The notes under the pieces: model-generated | The model's database searches: none | Told to the model about the DNA's origin: nothing | Seen by the model: only the letters and a program-made list of their open reading frames with translations | Assembly (NCBI GenBank): GCA_020631215.1 | Contig: JAHDHS010000018.1 | Location: forward strand, 1-46,589 | Origin: Hellea sp. | GTDB lineage: Bacteria; Pseudomonadota; Alphaproteobacteria; Caulobacterales; Maricaulaceae | Reading direction: 5' to 3' | DNA: 46,589 nt | Program-made: the position numbers and the translations under genes | Shown here: positions 1 through 46,589 of the stretch, one piece after another | Layout: each line of letters opens with the position of its first letter | How positions within the stretch are numbered: position 1 is the stretch's first letter

Positions 1-2
1 TG

Positions 3-80
3 CTCCAAGAGCTCCCCATGGAATTCGCCGTCGAAGCCCAAAAACTCGTCGCGATTTCGCTTGAGGGGAGTGTGGGTTAG
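3..80 (+). CDS. sufB: SufB C-terminus (partial, 5' end outside window)
   Basis: The first 25 codons of the window read through to TAG at 78-80. They end in a tail containing EFAVEAQKLVAISLEGSVG. This closely matches the C-terminus of SufB as I recall it from E. coli (EFAVEAQKLLAISLEHSVG). SufB is the scaffold subunit of the SufBC2D iron-sulfur cluster assembly complex in the cytoplasm. Only the tail is visible, so the catalytic region cannot be checked. The next gene starts at GTG 80, overlapping the TAG by one base, and the last sufB codons carry its GGGGAG ribosome binding site. The call rests on this one conserved tail plus the sufC, sufD, sufS and sufA genes downstream. Confidence 0.85.
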   Translation, partial: LQELPMEFAVEAQKLVAISLEGSVG

Positions 81-556
81 TGGCTAAGGTTGCTACATAT
101 CTTCTGTGTTTAACCTTGCTTGGCTGCATCACCGCTGACCAGCGCCTGCAGGCGTCTGAAGCTTACCTGGAGAAGCAAGCTATAGCAGAGGCGACTGTAC
201 CGAAAATCAATGCGAGTTATTGTGAACCTGTCCCTGGTTCCCCAAAAATAGAACTTAACGATATTTCTGATATTGGCATTAAAAGCAACGATGATTGGGA
301 TGCTACATTTGAGAAAATTGAATCTCACATCAAGAAAATAAGCTTCGCTAAAAATTTAGAAAGAAACCAGATTAGTTGCTGGAGTGGTGGAGGATTTATT
401 TTGGTCGATGTCGACGAATTGAAAGATCTGAACATGACTTGGCTGCGGATTATTTCGGGAACTTACTATCAAGGCAGAACTCACAAGTGCGCCTATGCCG
501 ATGACCCGAATGCTTGGACGATTAAAGAATGCCCGATGAAGGGGAGTGTGGGATGA
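80..556 (+). CDS. putative lipoprotein of unknown function inserted after sufB
   Basis: This 158-residue protein starts at GTG, overlapping the sufB stop by one base, with GGGGAG at 66-71 as ribosome binding site. The N-terminus is a short lipoprotein signal with a LTLLGC lipobox, so the mature protein should be lipid-anchored at Cys16 on the periplasmic side. Three further cysteines (in SYCEP, ISCWS and HKCAY) and one near the end (KECPM) could form disulfides. I recognise no family. The base composition is AT-richer than sufC or sufS. Its last codons encode GSVG, like the SufB tail, with an almost identical nucleotide context. The next gene overlaps its stop by ATGA. Confidence 0.6.
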   Translation: MAKVATYLLCLTLLGCITADQRLQASEAYLEKQAIAEATVPKINASYCEPVPGSPKIELNDISDIGIKSNDDWDATFEKIESHIKKISFAKNLERNQISCWSGGGFILVDVDELKDLNMTWLRIISGTYYQGRTHKCAYADDPNAWTIKECPMKGSVG

Positions 557-996
557 TATTTAACTTTTTTCGCCGCCCACAGAGGCCCACAATTGACAGC
601 TTTAGTTCTGATTTATTTTTCAGCCGTATTGGAGCCGGAAGTTTTGTGAAAGGATTAAGACTTGCTGACGCTATACTTTATTTGAAGAGTTACTTAATAG
701 CCGAAGATGCACCCACATCTCCCAAAAACGGGGCCTATACTGGCAGCTATAGATATATTGAAGAATGGAAAGACAAAGACGGTCATATGAATGTGATGAT
801 GACACGCGTCGGGCTGTGGGATCCTGAATGTGAGGGAGAGCAGGTTTTGATGGTGTTCGAAAATTCCTCTAATGCGTTTTGGGAGCTGAAAGATATAGGG
901 ATGCGGCTGAGGTTTTACGTAGGTGAACCAAGCTACACAGGTAGTGACCCAATGACAGAATGGATGATCCAAGATGTTGAAGAGGCATCCATATGA
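553..996 (+). CDS. hypothetical protein in the suf insertion
   Basis: A 147-residue protein. I place the start at ATG 553, which overlaps the TGA of the previous gene (ATGA) and has GGGGAG at 541-546. An in-frame upstream start at 529 would give a longer overlap and has no ribosome binding site. There is no obvious signal peptide: the N-terminus is MIFNFFRRP. The protein is rich in aromatic and acidic residues, with a central YRYIEEWKDKDGH stretch, and looks soluble. No family is recognised. Tight coupling on both sides suggests it is co-translated with the flanking lipoproteins. Composition is AT-rich. Confidence 0.55.
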   Translation: MIFNFFRRPQRPTIDSFSSDLFFSRIGAGSFVKGLRLADAILYLKSYLIAEDAPTSPKNGAYTGSYRYIEEWKDKDGHMNVMMTRVGLWDPECEGEQVLMVFENSSNAFWELKDIGMRLRFYVGEPSYTGSDPMTEWMIQDVEEASI

Positions 997-1469
997 GACT
1001 TTTAGCACTAATATTCTGCCTGATGAGTTTGGTGGCCTGCGGGCAAGAAGAAGCTGATGTGCCGGATACGTCGGTAGCGCTGAGAGACGTTGTTCTGCCG
1101 CCCGCCGCCCCGCCCAAGCCGCAAACCCTCGAAGACATCGATTTCTCCTCTTATTCCTCTGATTTGGCGAAATTTACCGGGCTGGAACGGGGGGAGGCGC
1201 GCATTGATGCGGTCGATAAAGTCCGGCTTTATTTTGCGCCGCAAGGGGCGGAGATTGTCAAAACTTCGACCAAAACATTCGATCGGGATGACGGCTCTGT
1301 GATGATTTTCTCCGTCAGCGGGCTGAAAGATGACTCGGTTAAAGCGCAGGAAATATTCCTGATCCTGGAAGGGCAGGGCTATGATCAAACCCTCGCCGAA
1401 TATGGCATGCGCATCAAATGCCATCGCGGCAATAATACAACCAACTGGCAGACAGAGCTCTGCCCATAA
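993..1469 (+). CDS. putative lipoprotein of unknown function
   Basis: A 158-residue protein starting at ATG 993, overlapping the preceding TGA (ATGA). The N-terminus is a classic lipoprotein signal: MRLLALIFCL, then a lipobox ending LVAC with Cys16, followed by GQEEAD. A proline-rich linker (PPAAPPKP) precedes the folded part. Two late cysteines (IKCH and ELCP) may pair. Length and architecture resemble the first gene of the insertion (lipobox, about 158 residues, late Cys pair), but I cannot claim homology by eye. Base composition is closer to the suf genes than that of its two upstream neighbours. Confidence 0.6.
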   Translation: MRLLALIFCLMSLVACGQEEADVPDTSVALRDVVLPPAAPPKPQTLEDIDFSSYSSDLAKFTGLERGEARIDAVDKVRLYFAPQGAEIVKTSTKTFDRDDGSVMIFSVSGLKDDSVKAQEIFLILEGQGYDQTLAEYGMRIKCHRGNNTTNWQTELCP

Positions 1470-1482
1470 CAAGGAGGCCAAA

Positions 1483-1884
1483 TTGGCTAAAAAATCTTCT
1501 GAACCAAAACGCAAACTCATACAGCTCAATGAAGGCGAGCTGAATTACGCGATGTCGCGCGCGCTCGTGCAGGGCGACTGGTGCTTTGTGTCCGGCACGA
1601 TGGGCTATGATTACACCAAAAAAGAACTACCGGAGAGCGCGGCGCAGCAAACTATGAATACATTCACCAATATCCGCAAGGCACTGGAAACCGCCGGTTT
1701 TGAGCTCGGCCATACGGTGCGCGTGCAATATACTGTCTCTGACCGTAAATATGTCAAAGAAGTCCTGCCCATCATCAAGGCCCATTTCGATAACATCCTG
1801 CCAGCCGCAACCATGGTGCTCGCCGACATGGTCGATCCCAAAGGCAAGATCGAAATCGAAGTGACGGCGTTTAAGGGGGCGTAG
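1483..1884 (+). CDS. Rid-family (YjgF/YER057c/UK114) protein lacking the canonical arginine
   Basis: A 133-residue protein. The start is TTG 1483, because a strong AAGGAGG lies at 1471-1477 just upstream; the longer in-frame extension overlaps the previous gene. The fold signature is visible: WCFVSGTMGYD early, QQTMNTFTNIRKALETAG in the middle and IEIEVTAFKGA at the end. Archetypal RidA enzymes deaminate 2-aminoacrylate and other reactive imines and use an arginine in a PARS-type motif. Here that site reads PAAT, so the arginine is missing. This places it among the non-archetypal Rid subgroups, whose activity is not generally established. Location inside a suf operon is unusual. Confidence 0.85.
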   Translation: MAKKSSEPKRKLIQLNEGELNYAMSRALVQGDWCFVSGTMGYDYTKKELPESAAQQTMNTFTNIRKALETAGFELGHTVRVQYTVSDRKYVKEVLPIIKAHFDNILPAATMVLADMVDPKGKIEIEVTAFKGA

Positions 1885-1903
1885 TGCACAACACGCCTAA
1901 ATA

Positions 1904-1983
1904 TCCGCTCACCCCGTTGAAAAACGGGGTCCAGGTATCCCGCTCTTTCTTTGGGCGCAGACGGGATTTCTGGGTCCTGACTT
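1904..1983. repeat. REP-type palindromic element
   Basis: The intergenic stretch between the Rid gene and the next membrane gene carries a perfect hairpin, CCCCGTT (1912-1918), loop GAAA, AACGGGG (1923-1929). A weaker CCCG...CGGGA pair follows. It shares the 11-mer CCGCTCACCCC with the element at 3171. This type of short bulky palindrome is common between genes in alphaproteobacteria. The right boundary is approximate. Confidence 0.6.
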
Positions 1984-2007
1984 TTGTTAGAATGATTGGA
2001 GGCGCAT

Positions 2008-2412
2008 ATGGTTAAAGACAATTCCAAAAAATATGAAGATACACTTTACGAAGCGATGAGTAGGCATAGTTCTTTGCCAGCCTTTGGCTTGCTTGTGGGC
2101 TTGGCTTTAATCTGGCTGCTTGTGTTAACACCTCTTAGCAACAACCTGAAAATTGAAGAAACTCTACCATCATTTACCTTATCGCCAACATTGGTAATTT
2201 TCTTAGTGGGTTTGTTAAATATCTACATTTTTGTAAATGCGTTGAATAGAAGACAATTTCGTAAAAAATATCATTCGGCAGCTCGAGAAAAGGGATTTTC
2301 TGAGGCAGAGATAGAAGCTCACATTTCCAAACGCGAAATTGAAAATATGATTATGCGTGGTGATATGCACAGCAATTTGAAAAAAAGTATTGAAAGATTA
2401 CGGCGGGAATAA
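2008..2412 (+). CDS. small two-TM membrane protein of unknown function
   Basis: A 134-residue protein starting at ATG 2008 behind TTGGAGG (1996-2002). Two hydrophobic segments are clear, near residues 28-50 (FGLLVGLALIWLLVL) and 65-88 (LVIFLVGLLNIYIFV). A charged, probably cytoplasmic C-terminal tail of about 45 residues follows, rich in Lys, Arg and Glu and likely helical. I recognise no family. The gene is markedly AT-rich compared with sufC, which begins one base after its stop. Its position suggests co-expression with suf, but it may be a neutral passenger. Acquisition by transfer is possible but unproven. Confidence 0.6.
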   Translation: MVKDNSKKYEDTLYEAMSRHSSLPAFGLLVGLALIWLLVLTPLSNNLKIEETLPSFTLSPTLVIFLVGLLNIYIFVNALNRRQFRKKYHSAAREKGFSEAEIEAHISKREIENMIMRGDMHSNLKKSIERLRRE

Positions 2413-2413
2413 A

Positions 2414-3160
2414 ATGCTAAAAATCAATAATTTAACGGCGGCTGTTGATGCTGGTCAAAAGACGATTTTAGAGGGTCTGTCACTGGAAATACCAGCGGGG
2501 GAAGTCCATGCGGTTATGGGGCCGAACGGTGCCGGGAAATCGACGCTCTCTTATGTCCTGACAGGGCGTGAGGGATATGACGTCACGGGCGGTAAGGTCG
2601 AGCTCGAGGGGGAAAATTTGCTGGATATGGACCCGGAAGAGCGGGCGGCCAAGGGCGTTTTTCTGTCTTTCCAATATCCGCTGGAAATCCCCGGCGTGCC
2701 GACCATGACTTTCTTACGCACGGCCCTGAACGCCCAAAGGAAAGCGCGCGGTGAAGAGGAAATGTCCGCGCCGGAATTTCTAAAAAAATCCAGAGCCTTG
2801 GCCAAAGACCTTAAGATCAAACCGGACATGTTAAAACGCCCGCTGAATGTCGGGTTTTCCGGCGGCGAGAAGAAACGCATGGAAATCTTCCAGATGATGA
2901 TGTTAGAGCCGCGCTTTATCGTCATGGATGAGACTGATAGCGGGCTGGATGTTGATGCCTTGCGCATTGTTGCCGATGGCGTGAACCGGCTGCGTAATCC
3001 GGATCGTGGCATGTTGATCATCACCCATTATCAGCGCCTGCTCGATTATATCGTGCCGGATAAGGTGCATGTCCTCGCAGGCGGTAAAATCGCGGCCAGC
3101 GGCGATGCGGACTTTGCGAAAAAACTCGAAGCGGAAGGTTATGATGCATATGCGGCGTAA
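2414..3160 (+). CDS. sufC: Fe-S cluster assembly ATPase SufC
   Basis: A 248-residue cytoplasmic ABC-type ATPase that powers the SufBC2D scaffold. Walker A is GPNGAGKST, the signature is FSGGEKKRMEI, Walker B is FIVMDETDSGLD, and the switch histidine lies in ITHYQRLL. ETDSGLD is the SufC hallmark. The start is ATG 2414, one base past the preceding stop, giving MLKINNL. A longer reading from TTG 2390 would overlap the membrane gene and has no support. In most bacteria sufC directly follows sufB; here about 2.3 kb of other genes separate them. Confidence 0.97.
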   Translation: MLKINNLTAAVDAGQKTILEGLSLEIPAGEVHAVMGPNGAGKSTLSYVLTGREGYDVTGGKVELEGENLLDMDPEERAAKGVFLSFQYPLEIPGVPTMTFLRTALNAQRKARGEEEMSAPEFLKKSRALAKDLKIKPDMLKRPLNVGFSGGEKKRMEIFQMMMLEPRFIVMDETDSGLDVDALRIVADGVNRLRNPDRGMLIITHYQRLLDYIVPDKVHVLAGGKIAASGDADFAKKLEAEGYDAYAA

Positions 3161-3170
3161 TTCTATTAAT

Positions 3171-3254
3171 CCGCTCACCCCAGCGAAGGCTGGGGCCCAG
3201 AACCAATCAGTGCATATCACAGCACTGGATCCCAGCTTTTGCTGGGATGAGCGG
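3171..3254. repeat. REP-type palindromic element between sufC and sufD
   Basis: Outer arms CCGCTCA (3171-3177) and TGAGCGG (3248-3254) are perfect inverted repeats. Inside are two further perfect hairpins: CCCCAGC/GCTGGGG (3178-3195, loop GAAG) and ATCCCAGC/GCTGGGAT (3229-3248, loop TTTT). The right edge runs directly into the sufD ribosome binding site. It shares CCGCTCACCCC with the element at 1904. Confidence 0.75.
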
Positions 3255-3264
3255 GAGTTGTAAG

Positions 3265-4302
3265 GTGAGTTTAGATTCAAACCAACTCCCCACACGCCGT
3301 GACGAAGCATGGAAGTGGACGGATGTGCGCGGCCATGCGGATGGGCAGGCGGGATTGTCTGCGGCGGGTCGTCCGAAATTTACTCTGCCCGAGGGCGTGA
3401 CAATTGCCGAAGTGCCAAGGGATGATCTGGACACGGATACGCCTATGGCGAAACTCGCCCGCAGCTTTGGGGGCAAGGTCTGGGCGATTGACGTGCCCGC
3501 CGGGCTTCAGCCCTCCGGGCCGCTGATCATTGAAAATCTCAATCGCGGGCATATTCGTATTCGCATTGATATCGGGAAGGGCGCAAAGCTGTCCGTCATC
3601 GAACATCATGCGGGCGATAGCGGCAGCTTCACCAATCTTGATATGACGGTTACATTAAAGGCCAGTGCGGAGCTGGACCGTACGCTTATCCATCATGATC
3701 CCGATGATGCCATGCGAGTTGTCACGGCGCATATCACCGCTTGGAATGAGGCTAAGATCGTTCAGCAGGCTCTGTCATTTGGCGGAAATTTGTCACGGCT
3801 TGAGACGCGCTTGGCGGGTATGGGCAAACATATCGAGGCGGTGCTGAACGGGGCTTATCTGCTCGACGGCAAGCGCCATACGGATATGACAAGCTATATC
3901 GATTTGACCGCGCCGGATTGCACAATCCGCCAAGCCGTGAAGGGTGTGGTTACGGATAAGTCGCGAGGTGTGTTCCAAGGTAAATTTCACGTACGCCGCC
4001 CTGCGCAGCAAACCGATGCCGAAATGCGCCATGACGCGCTGATGCTCTCAGACGCGGCCGAGGTGCGCTCCAAGCCGGAACTGGAGATCTACGCCGATGA
4101 TGTCGAATGCGCCCATGGCAATACAATCGGGCAGTTGGATGAGAGCGCGCTGTTCTACATGCGCCAACGCGGCATTCCGTTGGGGCAGGCGAGGGCATTG
4201 TTGACGGAGGCATTCCTGACCGAAGTCTTTGACGATATGGCGGATGAGGATTTGAAAATCAGTCTACTTGAAAAAATACAGAATTGGTTGGCGGTAACAT
4301 AA
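3265..4302 (+). CDS. sufD: Fe-S cluster assembly protein SufD
   Basis: A 345-residue SufD, the SufB paralogue that partners SufB and SufC in the scaffold complex. The conserved C-terminal block is visible: KPELEIYADDVECAHGNT, then LDESALFYMRQRGI and the final LLTEAFLTEVFDD, including the Cys and His of this family. The N-terminal LPTRRDEAWKWTDV block is typical too. I chose GTG 3265, with GGGAG seven bases upstream. The in-frame ATG at 3247 lies inside the REP palindrome and would have no ribosome binding site. The stop overlaps the next start by one base (TAATG). Confidence 0.95.
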   Translation: MSLDSNQLPTRRDEAWKWTDVRGHADGQAGLSAAGRPKFTLPEGVTIAEVPRDDLDTDTPMAKLARSFGGKVWAIDVPAGLQPSGPLIIENLNRGHIRIRIDIGKGAKLSVIEHHAGDSGSFTNLDMTVTLKASAELDRTLIHHDPDDAMRVVTAHITAWNEAKIVQQALSFGGNLSRLETRLAGMGKHIEAVLNGAYLLDGKRHTDMTSYIDLTAPDCTIRQAVKGVVTDKSRGVFQGKFHVRRPAQQTDAEMRHDALMLSDAAEVRSKPELEIYADDVECAHGNTIGQLDESALFYMRQRGIPLGQARALLTEAFLTEVFDDMADEDLKISLLEKIQNWLAVT

Positions 4303-4472
4303 TGGAGACGCCTGATCTCATATCAGCTTTTATAGGGGCTAATCTCTATTTGTTTGGCCGGTTGATGGTGACGTATAAAGGAGACAAGAAATTTTTCCTT
4401 TATTTGCGTATGGCGGGGCTCGTGATTTTGGTGATTAGCCTTGTAAAAATTGCTTTCGGGGTTTTGTCATGA
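4302..4472 (+). CDS. 56-residue membrane protein between sufD and sufS
   Basis: A very small protein starting at ATG 4302, sharing one base with the sufD stop. Its own TGA overlaps the sufS ATG (ATGA). A weak N-terminal hydrophobic patch (LISAFIGANLYLFGRLM) is followed by a charged turn (KGDKKFF) and a strong TM segment (AGLVILVISLVKIAFGVL). No family is recognised. The double overlap makes it translationally coupled to both suf genes, which supports real expression despite its size. AT content is higher than in its neighbours. Confidence 0.6.
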   Translation: METPDLISAFIGANLYLFGRLMVTYKGDKKFFLYLRMAGLVILVISLVKIAFGVLS

Positions 4473-5686
4473 CATTTGATGTCGATGTTATCCGCGCCCA
4501 ATTTCCGATCCTCTCGCGTGAGATCAATGGGCGGCCCATCGCCTATCTGGACAATGCCGCCTCTGCGCAGAAGCCACAGGCGGTAATTGATGCCCTGACC
4601 CGGCAGATGAGCCACAGCTATGCCAATGTGCATCGCGGGCTGCACACTATGGCGAATGAAACCACGGAAGCCTATGAAGGCGCGCGGGCCAAGGTCGCGG
4701 CGTTTCTCGGCGCGCCGAAGCCGAATAATATCGTCTTCACCAAAGGCGCGACAGAGGCACTGAATTTGGCTGCCTACGGCCTCGCCCATGAAATCAAACC
4801 CGGCGATGAGATTATCATCAGCCAGATGGAGCATCACTCCAATATCGTGCCCTGGCATTTCCTGCGCGAGCGTTATGGCGCGGTGATCAAATTTATCCCG
4901 GTGACGGAGGCAGGCGAGCTTGATTTGGAGGCGTTCAAATCCCTGCTATCCGTCAAGACAAAAATCGTGTCCGTCGTGCATATGTCCAATGTGCTGGGGA
5001 CGATTAACCCCGTCAAACAAATGGGTGAATGGGCCCATGCGGCGGGGGCGATTTTCATCGTCGATGGCACGCAGGCCGCTGTGCATATGCCGATTGATGT
5101 TCTCGATCTGGATGTCGATCTGTTTTGTATGACCGGGCACAAGCTCTACGGCCCCTCCGGTATCGGCGCGCTTTATGGCAAGGCGGATATGCTAAGCCGG
5201 ATGCAGCCCTTTAATGGCGGGGGCGAGATGATCGAAGACGTCTATGAAGACCGCGTCACCTATAATGATCCGCCGCATAAATTCGAGGCTGGCACGCCGC
5301 CGATTCTGCAGGCGATTGGCTTGGGGGCCGCGATTGACTGGTATCGGCAATTTGACCCGCAAGATATCCATTTGCATGAAATGGCGGTGTACCATCACGC
5401 GCTGGACGGGCTGCGGTCGATCAACAGCTTTCGCCTGATCGGGGACGCGAAGGAAAAGGGCTCGGTGCTCGCTTTCAATCTCGAAGGCGCGCATGCTCAT
5501 GACGTCGCGCAAATCCTGGATAAATATGGCATTGCCGTGCGTGCCGGGCAGCATTGCACACAGCCCTTGATGGAGAGCCGCGGCATTCATTCCACCGCTC
5601 GGGCCAGTTTCGGGATTTACAATACGCTGGACGAAGCTGACCGCCTGATCGAAGGGGTGAAGAAGGCGGCTACTTTTTTATCTTAG
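4469..5686 (+). CDS. sufS: cysteine desulfurase SufS
   Basis: A 405-residue PLP-dependent class V aminotransferase-fold enzyme that takes sulfur from cysteine as a persulfide for cluster assembly. The N-terminus has PILSREINGRPIAYLDNAAS. The PLP-binding lysine is in MTGHKLYGPSGIG, and VDGTQA precedes it. The catalytic cysteine lies in RAGQHCTQPL near the C-terminus, with the group II context seen in SufS. Full length. The start overlaps the upstream small gene by ATGA. No SufE or SufU partner is visible in the window. Confidence 0.96.
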   Translation: MTFDVDVIRAQFPILSREINGRPIAYLDNAASAQKPQAVIDALTRQMSHSYANVHRGLHTMANETTEAYEGARAKVAAFLGAPKPNNIVFTKGATEALNLAAYGLAHEIKPGDEIIISQMEHHSNIVPWHFLRERYGAVIKFIPVTEAGELDLEAFKSLLSVKTKIVSVVHMSNVLGTINPVKQMGEWAHAAGAIFIVDGTQAAVHMPIDVLDLDVDLFCMTGHKLYGPSGIGALYGKADMLSRMQPFNGGGEMIEDVYEDRVTYNDPPHKFEAGTPPILQAIGLGAAIDWYRQFDPQDIHLHEMAVYHHALDGLRSINSFRLIGDAKEKGSVLAFNLEGAHAHDVAQILDKYGIAVRAGQHCTQPLMESRGIHSTARASFGIYNTLDEADRLIEGVKKAATFLS

Positions 5687-5704
5687 ATGTGATACTATAT
5701 AGAG

Positions 5705-6190
5705 ATGAACATGGACGACATAACAGACAGACAGCGCCAAGCGGAAGCTATGGCCAATGCGCAGATACCGGGCCTAGATTCGCAAAAAGTGACTCCGGAA
5801 AATGCGAGCGGGCAGGTTGTGTCTAAATCCCGCGACACGATTGATGTGTCCGGCGCGCCCACCGAGCCGCCGACGGACGCAGAGATCGAGCAGATCACGA
5901 CAGATGTGATCGGGCAGCTGAAATCTGTCTATGATCCGGAAATCCCGGTCGACATCTATGAGCTGGGTTTGATCTATAAGGTCGAACTCGAAGATGACCG
6001 CACGCTAAAAGTCGATATGACGCTGACCGCGCCGGGCTGTCCTGTGGCGGGCGAGATGCCCGAATGGGTGCGCGAAGCCTGCGAGGTCGTGGCCGGTGTG
6101 CGCCGTGTGGAAGTGTCCATGACCTTCGATCCGCCCTGGACGCCGGACCGGATGTCCGATGAGGCGAAACTTGAATTGAATATGCTATGA
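5705..6190 (+). CDS. sufT: SufT-type MIP18/DUF59 Fe-S maturation factor
   Basis: A 161-residue protein whose C-terminal 105 residues form a MIP18 (DUF59) domain. SVYDPEIPVDIYELGLIYKV, then LTAPGCPVAGEMP with the conserved cysteine, and VEVSMTFDPPWTPDRMS at the end are diagnostic. Such proteins (SufT, PaaD-like) assist Fe-S protein maturation and usually sit in suf operons. The first 55 residues are a polar, probably disordered extension. ATG 5705 or ATG 5711 are both possible starts. The stop overlaps the sufA ATG. Confidence 0.9.
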   Translation: MNMDDITDRQRQAEAMANAQIPGLDSQKVTPENASGQVVSKSRDTIDVSGAPTEPPTDAEIEQITTDVIGQLKSVYDPEIPVDIYELGLIYKVELEDDRTLKVDMTLTAPGCPVAGEMPEWVREACEVVAGVRRVEVSMTFDPPWTPDRMSDEAKLELNML

Positions 6191-6570
6191 CTGAGGTAAC
6201 GACGACAACTACCAGAGCCCGCCGTCCACGGCCAAAGCTCGTTACGCTGACTGACGCAGCGGCAGATCGCGTACGCGAAATCCTGGCCGAGCGCGGGCAG
6301 GGCTATCTGCGTGTAGGCGTTAAAAATGGCGGCTGTGCGGGTATGGAATATCTCATGGATTATGTCGCCGAGCCGGAAAAATTCGACGAGATTGTCGAGG
6401 ATAAAGGCGTGACCATTGTGGTCGATGCCAAAGCTGTGCTGTTCCTGCTTGGCTCCGTCGTCGACTACGAGGTTGACGTGCTGTCTTCCCGTTTCACCTT
6501 CAAGAATCCGAACCAGACCGATGCGTGTGGCTGCGGGGAGAGCGTGACGATCATTCCGGCGGCTGAATAA
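6187..6570 (+). CDS. sufA: A-type Fe-S carrier SufA/IscA
   Basis: A 127-residue HesB/IscA-family protein with an N-terminal Thr/Arg-rich tail. The three cluster-binding cysteines are in place: NGGCAGMEY and the terminal CGCGES. It accepts clusters from the SufBCD scaffold and passes them to apo-proteins. The ATG at 6187 overlaps the SufT stop. It is the last gene of the suf transcription unit; the tRNA on the other strand ends 10 bases downstream. I see no clear terminator in that gap. Confidence 0.92.
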   Translation: MTEVTTTTTRARRPRPKLVTLTDAAADRVREILAERGQGYLRVGVKNGGCAGMEYLMDYVAEPEKFDEIVEDKGVTIVVDAKAVLFLLGSVVDYEVDVLSSRFTFKNPNQTDACGCGESVTIIPAAE

Positions 6571-6579
6571 GCCGGTAAG

Positions 6580-6667
6580 TGGTGCGGGCGGCCGGAATCG
6601 AACCGGCACTCCGAAACTCGGAACAAGATTTTAAGTCTTGCGTGTCTACCAATTCCACCACGCCCGC
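6580..6667 (-). tRNA. tRNA-Leu (anticodon UAA)
   Basis: On the minus strand, a 7-bp acceptor stem GCGGGCG/CGCCCGC, a TGGTAGAC D-loop region, anticodon stem CAAGA/TCTTG with loop CTTAAAA, a class II long variable arm (TTCCGAGTTTCGGAG) and T-arm CCGGTTCGATTCCGG can be folded by eye. The anticodon UAA corresponds to plus-strand bases 6631-6633. The 3' CCA is encoded (6580-6582); the mature body without CCA is 6583-6667. It is convergent with sufA and divergent from cysD. Confidence 0.95.
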
Positions 6668-6772
6668 AGCAGAATGAGAGCGCGTGCTAGCGCGATCATC
6701 ACATTTTCGCAATCGATTTTGATGACCTCTTTACATTTTCTCTCGTAACTCTATATGTGCACAATATTAATC

Positions 6773-6788
6773 GTGGGATGTTTCCCAC
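6773..6788. promoter_or_regulatory. 16-bp perfect palindrome upstream of cysD, candidate operator
   Basis: GTGGGA (6773-6778), four bases, then TCCCAC (6783-6788). It lies directly upstream of the AAAAGG ribosome binding site and ATG 6801 of the HTH-CysD gene. It could be an operator or an RNA hairpin close to the ribosome binding site. The role is inferred from position only. Confidence 0.4.
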
Positions 6789-6800
6789 AAAAGGTGCGTA

Positions 6801-7907
6801 ATGAGCTTGATCACAGACTTCATCACCCGGGCTGAGAGCCTTTCAGAGCGTTCGGGGCAGTCACTCTCGACGATCTCACGGAAGATATTCAATGACGGCA
6901 AAGGCATTGCCCGCCTAAAAGAAGGCGGTCAGTGCACGCTCAAGACGATGGATGCGGCTTTGGAAAAACTTGCAGAGCTTGAAGCCGAGGCCGATGGCTC
7001 TGCTGCACTCGCCATGAGCCATCTGGATCGCCTTGAGGCCGAAAGCATGCACATTATGCGTGAGGTCGCGAGCCAGTGTCAGAACCCCGTCATGCTTTAC
7101 TCGGTTGGCAAGGACAGCTCCGTGATGCTTCATTTGGCGCAAAAGGCGTTTTTTCCGTCTGTGCCGCCATTCCCTCTGCTGCATGTGGATACGACCTGGA
7201 AATTCAAGGAAATGATCGAATTTCGGGACCGGCGCGCCAAAGAAGTCGGCATGGAACTGATCGTTCACATCAATCCGGACGGTGTGCGAGACAATGTCGG
7301 CCCCTTCACTCATGGATCGGCTGTACATACAGACATCATGAAAACGCAGGGCCTAAAGCAGGCTTTGGATAAGTATAAATTCGACGCAGCCTTTGGCGGG
7401 GCGCGGCGGGATGAGGAAAAATCCCGCGCGAAAGAGCGTATCTTTAGCTTCCGGTCAGAAAATCACCGTTGGGACGCCAAGAACCAGCGGCCAGAGCTTT
7501 GGAATATTTATAATACGCGCGTTCACAAAGGCGAGAGCATGCGCGTCTTTCCGCTGTCCAATTGGACGGAGCTGGATATTTGGCAATATATTGAACGCGA
7601 GCAAATCCCGATCCCTGATCTGTATCTGTCCAAAAAACGTCCGGTCGTGGAAAAGGACGGCGTTCTGATCATGGTCGATGATGACCGTATGCCCATCAGG
7701 CCGGATGATGTGGTCGAAGAGAAGATGGTGCGTTTTCGCACGCTCGGCTGTTACCCCTTAACCGGAGCCGTGGAGAGTGAGGCGGATACGCTGCCGGAGG
7801 TTATTCAGGAAATGCTGCTAACCACGACTTCTGAGCGCCAAGGCCGCGTCATTGACAATGATGTCGGCGCGTCAATGGAGCAAAAGAAAGAAGAGGGGTA
7901 TTTCTAA
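6801..7907 (+). CDS. cysD: sulfate adenylyltransferase subunit CysD with N-terminal HTH-like domain
   Basis: The catalytic small subunit of ATP sulfurylase, which makes APS from sulfate and ATP together with the GTPase CysN. From residue 72 ([19 protein letters not shown]) it aligns over its full length with ordinary CysD: PP-loop [47 protein letters not shown] and terminal KKEEGYF. Ordinary CysD is about 300 residues; this one is 368. The extra 70 residues resemble the small alphaproteobacterial HTH module: [19 protein letters not shown], then [20 protein letters not shown] 6801 has AAGG six bases upstream. The internal ATG 7014, where normal CysD would begin, has no ribosome binding site, so the fusion looks real. 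Confidence 0.93.
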
Positions 7908-9820
7908 TGGCCCATCTTGATGATTTGATCGCCACGGATATTCACGCCTATCTGCGCGCGCAGGAAAAGAAGTCTTTCCTCCGCTTTATCACTTGCGGCT
8001 CGGTGGATGACGGTAAGTCGACCCTGATTGGGCGACTGCTCTATGATTCCAAACTAATCTATGAAGACCAGCTCGCAAGTATTGAAAAAGACAGCAAAAA
8101 ATCCGGCACACAAGGTGACAAAATTGATCTGGCTTTGCTCGTGGACGGATTGGCAGCAGAGCGGGAGCAGGGCATCACCATTGATGTCGCTTATCGGTTT
8201 TTCAGCACAGATAAGCGTAAATTCATTGTCGCAGATACGCCGGGCCATGTCCAATATACCCGCAATATGGCGACGGGCGCCTCGACAGCGGATGTTGCGA
8301 TTTTGCTGATCGATGCACGTTACGGCGTTCAGGAGCAAACGCGCCGCCATGCCTTTATCGCGTCGCTTCTGGGTATCAAACACGTCGTCGTCGCTGTGAA
8401 CAAGATGGACTTACTGGGGTTTGACCAAGCGACTTTTAACGATATCGAGGTAGATTTCCGTGAATTTGCCGCGTCACTTAATTTCGAAGACATTCGCTGC
8501 ATTCCCATGTCGGCGCTGGACGGCGATAATGTGATCCGCAAGTCGGATCGATCAGGTTGGTATCAGGGACCAAGTCTGCTGGAATATTTAGAGACGGTGG
8601 ATGTAGACAGTGCCACACTGGACGCTCCGTTCCGCCTGCCGGTGCAATGGGTCAACCGTCCTAATCTGGATTTCCGGGGCTTTTCCGGCACAATTGCCAG
8701 CGGCACGATTGAAACTGGAGATGAAGTGATCGTTATCCCGTCCGGCAAACGCTCCAAGGTCAAAGAGATTGTAACCTTTGATGGCCATCGCGAGATCGCA
8801 CGCGAGGATATGGCGGTCACTCTAACCCTGACCGATGAGATAGATATCAGCCGCGGAGATATTATTTGTAAGACAGACGCACCCGCAGAACAGGCCGATC
8901 AGTTTCAGGCGCATCTTATCTGGATGAGCGAGCAACGGTTGTTTCCAGGGCGGCAATATTTGCTCAAGACGGCCAATAAGACAGTCCCCGTCACGGTCAA
9001 CAGATTGAAGCACCGTATTGATATTAATGATTTTTCTGAAGTTGCGGCCAAAACGCTCGACTTAAATGAAATCGGCGTAGCAACGCTTTCATTGGGCGCG
9101 CCCATTGCTTTCGATCCTTATGGCGACAACCGCCAAACCGGGGCATTTATCCTGATTGACCGCCAGACCAATGCGACCGTCGGGGCGGGCATGCTTGATT
9201 ACGCATTGCGCCGCGCGAAGAATGTGGTCTGGCAAGATTTAGATGTCTCCAAGACCGCCCGCGCAGCTCAGAAAAACCAAAGACCCGTCTTGTTGTGGTT
9301 CACAGGTCTATCGGGGTCAGGCAAATCGACCATCGCCAACCTTGTCGATAAACGCCTGCTCGACTTAGGCCGCCACACCTATACGCTGGACGGGGATAAT
9401 GTACGTCACGGTCTTAATCAGGACCTCAACTTTTCCAAGGCGGACAGGGTTGAAAACATCCGCCGGATTGGTGAGGTTGCGAAGCTGATGGTGGATGCAG
9501 GGCTGATTACAATGGCAAGCTTTATTTCGCCTTACCGGGCGGAACGTGACATGGCCCGCAGGTTGCTGGAAGAGGGCGAATTTGTCGAAATCTTCGTCAA
9601 CACGCCGCTGGAAGTCGCAGAGGCCCGGGACGTCAAAGGCCTATATGCCCGCGCCCGCGCCGGAGAGATTAAAAATTTCACCGGGATCGATAGCGAGTAT
9701 CAAGCGCCTAAAAATCCTGAAATCACGGTCAATACGGTTGAAATGAGCGCCGAAGATGCCGCCGAAATGATTGTCGCGCATCTAACGGAAAACGGTTATC
9801 TTGAAGGTCAAGATGGCTGA
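7907..9820 (+). CDS. cysNC: bifunctional sulfate adenylyltransferase GTPase / APS kinase CysNC
   Basis: A 637-residue fusion. The N-terminal part is the EF-Tu-like GTPase Cys[25 protein letters not shown] and NKMDLLG give the G1, G3 and G4 motifs. The C-terminal part, from about residue 460, is APS kinase Cys[15 protein letters not shown]-loop, [13 protein letters not shown] and [13 protein letters not shown]. Together with CysD it converts sulfate to PAPS. The start ATG shares one base with the cysD stop. Both domains appear complete. The fused form is common in proteobacteria. Confidence 0.97.
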
Positions 9821-10757
9821 TTTTGATGTCTTTAACGGGGATGCGGACGGGATAATTTCCCTTGTGCAATTACGTTTGGCTGAGCCGCGTGGGGCGAGGT
9901 TGATCACGGGCCGAAAGCGGGACATCAAGCTTTTGTCTCAAGTGCAGGCGGGCATAGGTGACCGCGTGACTGTGCTGGATATTTCTGCACGATCAAATGC
10001 AAATGATTTGACCCGTATCTTGGATGCGGGCGCAAAGGTACAATATTTCGACCATCATAATGCGGGTGATCTGGCAGATCACCCCAATCTCGACGCGACG
10101 ATTAATACGGCATCAGAAATCTGTACGGCCGTTCTGGTCGATCAGTATTTGGGCGGTCAATACCGTGCTTGGGCGGTGACAGCGGCCTATGGAGACAATT
10201 TTCCGGCAATGGCGGAACGTCTGGCGGCTGGACGCAATTTCCCGCTGGCTGAGCTTAAAGAGCTGGGAGAGATGATCAATTACAATGGCTATGGCGGGTC
10301 GGTTGAGGATTTACTCTATCATCCGGCAGATCTTTATCGGGCGCTTCTGCCATTTGAGACGCCTATTGACTTCCTGACTGGCGCACCGGAGCCGTTCTTT
10401 CGCCTGAAAGAACAATATGCCTCTGACTGGGCCATGGCTGAGCAAAGCGACATCCTGGATGACACGGCTACGGGGCAAATCCGGTTATTGGAAGACAATC
10501 CGGCTTCCCGCCGAATATCCGGTGATTATGGGAATAAGTTGGCCCAGCAAAATCCGGGCCGGGCCCATGCTATTTTAACCGTACAAAAGGGTGGCTATCT
10601 CGTTTCCATCCGCGCGCCGATTTCAAAGCGGGAAGGGGCTGATAAGCTGGCCCTGCAATTTGAAACTGGCGGCGGGCGGGCTGCTGCTGCGGGCATCAAC
10701 CATCTGCCAAGTGCAGATTTATCCAAATTCGTAGAGGCCTTTCGCAAATCCTTCTAA
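9813..10757 (+). CDS. DHH-family phosphoesterase (possible PAP phosphatase)
   Basis: A 314-residue protein starting at ATG 9813, overlapping the end of cysNC by eight bases. DHH motifs are in order: [11 protein letters not shown] near the N-terminus, VLDIS, and YFDHHNAG. The C-terminal DHHA1 half ends with [14 protein letters not shown]. Some DHH/DHHA1 proteins of the NrnA type degrade short RNAs and dephosphorylate 3'-phosphoadenosine 5'-phosphate (PAP). Because PAP is the by-product of using PAPS, the coupling to cysDNC suggests a CysQ-like clearing role. This is inference; other DHH substrates are possible. Confidence 0.85.
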
Positions 10758-10785
10758 GCTGATAGCTTGGTTTACGGAGAGGCTC

Positions 10786-11232
10786 ATGCGTATTCATATT
10801 GCAATTATCACAACACTTCTAATATCCGCCTGCCAGCCGGAGCCCCAAAAAACGTCACATCCCTTTATTGGATGCTGGGAGACAGAAAACGGCTTGGAAC
10901 GGGAGATGTGGACAGCCGACCCGTCCGGTTGGTTGATTGGCTATGCGTTGAGCCGTGATGAAAGCGGCAAAGTGACCTTTTTTGAGCATATGCGTATCGA
11001 ACGCGGTGAGGGGACGGAGGTTTTAGTTGTCAATGGACGAGACGGTGCCATGACGCGGTTTACGCGCCGCATGACTGATAATCCTGAGGTGTTTCAGTTT
11101 GAATACTTGGATCATGATTTCCCGCAAATCATTCACTATCAACGCAATGGAAACCAGTTAAACGCTTATATTTCTGCTATGGACGGCAGCAATAAAACCC
11201 CGTTTGACAAGTCAAAATGCAAGACAGGTTAA
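10786..11232 (+). CDS. lipoprotein with DUF6265-like domain
   Basis: A 148-residue protein with a lipoprotein signal (MRIHIAIITTLLISAC, lipobox ISAC). The mature part has the pattern FIGCWETENG, then EHMRIERGEGTEVLVVNG, and YLDHDFPQIIHYQRNGNQLNAYI. This matches my memory of DUF6265 proteins, whose typical block is ENPEHDFPQRI..R..DG..L.ARI. Function is unknown; such domains are often secreted or periplasmic. It starts 28 bases after the DHH gene, behind GGAGAGG, so it may extend the same transcript. Confidence 0.75.
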   Translation: MRIHIAIITTLLISACQPEPQKTSHPFIGCWETENGLEREMWTADPSGWLIGYALSRDESGKVTFFEHMRIERGEGTEVLVVNGRDGAMTRFTRRMTDNPEVFQFEYLDHDFPQIIHYQRNGNQLNAYISAMDGSNKTPFDKSKCKTG

Positions 11233-11237
11233 GATAG

Positions 11238-11996
11238 ATGCCGAGCGAGAAAATTGAGTTCAAAGGCGCCTTTGGCGATACGCTATCCGCCAAGTTAGAC
11301 TGGCCTGAAGGGGAGCTTAAAAGCTGGGCGTTATTCGCGCATGGTTTTTCTATCGGCAAAGACCTGAAACCCATCCGTACCATCTCCAAGGCTTTGGTCG
11401 AAGATGGGTACGGCATGATGCGCTTTGACTTTACGGGACTTGGCGAGTCGGGCGGTAATTTCTCTGACACGAATTTTTCCTCTAATTGCGAAGATATACG
11501 CCATGCCGCAGCCTATTTGCGCCAATATCACAAAGCGCCCTGCGTGCTGATCGGACATAGTTTTGGCGGAACGGCGGCATTGAAAGTCGCGGATGAAATC
11601 CCGGAATGCAAGGCCGTCGCGACGATTGGGTCGCCTTGCGATACGACCCATATCGTCCATCAATTTGCTGACCAATTGGAAGAAATTGAAGAGGAAGGCG
11701 AGGCTAAAGTGCTGCTCGGGGGGCGGCCATTCATCATCAAAGAGCAATTCCTGGATGATATAGGCAATCATGACATCGCCAAAGAAATCGGCGATTTAGA
11801 TCGTGCCTTGATGATTTTTCATTCCCCGCAGGACCGCGTTGTCAGCATTGATAATGCCGCCCATATTTATGGTATGGCACGCCATCCCAAAAGTTTTGTC
11901 AGCCTTGACGGGGCGGATCATCTCTTGCTGAAAAACCCTATGGATGCTGAATATATTGCTCATGTTTTAACGGCTTGGGCGCACCGCTACATTTAA
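11238..11996 (+). CDS. alpha/beta hydrolase
   Basis: A 252-residue serine hydrolase fold protein without a signal peptide. LFAHGFSIGKD provides the oxyanion region, LIGHSFGGTAAL the nucleophile elbow, HSPQDRVVSI the acid, and DGADHLLLKN the histidine. RFDFTGLGESGG is typical of the family that is often paired or fused with OsmC. The start is ATG 11238, six bases after the previous stop, with a weak ribosome binding site (TAAGATAG). The substrate cannot be predicted. Confidence 0.9.
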   Translation: MPSEKIEFKGAFGDTLSAKLDWPEGELKSWALFAHGFSIGKDLKPIRTISKALVEDGYGMMRFDFTGLGESGGNFSDTNFSSNCEDIRHAAAYLRQYHKAPCVLIGHSFGGTAALKVADEIPECKAVATIGSPCDTTHIVHQFADQLEEIEEEGEAKVLLGGRPFIIKEQFLDDIGNHDIAKEIGDLDRALMIFHSPQDRVVSIDNAAHIYGMARHPKSFVSLDGADHLLLKNPMDAEYIAHVLTAWAHRYI

Positions 11997-12108
11997 CGTC
12001 CTGATCACAGAACATTGATCTGATCTTATCGGAATTGGCCTGATATTCGCATGGCGTTAATCCTATATTCGCGCAAATCGCCTAAAGGCGTGCTGTGAAG
12101 GGATAAGC

Positions 12109-13272
12109 ATGCTGAGCTCCGCATCTGCATCATCGAATGGCCAAGGCCACTATTTCGCGGCGCTTGACGGGTTTCGCGGAGTTTTGGCTGTATTCGTTGC
12201 GGTGTATCATACCTTTTGGTTGTCACACCCAAACAGCACGCGTTTTTTTGAAAATGGGCCCGTTATAATCGATTTATTTTTCGTGTTTTCGGGCTTTTTG
12301 ATGTTTATGCTCTACGCAGGAAAAATAACTGACAGAGCCTCGGCTAAGCGATTTATGGTCAAACGGTTTGCCAGGCTTTATCCGCTTCATTTGTTCATGT
12401 TGATGGTTTTTCTGGGCTTTGCCCTATTCAGACTATGGGCCCACAAAGTTGGTTTGGCGACTCATGAAACCGGTGAAATTTTACCTTTTGCTGCCGGATC
12501 ACCAGATAGCTGGGGTAATTTTCTGGCCCATATTTTTCTTTTAAACGCGCATGGTTTATCAGAAGGCTTGACCTATAATCCGCCGAGTTGGACCATAGGG
12601 GCTGAGTTTTATACATATTTTCTGTTTATCGCTTTCATGTTGTTCATGGTAGGCAAGCGTTTCGGGGCAGGATTATGCGCTCTGCTGCTGGCTAGTATTA
12701 TTGTGATATATGCGCTCTTGGCGGCCGTAAAGCCGGATATGAATATCACTTATGATTTCGGGTTTATCCGCTGTGTCGCCGGTTTCTTTGTGGGGGTGTT
12801 GGCATCGCGTTTGTTTCAGTTCAAGCGGCTCAATTTGACGGGACATAAAAGTTCAGCTTTGGAGCTGGCGGTTCTATTGGGCGGGATAGCCTTCGTTATA
12901 TACTGCAGCGGCAAACTACAATTTCTTGTGGGGCCTATTCTGTTTCTATTTGTTTTTGTGTTTGCACATGATGGAGGGGCAGTCTCCAAAGTCATGAGCC
13001 ACAGGCTCTTTCGATATTTGGGTAAGATTTCTTACTCGGTATACATGATCCACGTCATTATTGCGATTGTTTTTGGTGTCTTCGCTGACTCGGTTTTGAC
13101 CAATACCTGGGCAAATTGGAATACATCCGGATTTGGCGGTGACTTTTTACTGATCGCTTATTTGATCGTTGTTATCGGCCTGTCTCATCTTAGCTATCAC
13201 TTCATCGAAGTGCCTGGCGGAAAATTTGTGAGGCATTTATTTCAGCGCAAAACTCTGACTGCAAGTGCTTGA
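12109..13272 (+). CDS. acyltransferase 3 family membrane protein
   Basis: A 387-residue polytopic membrane protein of the OafA/NodX type. The N-terminal motif GFRGVLAVFVAVYHTFW, including the family histidine, and FENGPVIIDLFFVFSGFLM are diagnostic. About ten hydrophobic segments follow, including LGKISYSVYMIHVI near the end. Members O-acylate sugars or lipids on the cell envelope. The start ATG has AAGGGATA upstream. It is a single gene with its own 112-base upstream region and no envelope-synthesis neighbours, so the substrate is unknown. Confidence 0.93.
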   Translation: MLSSASASSNGQGHYFAALDGFRGVLAVFVAVYHTFWLSHPNSTRFFENGPVIIDLFFVFSGFLMFMLYAGKITDRASAKRFMVKRFARLYPLHLFMLMVFLGFALFRLWAHKVGLATHETGEILPFAAGSPDSWGNFLAHIFLLNAHGLSEGLTYNPPSWTIGAEFYTYFLFIAFMLFMVGKRFGAGLCALLLASIIVIYALLAAVKPDMNITYDFGFIRCVAGFFVGVLASRLFQFKRLNLTGHKSSALELAVLLGGIAFVIYCSGKLQFLVGPILFLFVFVFAHDGGAVSKVMSHRLFRYLGKISYSVYMIHVIIAIVFGVFADSVLTNTWANWNTSGFGGDFLLIAYLIVVIGLSHLSYHFIEVPGGKFVRHLFQRKTLTASA

Positions 13273-13303
13273 ACCCGGGCCCGTAAACGGCTAACTGCCC
13301 GCT

Positions 13304-13765
13304 ATGTCGAAAACAAAATACAATGATCTAGAGCAGCTTGGCACCACACAAGCCCTACCGACCTCACCGGATGAGGCCATTCTGGAGCGCGTTAATAACC
13401 CCTGTGATGAACCCTATATGGTGCGATTGGTTGCGCCGGAATTTACCTCGATTTGCCCAGTCACCGGGCAGCCGGACTTTGCGCATTTAGTCGTCGATTA
13501 CTGCCCCGATAAATGGATTGTTGAGAGCAAAGCCTTCAAATTATTCCTCGGATCATATCGCAATCATGGCGATTTTCATGAGGCCTGTACAACCGGCATC
13601 GGTCAGCGCCTTGTCAAAGAGATCAAACCTAAATGGCTGCGTATAGGAGGCTATTGGTATCCGCGCGGCGGCATACCGATTGATGTGTTTTACCAATATG
13701 GCAAGGCCCCTAAAGACCTATGGGTCCCCGACCAAGGCGTTCCGCCCTATCGCGGCCGCGGATAA
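13304..13765 (+). CDS. queF: NADPH-dependent 7-cyano-7-deazaguanine reductase QueF
   Basis: A 153-residue unimodular QueF that reduces preQ0 to preQ1 in queuosine synthesis. The catalytic cysteine sits in [13 protein letters not shown] and the aspartate in NHGDFHE, with the [16 protein letters not shown] substrate/NADPH block between. Length is normal for the short class. The start ATG lies 32 bases after the acyltransferase stop. No other queuosine genes are visible nearby. Confidence 0.96.
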
Positions 13766-13836
13766 TTTAGCGGATTATTCATTTGGGATTTCCCTGAACA
13801 CTCCCTATGTAGGGGCGTAAGAGTAAAGGAGACCAC

Positions 13837-14646
13837 ATGGCTAAGCTGAATGTCGCAACGGATAATGCTGCTGATGTCTGCGTATGGTCGTGCCTGAAAC
13901 AAGAAGCTGCGGCCTATGCGACCAAAGAAGTTTCACTATCGTCTTTGCTTCATGCGACAATTTTAGATCAGGCGGATCTTGGCGGAGCTCTCGTTAATCA
14001 TCTGTCAGAGAAGCTTACGACCGCCGATTTTTCTACTTTGAAAATGCGGCAGGTTCTCAGTGAAGCTATACAAATCGATCCAAAGATTGTTGAATATGCT
14101 GCGAAGGATTTGTTGGCGGTCAAAGAGCGTGACCCCGCTTGCACATCTTATTTGCAGGCATTTTTATATTTCAAAGGGTTTATGGCGATCCAGACTCATC
14201 GCTGCGCGCATGCCTTATATGGCGCAGGGCGGGATCTGGTGGCTTTTCATCTGCAAAACCGTAGCTCTGAGCTCTTTGGCGTTGACATCAACCCGGCAGC
14301 TGTCGTCGGATATGGCGTTATGTTAGATCATGCTACGGGGTTCGTGATGGGCGAAACAGCCCGTATAGGCAATGATTGTTCAATCTTGCAAGGCGTCACG
14401 CTGGGCGGAACCGGCAAGGCTGATGAAGATCGTCATCCGAAAATCGGTGACCGTGTATTGCTAGGGGCAGGGGCCTGTGTTCTTGGAAATATCATGATCG
14501 GTGACGGTGCCAAAATCGCCGCTGGATCAGTCGTGTTGAAACCTGTCCCGGCAAATTGCACGGCGGCTGGCGTTCCAGCTAAACTCGTTGGCGATTGTTG
14601 TGACAACCCCGCCGCATCCATGGATCAAACTTTAGGAGACTCATAA
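13837..14646 (+). CDS. cysE: serine O-acetyltransferase CysE
   Basis: A 269-residue protein with the CysE N-terminal helical domain (DVCVWSCLKQEAAAYA) and a C-terminal left-handed beta-helix of hexapeptide repeats. Hallmarks are VDINPAAVVGYGVMLDHATGFVMGE and the following ILQGVTLGGTGK, with the catalytic Asp-His region in LDHATG. It makes O-acetylserine, the carbon skeleton for cysteine. A good AAAGGAGA ribosome binding site precedes ATG 13837. The stop abuts the next gene directly. It fits the sulfur assimilation theme of the window. Confidence 0.96.
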   Translation: MAKLNVATDNAADVCVWSCLKQEAAAYATKEVSLSSLLHATILDQADLGGALVNHLSEKLTTADFSTLKMRQVLSEAIQIDPKIVEYAAKDLLAVKERDPACTSYLQAFLYFKGFMAIQTHRCAHALYGAGRDLVAFHLQNRSSELFGVDINPAAVVGYGVMLDHATGFVMGETARIGNDCSILQGVTLGGTGKADEDRHPKIGDRVLLGAGACVLGNIMIGDGAKIAAGSVVLKPVPANCTAAGVPAKLVGDCCDNPAASMDQTLGDS

Positions 14647-14859
14647 ATGAGCCCGGAACAAATTACTCAAGTTCGGAATTACCTCTGTCAACGGCTCGGC
14701 ACCGAGGCCGTTACGATCAAACCCCGTAAAGTTCAGGATAGTGTCGAAGTTTACCTGAATGACGAGATTCTTGGCCTGCTCTATATCGACGATGAAGACC
14801 CGAATGATATTTCCTATGATCTGAATATCTCGATTCTTCAGCAGGATTTGGACGGATAA
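14647..14859 (+). CDS. DUF3126 family protein
   Basis: A 70-residue acidic protein starting immediately after the cysE stop, with AGGAGA within the end of cysE. The pattern [31 protein letters not shown] matches DUF3126, a small alphaproteobacterial family that I recall often next to cysE. Function unknown. Its stop overlaps the next start by one base (TAATG), so cysE, this gene and the following hexapeptide protein form a coupled unit. Confidence 0.85.
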
Positions 14860-15380
14860 TGAGCGTTTATCGCTTAGGAGAAGTGACGCCTGACATACAC
14901 AAAAGCGCTTGGGTTGCGCCCAATGCGCAGGTTATGGGCAATGTCATTTTGGCCGAAGAGTCCTCTGTCTGGTTTGGCGCTGTTCTGCGCGGAGATAATG
15001 AGCCGATCAAAATTGGTGCTAGGTCAAATGTGCAGGATAATTCTGTGCTTCATACCGATCCGGGCATGCCGCTCAATATTGGCGAAGGTGTCATCATCGG
15101 TCATCAGGTTATGCTGCATGGCTGTACAATCGGCGACAATACTTTGATAGGAATCGGCGCGACTGTACTGAACGGGGCCAAGATAGGAAAAAATTGCCTG
15201 ATCGGGGCACATGCGCTCATAACGGAAGGCAAAGAAATTCCGGATGGGTCGATGGTTGTTGGCGCGCCGGGGAAGATTATTCGTCAGCTAAATGAACAGC
15301 AAATCGCCATGCTGAAACTCAATGCCGATGTTTACGTCGCCAATGCCAAGCGGTTTGCGGCTGATTTGGAAGAAATTTAA
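14859..15380 (+). CDS. gamma-carbonic anhydrase-like hexapeptide-repeat protein
   Basis: A 173-residue left-handed beta-helix protein of the gamma-carbonic anhydrase/YrdA family. [31 protein letters not shown] and [12 protein letters not shown] supply the fold and the three metal-binding histidines ([12 protein letters not shown]). Members bind zinc, but many have no proven carbonic anhydrase activity. It is third in the cysE unit, and its 3' end overlaps the 3' end of the opposite gene by four bases. Confidence 0.93.
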
Positions 15381-15931
15381 CGCTCTACATCCCACAAATC
15401 GCGGATACGTTTGTCCATGGCCGATCCAATATTGAACCAAGCAGTTCGATTTTCGAAGCTATCCAGAATGAAGAGCCGATCATCCGCAGAGAGAGGCTGG
15501 CTTAGCACATTGCGAATGTCTTCAGCACTGGCAGCGGCCTGCAAGAGCCAGAGACTGTCGCCAATCCGCTCAACCTGTCCCAAACCTTGCAGCATCCTAA
15601 GGAACTCCATACCCTTGCCGGAGCGTATTTCCGCCATGACAACAAAAACGGATGGTTTTCGGTTTGATTGAGGTTGAATATACGCCGCGTTTGATAATTT
15701 CGTTTTGTTTTCTGGAGTCTGTGAAATCCAGTTCATGAGCCCCGGGTCGGCGGAAACAGGTCGGTATTGGCCGATGGTGTTTTGTGAGATAAGAGATTGA
15801 GCGGTTACGCGGCCTTCGCACATAAAGTTCCACAGCACTTGATCAGTGAAAGGGCCATAAGCCTGCCCATCCACTTGTATATACCACTGACGCTGCGGAG
15901 CGGGCGGCTTGTTATGTGCGTTCTGAAACAT
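15377..15931 (-). CDS. GYF-domain (DUF4339-like) protein
   Basis: A 184-residue protein. Residues 15-70 form a GYF_2/DUF4339-like domain: [27 protein letters not shown] is the characteristic W-Y...GP(F/Y)...L..M...G pattern. The C-terminal half ([23 protein letters not shown], then [17 protein letters not shown]) resembles a small ferredoxin-like module and is not assigned. There is no signal peptide or TM segment. Bacterial GYF_2 domains are thought to mediate protein interaction. It is transcribed towards the cysE unit. Confidence 0.75.
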
Positions 15932-16006
15932 CGCTTATATATATGTGCGTGATTCGTCTTTTTTAGGTAGTAAGAAGTGACGAGACGTAATGTTTAGGAA
16001 GTCATC

Positions 16007-16666
16007 ATGACCAAAAGCCGAGAGCCGTTTTTCAATTTCTCTGAGCCTCTCCCTGTCTATTGGGCGGGTGTTTTGGTTGGCATTCAAATTTTGACTATAT
16101 TCGCATATAAGCTGATCGCGCCTTTGGTGGGGTCTTTCGCGATTTTGGTGCCATTTGGCGCTATGCCTATCGGGAACCAGATTGTCAGCTTGCTTGGGCA
16201 TGGATTTGTTCATTCGGGATGGAGTCATTTGCTCTTGAACAGCTTGATGGGCATTGTCTTTGGGATCGTCACTATTCGGGGGGCAAAGGTCTTAGCGACA
16301 TCAAAAGGAAAATCGGTCTCTGGGAATGGCGCGTTTCTGATTATTTTACTGGCAGGAATCATTTTGGGCGGTCTTTTTCAATGGGGCGTATGGGGAGTTA
16401 CCAATACCACCCAGGCCAGTATGATTGGAGCGTCGGGCGGCGTATCGGCATTATTCGCCGTAGCAGGTTGGGCGATGGGCGGAAAAGGGAAAATGCTGCA
16501 ATTTGGGTTTGGCTGGGTGGTGATCAACTGTGTATTGGTACTAGCGGAGCCCTTTTTTGGTGTGCGTATTTCCTGGGCAGGTCATCTGGGCGGTTACTTG
16601 GCGGGGATGTTGCTGGCCCCTTTTCTTGTTCGCGCCAACTCGACGGGGTTTACGGTTTTGCGCTAA
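16007..16666 (+). CDS. rhomboid-family intramembrane serine protease
   Basis: A 219-residue protein with about six TM segments. The catalytic serine is in MIGASGGVSALFA and the histidine in WAGHLGGYLAGM. HSGWSHLLLNSLMG is the conserved H..W.H...N motif. ATG 16007 has AGGAAG upstream. The first TM (YWAGVLVGIQILTIFAY) is preceded by a short polar tail. Substrates are unknown. The 3' end overlaps the opposite membrane-protein gene by 17 bases. Confidence 0.93.
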   Translation: MTKSREPFFNFSEPLPVYWAGVLVGIQILTIFAYKLIAPLVGSFAILVPFGAMPIGNQIVSLLGHGFVHSGWSHLLLNSLMGIVFGIVTIRGAKVLATSKGKSVSGNGAFLIILLAGIILGGLFQWGVWGVTNTTQASMIGASGGVSALFAVAGWAMGGKGKMLQFGFGWVVINCVLVLAEPFFGVRISWAGHLGGYLAGMLLAPFLVRANSTGFTVLR

Positions 16667-17618
16667 CCCCAAAATTCGACCCCGCGACGAGGCCGCCAAT
16701 CGCCAAGCTTGTGATAAATCCAAGCACTGTGACAATCCCGAATTCCAAACTCAGAGAAGCCGGCTGAGCCAGCATCAAAGCCTGCAAGCCAAACACCGTC
16801 ACGCCAGCGACGATGAAGCTGAACTGATTGCGCTTTAGCCCGACAACGATCATGCCGATTGCGCTCGCCATAATACCAGCCCCTATCATCAAGCCAAAGC
16901 CGGGCGACGCAGGCAAACCGGGCACGGTTTCAAAACCCGCCAGAACCATATCTGGCCGCGCCGCCGCAGCAGGAATTACCAGTGTCACCAGACTGACGGC
17001 CAACAGACCGATAAAAGTAATGCGACCTTTCACTAGACGGGCAAAGCTCCCGATCAATATCGCAATCGCTGCCCCTGCCACGCCCCATATCCATAGATCG
17101 GGCATCGCGGACGGGCGGCTGATCGGTTGAACATCATAACCCATCCAGATTTGCTGTAGCAAACACGCCCCCGCGACTGCTGTAATCCAGCCGCCCAGAA
17201 TATGAAGTGATGCGCCGGGAATCATATGATCAAAAAACGTTTTCCCAAAACGGTGAATGGCCGCGCCAATCATAAAGACCAAACTTCCGACAGCCGCAAA
17301 GCTCATATCAACCGTCAGTATAATATAACCCAGCCAGGCCAGCGCAGAAAGTGTGCCGATTAACGCCAGTAGAGCGGTGAAAAATTTCCCATAAGATCGC
17401 TTTGGCTTTGAGGGCTGGAGCTCATAGGTCTGTTGCGCAGTGGTAGGCTCGATCTCAAAGCTTTGCTTGACTGGGGCAGGGCGCGCCGGTGTCATCTTAG
17501 GCACGATTGCCCTTTGAGGGGCCGGTTTAGCTGTGCCGCCCTGCCGAAACAGCCGCTTCAACCCGCGCTCTGGCGCGTTGTCATTGGCGTAAGTGATATG
17601 ACGATTCCCGCGTCCCAT
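16650..17618 (-). CDS. multi-pass membrane protein of unknown function
   Basis: About 322 residues if started at ATG 17618 (MGRGNRHITYANDNAPE). A GTG at 17660 would add 14 residues, but neither start has a convincing ribosome binding site. The first 95 residues are polar, basic and proline-rich, presumably cytoplasmic and disordered. Some eight or nine hydrophobic segments follow, in pairs (ALLALIGTLSALAWLGYI, AAVGSLVFMIGAAI and so on). No family is recognised. The tail overlaps the rhomboid gene by 17 bases. Confidence 0.7.
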   Translation of the reverse strand: MGRGNRHITYANDNAPERGLKRLFRQGGTAKPAPQRAIVPKMTPARPAPVKQSFEIEPTTAQQTYELQPSKPKRSYGKFFTALLALIGTLSALAWLGYIILTVDMSFAAVGSLVFMIGAAIHRFGKTFFDHMIPGASLHILGGWITAVAGACLLQQIWMGYDVQPISRPSAMPDLWIWGVAGAAIAILIGSFARLVKGRITFIGLLAVSLVTLVIPAAAARPDMVLAGFETVPGLPASPGFGLMIGAGIMASAIGMIVVGLKRNQFSFIVAGVTVFGLQALMLAQPASLSLEFGIVTVLGFITSLAIGGLVAGSNFGVSAKP

Positions 17619-17733
17619 AAGTCGTCTTAGGCTTCGAATTTCAAGGGCTCCAGTTAACACACCTGACAGGGGAGTTTATGTCATTTTTATGACGTGATGC
17701 GCGTCATGACCCCGGCCGCCGCTTGTCTGCGCA

Positions 17734-18723
17734 TCATTCTTCTTCATGTTTTGGGGCGCTTGGCATTTGTGACAGCACGTCCATAACGGATTTGATCAGC
17801 GGTATTTCATGCTGCATGGCGCGGTAACCCCGCTCGATCAATTCCTCGGCCTTGGTGAATTCCAGCATTCCGATATGACCAATGCGCGGGGCAACAAAGA
17901 CATCGGGCGGATCACCAGCCAACCGGGAGCGGCTGATCCGGTCCATGACAATATTCAGCGTTCCCATCATCACCGATCCGATTTTCGGGCTTTTCCCCGG
18001 CTTCACATTGCCGATCATGGATTTCAGCAAAAGCCGGTCCGGCCGGATTTTGTTAAGTGACTGCGCCGCTATATCAAAGGGGTCAATCAGATCTTCGCCA
18101 TCATCATCCAAATCGATTTCATGCGAACTGCCAATCGGGCCAAAGGCATCCCCGTTCAGGCTGACCGCAATGACCATATGCGCCCCCAAAGCCCGACACG
18201 CCGAGACTGGCACAGGATTGACCAAAGCGCCGTCAATCATAAAGCGTCCATCGACTTTCACGGGTTCAAACGCGCCGGGCAGGGCATAAGACGCCCTGAC
18301 CGCCGGGATAAGCGGCCCGCGCTGTAACCATACCTCATATCCGGTGCGTAAGTCACAAGTCACCGCCGCAAAAGGCCGGTCAAGCTCTTCAATTCGAACA
18401 TCCCCCAAATAACGGTGCAAAACCTTCGCCAGGCGTTCGCCGCGCATAAAACCCGATCCGCCCCAGCGCACATCCATATAGCCCATGACCCTGCGGCGAT
18501 CGAGTGACCGGGCCCATTTTTCCAGCACATCCAGTTTTCCGGCCAAATAAGCACCGCCCACGACAGAGCCGATGGATGTGCCCGCTATGATGTCCGGTTT
18601 TATTCCGGCTTCGATCAAGGCCCGCAGCGCGCCGATATGGGCCCAGCCCCGCGCAACGCCGCCCCCCAAAGCCAGCCCGATTGGTGTGTGTCCGGTGCCG
18701 ATTGTGTGACTATCCAATCTCAT
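17734..18723 (-). CDS. patatin-like phospholipase family protein (RssA-like)
   Basis: A 329-residue protein with a patatin domain at about residues 14-210. The oxyanion loop is LALGGGVARGWAHIG, the nucleophile serine is in GTSIGSVVGG, and the catalytic aspartate is in MIDGALVNPV. No signal peptide, so it should act in the cytoplasm or at the inner membrane face. Length and order match RssA/YlbK-type bacterial patatins. A C-terminal helical part (KAEELIERGYRAMQHE) completes it. Physiological substrate unknown. Confidence 0.93.
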   Translation of the reverse strand: MRLDSHTIGTGHTPIGLALGGGVARGWAHIGALRALIEAGIKPDIIAGTSIGSVVGGAYLAGKLDVLEKWARSLDRRRVMGYMDVRWGGSGFMRGERLAKVLHRYLGDVRIEELDRPFAAVTCDLRTGYEVWLQRGPLIPAVRASYALPGAFEPVKVDGRFMIDGALVNPVPVSACRALGAHMVIAVSLNGDAFGPIGSSHEIDLDDDGEDLIDPFDIAAQSLNKIRPDRLLLKSMIGNVKPGKSPKIGSVMMGTLNIVMDRISRSRLAGDPPDVFVAPRIGHIGMLEFTKAEELIERGYRAMQHEIPLIKSVMDVLSQMPSAPKHEEE

Positions 18724-18794
18724 AATTTCGATTAACCCCCTATGCCGCCAGCCGCAATTTAAAAATCATGATGAGGACTGGGCCCTTTACCTGT

Positions 18795-18892
18795 TACCCC
18801 GGAGGAGGCCGAAGGCCGACATCCGGGACCTCTTAACCCACAAACAATCTAGAGGTCCCGGATCGCGCCGCTGAGTGGTTTGTCCGGGATGA
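18795..18892. repeat. REP-like palindromic element
   Basis: Perfect 12-bp arms ATCCGGGACCTC (18821-18832) and GAGGTCCCGGAT (18852-18863) flank a 19-base loop. Outer TTACCCCGGA and TCCGGGATGACA segments extend the symmetry imperfectly. It resembles the widespread alphaproteobacterial intergenic GTCATCCCGG type. Boundaries are approximate. Confidence 0.7.
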
Positions 18893-18975
18893 CATATTAG
18901 GGATAAGCGAGTTTCCTTTCCCGCTGGCGATCTGGCGCTCAGCTATTGGGTTAAATCCTTGATTAAGGACAGCCC

Positions 18976-19044
18976 GCGAACCCTGGCGTTCATGATGGAC
19001 ACCATTGGGTTAGAATCATATTTTACACGAACGCCAAGGTTCGC
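18976..19044. repeat. long inverted repeat (16-bp arms, one mismatch)
   Basis: GCGAACCCTGGCGTTC (18976-18991) pairs with GAACGCCAAGGTTCGC (19029-19044), with one mismatch. Immediately inside are ATGAT (18992-) and ATCAT (19015-), which can extend the stem after a bulge. The element is palindromic enough to form a cruciform or a stable RNA hairpin. Function unknown. Confidence 0.65.
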
Positions 19045-19233
19045 GGCGATGCGTTTTCGCTGACGGCCGGTATATACGCAGACAGTCAATGATTTGTCCC
19101 GCCACGGAGAAATCACGTCTGGTCAGCTCTCGCCAGCAGGCCCGGCACAACCGAATGTGTCACCACCCGGCGCTCAACCGGCACCGTCCCTTGACCCAGC
19201 AACTGACCGGTTACCTGTCCCAAGGCCAAAAGA

Positions 19234-19299
19234 ACAATTTTGTTTGAGCGGGCAAAGAAAACGATCCAGTGAATCGCTTTCTCGCTCTCTCAAAATTGT
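19234..19299. repeat. long imperfect hairpin with CCAGTGA loop
   Basis: Arms begin with ACAATTTTG (19234-19242) and close with CAAAATTGT (19291-19299), and stay partly complementary inward to GAT/ATC around the loop CCAGTGA. The core GATCCAGTGAATC (19263-19275) occurs again exactly at 19608-19620 inside another hairpin. Confidence 0.6.
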
Positions 19300-19442
19300 C
19301 GAAGCCAAAGCGCTAGCTTTGTCATCAACAACCCAAACAAAATACACCCATTTCAAAAGGTGAGGATTTAAATGCGGGATTATTTTACAAGCGGTTGAAA
19401 CCGCTCAGGAAAATTTAGGAAAACGAGAATATAATTACATTT

Positions 19443-19560
19443 CTCCTTCTCCCTTGAGGGAGAAGGTGTCACGAAGTGACGGATGAGGGTGTACGAAACT
19501 GGCTTGGGTACACCCTCACCCACCGCTTCGCGGTCCCCCCCTCTCCCTAAAGGGAGAGGG
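19443..19560. repeat. composite intergenic element of tandem perfect hairpins
   Basis: Successive perfect hairpins: CCTTCTCCCT/AGGGAGAAGG (19445-19466), GTCAC/GTGAC (19469-19481), GAGGGTGTAC/GTACACCCTC, ACCGC/GCGGT, and CCCTCTCCCT/AGGGAGAGGG near 19560. The outer CTTCTCCCT and AGGGAGAGG ends are themselves related. This composite type is common between genes in alphaproteobacteria. It may help end transcription before guaB. Confidence 0.75.
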
Positions 19561-19602
19561 AAGTTGTATTATCCTCCCCCGTTCACGGGGGACTTGATGT
19601 GA

Positions 19603-19625
19603 GAATTGATCCAGTGAATCAATTC
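19603..19625. repeat. hairpin sharing its core with the 19234 element
   Basis: GAATTGAT (19603-19610), loop CCAGTGA, ATCAATTC (19618-19625): a perfect 8-bp stem. The core GATCCAGTGAATC is identical to that at 19263-19275. It lies about 118 bases upstream of guaB and could be part of its leader or the promoter region. Confidence 0.65.
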
Positions 19626-19733
19626 GCCGTCACGCCCCGAAGGGTCGAAGGGCTGTTGCCTAAATCCACCATTCAGACACATTTCCCTTTGCATGCCATA
19701 GACATCTCTGATAGGTGCCGCGTGCAAAAGTAG

Positions 19734-21200
<1,467 letters not shown>

Positions 21201-21209
21201 GAGGAAATC

Positions 21210-21617
21210 ATGTCTCACCCCTTAATCTGGCCGATGCTGGTTCACATGAGCATGACGATTTTGATCCTCTTTTGGCTGGCCTATTCGCGCGTCAGCCGTA
21301 TTGCCAAACAGGGCATGGCGGAAATCCGCAAAAAAGGTTTTCCGGTTCATGTCACGAATGCCAGTGATAATTTCAAGAACCAGTTCGAAGTGCCGGTTAT
21401 CTTTTATGCGCTGTCGATTTTGATTATTATGGCAGGCACGGCTACACAGACGATTGTGTTGGCCGCCTGGGTCTTTGTGATTGGCCGTATCATTCACGCA
21501 TTTATTCAGCTGACCAAGAACATCATTTTCCCTTGGCGCTTTCTGATATTCCTGATCACGGTTCTGGCCTTGATAGTTATGTTGGTCGCCTTTGGGCTTC
21601 AACAAGCGGCGCTCTAA
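21210..21617 (+). CDS. MAPEG family membrane protein
   Basis: A 135-residue protein with four hydrophobic segments. FKNQFEVPVIFYALSIL is the N-Q-F-E-x-P motif of the MAPEG superfamily (membrane-associated proteins in eicosanoid and glutathione metabolism), and GRIIHAFIQLTKN is the R..H region. Bacterial members are mostly uncharacterised. It lies 9 bases after guaB behind AGGAGG, and its stop abuts the rsmB-like start. Confidence 0.88.
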   Translation: MSHPLIWPMLVHMSMTILILFWLAYSRVSRIAKQGMAEIRKKGFPVHVTNASDNFKNQFEVPVIFYALSILIIMAGTATQTIVLAAWVFVIGRIIHAFIQLTKNIIFPWRFLIFLITVLALIVMLVAFGLQQAAL

Positions 21618-22901
21618 ATGCGGTTAGGCGGACGATTACAGGCAGCCGCCGAGGTTTTGGAAGATGTGCTGGAGCGGCGCACGCCTGTCGCTATGGCGCT
21701 GCGCGATTGGGGCAAGGCGCATAGATTTGCTGGCAGCAAGGATCGAAACGCAATCGGAAATATCGTCCATGATGCGTTGCGGGCGAAAAGCTCTATCGGT
21801 TTTCGTATGGATAGCGAAACGCCGCGTGCTTTAGCTTTGGGCGCGGCTGTGTTTAGCGGGCTTGTGAGTGTTGATGAGCTGATCGAGCAGGTGAAAGGCG
21901 ACAAATATTTTGACGCCTTGACCCAGGATGAAATCGCTAAGTTAAAAGGCCGTATCGGGTTGGCGGACGCGCCGGATTGGATACAGGCGGATGTGCCGGA
22001 ATGGCTCTGGCCCGCCTTTGAGAATAATTTCACGGACGAGGCGATTAAAGAAGGTCAGGCACTCTCAGAGCGCCCGCCGCTGGATTTGCGAGTGAATACA
22101 CTCAAAGCGTCGCGTGAGGATGTCGCCAAAGCGATGGGCCTGTCCGCGACGAAGCTATCGCCAGTTGGACTGCGTGTTCCGCCCTATCAAGGCGATGGGC
22201 GTCATCCGAATGTGCAATCCGAACCGCAATTTATGACGGGCCAAATAGAGATACAGGATGAGGGCAGCCAACTTGTCAGCCTCTTGGTTGCGGCGCAGCC
22301 GGGTGAGCGCGTTTTGGATTACTGCGCTGGCGGCGGCGGGAAGTCTCTCGCGCTGGCCGCTGATATGGGCGGGCTGGGCGAAGTTCATGCCTATGATATC
22401 GACAAGCGCCGCCTCGCGCCGACCTATGAACGGGCCATGCGGGCAGGGGCCGATAACATCACTGTGCATCAACCGCCGGGGGAGAGCCTTAAGCCTTTGA
22501 TTGGTCAGATGGATCGTGTTTTAATCGATGCGCCATGTACGGGCGTAGGAACATGGCGGCGAAAACCGGATGCGAAATGGCGCCTGACCGAAGATGCTTT
22601 ACTACGGCGTATGAAAGAACAGACCAAAGTGCTGGATGAAGCCTATGCCTATGTACGTCCGGGCGGGCTGCTATTTTATGTGACCTGTTCCATGCTCGCC
22701 GAAGAAAATGAACAACAAATCTACAGTTTTTTGGAGCGAAATGACGCCTTCACATTGCTATCCGCCGGAGAGGTATGGGAAGAACGTTTTGGCACCAGCG
22801 GGCCTAAGCCTTGGTCAGAAGACGGGCTGACTGTGACTTTGACCCCGGCATCGACCAATACAGACGGCTTCTTCTTTGCCGTGATGGAGAAACAAGCATG
22901 A
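21618..22901 (+). CDS. RsmB-like rRNA/tRNA m5C methyltransferase
   Basis: A 427-residue SAM-dependent NOL1/NOP2/Sun-family RNA cytosine-5 methyltransferase. Motif I is [16 protein letters not shown], motif IV is [19 protein letters not shown], and motif VI with the catalytic cysteine is FYVTCSML. The N-terminal 120 residues resemble the RsmB-type helical domain ([19 protein letters not shown]). 16S rRNA is the likely target, but this is not certain, since alphaproteobacteria carry several paralogues. ATG 21618 follows the MAPEG stop directly. The stop overlaps the guaA start by ATGA. Confidence 0.92.
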
Positions 22902-24466
22902 GCCAACATGACGATATCGTCGAAACCCATGAAAAGCTGCTGATCGTTGATTTCGGCTCTCAGGTGACCAAGCTGATTGCAAGGCGGGTGAGGGAGAGCG
23001 GCGTCTATTCCGAAGTCCATCCCTTTAACCGGGTAGATGCTGATCTGCTGAAGAAATTCGGTCCCAAAGGTATCATCCTCTCCGGCGGGCCGAGCTCTGT
23101 TATCGGCACGGGAACGCCGCGTGCAGATGAAGCGATTTGGTCATTCGGCGTCCCAGTTTTGGGTATCTGCTACGGGCAGCAGACCATGTGCGCGCAATTG
23201 GGCGGGGCCGTGGAGTCCTCCGATCATCAGGAATTTGGCCGGGCTTATCTGGAGACCACGGGCAATAGCCCGCTATTTTCCGGCCTGGAAGAGCGCGAGC
23301 AAGTCTGGATGAGTCACGGCGATAGGGTCAGCAAGCTACCCGAAGGCTTTGAAATCATTGGGCTGTCTCAAAACGCACCCTATGCCGGGATTGCCGATGA
23401 AGACCGTCGTTTTTACGGCGTTCAGTTTCATCCCGAAGTCGTTCATACGCTCAATGGCGCGAAAATTCTGCGCAATTTCACGCATTCCATTTGTGGTTTT
23501 AAGGGCGACTGGACCATGGCCGCCTTTAAGGGGGAGATGATCAAGGCCATTCAGGATCAAGTCGGAGACGGCAAGGTGATTTGCGGCCTGTCCGGCGGTG
23601 TGGACAGTTCTGTTGCGGCCGTACTGATCCATGAAGCCATTGGGGATCAACTGACTTGTGTCTATGTCGATACAGGCATGATGCGTAAAGGCGAGAGCGA
23701 GCAAGTCACGTCCCTGTTCCGCGATCATTACGATATCAACCTAATCCATGTCGATGCATCAGAGCAGTTTCTAGGCTTGCTGCAAGGTGTGTCTGACCCT
23801 GAACAGAAACGTAAGATCATTGGTGGGACATTTATTGATGTCTTCGAGGCCGAGGCCAAGAAAATCGGCGGGGCGAAATTCCTCGCGCAAGGCACGCTTT
23901 ACCCCGATGTGATCGAATCCGTCTCCTTTGATGGTGGCCCGTCTGTGACAATCAAATCCCATCATAATGTTGGCGGCTTGCCGGAACGGATGGATATGGA
24001 ATTGGTTGAGCCGCTGCGGGAGTTATTCAAAGACGAAGTGCGCGCCCTCGGGCAAGAGTTGGGCCTGCATCAAGATTTTGTGGAACGGCACCCATTCCCC
24101 GGGCCGGGACTGGCGATACGCTGCCCGGGAGACATCACCAAGGAACGGCTGGACATCCTGCGAGAAGCGGACTGGATTTATCTTGATCAGATCAAGAAAC
24201 ACAATCTTTACAATGATATATGGCAAGCTTTTGCAGTGCTTCTGCCCGTCAAGACCGTAGGCGTTATGGGGGACGGTCGTACTTATGATTATGTTTTGGC
24301 GTTACGGGCCGTGACGTCAACGGACGGTATGACGGCGGATTACTACCCCTTTGAGCATAGTTTCCTCGGCGAAACAGCCACACGCATCATAAATGAGGTG
24401 CGCGGCGTCAACCGGGTCGTCTATGACTGCACATCAAAGCCCCCCGGTACGATTGAATGGGAGTAA
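22898..24466 (+). CDS. guaA: glutamine-hydrolysing GMP synthase GuaA
   Basis: A 522-residue enzyme making GMP from XMP with glutamine-derived ammonia. The N-terminal class I amidotransferase has [13 protein letters not shown] (catalytic Cys) and [11 protein letters not shown] (His-Glu). The ATP-pyrophosphatase part has the PP-loop [13 protein letters not shown]. The C-terminal dimerisation domain ends in [13 protein letters not shown] chose ATG 22898, which overlaps the previous stop by ATGA; the upstream open reading lies inside the methyltransferase gene. Confidence 0.98.
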
Positions 24467-24469
24467 GCT

Positions 24470-24925
24470 ATGGGTGATGCAACCAAACATGATAGTTTGA
24501 TGGATGGTTTTTCGAAAGATAAAGCAAGCGAACTTGTTAATCGATACGAAGAGTTATCCTTTCTGCAAAAACCACATCATCAACTAGGCGTATTTTTTAT
24601 TATCATCACCATACTGACAATGTTTATTACAGTATTCACCTTCGAGCCCGGAGCAACTTCTAACGCCGAATTGATTGGTTTGATGGTCAACTTGGGACTT
24701 TACGCATTGCTGACTTTTTTTGTTTTCTTGAACCATCGTTGGGCGATGATAGCTGTTTGTTTTTTGTATCTTATTGACAAAGTATTTTTAATCTTAGCGG
24801 GTCAAGGTTTCCTTATTTCACACGTTTTTTTTGGCTTTCTAATTCTTGCGCTTACTTGGCGGGCAGTTTTGGTGGCATCGGCATTAATAAAGCGCGATAA
24901 AAGCAAAGTAGAGGCCTTTGATTGA
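24470..24925 (+). CDS. small membrane protein of unknown function after guaA
   Basis: A 151-residue protein with four TM segments (FFIIITILTMFITVFTF; LMVNLGLYALLTFFVFL; WAMIAVCFLYLIDKVFLIL; VFFGFLILALTWRAVLVA) and polar ends. No family is recognised. ATG 24470 is three bases after the guaA stop, with GGGAG in the guaA tail. It is strikingly AT-rich compared with guaA, as are the two membrane genes in the suf region, suggesting a different origin or weaker selection. Confidence 0.65.
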   Translation: MGDATKHDSLMDGFSKDKASELVNRYEELSFLQKPHHQLGVFFIIITILTMFITVFTFEPGATSNAELIGLMVNLGLYALLTFFVFLNHRWAMIAVCFLYLIDKVFLILAGQGFLISHVFFGFLILALTWRAVLVASALIKRDKSKVEAFD

Positions 24926-24937
24926 ACGGGAAATAGT

Positions 24938-25537
24938 ATGAAACTCCATTGTCATCCGATTAGTCCTTATGCCCGCAAAGCGATGATCCTTGCACGGCTG
25001 AAGGGGATTGAGGTTGAGGAGATCATCGCGGTCAAAGACGGCGCAAATGGCTATACGGGCGGGGACAACCCCTTGGGTAAAATTCCGGCGCTGGAATGGC
25101 AGCCGAAGCAATTTCTCTTCGACAGCCCTGTGATCTGCGAATATCTCGATCACCTCAAGGGTGACCCTATCCTGCCGAAGAAGACACATCCGCGCTTCTT
25201 GAATCTCTGGCAGCACGCATTAGGTGATGGCCTCTCCGATGCGGTCTATAATTACCGCTATGAGACCGTGCGTCCAAAAGAGCTGCATTGGCCCGAAATA
25301 ATTAAGCGTCATGAGACATCGATTGTTAATGCCATTGATACTCTGGAACAGATCTGTGACTGGCTTGGCGGCCCATGGACCTTTGGCAATTTGGCAATTG
25401 TTACGGCGCTGGATTATGCGGCTTTCCGCGCCGGACATTTGAACTGGCAGAGCCGTGCACCGAAACTCGCCAAGTGGCATGAAGGCTTTTCCAGCGATCC
25501 GCATTACAAAGACACCTATGCCTATCACGCAGACTGA
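24938..25537 (+). CDS. glutathione S-transferase family protein
   Basis: A 199-residue cytoplasmic protein. The N-terminal thioredoxin-like domain has ISPYARKAMIL at the active-site position, NPLGKIPALEW with the cis-proline, and DSPVICEYLD, the glutathione gamma-glutamyl site. The C-terminal helical domain includes WTFGNLAIVTALDYAAFR, the N-capping region. The substrate cannot be read from sequence. Its 3' end overlaps the next gene by 20 bases. Confidence 0.9.
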   Translation: MKLHCHPISPYARKAMILARLKGIEVEEIIAVKDGANGYTGGDNPLGKIPALEWQPKQFLFDSPVICEYLDHLKGDPILPKKTHPRFLNLWQHALGDGLSDAVYNYRYETVRPKELHWPEIIKRHETSIVNAIDTLEQICDWLGGPWTFGNLAIVTALDYAAFRAGHLNWQSRAPKLAKWHEGFSSDPHYKDTYAYHAD

Positions 25538-25886
25538 AATCGATGACGCCATAGAGTTGTTCTCGCCCGTAGGGCGTATACGGACCAGCAAAATGATGGG
25601 CGGATTGATGATCTATGCCGATGATTTGCCCTTTGCACTTTATGATCCGGATAGCGGTTATTTCCTGAAAGTTGATGATGATAACCGGGCTGAATTTGAA
25701 GAAGAAGGAATCGAGCCTTTCGTCTTTACGATGAAAGACGGAAAAACGGCGCAAATGAACTATTACGCTTTGCCGGAACGCTGCTATGATGATCCGGAGG
25801 AGCTTAAAATATGGGGCGATCTGGCCCTTGGCGCGGCATTGCGGGCTAAGGCCAAAAAGCGCCCCAAAAAGAAGAAACAAACATGA
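25518..25886 (+). CDS. TfoX N-terminal domain protein
   Basis: A 122-residue protein from ATG 25518 (MPITQTEIDDAIELF), overlapping the GST gene. IRTSKMMGGLMIYADDLPFALYD and YYALPERCYDDPEELKIW match the TfoX_N family, named after a competence regulator domain but widespread in single-domain proteins of unknown role. A Lys-rich tail (KAKKRPKKKK) ends it. A longer in-frame start at 25455 would overlap GST more deeply and lacks a ribosome binding site. Confidence 0.85.
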   Translation: MPITQTEIDDAIELFSPVGRIRTSKMMGGLMIYADDLPFALYDPDSGYFLKVDDDNRAEFEEEGIEPFVFTMKDGKTAQMNYYALPERCYDDPEELKIWGDLALGAALRAKAKKRPKKKKQT

Positions 25887-26953
25887 TCAAGAAACTTATT
25901 CTCGGTATCTTCCTGCTGATCGGCGTGTTCATAGCTGCGCTCTTATTCTGGCCGGAGAAATCCTATCAGCCATATGAAGCGTCTGAAAACTGGCAGGCAC
26001 AGGTGGATAAATTTCAATTACCGCCCATGCCCGCCGATTGGACATGGCACAAATTTGAAACAGAAGATGGAACCAAACTGCGCTGGGGAGAAACCGGCAA
26101 TCGCGGGGCCAGTGATGTGACTCTCATTATCGTGCCCGGATATACAGCGACGGTCAGCATGTATGGCGAACATGCCGATGATTTGGCCGAGCGCGGTTAT
26201 CACGTCATCGGGGTTGATTTGCGCGGGCAGGGCGGCTCTGATCGTCACGATCCCAAACAACCTGAACGGCTTTGGGTTGAGGATTTCAGTATCTATAGCG
26301 ACGATCTGGCAGCCTTTATTAAATCACAAAACCTAACCGAACGCACAGTCATTCCGGTGGCAAGTTCCTTTGGTGGGCATGTAGGGACGCGCATGGCGCG
26401 AGATTACCCGGATTTAGTCGATGGTTTATTCCTGATCGCTCCGGCCATTGAACCCAAAGCTGGCGATGTGCCTTTTGAAAAAGCTGGCAAGCAAATGAAG
26501 ACGGCCCAAAAATTAGGGCAGGGCAAGAAATATTTGCCGGGTAATGGCGACTGGAAACCCGTCACACCGGATGATATTTACACCCACGGGATTGACTATT
26601 GCAGCTCCAATCCACTGCGTCTGCCTTACCGGGATGTGATCTTCACGCGCGAACCAGAGCAGCGCGTGGGCGGCGTGACGGTTCAGTGGGGCGCAGAGTT
26701 CTTTGAAAGCGCCGAGCTAATGCGAGAGCCCGGATATTTTGATTCTATCACAATTCCCGTGGCGATCGTGGCGGCGGATCAGGATGATTTCGTTGTCAAT
26801 GACGTCATCGACAAGACATGTGATGTGCTATCTGATTGCACGCTCCGCCGCTTTCCTGGTTCGGGGCACTGCCTGATGCAGGAAACCGACGACGTCATTA
26901 AAGGTATATGGGATGAAGTGGATGCCTTGGCGGCACGCATTAATCCGCGTTAG
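25883..26953 (+). CDS. membrane-anchored alpha/beta hydrolase
   Basis: A 356-residue protein starting in an ATGA overlap with the TfoX_N gene. An N-terminal hydrophobic segment (LILGIFLLIGVFIAALLFW) acts as anchor or uncleaved signal. The hydrolase core shows GVDLRGQGGSDRH, a variant nucleophile elbow VASSFGGHVG, an acid in AADQDDFVV, and the histidine in FPGSGHCLMQE. It resembles lysophospholipase-like hydrolases. The catalytic domain is probably periplasmic. Its 3' end overlaps the helicase 3' end by four bases. Confidence 0.88.
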   Translation: MIKKLILGIFLLIGVFIAALLFWPEKSYQPYEASENWQAQVDKFQLPPMPADWTWHKFETEDGTKLRWGETGNRGASDVTLIIVPGYTATVSMYGEHADDLAERGYHVIGVDLRGQGGSDRHDPKQPERLWVEDFSIYSDDLAAFIKSQNLTERTVIPVASSFGGHVGTRMARDYPDLVDGLFLIAPAIEPKAGDVPFEKAGKQMKTAQKLGQGKKYLPGNGDWKPVTPDDIYTHGIDYCSSNPLRLPYRDVIFTREPEQRVGGVTVQWGAEFFESAELMREPGYFDSITIPVAIVAADQDDFVVNDVIDKTCDVLSDCTLRRFPGSGHCLMQETDDVIKGIWDEVDALAARINPR

Positions 26954-28452
26954 AGGTCGCGCTTGAAGAACGCCGGCATGTTGCCGCCGAAACCTGCATC
27001 TTCTTTTGGTTTATCAGATTTGCCCTTGCTGGATTTTTTAGGCTGATCGGACTTACTTGTTTTTGTTTTAGCTTTTTCAGCTTTCGGTTTTTCCGATTTA
27101 GCTGTCTCTTCAGACTTACGCTTGGGGGCCGTGCGTTTTCTCGTGGACTTGGGTTTGTCATCCGAAGATGCGTTATCTTTTCTCGACTTAGAACGGCTGC
27201 GATCACGCCCGCGACCTTTACCTTTATCCCGGGATGATTTGCGGCGTCCGCCATCTTTGGGGAAATCTTCGATGCCCGGGATATCAATCTCTTCGATTTC
27301 CTTGACTTTAATCAGATCGAGAATTTCCTGATAGTTTTTCTCATCCAGACGCGCGACCAGCATGATGGCGTCACCTTTGCGCCCGGCGCGACCTGTCCGG
27401 CCGATCCTGTGGACATAATCTTCGGAATGATTGGGGACATCATAGTTGAACACATGAGAGACTGTCGGCACATCAAGGCCCCGTGCCGCCACATCAGACG
27501 CGACCAAAAACTTGATCTCGCCATTACGGAACCGGTCGAGCGTTGTTGTTCGCAGGCTTTGCGGCAGATCTCCATGAATGGGCATGGCGTCATGGCCGTG
27601 AACGGTCAGGGATTTGGCGACGATATCCACATCGCGTTTGCGGTTGCAGAATATAATCCCGTTATCGACATCTTCATTGCGGATCAGCCAGCGCAGGGCC
27701 GTGCGTTTTTGTTTCGGATCAGAGGATGGCATACGCACAATGCGCTGTGTGACCGTTTTGGCCGTCATATTCTTACGGGCGATTTGAATAGAAACAGGTT
27801 GGTGCAGGAACTGATCCACCAGACGCTTGATTTCATTGGGCATGGTGGCCGAGAAAAACAGAACCTGCCGCGTAAAGGGCGTGATTTTGAAAATCTGTTC
27901 AATATCCGGGATGAAGCCCATATCCAGCATGCGGTCAGCTTCATCAACGACCAGCGTCTGCACGCCCGTCATCAGGATTTTGCCGCGCTCGAACTGATCC
28001 AGCAGGCGGCCAGGCGTTGCGATTAAGATATCAACGCCTTTGGTGAGTTTCTTATCCTGTTCGGCAAAGCTGACCCCGCCGATCAGCAGCGCCATTTCGA
28101 GTTTCAAATATTTCCCATAAAGCTCGACATTCTCTGCGACTTGAGCGGCAAGTTCGCGTGTAGGGCAGACAATCAGGCAGCGCGGCATGCGGGCGCGTGC
28201 GCGGCCTTTGGCAAGCTTGTGCATGGTGGGCAATGTAAAAGCACCCGTTTTGCCTGTGCCGGTTTGGGCGATGCCTAAGACATCGCGCTGCTGCAAGGCT
28301 GCCGGTATGGCGCGGGCCTGAATGGGCGTCGGGGTTTCATAGCCCAGATCGTCCAAAGCCTTCAGGATTTTGGGCGCTATTCCGAGGTCTTTAAAGCTGA
28401 CAGTGACAGCTTCATCGGCCGGGATTTCTTCGGGTTTATCGGCTGAGCTCAA
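26950..28452 (-). CDS. DEAD-box RNA helicase (RhlE-like)
   Basis: A 500-residue ATP-dependent RNA helicase. Motifs in order: Q motif PTPIQARAIP, Walker A AQTGTGKTGAF, VDEADRMLDMGF, SATMP, and HRIGRTGRAGRKGDA. The last 115 residues are a highly basic Lys/Arg/Ser-rich disordered tail, typical of RhlE-like proteins in ribosome assembly or cold adaptation. The only suitable start is TTG 28452; no ATG or GTG precedes the Q motif in frame, and the ribosome binding site is weak. A stable hairpin lies 22 bases upstream. Confidence 0.93.
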   Translation of the reverse strand: MSSADKPEEIPADEAVTVSFKDLGIAPKILKALDDLGYETPTPIQARAIPAALQQRDVLGIAQTGTGKTGAFTLPTMHKLAKGRARARMPRCLIVCPTRELAAQVAENVELYGKYLKLEMALLIGGVSFAEQDKKLTKGVDILIATPGRLLDQFERGKILMTGVQTLVVDEADRMLDMGFIPDIEQIFKITPFTRQVLFFSATMPNEIKRLVDQFLHQPVSIQIARKNMTAKTVTQRIVRMPSSDPKQKRTALRWLIRNEDVDNGIIFCNRKRDVDIVAKSLTVHGHDAMPIHGDLPQSLRTTTLDRFRNGEIKFLVASDVAARGLDVPTVSHVFNYDVPNHSEDYVHRIGRTGRAGRKGDAIMLVARLDEKNYQEILDLIKVKEIEEIDIPGIEDFPKDGGRRKSSRDKGKGRGRDRSRSKSRKDNASSDDKPKSTRKRTAPKRKSEETAKSEKPKAEKAKTKTSKSDQPKKSSKGKSDKPKEDAGFGGNMPAFFKRDL

Positions 28453-28473
28453 AGGTATATCTTTACAAAATTA

Positions 28474-28494
28474 TGCTGCGGGTTTTCCGCAGCA
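28474..28494 (-). promoter_or_regulatory. GC-rich hairpin in the helicase leader, possible attenuator
   Basis: A perfect 8-bp stem TGCTGCGG/CCGCAGCA with a five-base loop. Read on the minus strand, it is followed by TAATTTTGT, a weak U-rich run, then by the helicase TTG start 22 bases downstream. It could be an attenuator or the terminator of the aat operon. Confidence 0.45.
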
Positions 28495-28515
28495 TTCGCG
28501 CGCAACATAGGCAAG

Positions 28516-28587
28516 ACGCGGCAAAATGCAAGCTAGGTTAAGCCTTTGAAATATATGAGTTATGCGAATCAACTCATCTTGCCGCGT
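28516..28587. repeat. nested inverted repeats between aat and the helicase
   Basis: Outer arms ACGCGGCAA (28516-28524) and TTGCCGCGT (28579-28587) enclose inner arms ATGAGTT (28555-28561) and AACTCAT (28571-28577). All are perfect. On the minus strand the inner hairpin is followed by ATATATTTC. It may be a terminator for aat or part of a structured leader. Confidence 0.5.
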
Positions 28588-28611
28588 TCATATTTTAGGT
28601 TTCATAGAGTG

Positions 28612-29202
28612 TTATGGGAAAAACCGTGTGTTGATTTGGAGGGCTGAATTGAGCTCCAGTTGATATTGATCGCGGGTAATTTCTGTGGCGCCAAGACTGC
28701 GCAGATGGTCCGTGATAAATTGAGTGTCCAATAGGGCAAAACCGCGTTCATTGAGGCGCTCGACCAGCCTTATAAGGGCAAATTTGCTGGCATTCGTCCG
28801 AAGCGAAAACATGCTTTCGCCAAAAAAAGCCCCGCCTTGGGTGACGCCATAAAGGCCGCCCACAAGCTTATCACCCTCCCAAACCTCGACGGAATGCGCG
28901 TCGCCCTGTTTGTGCAAGACGGTGTAAAGCTGCTCTATGCCTTCGCTGATCCAGGTTTCAGCGCGGGTGAGGGCGCAAGCCTCTATGACCTCTTCAAAAG
29001 CCTGATTGATCGAGATTTTTAAAGGCGTCTTTTTCATCCATTGCCGCATAGATCGGGAAATTTTTAGGCCGTCCAGCGGGATTATCCCGCGCATCTCCGG
29101 TTCCATTAAAAAGACGTGACGGTCTTGGCGGCTATCGGACATGGGAAACACGCCCCGGCGATAGCAGGCGAGGAGCTGCTCCGGGCCGAAACGGTCACTC
29201 AT
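28612..29202 (-). CDS. aat: leucyl/phenylalanyl-tRNA-protein transferase Aat
   Basis: A 196-residue enzyme that adds Leu or Phe to N-terminal Arg/Lys of proteins, marking them for ClpAP (N-degron pathway). CYRRGVFPMSDSRQD, EPEMRGIIPLDG, HSVEVWEGDKLVGGLYGV and FGESMFSLRTNASKFAL are characteristic. The length is shorter than the E. coli enzyme but common in alphaproteobacteria. The start overlaps crtZ by eight bases, placing it at the end of the carotenoid operon, an odd partner functionally. Confidence 0.95.
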   Translation of the reverse strand: MSDRFGPEQLLACYRRGVFPMSDSRQDRHVFLMEPEMRGIIPLDGLKISRSMRQWMKKTPLKISINQAFEEVIEACALTRAETWISEGIEQLYTVLHKQGDAHSVEVWEGDKLVGGLYGVTQGGAFFGESMFSLRTNASKFALIRLVERLNERGFALLDTQFITDHLRSLGATEITRDQYQLELNSALQINTRFFP

Positions 29203-29656
29203 TATGGGCCTTCAATTGGGCTTTAAGTCTGTCGGGCTCCTCTGCCCACAGAAATCCAAAACTGACCGCGCCGTCCTTTGTAAGGGTGTGATGATGCAGG
29301 CGGTGCGCCAGCACTAAGCGATAGAGATAGCCGCCTTTGGGCACATAGCGAAAAGGCCAGCGTTGATGCACCAACCCGTCATGCACAAAGCCGTAAAGCA
29401 CGCCGTAAATCGTAAAACCAAGTGCCATCCACCAAAGCGGCGTCCACCATAGGGACCCGGCGATAAATAATCCGGCGGCGATAAGAGAAAAACAAAGCCC
29501 GTATAGGTCATTTTTCTCGAACCTGCCTTCAGTACGAATGTGGTGACTTTCATGCCAGCTCCATCCGGGGCCGTGCATGAAATATTTGTGGAAATAAAGC
29601 GCGAATATTTCCATGCCGATGATGCTGGCGATCACGATGACGATATTGCCGATCAT
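29195..29656 (-). CDS. crtZ: beta-carotene 3-hydroxylase CrtZ
   Basis: A 153-residue integral-membrane di-iron hydroxylase with the histidine clusters HKYFMH, WHESHH, HDGLVHQRW and HRLHHHTLTKDG. It hydroxylates the beta-ionone rings of carotenoids to give zeaxanthin or, with CrtW, astaxanthin. Four TM helices are plausible. I chose ATG 29656, which overlaps the crtW TGA (ATGA); longer readings run into crtW. It overlaps aat at its 3' end. Confidence 0.94.
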   Translation of the reverse strand: MIGNIVIVIASIIGMEIFALYFHKYFMHGPGWSWHESHHIRTEGRFEKNDLYGLCFSLIAAGLFIAGSLWWTPLWWMALGFTIYGVLYGFVHDGLVHQRWPFRYVPKGGYLYRLVLAHRLHHHTLTKDGAVSFGFLWAEEPDRLKAQLKAHNE

Positions 29657-30366
29657 GACGCAAACTTCCTCTTTGGCAAACGCCACCAAGGGTCTTGAGG
29701 GTGAAGGTGATGCTCGTGATGATAGCCGAAATGGAAACAAGTCAGCAGTGACAACCATTTTGGAAAATCATTTGTGCGGGCATTGTGATGATCGGGGAAA
29801 GCCTCGCCATGTCTGTGCGTCAAATATGTCCCGAAATAAAATAGCTGCACAGATGACAAAATAGCGGGCAGGGCCCACATGACTATCGTGTTTTGATAGG
29901 GCGCGCCTAGCAGGAGGTAAGCGATTGTAAAGACTACTAAAATTAATATCTGCCGCCAGCTGAAATATGTCGTGAAAAACTTAAAATACCAGGGCCAGAA
30001 AGCCTGTGGATTGTTTGCGTTAAAATCCGGGTCTTTATCCGTGCCCGGAAAATCATGATGGGCGTGATGGGCGGCGCGCATGTGTTTCCAGTTAAAGCCG
30101 GCATAGATAAACAAGATAGCCGTGCCGACAGCCGCATTGACTTTGGGGCTGCGGGCAAAGCTGCCATGCATCGTGTCATGGGCGACGATAAATAGCCCCG
30201 TATAGAGCCAGCAGAGCCCTGCAATGATCAAAACCGTCTGCCAAAGCGGCGCAGTGAGGGTGTGGAAAAACAGTCCATAAATATGGAGCGCACTCCAAGC
30301 CAAAACCATCAAGCCCGCGTAAAGCGGCCCCTGATTAAATGCGGCTATGTTGCGGCTTTCAGGCAC
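29653..30366 (-). CDS. crtW: beta-carotene ketolase CrtW
   Basis: A 237-residue membrane fatty-acid-desaturase-like di-iron enzyme adding 4-keto groups to beta-ionone rings. Histidine boxes: AHDTMHGSF, RAAHHAHHDFPGTDKDPDF, and GYHHEHHLHPQDPWWRLP. These match CrtW specifically. The start is GTG 30366, overlapping the ABC permease TAG by one base. With CrtZ it implies astaxanthin-type ketocarotenoids; crtB, crtI and crtY are not in the window. Confidence 0.94.
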   Translation of the reverse strand: MPESRNIAAFNQGPLYAGLMVLAWSALHIYGLFFHTLTAPLWQTVLIIAGLCWLYTGLFIVAHDTMHGSFARSPKVNAAVGTAILFIYAGFNWKHMRAAHHAHHDFPGTDKDPDFNANNPQAFWPWYFKFFTTYFSWRQILILVVFTIAYLLLGAPYQNTIVMWALPAILSSVQLFYFGTYLTHRHGEAFPDHHNARTNDFPKWLSLLTCFHFGYHHEHHLHPQDPWWRLPKRKFAS

Positions 30367-31460
30367 TAGACCCTCATCATTTTATGCGAAATTATCGCGG
30401 CCAGTAAGAGCGATATGATCGCGCCTCCAAACAAAATCACCCAGACATATAACAAATCCTGTAGGCCTTGTCCCCGTGCCAAAACGCCGTAAAAGGCTTC
30501 TATCGCCCAATGGTTGGGTGTGAAATTGCCAAGCTTTTGAAGCCATTCCGGCATCATGAAGCGCGGCACCATGGACCCGCCGACGGCCGACATCAACAAA
30601 ACCAAAAATGTGGATATAGCGTGCATTTGCGGCTGGGTTTTACAGATCGCCGCCACCAATAAAGCCAACCCCGCCGCCAGCATGGCCGAGCCCAGACAGG
30701 CCAAAGCGACCAAAGGCCAGACAGTCAAAACCGGGACGTTAAAAAATAATTGCGCGACAGCTGCGATTATGGCGGCCTGTAGGGTTCCGATAATTGTGAG
30801 GAACAAGAATTTCCCGCTCAGCATTGCCAGCGCACCCGACGGGCCAACCATCAGCCGGTCGGCTATGCCGGAATTACGCTCTTCAATAGACAGACTCGCC
30901 CCCTGCATGGCGGAGAAGAGTAGAAACAAAATGGCTGTCGCTCCGACATAATATGTCACGGATTGGTCCATAAGCTCTGCATTGGCATTTTTTGGCATTG
31001 CCGAGTTTTCTGCAAATAAATCAGGCATTTGGCTATGATCAGCATTTCCAACAAGTTGGGCAATTTCAGCCTTCACTATTGTCGCGGCGACTTCCTTGCT
31101 CGGATCTTTAATGACCTTCAAATTCGGGGAAAAGGGATCGCCCATATCACCGATGATCACCAAGCCCACATCCTCTTCGCCCAGCCGGATACGCTCGCGA
31201 ATGTCTATCTCAGTCCACGAACTATCGGAGGATATAGAAAGCTTGGCTTCTTCGATGACTTTCTCATAAAACTCTACGGAGGCTGGGGCCTGGCTCTCAT
31301 TGGCTAGCGCGACTTTGATGTCCAAAGAGCCGCCGGACGCGTTGGAGAATATAGCGGCGAAAATCGCGAAAATAAAACCTGGCAGAACAAAAGCGAGGAT
31401 GAACGCGCCCTTATCACGCCACAGCCGCAACCACATGGTTTTGAAGACAGCCCCGATCAT
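30366..31460 (-). CDS. ABC-2 type transporter permease in the carotenoid operon
   Basis: A 364-residue permease. An N-terminal TM (KGAFILAFVLPGFIFAIFAAIF) is followed by a large periplasmic domain of about 140 residues, then five C-terminal TM segments (YYVGATAILFLLFSAMQGASLSIEERNSG onward). This is the YhhJ/NatB-type ABC-2 layout of exporters. It overlaps its ATPase at the 5' end (ATGA) and crtW at the 3' end, so it is part of one translationally coupled operon. The substrate is not predictable from sequence. Confidence 0.9.
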   Translation of the reverse strand: MIGAVFKTMWLRLWRDKGAFILAFVLPGFIFAIFAAIFSNASGGSLDIKVALANESQAPASVEFYEKVIEEAKLSISSDSSWTEIDIRERIRLGEEDVGLVIIGDMGDPFSPNLKVIKDPSKEVAATIVKAEIAQLVGNADHSQMPDLFAENSAMPKNANAELMDQSVTYYVGATAILFLLFSAMQGASLSIEERNSGIADRLMVGPSGALAMLSGKFLFLTIIGTLQAAIIAAVAQLFFNVPVLTVWPLVALACLGSAMLAAGLALLVAAICKTQPQMHAISTFLVLLMSAVGGSMVPRFMMPEWLQKLGNFTPNHWAIEAFYGVLARGQGLQDLLYVWVILFGGAIISLLLAAIISHKMMRV

Positions 31461-32425
31461 GGCAGCAACTTTCCAGTCTTTTCAATACGATGCATCAAAG
31501 TTGTCAAACCCGGACGTCGGACGGTTATTTCTCTGATTAGCTCATCCCGATGCCTAAGCGCCATCATAAAGGCGGATACAAATGAAACCTCGCTGGCCTG
31601 TGTGAGTGTGCTCCAGATTGTGGGCAGTTCGGCTTGTTTAAAATTAAAAGGCTCCATGGCGCTTATCGTTTCGCTGGAGGGCGGTGTGCCATAGCGGATA
31701 ACGACCTCTCTTTGGCCGGAAAAAGCATGTTCCAATATCCGGACGGGCTTTGAGAAAACCACCTTAGTGCCATGATTTAAAATCAAAATTTTGTCGCATA
31801 AGGCTTCGGCTTGTTCAAGCTCATGCGTGATCAATAAGACGGCCATGCCGCGATCAGACAGCTCGCGGGCGAGGCGGTGAACGACGTCGCGGGCGGGGAT
31901 ATCGACTCCCGCTGTCGGTTCATCAAAGATTATAACGGCGGGGTCATGCATGATAGCGGCAGCGACATTAATCCGCCGTTTCATCCCGCCGGACATCGCC
32001 GAAACCCGTTTGTTTTCCTGATCTTGCAGGCCGACGGCCTCTAGGGCATCAGAGACAATCCCCGCACGATCTTTCCCTTTCACGCCGAGTAAATTGGCGA
32101 TGACTTGCAGATTTTCCTTAGCGGTCAGATGAGGATAGAGCGCGATATCCTGCGGCACGAGGCCAAGCGCTTTGCGCCGGTCGGCGCCGCGGCACACGGG
32201 TTTCCCGTCGATGTAGACGGTGCCGCTGGCATTCACGCGCCCGCATAAGGCCTTGATAAAGCTTGTTTTTCCGGCCCCGTTTGGCCCAATCACCCCTATC
32301 AGGTCGCCGGGCAAAATTATCATGTCCAGCCCTTCCAGGGCGACTTTATCACCATAGGCGACCCGAAGGCCCTCAGTTTTCAAAGCAGGTCTATTTTGGC
32401 TCATTTTTGGCGATTTTCGGCTCAT
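31457..32425 (-). CDS. ABC transporter ATP-binding protein in the carotenoid operon
   Basis: A 322-residue ATPase. Walker A is GPNGAGKTS, the signature is AMSGGMKRRINVAAA, Walker B is VIIFDEPTAGVD, and the H-loop is LLITHELEQ. A C-terminal extension of about 90 residues follows the nucleotide-binding domain, as in DrrA/NatA-type exporter ATPases. The start ATG overlaps the crtE stop. It pairs with the ABC-2 permease immediately downstream. Confidence 0.92.
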   Translation of the reverse strand: MSRKSPKMSQNRPALKTEGLRVAYGDKVALEGLDMIILPGDLIGVIGPNGAGKTSFIKALCGRVNASGTVYIDGKPVCRGADRRKALGLVPQDIALYPHLTAKENLQVIANLLGVKGKDRAGIVSDALEAVGLQDQENKRVSAMSGGMKRRINVAAAIMHDPAVIIFDEPTAGVDIPARDVVHRLARELSDRGMAVLLITHELEQAEALCDKILILNHGTKVVFSKPVRILEHAFSGQREVVIRYGTPPSSETISAMEPFNFKQAELPTIWSTLTQASEVSFVSAFMMALRHRDELIREITVRRPGLTTLMHRIEKTGKLLP

Positions 32426-33378
32426 TTATGGTTAACAAAGGCAAATTGCCGGTCCAGCACTGCCTCCAACATTGCGCCTCCGATTAATTCCGCCCGGGAC
32501 AGCGCATCTTTGGCGCTGTCAATATAGCCTAAGAGCCGATCCTGCGCCGCCTGTGATCCAGCCAAAGCGAGGATCGTCGCCTTGCCGATATCGCGGTCCG
32601 TCGTCTTGCCGGCATCATCGTCGTTCATTAGCGTGTCTTTCAAATCATCGAGGAGTTGAAACGCCAAACCCAAATGATGAGAGAAATCTTTCAGGGCTGC
32701 CCGCTGCGCGGAAGAGGCCTTGCCCAAAATTGCGGCGGCCTCAATAGCAAATTCAAACAGCGCCCCGGTCTTCAGCATATTCAGCCGCTCGATCTCGGCA
32801 ATGCTCGCGCTGTGATCCGTATTGGCCAGATCCGCCATTTGCCCGGCGATCAATCCCTTGGAGCCCACCGCATAGGACAGCAAATCGATCATCTCCACAC
32901 GCGCTACGGGCGAAACCTGCGGCAAGCGCGCCAGCACGCCAAAGGCGCGGTTTAGCAAAGCCGTCGCGGTCAAGATCGCTGTGCTCTCATCAAAGGCGAT
33001 ATGGGTGGTCGGCTGATTACGGCGCAGCGCGGCATCATCCATACAAGGCAGATCATCCAAAATCAAAGACGCCGCATGCACCATTTCCGACACGCAACCC
33101 ACATCAATGGCCGCGCTCAGCTCCGCCTCAGCGCTCACCCCGCAGCCCTTGGCAATAAACACCGTCAGTAAGGGCCTGAAACGTTTACCGGGAGAGAGCA
33201 GCGCATGGCGCTGCGCCTCATGCAGGCGAACGGGCCAAGTCTGCGCGCTCGGCACAATCGCGGCCAGCCGAGCCTCAATCATTCCCCGCACAGCCTCAAT
33301 AGACGCCGCAGGGTCATCAGAATGCAATCGTGTAGGCTCCGCCAGACTCATTAGCAGGTTCTGACACAAAGACGACAT
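32422..33378 (-). CDS. crtE: polyprenyl synthetase, probable geranylgeranyl diphosphate synthase CrtE
   Basis: A 318-residue trans-isoprenyl diphosphate synthase. The first Asp-rich motif is LILDDLPCMDD and the second is LLDDLKD; GKRFRPLL provides the IPP-binding arginine region. Chain length cannot be fixed by eye: the family includes FPP and GGPP synthases. Grouping with crtW and crtZ supports GGPP synthesis for carotenoids. ATG 33378 is preceded by a pyrimidine-rich stretch with no ribosome binding site, so the start (or a leaderless transcript) is uncertain; ATG 33351 is an alternative. Confidence 0.85.
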   Translation of the reverse strand: MSSLCQNLLMSLAEPTRLHSDDPAASIEAVRGMIEARLAAIVPSAQTWPVRLHEAQRHALLSPGKRFRPLLTVFIAKGCGVSAEAELSAAIDVGCVSEMVHAASLILDDLPCMDDAALRRNQPTTHIAFDESTAILTATALLNRAFGVLARLPQVSPVARVEMIDLLSYAVGSKGLIAGQMADLANTDHSASIAEIERLNMLKTGALFEFAIEAAAILGKASSAQRAALKDFSHHLGLAFQLLDDLKDTLMNDDDAGKTTDRDIGKATILALAGSQAAQDRLLGYIDSAKDALSRAELIGGAMLEAVLDRQFAFVNHK

Positions 33379-33535
33379 AGGGGGAAGGGGTGTCTTGTTG
33401 GGGGCTTAGCGAATGTCAGTCTTGCTCACTTAAGAGTATATCAGTTCTAACTGGCGTCATTGACATAGAAGACCTCTCGTTTCTAATTTTTTGCCCACGC
33501 AAAGTGGATTAGACAAGATACCGTGAAAAATAGGC

Positions 33536-34681
33536 TTAGGTTGCCGCTGCGATTTTCTTTTTGGGATCATAGAAAGGTTTTTCGACAATCGTCACGCTGA
33601 CCGTAGCTGAGCCAGTGTTCACGTCCAGAGCGATCCCGAGGTCAGCGTGTTCAATATCCACCATGGCCAGAGCGATGTTTTTATCAAGGCGTGGTGAGTA
33701 TACGGCGGAAGTGACCTTGCCAACGGTCTTGCCACCTGCCGTGATGTCCCAGAACCGGGTATTCGGTCCGGGCAGCGGCGCGCAATCCATGACAATGCCG
33801 ACTTGCTTGCGGCTGATGCCTTCATCCTTAATGCGCTGCAGGGCGGCTTTGCCGATAAAGTCAGCCTCCATATCGACTTTAACGAGGCGGCCGAGCCCGA
33901 GCTCAAAGGGGTTAGTATGGATATCTGCATCCGCGTGATAAGAAAGCATACCGCCTTCAATTCGGCGGATGGAGGAGGTGTGGCCGGGCTTGAGGCCGAA
34001 GGGCTCGCCCGCCGCCATAATCTTCTCCCATAGCTCATCACCGCGCGATCCGTCTTGCAGATAAAGCTCGTATCCCAATTCGCTCGACCATCCTGTGCGG
34101 GAAACAATGAGGGGAATGCCGTCGAGCTCAACTTCGCGAAGCCAATAATAACGCAGATCCATGATGTTCTCGCCAAAGAGGACCTTCATGATTTCGCCTG
34201 ATTTCGGGCCTTGTAATTGCAGGGGCGACACATCGGGTTCGCTAATTGTGACGTCCAGACCAGAGTGCACAGCGACGCCCTGCGCCCAAAGTAAGATATC
34301 GCTATCAGCCAGAGAAATCCAAAAATGATTTTCCGCAAGCCGCAGTAGAATAGGGTCGTTGAGCAATCCGCCGTCGGCATTGGTAATCAGAATATATTTG
34401 CATTGGCCAACGGACAATTTTGACAAATCACGCGGGGTGAGCATTTGCACGAATTTTGCGGCGTCCGGTCCGGTGACTTCTACCTGACGCTCGACAGCCA
34501 CGTCGCACAAGATTGCGTCGTTGACGAGGTTCCAGAAGTTTTGCTCCGGGTCACCGAAATCACGCGGGATATACATGTGGTTATAAACCGAAAACGCTTT
34601 TGCGCCCCAGCGCACAGTCGCGTCAAAGTATGGCGATTTTCTAATTTGCGTGCCAAAGCCAAAATCGTCTGTCTGTGTCAT
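33536..34681 (-). CDS. DmdA/GcvT-family folate-dependent demethylase
   Basis: A 381-residue aminomethyltransferase-fold protein from ATG 34681, with AGGAG nine bases upstream. It resembles DMSP demethylase DmdA more than glycine-cleavage GcvT: IRKSPYFDATV, KAFSVYNHMYIPRDFG, CDVAVERQVEVTG, ISLADSDILLWAQGVA and RTGWSSELGYELYL parallel blocks I recall from Pelagibacter DmdA. DmdA moves a methyl from dimethylsulfoniopropionate to tetrahydrofolate. Because DmdA-like paralogues of other specificity exist, I do not assign the symbol. An Lrp/AsnC regulator gene lies directly upstream. Confidence 0.75.
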   Translation of the reverse strand: MTQTDDFGFGTQIRKSPYFDATVRWGAKAFSVYNHMYIPRDFGDPEQNFWNLVNDAILCDVAVERQVEVTGPDAAKFVQMLTPRDLSKLSVGQCKYILITNADGGLLNDPILLRLAENHFWISLADSDILLWAQGVAVHSGLDVTISEPDVSPLQLQGPKSGEIMKVLFGENIMDLRYYWLREVELDGIPLIVSRTGWSSELGYELYLQDGSRGDELWEKIMAAGEPFGLKPGHTSSIRRIEGGMLSYHADADIHTNPFELGLGRLVKVDMEADFIGKAALQRIKDEGISRKQVGIVMDCAPLPGPNTRFWDITAGGKTVGKVTSAVYSPRLDKNIALAMVDIEHADLGIALDVNTGSATVSVTIVEKPFYDPKKKIAAAT

Positions 34682-34834
34682 GATCATTTTCTCCTGAGAT
34701 AAGGCTGCGCGGCCACTATTTCGGAAGAAATCTATCTGTTTTGCCGTCAAATTTTGGACTAAATTTAAAACGGATTTAGGCGAAACGGTCTTATGATTGA
34801 ATCGCTTTAGTCCGTTTGGCCTACGCCCAAACTA

Positions 34835-35323
34835 TTAGTGTTCGGGGGTCATAAGCCGAGAGATATTTGGCGCGACTGATTTTATCTCTCGGGTCACAAT
34901 ATACGTCACGTAACGGTCAACCGCCAATTCACCCTCAAGCATATCCTGAATTAGCTCTTGGAAGGCTGCCAAGCTCGGCGACATCACTGTCATCACATAA
35001 TCCGTGCCGCCGCCTGTTGCTATACATTCTATAATATCGGCAGACGCCGCAACGAAAGCCTCAAACTGGTCAAAGTCGGATTTCCGATGTTTATTTAGTG
35101 ACAGTGTGACGATGACTTTCGTATAATCTGTTATCTTGCCTAATGCGATATCTGCACCGTAGCCCTTAATGAGTTCGGCATTTTTTAACTTGGTCAGCCG
35201 GGCCCAGCAGGGCGTGGGCGACAAATTAACAATCTCCGCAAGTCTGGATTTGCTGAGTGCGCCATGGCTTTGAATGGCGCTTAAAATCCGAATGTCAGCC
35301 GCATCAAGCGCAAGTTTTTTCAT
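34835..35323 (-). CDS. Lrp/AsnC family transcriptional regulator
   Basis: A 162-residue regulator with an N-terminal winged HTH (DAADIRILSAIQSHGALSKSRLAEIVNLSPTPCWARLTKL) and a C-terminal RAM/AsnC ligand domain (TKVIVTLSLN, ATGGGTDYVMTVM). Such proteins sense amino acids or related small molecules. Same strand as the DmdA-like gene 153 bases downstream, so it may control it and itself. The roughly 200-base AT-rich stretch upstream (35324-35522) is the likely promoter region. Confidence 0.92.
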   Translation of the reverse strand: MKKLALDAADIRILSAIQSHGALSKSRLAEIVNLSPTPCWARLTKLKNAELIKGYGADIALGKITDYTKVIVTLSLNKHRKSDFDQFEAFVAASADIIECIATGGGTDYVMTVMSPSLAAFQELIQDMLEGELAVDRYVTYIVTREIKSVAPNISRLMTPEH

Positions 35324-35522
35324 CTAGGTCTTTCAGGAAATTCGATAATAAAGACATCGCCTTTATAAGCGATTATTATAAAACGTAAAACCATCGTTTG
35401 CGATGAAAAGATATCTAAATACACAGCATTCAGTTTCTCAACATTAGCGGTCGCTTAGGTTTATGAGCGTCTTAGAATTGCCCAAAATAAGCCACTCGCT
35501 AACGTTCGCAATGGGGATTATT

Positions 35523-37721
35523 TCACATCTCAACCCGTTTGGCATTCACAAGCTTTAAGAGTTCCGCCGCAGCCTTGGCGTCGCAGAGGGCGCGGTGGTG
35601 GGTGGTTAGGTCGATTTGGTAGGCGTCGCAGAGGTTTTTCAGGCTGTAGGAATTGTGGCCGGGATAGAGCTGTCTCATGGAGCGGCAGGTGCAAATTTTC
35701 GGGTGGCTGAACTTGCGGTCGATCATTTCATATTCGGCGCTGATAAAGCCGTAATCGAAATTCACATTATGCGCGGCGAAGATGGCGTCGCCCATAAATT
35801 CGGCGAAACTATCCGCTATCTCATGAAAGAGGGGCGCATCGACCACCATGGCTTCACTGATCCCGGTCAGGCGCGTGATATGGGCGGGGATGGAGCGTTG
35901 CGGGTTCAGCAGGCTTTGCCATTCATCAATGACCTCGCCGCCCTGCATTTTCACCGCGCCAATTTCCGTAAGGCGGTGCAGGCCGGGGCGGCCGCCCGTT
36001 GTTTCGACATCGACCACGACATAAATTTGATCCGGATCAATGATCCATTCTATGCGGTGAATATCGGCGCGAAACCCCGCCGCGCGGAGCTGCCGAATGC
36101 GGGTGAGTTGGTTGCGGCGCAGCACATCACCTTCAGCCTTGATTTCGATAAATCGGGCCTTCCCGTTTTCGATCACCATCAGATCGGGATAGCCATCTTT
36201 CATCTGCTCATAATTTTCGCAGATTTGCATGAGTATCTGCGCCAGCGATCCTTTGGGGGCATGCATCAAAAGGGCTTTCACGCGGTCGAGCGTCCGGCCC
36301 TGCCAGCGAAAGACACCATTGGGCGAACCATAATGACGGGAGAGGGTTTGTAAGAGCTGCAGGAAAACGAGCTCTGGCTGGCTGTCCAGTTTTTGGATTT
36401 TATGGGCTATCTGATCCCGATATTTTTTATGAAACGTTCCAGCCTTTAGGCTATCCGGTAAGGCATAGCGTCCACCTTTTGGGTAAAGCTCGTCCCGGAA
36501 GAGCAGGCCAAAGAGCTTTCGCCAAGGCGCGTTTTCCGTGCGGAAAACCTCCAGCCCTTGGGCTTTGAAATGCCGGGCGGCGGCGCGTTCGGGCTGATTG
36601 CGATAGGCCTCGTCCAGCCGGATCACCTTAGCCTCGCGTAGGATATCCGTAATAATCGACGTGCGCTTTTTGTTATATTTGCGGGCGTAGAAATCCTCGG
36701 CAAAGGCATGTTCTGTGTCGCTGCCCGGATTTTCGATCATCTCTTCCAGACGGGATTCGGCCCAGTCTTTATCGCCAAGCTTATAGCGCAGGCGTACGAC
36801 GCGCTCATTGCAGAGCGGCGTGTCAGAGCGTTGATAGAGCCTGAGCGCGGTCTCTATGTCGCCCGCGCGTTCAGACAGGCCGCCAAGTTTTTGCAATAAT
36901 TTGTCGGCCTGTTTTTGGGAGCTCGGGCAGGGCGCGTCCGGCCAATTGTGCGCCTCATTGATCAAACCTGCTGCGTCTTCATCACGGCCATGTTTGAAAC
37001 GGTAGAGCGCATCGGCATAAAAATAAGCGGCCTTGGCCTGTTTCGGCTCCGCATATTTCGCAGCTCTGTCCTGGGCTTTATCCGCGAGCTTTACGAGGCC
37101 CAGATCATTAAGCGTAGCGGGCTGTAGGCTGCGCTCAATTCGCCCGAAATACAGCCAGAGCAAATAATGCAGCACCTGCGTGCGGCCTTGGATAATATAA
37201 TTATCAGATAAGGTGAGGGCATCAAAATCAATATGGCCCAAGGCAATTTCAATCAGACGGTCTTTCTTCCAGCTTTTCTTGAACTGCGTTTCGCAGACAT
37301 GATCAGAGAGCAGAAGTGCTAAATCCGGTTTGGGTAGAGCGGAGAGAAAATCTGTAAACTCAGCCCGTCCAACGGGGCGGGCAAATTCAGTATCGGATAG
37401 AAGCCTGTATTGCGCGTCTATATGATCGATTTCGGGATAGGTCAGCTTTTCGGTATTAAAAACCCGCCCTTTACGACCCGCGAGACGCACATAGGCGCAT
37501 TGCGCGGGGTGGGGCAGGGCGCGGAAATCTGTCAGAAAGCGCAGCTCATCCTTGCCCAGTAAATGGCCGTAATTTGACCCCACAGCATCCAACATCGCCA
37601 TGAAATTCTGGTGGTAATAAAATTGCGGCAGGTCTTTCACCGACCAGGCACGGCCTTGCTGCGCGCGCTGATAACGGCGGCGTTCAGCCTTGATATAGCT
37701 ATGTGCCTTCAGCGTCGGCAT
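35523..37721 (-). CDS. FAN1-like VRR-NUC nuclease fused to a DEDDh 3'-5' exonuclease
   Basis: A 732-residue protein from ATG 37721 (AAGGGG upstream). Residues 1 to about 560 match bacterial FAN1 in size and motifs: FYYHQNFMAMLDAV, then ALPHPAQCAYVRLAGRKG near the start and the VRR-NUC core GYPDLMVIENG...FIEIKAEGDVLRRNQ, with the catalytic D, E and K. Residues from about 567 form a complete DEDDh exonuclease: VVDVETTGG (Exo I), AHNVNFDYGF (Exo II), HHRALCDAKAA (Exo III). FAN1 cuts DNA flaps and interstrand crosslinks; DnaQ-type domains trim 3' ends. The reading frame is continuous across the junction. Ordinary bacterial FAN1 ends where the exonuclease begins here. Confidence 0.85.
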   Translation of the reverse strand: MPTLKAHSYIKAERRRYQRAQQGRAWSVKDLPQFYYHQNFMAMLDAVGSNYGHLLGKDELRFLTDFRALPHPAQCAYVRLAGRKGRVFNTEKLTYPEIDHIDAQYRLLSDTEFARPVGRAEFTDFLSALPKPDLALLLSDHVCETQFKKSWKKDRLIEIALGHIDFDALTLSDNYIIQGRTQVLHYLLWLYFGRIERSLQPATLNDLGLVKLADKAQDRAAKYAEPKQAKAAYFYADALYRFKHGRDEDAAGLINEAHNWPDAPCPSSQKQADKLLQKLGGLSERAGDIETALRLYQRSDTPLCNERVVRLRYKLGDKDWAESRLEEMIENPGSDTEHAFAEDFYARKYNKKRTSIITDILREAKVIRLDEAYRNQPERAAARHFKAQGLEVFRTENAPWRKLFGLLFRDELYPKGGRYALPDSLKAGTFHKKYRDQIAHKIQKLDSQPELVFLQLLQTLSRHYGSPNGVFRWQGRTLDRVKALLMHAPKGSLAQILMQICENYEQMKDGYPDLMVIENGKARFIEIKAEGDVLRRNQLTRIRQLRAAGFRADIHRIEWIIDPDQIYVVVDVETTGGRPGLHRLTEIGAVKMQGGEVIDEWQSLLNPQRSIPAHITRLTGISEAMVVDAPLFHEIADSFAEFMGDAIFAAHNVNFDYGFISAEYEMIDRKFSHPKICTCRSMRQLYPGHNSYSLKNLCDAYQIDLTTHHRALCDAKAAAELLKLVNAKRVEM

Positions 37722-37735
37722 ATGTCCCCTTGGCA

Positions 37736-37751
37736 TGTTTCACGCGGAACA
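37736..37751. promoter_or_regulatory. parS-like 16-mer
   Basis: TGTTTCACGCGGAACA matches the canonical ParB-binding parS TGTTTCACGTGAAACA at 14 of 16 positions, and the flanking A/T extend the imperfect dyad to 18 bases. It lies in the short gap upstream of the FAN1-exonuclease start. No parA, parB or origin gene is in the window, so function is uncertain. Confidence 0.35.
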
Positions 37752-37781
37752 TTTAAAGAACATATGGATTGTGTCAATGCG

Positions 37782-38279
37782 TTAGCTGCCTTTGTGGCGA
37801 GCCTCGGCATAGGCTTTGAGCGCATGCGCCGTATCGTCAAAGGCCTGTTTGACCCATGGCCCGGCAAAGCGCATCACGTGAATGCCGTTCGGGCCACGAA
37901 ATTCGTCCGTCGAATAATATTCGCAGCTTTCGGGCCCGGTGGCTTTGATGTATTGATCACGGCGGGCCGGATAGGGCCAAGCGTCATAATGGGGCAGGGC
38001 CCAGCTGATCTGTTTTTCTGGTTCGAATGCGCAAATATATTCAGTGTTTTCAAAGAATTCGGGTTCAGTCTTCACGTAACTTTTCAGTTTCATCTTCACC
38101 GCCGCGCCCATTTCAAGCGTCGATTCACACTCCACACAGAACGGGTTCCATTCAGGATAGCGCGGCATATCCAGCAGGATATCCCAAACAAATGAGGCCG
38201 GTGCATTGATGCTAACGGTTTCGGACACAACAATCGCGTCCGGATCAAGGGCTGTGAGGGGGTCATTTTCATCGAACAT
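37782..38279 (-). CDS. SRPBCC domain-containing protein
   Basis: A 165-residue START/Bet v1-like protein: VVSETVSINAPASFVWDILLDMPRYPEWNPFC is the standard SRPBCC opening, and GIHVMRFAGPWVKQAFDDTAHALKAYAE the closing beta-strand and long helix. The fold binds hydrophobic ligands such as lipids, polyketides or sterols. It starts three bases after the DUF1214-type gene and is probably co-transcribed with it and the SDR. Ligand unknown. Confidence 0.88.
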   Translation of the reverse strand: MFDENDPLTALDPDAIVVSETVSINAPASFVWDILLDMPRYPEWNPFCVECESTLEMGAAVKMKLKSYVKTEPEFFENTEYICAFEPEKQISWALPHYDAWPYPARRDQYIKATGPESCEYYSTDEFRGPNGIHVMRFAGPWVKQAFDDTAHALKAYAEARHKGS

Positions 38280-38282
38280 AAT

Positions 38283-39344
38283 TTAGGCCTTTATTATCTT
38301 GGCTTTGGGGATCGGGTGGGATTTGGCACCTGTCCAGCGCCACAGCATGGTGCCTTTGCTGTGACCGGCTGTGTCAATCCAGTTGGTGTCTTGCGGCTTG
38401 GCTGAGACCGTCACTGTGACTGTGCCATCATCATTCAGCGAGGCGAGGCCGTTATTGGTATGAATGTTATGATGGCGGTAATCCAGACTTTCCATCCAGA
38501 CATTATTGATCTGAAAATTCCAGCCTTCGCATTCCGGAATGGGGGTTATGATTTGCAATGCCTCACCATCGGCTAATTCCCACCATCCATGCAGATAATG
38601 GATCATGGGGTCACCTCCGGCTTTGACGAACATGGATTGGTCAGCCGTATTTAAGGCGTTCTTGTTTTCTGTTCGAAACAGTTCGGCCCATTGACGAAAA
38701 ATGCCGGATGTGCCAGAGACAAAAGCAGGCACCCGGGTCAGGGCAGCCTCAATATGTTCCGGGGTGAGCGGAGAGGGCGAGCCAGATTGACCCAAAGCCT
38801 CGATAAAAACCTGAGCCGGGGTTTCAACCTGTCTGTCAAAGAAGGTCTGCCGTACGATTAAAATGGAACTGTCCGCTTCGAGGGGCAGCCAGTTTCTGTT
38901 TGGCTGGTCTCGGCTGACGATAATCTCAAAATTGCCATCGTCCGCGACGTCCACATCCCGGATATCAATTTCCCCCGTCGATGCCATAGAGCCGTCAATG
39001 GCGTAACGATTGGCTTTGGTCGCAAAGGACAGGATGGGCACAGATCCTCGCTTGCCCCAGATGCGATAGCTGTACGCGCCGGAAATGGTGGCATTCTGGT
39101 AAAAATTATCGGGGTTGTCCGCACCGATTTTCGTGGTGGCGTGAGAGGCTTGGTAAAAGCTTGGAAAAGCGGGATCGGCATTTTCTAAATGCATATCCAG
39201 TCCGATCCGCGTCAGGCGCGTTAGATATCGCAGGCCCTCCAGGCGCTCCAACTCTGTGGTCGCCAAATCAGCCGAAAGCACATGTTCGCCTGCTGCTTGC
39301 AGATCAGCGCAGAATTTTCGCCATAGCTCCGCCGTGTCTGTCAT
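38283..39344 (-). CDS. DUF1214 domain-containing protein
   Basis: A 353-residue protein. The N-terminal ATTELERLEGLRYLTRLTRIGLDM, central ISGAYSYRIWGKRGSVPILSFATK and late GWNFQINNVWMESLDYRHHNIHTNNGLASLNDDGTVTVTVS match what I recall of DUF1214-type proteins, which occur in clusters for steroid, terpenoid or aromatic metabolism. No signal peptide. Biochemical role unknown. It abuts the SDR gene upstream with no gap. Confidence 0.8.
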   Translation of the reverse strand: MTDTAELWRKFCADLQAAGEHVLSADLATTELERLEGLRYLTRLTRIGLDMHLENADPAFPSFYQASHATTKIGADNPDNFYQNATISGAYSYRIWGKRGSVPILSFATKANRYAIDGSMASTGEIDIRDVDVADDGNFEIIVSRDQPNRNWLPLEADSSILIVRQTFFDRQVETPAQVFIEALGQSGSPSPLTPEHIEAALTRVPAFVSGTSGIFRQWAELFRTENKNALNTADQSMFVKAGGDPMIHYLHGWWELADGEALQIITPIPECEGWNFQINNVWMESLDYRHHNIHTNNGLASLNDDGTVTVTVSAKPQDTNWIDTAGHSKGTMLWRWTGAKSHPIPKAKIIKA

Positions 39345-40127
39345 CTATCCCGGCGCCATATACTGACCGCCATTTACATCCAGCGTCGCGCCGGAGACAA
39401 CATTGGCATAGTCAGAGACGAAATAAAGCACGGCCTTGGCGCAATCCTCCTCGGGCGGAATAATGCCCAGCGGAATACGTCCTGTAATCTCGCCGACAAC
39501 CTCGTCCCGATCACGCCCGGAGGCGACCTGTGCATCAATATAACTATAAACCGGCGCGCCGCCGATCCAGCCCATGCGGCAGGCATTGACGCGAACGCCA
39601 TAGGCTCCGAAATCCTGCGCCATATGTTTGGTCAGAACGGAAAGCCCGCCTTTACTGGCGGCATAGGCCACTTCGCCGGGGAAGGGGTTGACGGTGGCCA
39701 TAGTCGACACATTGACGATGGCACCGGATTTTTGGGATTTCATCATGGGCAGGACGGCTTGCCCCATACGGAGCGCGCCCGTACAGTTCACGTCATAAAC
39801 CGCCGCCCATTCATCCGGATCAGCAACATCCGACGTCGCCCATGATCCATGACTATAGGCGCTGTTGACGAGGCCGTCGATGCGGCCGAATTCTTTGTGA
39901 ACGTCTTCGGCCAAACGCGCGCATTGATCGGCCTGGGTGACATCCGTGGAAAGCGCGATGGCTTGACCGCCCGCAGATTCTATTTCGGATTTAATTTGAT
40001 CAAGATAATCCTGATTTCGAGCCCCAAGACCGACTCTGGCACCTTCCGAAGCAGCAATCTTCGCCATGCTTTGTCCCATACCGGGGCCGACACCACTGAT
40101 AATAACAACTTTATCTTTTAGCAACAT
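39345..40127 (-). CDS. SDR family NAD(P)-dependent oxidoreductase
   Basis: A 260-residue classical short-chain dehydrogenase/reductase. The cofactor loop is ISGVGPGMGQSMAK (Gly-rich), with VNSAYSHG in the NNAG position, catalytic Ser in IVNVSTMA, and Tyr/Lys in VAYAASKGG. Substrate unknown. It opens a minus-strand SDR, DUF1214, SRPBCC unit and is divergent from the sulfotransferase; the shared 100-base AT-rich gap carries GCGTAG (40191-40196) and CTACGC (40213-40218) as inverted repeats. Confidence 0.93.
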   Translation of the reverse strand: MLLKDKVVIISGVGPGMGQSMAKIAASEGARVGLGARNQDYLDQIKSEIESAGGQAIALSTDVTQADQCARLAEDVHKEFGRIDGLVNSAYSHGSWATSDVADPDEWAAVYDVNCTGALRMGQAVLPMMKSQKSGAIVNVSTMATVNPFPGEVAYAASKGGLSVLTKHMAQDFGAYGVRVNACRMGWIGGAPVYSYIDAQVASGRDRDEVVGEITGRIPLGIIPPEEDCAKAVLYFVSDYANVVSGATLDVNGGQYMAPG

Positions 40128-40228
40128 GCGTAATGATTACCGCAATTTCTTACGAATAAAAATATAAAACTTTAAATTTTGGCGACCTTTGCGTAGATGA
40201 CAGCCTTTAAAGCTACGCAGGAGAAGTG

Positions 40229-41380
40229 ATGAGCATACCGAATAAGGACGTTTTAATCGCTGAGGCCACAGCGCAAACGGGGCTGTCAGATTTTGGGGAC
40301 ATTTGGTTTTTCGACAATATTGATACGCTCATACCCTCATTAAATGCGCAGGCCCGGTTGAGTGAGGCCGGGCTTTATGGCGCGCGGAATATGATTGTCT
40401 CTGCGCTGGTCAATCGGTTGCGTCATGTTGAACTGGTGAAACAGAACCCTGAAATCCTGAATGAGGATGTGAAGGTTAGAGCTGTACTTTCCGGTCTGCC
40501 GCGTACTGGCAGCACCATGCTGCACCGCATGCTTGCGGCTGCGCCGGAGCTAACGGCGGTCAGATGGTATGAAACGCAAAATTATGTGCCTCTGCCCGGA
40601 GAGATTCCCGGTGATCCGGAGCCACGCAAGCAGGCCGCCGAAGGCATATTGGCCTACATGCTGGAGGCTATCCCGGAACTCATGTCCATTCACCCCATGA
40701 GCATCACCCAGCCCGATGAAGAGGTCATCATTCTGGGGCAGCTATTCTCAAGCTCTATGATTGAAAGCACCTATTATGTGCCGGATTATGCGAATTGGTT
40801 GTCAGGACAGGATGCGCGCCCGGCCTATGAGGATTTGATACAGATATTACAATCCTTGCAATGGCAGGATAAATCCCGGCGCGGGAAAAGCTGGGTTCTC
40901 AAAACACCGGGGCATCTTATGTCGATGGACACGGTTTTGGACGTTTTTCCGGATGCCAAGATCGTCATGACACATCGCGATCCGGTCTCCACTGTGCCGT
41001 CTTATTGCAGCATGGAAGCCAGTCTCTACAAATTGGGGACAGAAACCGTCACGCGCGAGATGATAGGCGAGTTTTGGATTAAGCGGCTCCATCAGTGGCT
41101 TGAGCATTTTATGAGCATACGTAGCCAATCTGACCCGTCGCGCTTTATCGACATAAAATATGAAGAGATGCTCCAAAGCCCGTCAGAGGTTGGCGCGCGC
41201 GTTCTGAAATTTGCAGGGCTGCCCATGAGCGCAGAGATTAAATCAGGTATGGCGGAGTGGATTGAAGCCAATCGACGCGAACATCGCGCGCCGCATAACT
41301 ATCATATCGAAGACTTTGGCCTAACAGCAGACGAGATACGCGCGAAGTTCAGCCGTTACATATCTGAATATAATGATTAA
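40229..41380 (+). CDS. PAPS-dependent sulfotransferase family protein
   Basis: A 383-residue protein from ATG 40229 (AGGAG five bases upstream; the GTG at 40226 is less well spaced). LSGLPRTGSTMLHRML is the 5'-phosphosulfate loop, and KIVMTHRDPVSTVPSYCSM the 3'-phosphate-binding strand and helix. It should transfer sulfate from PAPS to a hydroxyl of an unknown acceptor. PAPS would come from cysD/cysNC in the same window. It is divergent from the SDR operon and six bases from the phoU 3' end. Confidence 0.9.
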   Translation: MSIPNKDVLIAEATAQTGLSDFGDIWFFDNIDTLIPSLNAQARLSEAGLYGARNMIVSALVNRLRHVELVKQNPEILNEDVKVRAVLSGLPRTGSTMLHRMLAAAPELTAVRWYETQNYVPLPGEIPGDPEPRKQAAEGILAYMLEAIPELMSIHPMSITQPDEEVIILGQLFSSSMIESTYYVPDYANWLSGQDARPAYEDLIQILQSLQWQDKSRRGKSWVLKTPGHLMSMDTVLDVFPDAKIVMTHRDPVSTVPSYCSMEASLYKLGTETVTREMIGEFWIKRLHQWLEHFMSIRSQSDPSRFIDIKYEEMLQSPSEVGARVLKFAGLPMSAEIKSGMAEWIEANRREHRAPHNYHIEDFGLTADEIRAKFSRYISEYND

Positions 41381-41386
41381 TTTAGC

Positions 41387-42115
41387 CTATTTGCCTTCAA
41401 TATCGACTAGGTCAATAATCATTTTACTCGTGTTGTCGCCCTTGTTGCGCTGATTTTCCGGCCATTCACCCGTCACCATATATTGCGTTTCCTTTGCAAT
41501 ATCGGCCACGTGATCGCCCATACGTTCCAAATTCTTTGCGATCAGCAATAGATGGATAGAACCGGAAATATGCTGCTGGTCTTCCATCATATAGGTCAAA
41601 AGCTCGCGAAACAGCGTGTTATGCATTTGATCGACATATTCGTCATTGTGACGGACTTCTTCGGCCAGATTGCTGTCGCGCTTACTATAGGCATCCAGCG
41701 CGGATTTGATCATGGACTGCACCATTTCACACATGCGCACCAATGTGCTGACGGATCCGGTAAAGGCTGAGGCTTTGGTGATGGTGTTAATACGGCGGGC
41801 CGTATTTTTGGCATAGTCACCAACGCGCTCCAAGTGACGGGCAATTTTCAGGCTCATCACAACAGAGCGTAGATCAACGGCAACAGGTTGACGTAAAGCC
41901 AGGATTTTAATGGCCGTTTCATTGAGCTGCGCTTCCAAATCATTGATCCGCTCATCACCCTTTAAAACGGTTTTAGCCAGCTCCCGGTCACTCTTTTTCA
42001 GAGCCAAAGTTGCGTTTTTTAATTGCTCTTCAACCAAGCCTCCCATTTGGAGGAGGAGGCTTTCCAGTTCATTCATGTCATCCGTAAAGGATGAAACTAT
42101 ATGTGTTTCGTTCAT
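41387..42115 (-). CDS. phoU: phosphate signaling protein PhoU
   Basis: A 242-residue all-helical protein of two PhoU repeats (FTDDMNELESLLLQMGGLVEEQL, then RMCEMVQSMIKSALDAY), with metal-binding-type motifs ARHLERVGDYAKN and AKNLERMGDHVADI. It relays the Pst transporter state to the PhoR/PhoB system and limits phosphate uptake. AGGAGC precedes the ATG. Last gene of the pst operon, nine bases after pstB. Confidence 0.96.
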   Translation of the reverse strand: MNETHIVSSFTDDMNELESLLLQMGGLVEEQLKNATLALKKSDRELAKTVLKGDERINDLEAQLNETAIKILALRQPVAVDLRSVVMSLKIARHLERVGDYAKNTARRINTITKASAFTGSVSTLVRMCEMVQSMIKSALDAYSKRDSNLAEEVRHNDEYVDQMHNTLFRELLTYMMEDQQHISGSIHLLLIAKNLERMGDHVADIAKETQYMVTGEWPENQRNKGDNTSKMIIDLVDIEGK

Positions 42116-42124
42116 GGAAAGCTC

Positions 42125-42928
42125 CTAACCAATCCGGCCCGAAATATAATTCTGGGTCAGTGTGTTTGCAGGGTTGGTGAAAATCGTATCTGTCTCATCA
42201 AATTCAATCAATTTACCTAGGTGGAAAAAGGCTGTCTTATTCGACACACGCGCGGCCTGTGCCATCGAATGGGTTACGATCACGATCGTATAATCCTCTT
42301 TCATTTGTTCCATCAGTTCTTCGATCTTGGCCGTAGCAATCGGATCCAGCGCAGAGCACGGCTCGTCCATCAAGATAATTTGCGGATCAACCGCAATGGC
42401 GCGGGCAATACACAGACGCTGCTGCTGTCCGCCAGATAGCCCGGTACCGGACTCGTCCAGCCGGTCTGCAACCTCATCATACAGCCCGGCACGTTTCAAA
42501 GATGTGACGACAATATCTTCCAGATGATCTTTGGACTCGGCTAAATCATGAATGCGCGGACCATAGGCAACATTATCAAAAATCGACTTCGGGAAGGGAT
42601 TGGCTTTCTGAAAAACCATGCCAATGCGCTTTCGCAGAGCCACGACATCCACTTTGGAGCTGTAAATATCCTGTCCGGCAAACCGTATATCGCCTGTGAC
42701 TTTTGCACTGCTGATCGTGTCATTCATGCGGTTCAAACAGCGCATGAAAGTTGACTTGCCGCAACCGGACGGGCCGATAAAGGCCGTTATCTGATTTTCG
42801 GCAATGTCTAGTGAGACATCATCAATGGCTTGTTTTGCGCCATAGAAAACATCCACATTTTTCGCCGACATAATCGGCGCTTTCGTGGTTGCATCAAGAG
42901 TCATTGAAAGTTCCATATTCTGTCTCAT
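42125..42928 (-). CDS. pstB: phosphate ABC transporter ATP-binding protein PstB
   Basis: A 267-residue ATPase. Walker A is [19 protein letters not shown], where the trailing RCLNRMND is a PstB hallmark; the signature is [14 protein letters not shown] and Walker B is [12 protein letters not shown]. It energises phosphate import through PstCA. The start ATG 42928 shares one base with the pstA stop (TAATG). An internal ATG at 42916 is possible. Confidence 0.97.
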
Positions 42929-44205
42929 TACCAACGCCGTTCCAGCTTTCTACGCAGATATACTGCGGTTAAATTCATGACAATAAGAAAGGCCAATAAT
43001 ACAATAATTGCCGCTGATGTCCGCTCGACAAAGCCTTTCTCCGGACTATCCGCCCAGAGGAAAATTTGCACGGGCAGGGCCGTTGCAACATCCGTGACCC
43101 CTTTAGGTACATCAACGATAAAGGCAATCATACCAATCATTAAAAGCGGTGCCGTTTCGCCCAAAGCCCGCGCCATCCCCAAAATCGTGCCTGTCAGCAT
43201 GCCAGGCATGGCTAAAGGCACGACATGATGAAAGGTCGTCTGAGTCTTGCTTGCGCCCAGCCCTAAGGCGGCATCGCGTATATTTTGAGGTACAGAGCGT
43301 AAGATAGAGCGTGAGGCGATGATAATGGTCGGCATCGCCATCAATGCCAGCACCATACCGCCTACAAGAGGGGTTGACCTCGGGAGTTCAAAAAAGTTCA
43401 AAAAGATCGCCAGGCCCAACAAGCCGAACACGATCGAGGGCACAGCGGCAAGGTTGTTGATATTTACTTCAATCAAATCGGTCAGCTTGTTCTTGGTTGC
43501 ATATTCTTCCAAATATACGGCTGTTAAAATACCCAAGGGGAAAGCGATTATAAAACAGATCATAAGGCTGAAAAATGACCCTAATGCCGCGCCTAATATT
43601 CCGGCCATGACGGGCTCGCGCGAATCGCCATTGGTAAAGAAATTTTTATTGAATGATTTTTTGATCAATCCTTGAGACCGTAATGTCTCGACCCAGGCTA
43701 TATCTCTGTCTTTCAGGCGGCGGAGCTCCTCGGGTACGTCCTGATCGATTTTGTCCTTCATATAGAGATCAACCTCAGAGGAGGCGGGCAGCCACAAAGT
43801 TTGCGTTGTGCCGATTAAATCCGGGTTCTTTGCTACGCGCTCACCGAGTTCAAAAACACTCGCTGAGCTAAGCAGGCGGTAAAGCTGATTTTTCTCCCGG
43901 CGCTCGGAAACATCCGGAAAGATGTCCTGCATTGCATCCATGATCAAAGGTTTGTAATTGGCGCGGCTGATGTCACCTGCATCGCGCAGGCCTTGCGGGT
44001 CAATGACTTGCTCTTCCAAAGCGACATTCAGACCTATCTCAGTCTGCTGAAACGCCCCAGCACCGCGAAAAATAATCGCTGTAAACATGAACACCAAAAA
44101 GGAAACCGATATTGCAATCGCTATACGGCCATACCATTGAAACCGCTTTTCCGCAGCGTGGCGGCGCTGTAACTGTTTGGAGGTTGTTAGAGTATAATCA
44201 GGCAT
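42928..44205 (-). CDS. pstA: phosphate ABC transporter permease PstA
   Basis: A 425-residue permease, much longer than E. coli PstA (about 296). The extra length is a periplasmic domain between the first TM ([19 protein letters not shown]) and the BPD-transporter core, as in the DUF3333-containing PstA of alphaproteobacteria. The core has [25 protein letters not shown] and the ABC-contact motif [23 protein letters not shown] 44205 overlaps the pstC stop by eight bases. Confidence 0.95.
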
Positions 44206-45166
44206 ATTTAGACTTGTACCGATCAACAATTTTTAGCGCGATGACATTCAGCCCAAGCGTCAACACAAGAAGGAATAGCGCAATGGCAAAGGCTGCAAGC
44301 GTTTTGGCCGAGTCAAACTCTTGATCCCCGGTGAGCAAAGTCACAATTTGCACGGTCATCGTCGTAACGGCCTCAAAGGGGTTGATAGTCAGGTTGGCCG
44401 CCAGACCTGCCGCCATAACCACAATCATCGTTTCGCCAATCGCGCGGGAGATGGCCAGCAAAAGACTGCCCATAATACCCGGAGTCGCTGCGGGCAGGAC
44501 GACCTGTTTGATTGTCTCGGCCTTGGTCGCGCCCATGCCAAGCGAAGCATCCCGCAAAGCCTGCGGCACCGCATTGATAACATCATCAGACAGAGAGGAG
44601 ATGAATGGTATCAACATAATACCCATCACCATGCCTGCGGCGAGCGCACTTTCAGACGAGATTTCAAAACCCATACCTGAACCCGTTGCGCGGATGATAG
44701 GCGCAACGACCAATGCCGCGAAGAATCCATAGACGACAGTCGGAATACCGGCGAGCAACTCCAGAAGGGGTTTTACATAGTTCCGAGTCTTCTTGCTGGC
44801 ATATTCGGACAAATAGACCGCCGAATATAGACCCAGAGGCGTGGCGACGCACATAGCAATTGCGCTGATCAAAAGCGTACCCGTTAAGAGCGGAATGACG
44901 CCAAACTTACCGCTGGCCCCTACTTGGTCGGCACGGATGGCTGTTTGCGGGCTCCACTCGAGACCGAAAAGAAAATCGGTCAAAGGAATTTTCGTAAAGA
45001 AGCGAAACGCTTCGAAACTTAATGATAGAACAATACCAATTGTCGTCAGGATCGCAACAAGCGAACTCGCCATCAAGATTGTCTTGATAGCGAGCTCTTT
45101 ATAAAAGGTGCTGCGTTTGGACTCTCGAAGAGTCAAATCCACCGACGTTTTGGCCGTCTGCGACAT
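44198..45166 (-). CDS. pstC: phosphate ABC transporter permease PstC
   Basis: A 322-residue inner-membrane permease with six TM segments. The ABC-contact loop is DASLGMGATKAETIKQVVLP, preceded by GIPTVVYGFFAALVV, both typical of PstC. Length is close to the E. coli protein. The ATG shares one base with the pstS stop. With PstA it forms the phosphate channel. Confidence 0.96.
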   Translation of the reverse strand: MSQTAKTSVDLTLRESKRSTFYKELAIKTILMASSLVAILTTIGIVLSLSFEAFRFFTKIPLTDFLFGLEWSPQTAIRADQVGASGKFGVIPLLTGTLLISAIAMCVATPLGLYSAVYLSEYASKKTRNYVKPLLELLAGIPTVVYGFFAALVVAPIIRATGSGMGFEISSESALAAGMVMGIMLIPFISSLSDDVINAVPQALRDASLGMGATKAETIKQVVLPAATPGIMGSLLLAISRAIGETMIVVMAAGLAANLTINPFEAVTTMTVQIVTLLTGDQEFDSAKTLAAFAIALFLLVLTLGLNVIALKIVDRYKSKYA

Positions 45167-46257
45167 TAGTTCAGTGTCAGAGTCTTAAGACCTGTGACAT
45201 CTGTGCGCCACTGGGCATGTTCCGCATCATTCATCGGGATCAGGCCTTTTTCAGTTAGATAACCGTCAGCACCGCTGGCGCGAGGGCTCATAAACTCGTC
45301 CAAATATTCCTGAATACCTGGCACGACGCCTACATGATCTTTCTTTACATAGAAAAACAGAGAGCGTGAAACCGGATAGTCACCGCTCGCGATATTTTCA
45401 AATGTCGGGGCTTTTCCATTGATCGTGCTTCCTTGCACAGATTCAGCGTTTTGCTCTAGGAAGCTAAACCCGAAAATGCCGAAAGCATCTGGATTAGCGT
45501 TCAGTTTTTGAACGATTAGGTTGTCATTCTCTCCGGCCTCTACAAAGGCATCATCTTCGCGGATGGTGTGACACAGAGACTTGTAAGCCGCTTTGTCAGC
45601 TTTTTTCATCGCTTTGATCCAGTCAAAGGTCTTGCAGCCGCCTTCCATGGCAAGCTCGACAAAGGCGTCACGCGTACCAGAGGTTGGGGGAGGGCCCATG
45701 ACTTCGATGCGCAAATTCGGCAGATCAGGATTGACTTCATTCCAGGTTTTATATGGGTTGGCCTGAAGGCTGCCATCATCCGCAGGCACGTCTTTGGCGA
45801 GTGCCAGAAAAACATCTCTCAGGGACAGTTCCATTGGGTCTGATTTGCGTGAGTTCGCCAGAACAATTCCATCATAGCCGACTTTAACTTCGACGATGTC
45901 ATTGATGCCGTTTTTCGCACAATTTTCGACTTCCGAGCTTTTAATACGGCGAGAGGCATTTGTGATGTCAGGGTGATTGACGCCTGTGCCTGAACAGAAC
46001 AGCTTTAAACCGCCGCCTGAACCCGTGCTTTCCACGACAGGTGTTTTAAAGGCTGTTGTCCGGCCAAAATTCTCTGCGACTGTGGTCGCGAAAGGATAGA
46101 CTGTCGAAGAGCCGACGATTTTAATTTGATCCCGTCCGCTTGGCGCATTAGTCACGGCCTTAGCTGTAGAATTCTCAGATTTAGAGGCGTCATTGCCTCC
46201 ACCGCAGGCTACGAGGCTAATTGCAAGCAGGCTGGCGGCTATAGATTTGTATAACAT
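45166..46257 (-). CDS. pstS: phosphate-binding lipoprotein PstS
   Basis: A 363-residue substrate-binding protein starting at ATG 46257, with GGAG seven bases upstream (TTG 46281 is an unlikely longer start). A lipoprotein signal ends in LVACGGG. The mature protein has KIVGSSTVYPFATTVAENFG and VESTGSGGGLKLFC, plus GPPPTSGTRDAFVELAM, the phosphate-binding loops of PstS. Composition suggests a large periplasmic binding domain. First gene of the pst operon, under a PHO box. Confidence 0.96.
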   Translation of the reverse strand: MLYKSIAASLLAISLVACGGGNDASKSENSTAKAVTNAPSGRDQIKIVGSSTVYPFATTVAENFGRTTAFKTPVVESTGSGGGLKLFCSGTGVNHPDITNASRRIKSSEVENCAKNGINDIVEVKVGYDGIVLANSRKSDPMELSLRDVFLALAKDVPADDGSLQANPYKTWNEVNPDLPNLRIEVMGPPPTSGTRDAFVELAMEGGCKTFDWIKAMKKADKAAYKSLCHTIREDDAFVEAGENDNLIVQKLNANPDAFGIFGFSFLEQNAESVQGSTINGKAPTFENIASGDYPVSRSLFFYVKKDHVGVVPGIQEYLDEFMSPRASGADGYLTEKGLIPMNDAEHAQWRTDVTGLKTLTLN

Positions 46258-46589
46258 TGTTTTCTCCGTCAACGACGACACTGTTTCGTCTGTGATAAGC
46301 TTTTTTGCCTGTCGAGCGGGGTTTTAGGAATTACTGTGAAAAGAAAATGTCAGTTTTACAAAGGATTTATGACAAAATCAGCTTGGGCTTCATTTGCCTG
46401 CATTGGCTCCACACACAATATAAATTGCTTTTAAGGTGTGTTCACGATATCATCGGTATAAGTTATTGTTTTATGCTGTTTTCAAAAATACAATCCTCAC
46501 CTTTCAAAACTCGCCTATATTCATCTTGTTCCTCTCACAGGGGCAGGCAAGTGATCGTTGGCTGGCTGGTGAGGGGACGGCGTTTGCCG
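46258..46589. other. pst upstream region, window end
   Basis: This 332-base stretch holds the pstS leader and the PHO box at 46343-46375. The remainder (46376-46540) is AT-rich with no clear gene. From GTG 46551, preceded by GGGGCAGG, a plus-strand frame stays open for 13 codons to the window edge and may be the start of another gene, but that is too short to call. Confidence 0.6.
46343..46375 (-). promoter_or_regulatory. PHO box (three 11-bp repeats) upstream of pstS
   Basis: On the minus strand, three consecutive 11-mers run from 46375 down: TTGTCATAAAT, CCTTTGTAAAA, CTGACATTTTC. The first fits the PhoB half-site (C/T)TGTCAT with an AT-rich tail; the others are degenerate. The site ends about 85 bases before the pstS ATG, leaving room for a -10 such as TAATTC. 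This is where a PhoB-activated promoter would be expected. Confidence 0.7.

Follow-up and report, generated by a model that had tools for sequence, protein, structure and literature searches.

A CysD protein with a predicted phage-type helix-turn-helix head and a conserved candidate operator before its gene

The cysD locus of Hellea sp. and its N-terminal extension

By examining a stretch of 46,589 nucleotides of DNA from Hellea sp. (the window), we found that positions 6801-7907 (+) form a single continuous open reading frame (ORF) of 368 amino acids in the ORF list of the window, laid out as a helix-turn-helix (HTH) module of 62 residues, a short linker and a complete CysD. The features of the locus are the following.

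6730..6757, +, possible promoter: TTTACA (6730-6735), 16 bp, TATATG (6752-6757); by eye, weak
6773..6788, no strand, predicted operator GTGGGATGTTTCCCAC: exact palindrome, conserved before HTH-CysD genes
6790..6794, +, probable ribosome binding site AAAGG; by eye
6801..6986, +, HTH module, residues 1-62: AlphaFold2, Foldseek against the PDB, phrog_7669 match
6987..7013, +, linker, residues 63-71: low pLDDT in the full-length model, variable length in relatives
7014..7907, +, CysD catalytic part (sulfate adenylyltransferase subunit 2), including the stop: TIGR02039, NF009214, PF01507
7907..9820, +, cysN-cysC fusion, the next gene: NF004035 PRK05506, 1053 bits, cut-off 715

The window protein has the same catalytic part and conserved motifs as an ordinary CysD (TIGR02039), with a cysN-cysC gene next to it. 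Residues 75-368 score 502.5 bits against TIGR02039 (cut-off 396.6) and residues 54-368 score 542 bits against NF009214 (cut-off 413), so that both curated cut-offs are passed. Whereas ordinary CysD proteins start at an [S/T]HLDRLE stretch, the window protein has 71 further residues that carry the HTH, the classical start being Met72 (7014). The ATG of cysN-cysC at 7907 overlaps the cysD stop, giving the order cysD then cysN that is expected of a CysD, and both genes probably form one operon. Just upstream of the cysD control region lies a tRNA-Leu gene (anticodon TAA; 6580-6667, minus strand), and the genes upstream at 2390-6570 presumably belong to an iron-sulfur assembly (suf) cluster, which their translations resemble. 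The assignment of a promoter at 6730-6757 is weak, since a stricter scan of 6560-6830 gave no promoter-like site.

The S-x-G-K-D-S motif is retained in the enzyme part. In an alignment of 42 CysD parts (the window and 41 of the 80 scan loci described below), the window also keeps, save for one residue, the second motif stretch that is invariant in 42/42. Judged by these motifs, the CysD part appears intact and would be expected to work as an ATP sulfurylase. By searching the 2.5-Mb assembly (96% complete) for CysD, we obtained one full match and a single other, weak one that covers only residues 96-162 (E 1.8e-4); a second CysD was not found there.

Of the 30 best-scoring CysD loci, 25 have the extension. 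Also, when named genomes were scanned with the extension alone, 122 stretches matched and 91 were confirmed, the best 80 of which were kept in the degenerate-pattern scan. All of these best 80 of 91 (80/80, L114 being read past masked bases) encode the HTH-CysD fusion, and their hosts include Hellea, Litorimonas, Robiginitomaculum, Parvularcula, Marinicaulis and some sphingomonads. Many of the 80 loci are the same records as genomes in our other sets, and the sets are not summed. On a tree of CysD bodies (42 fused and 25 unfused), the distribution of the fusion needs 4 gains or losses, at least 2 of them forced by supported branches. From the sequences compared, the fusions are judged to be related by descent.

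The original prediction held that the frame runs uninterrupted into CysD, which the 368-residue ORF confirms, and that only the upstream ATG has a ribosome binding site. The latter is true of the window, where no site comparable to AAAGG (6790-6794) is seen by eye before 7014, but it fails as a general argument, since in several relatives (e.g. L016, L017, L020 and L021) the palindrome extends right up to the ATG, so that a ribosome site would not fit in between. Translation could instead begin at Met72, the upstream frame being a leader or a decaying remnant, and it fits this alternative that the classical start is an ATG in 53 of 78 fusions (78 of the best 80 loci, L114 and L120 left out). 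In 24 of the same 78, however, this position holds no ATG, GTG or TTG (CTG in 12, CTC in 10, CTA in 2), so that in these genes translation most likely begins upstream. Moreover, the differences between the window and seven close relatives fall mostly on third codon positions (e.g. 21/9/42 for L002), and the alignment of the extension has 12 invariant non-initiator residues, 11 of them in a compact block from T24 to T49 (T24, R27, K28, N31, D32, G33, K34, R38, G42, G43 and T49) and the twelfth being L57. On these three grounds and on that of the confident fold described below, a start at Met72, which we find scarcely credible, was set aside.

AlphaFold2, run with 70 sequences, gave a head model of four helices (residues 3-18, 22-30, 35-40 and 47-61) with a pLDDT of 95.0 and a pTM of 0.78, so that structure prediction bears out the HTH first proposed within residues 1-71. 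By comparing this model with the PDB in Foldseek, we obtained lambda-repressor-like DNA-binding proteins at all ranks from 1 to 24, including HipB, SinR, C.AhdI, ClgR, a named XRE regulator and 1PRA, which we take to be the 434 repressor. Rank 1 was C.Esp1396I (probability 0.97, TM 0.60, 14% identity). No Foldseek match of the head to the PDB reached E <= 0.001 (best 0.30), which is in part due to the shortness of the domain. The four to five helices, with the HTH in helices 2-3, that define lambda-repressor-like (XRE/Cro/CI) domains are reflected in the four-helix model and in the Foldseek ranks, and we are confident in assigning the modelled head to HTH proteins of this kind. Sequence profiles were less informative: Pfam holds no family for the window head, which does not reach the gathering score of an HTH profile, and gives weak, mixed matches in some heads (LacI in 4/23 and HTH_3 in 2/23 members); NCBIfam has no family of its own for the first 71 residues; and a sequence search of the PDB with the head gave weak matches, the best being a LacI-type regulator (E 0.32). 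The full-length model (mean pLDDT 75.3) has the same head helices, with a mean pLDDT of 66 for residues 61-70, around the linker, versus 91 and 81 in the flanking blocks. The stretch before the CysD [S/T]HL motif measures 68 to 105 residues in the parsed relatives and 72 in the window.

A conserved palindrome before the fused genes

The palindrome reported at 6773-6788 is indeed exact: GTGGGATGTTTCCCAC occurs there and, as an exact copy, nowhere else in the 2.5-Mb assembly. By allowing at most 2 mismatches in the twelve positions of GTGGGA-N4-TCCCAC, we found a site upstream of 77/80 fusions within 260 bp and of 74/80 within 200 bp (23 exact), and none at 2 mismatches in 3/80 (L118, L129 and L134), all among the best 80 of 91 loci. 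Control stretches at -1000 to -800 had the site in 0/74 and mononucleotide shuffles in 0.5%. In the site profile, the GGG and CCC positions stand out and the middle is A/T-rich. A chance palindrome at 6773-6788 was considered and set aside; the two one-mismatch copies elsewhere in the assembly (L032, L033) lie inside long ORFs and were themselves taken as chance.

Within the same order, CysD genes that lack the module had the site within about 600 bp in 1/34; these 34 controls are what remained of 40 CysD genes once 6 fusions among them had been recognised and reassigned, and 5 of those 6 have the site. Likewise, the unfused CysD genes among the 30 best-scoring loci had it in 0/5 within 450 bp. 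On the CysD-body tree (L208 and L210 left out), operator and module need 4 changes each, with 2 independent pairs on well-supported branches, which are too few for a test. One genome (G563; L141, L154, L198, L199) has two CysD genes without HTH and without operator that group with the fused L083, and a joint loss of head and site is possible there.

The module is also found on a methyltransferase-like protein of about 460 residues, which we call so for its glycine-rich motif; three such proteins that were tested matched no Pfam family, and NCBIfam gave one hint (E 0.043). First, such fusions of one family (L175-L179) have the site in 5/5, query included, 3 of them exact, versus 0/2 for their unfused relatives; L180 has neither site nor head. 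Second, four more distant methyltransferase-like fusions (L040, L042, L043 and L045) have no site. Third, a standalone head (L044/L186) is preceded by an exact copy of the site and three others by the variant GGGATAAATCCC, while a site of this sequence is missing from most of the remaining genes with related heads. These sequence comparisons suggest that the site accompanies the module, not CysD alone.

Across 60 genomes, the exact pattern occurs 24 times in 20 genomes. Twenty-two of these sites were found in the window's family, each no more than about 110 bp upstream of an HTH-CysD gene, and 2 lie elsewhere; a reversed control pattern gave 4. With one exact copy in the own genome and 2/24 exact sites away from HTH-CysD in the 60 genomes, no wider regulon was found. 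A palindrome this short could be recognised by a separate regulator, the head then serving for protein contacts only. However, the site tracks the module and is missing without it, the exact sites in the window's family were, in these 60 genomes, found only at this operon, and no other convincing module copy was found in the own assembly (next best E 0.68, partial). A separate regulator is very improbable in our view, and it was set aside because the site tracks the module and a second module copy is lacking.

The palindrome could also fold, as RNA, into a hairpin or terminator that controls translation and has nothing to do with the head, given its six-pair stem and four-base loop just before the ATG and one minus-strand site predicted to be terminator-like. 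Yet 115 of the 149 departures from consensus in 107 imperfect sites break a pair, 30 lead to G-U and only 4 stay Watson-Crick, and such mostly pair-breaking changes favour a DNA site over a hairpin. Besides, head-less CysD genes hardly ever have the site upstream, and it is present before the unrelated methyltransferase-like protein with the same head. An RNA hairpin, to which we give hardly any weight, was set aside for the pair-breaking departures and for this sharing of the site. We regard the palindrome, from its sequence and distribution, as the probable operator of the head.

Proposed self-repression of cysD-cysNC and related systems

The fusion, the predicted HTH fold, the conserved site, its co-occurrence with the module and the one-operon spread of the exact sites are all computed. 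Building on them, we consider it likely that CysD with its Cro-like head represses its own cysD-cysNC operon. Two heads would bind GTGGGA-N4-TCCCAC just before the gene as a dimer and, once bound, block transcription of cysD-cysNC, so that the enzyme would limit its own synthesis. Repression might in addition be modulated by the state of the enzyme, that is by binding of CysNC, ATP, sulfate or APS; this is the least certain step, on which we lean slightly towards doubt. The conditional parts of the proposal are that the enzyme is active, that the head binds as a dimer, that binding represses and does not activate, and that such modulation occurs. The suggestion that an HTH on CysD couples sulfate activation to transcription gains support from the co-occurrence of palindrome and module across CysD fusions and in one family of the unrelated methyltransferase-like protein. 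Such repression would suggest a control route of cysD-cysNC, for which the locus supplies an exact candidate operator, and would add sulfate activation to the few enzymes that regulate their own genes via a fused DNA-binding domain.

The modulation step would fall away under plain dosage autoregulation, with no metabolite or CysNC signal and the enzyme part as a mere carrier. In agreement with this, the linker varies in length and has a pLDDT below both flanks, so that tight domain coupling would be unneeded, and the predicted fold of the head resembles that of small controller proteins, which are not known to need a ligand. Dosage alone gives, however, no reason why CysD in particular retains the fusion across several genera. 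We see it as a serious, though minority, possibility; it is a narrower form of the proposed self-repression, and the probabilities of the two overlap.

The head could also bind the site and activate, or switch with both signs. The nearest folds are those of restriction-modification controller proteins, which can both activate and repress, and many fusions have two sites, with 56 of the 128 sites starting between -40 and -16 and 58 between -150 and -91. But the proximal site stands right before the start codon, and it lies downstream of the guessed -10 box in 29/35 loci (a count without shuffled control), which is a blocking position. Where two sites go together with an acceptable guess at the promoter (21 loci), the guessed promoter lies between the sites in 11 (also without shuffled control). 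Activation is, to our mind, unlikely, and repression is the reading that we retain.

Enzymes with a DNA-binding role are known as trigger enzymes, and the portions of two articles available to us (PMC8249747, PMC6978683) describe PutA, BirA and NadR as such, with PutA as a trigger regulator of a single target, its own putA/putP region. A sulfate-activating enzyme is not named among the trigger enzymes in these portions (PMC8249747, PMC6978683). HTH-CysD has in common with PutA, BirA and NadR an enzyme with a DNA-binding role, whereas reactions and folds differ. PutA has a ribbon-helix-helix and BirA a winged helix. An intact enzyme part, as trigger enzymes have, appears to be present here too, with motifs conserved in 42/42. 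BzdR, in the portion of the article available to us (PMC3602430), consists of an N-terminal DNA-binding domain, a linker and an enzyme-derived domain; the protein binds an effector, and the loss of kinase activity is described there as essential for its becoming a regulator (PMC3602430). No such loss of catalysis is apparent in HTH-CysD, whose motifs are intact and beside which no second CysD was found. Since the motifs are kept in 42/42, HTH-CysD would belong with the trigger enzymes and not, like BzdR, with the enzymes that have lost their activity.

The controller proteins of the C.Esp1396I type, which have the nearest solved fold at 14% identity, differ from HTH-CysD in having no enzyme fusion. 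These small HTH proteins act at operators in the promoters of their own genes. PAPS reductase A of Tuber melanosporum is a sulfur-assimilation enzyme with a transcription role, according to the portion of the article available to us (PMC4848566); it differs from HTH-CysD in being eukaryotic and in activating via a C-terminal peptide, not an HTH (PMC4848566). An enzyme that represses its own operon via a fused domain is known; new here are the kind of enzyme, its head of phage type and the operator. No description of a fused CysD regulator was found in the open-access literature searched, which omits most subscription papers, and within these bounds the original impression that an HTH-bearing CysD is undescribed holds.

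Phage relatives and other carriers of the module

Among phage families, the window head matches phrog_7669 best (E 1.8e-7, residues 1-59 on profile positions 6-64 of 105), a family annotated as of unknown function, which is listed for 70/70 members of the head alignment at a loose limit of E <= 1 (best 1e-9). As phrog_7669 has no curated cut-off, a significant match over most of the domain was taken as membership. Searching phages by tblastn gave nothing with the window head and three records (two phages) with the distant standalone head L053 (E 2e-3 to 5e-3). The proteins weakly matched by L053 in Rhizobium phage RR1-A and Acetobacter phage phiAX1 are annotated as hypothetical and are clear phrog_7669 members; their HTH is homologous to the window head, and they differ from HTH-CysD in being standalone proteins of 84 and 90 aa with no enzyme.

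In both phages the phrog_7669 gene is divergent from the gene of a CI-like repressor with a Peptidase_S24 domain (L219 1725-2755, L220 1691-2773). Divergence from the CI repressor gene is the place of cro in lambda-type switches. Also, a single perfect 5-6-5 inverted repeat is present between the divergent genes of each phage (GCGTA/TACGC and GCGGG/CCCGC), although 87 and 69 of 1000 shuffles do equally well, i.e. about 7-9% by chance, so that the repeats lend mild support. A brief look at the standalone phrog_7669 loci L211, L213 and L217 found no GTGGGA-type site in the stretch inspected. By analogy with lambda-type switches, the phrog_7669 proteins of RR1-A and phiAX1 may be their Cro, and we infer a Cro-like role. 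The CysD head and its type of site look as if they had been taken over from a Cro/CI switch of phage type.

A class-wide search with the module matched 19/385 genomes, own included, and a broader head profile matched 48/372 genomes of the class, mostly in short standalone proteins. We entertain, as a possibility that falls a little short of convincing us, that a phage Cro-type cassette has been captured repeatedly by alphaproteobacterial enzymes (ATP sulfurylase, the methyltransferase-like protein, possibly fumarase and AMP nucleosidase) and that repression by CysD is tuned by the state of the sulfate-activating complex. If so, each enzyme would be the repressor of its own single operon, and sulfur control would do without a separate regulator. 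That an unrelated protein shares both head and site suggests that phage switches may serve as raw material for self-regulating enzymes.

Three further kinds of carrier were observed. First, a class II fumarase (TIGR00979, 772.6 bits; L049 1501-3114, G075) carries the same kind of HTH as an in-frame fusion in one genome, with no CysD-type site upstream. Second, an AMP nucleosidase (NF006142, 604 bits) has the same kind of HTH (L225 1266-2972, the same gene as in L050; G229); in this one genome, a perfect 6-4-6 palindrome that differs in sequence from the CysD site, ATTGCA-atta-TGCAAT, starts 33 bp before the matched HTH segment. Third, two neighbouring HTH matches occur in several frames of 147 to 449 residues (G133, G242, G342, G344 and G419), and by these matches tandem double-HTH versions seem to exist.
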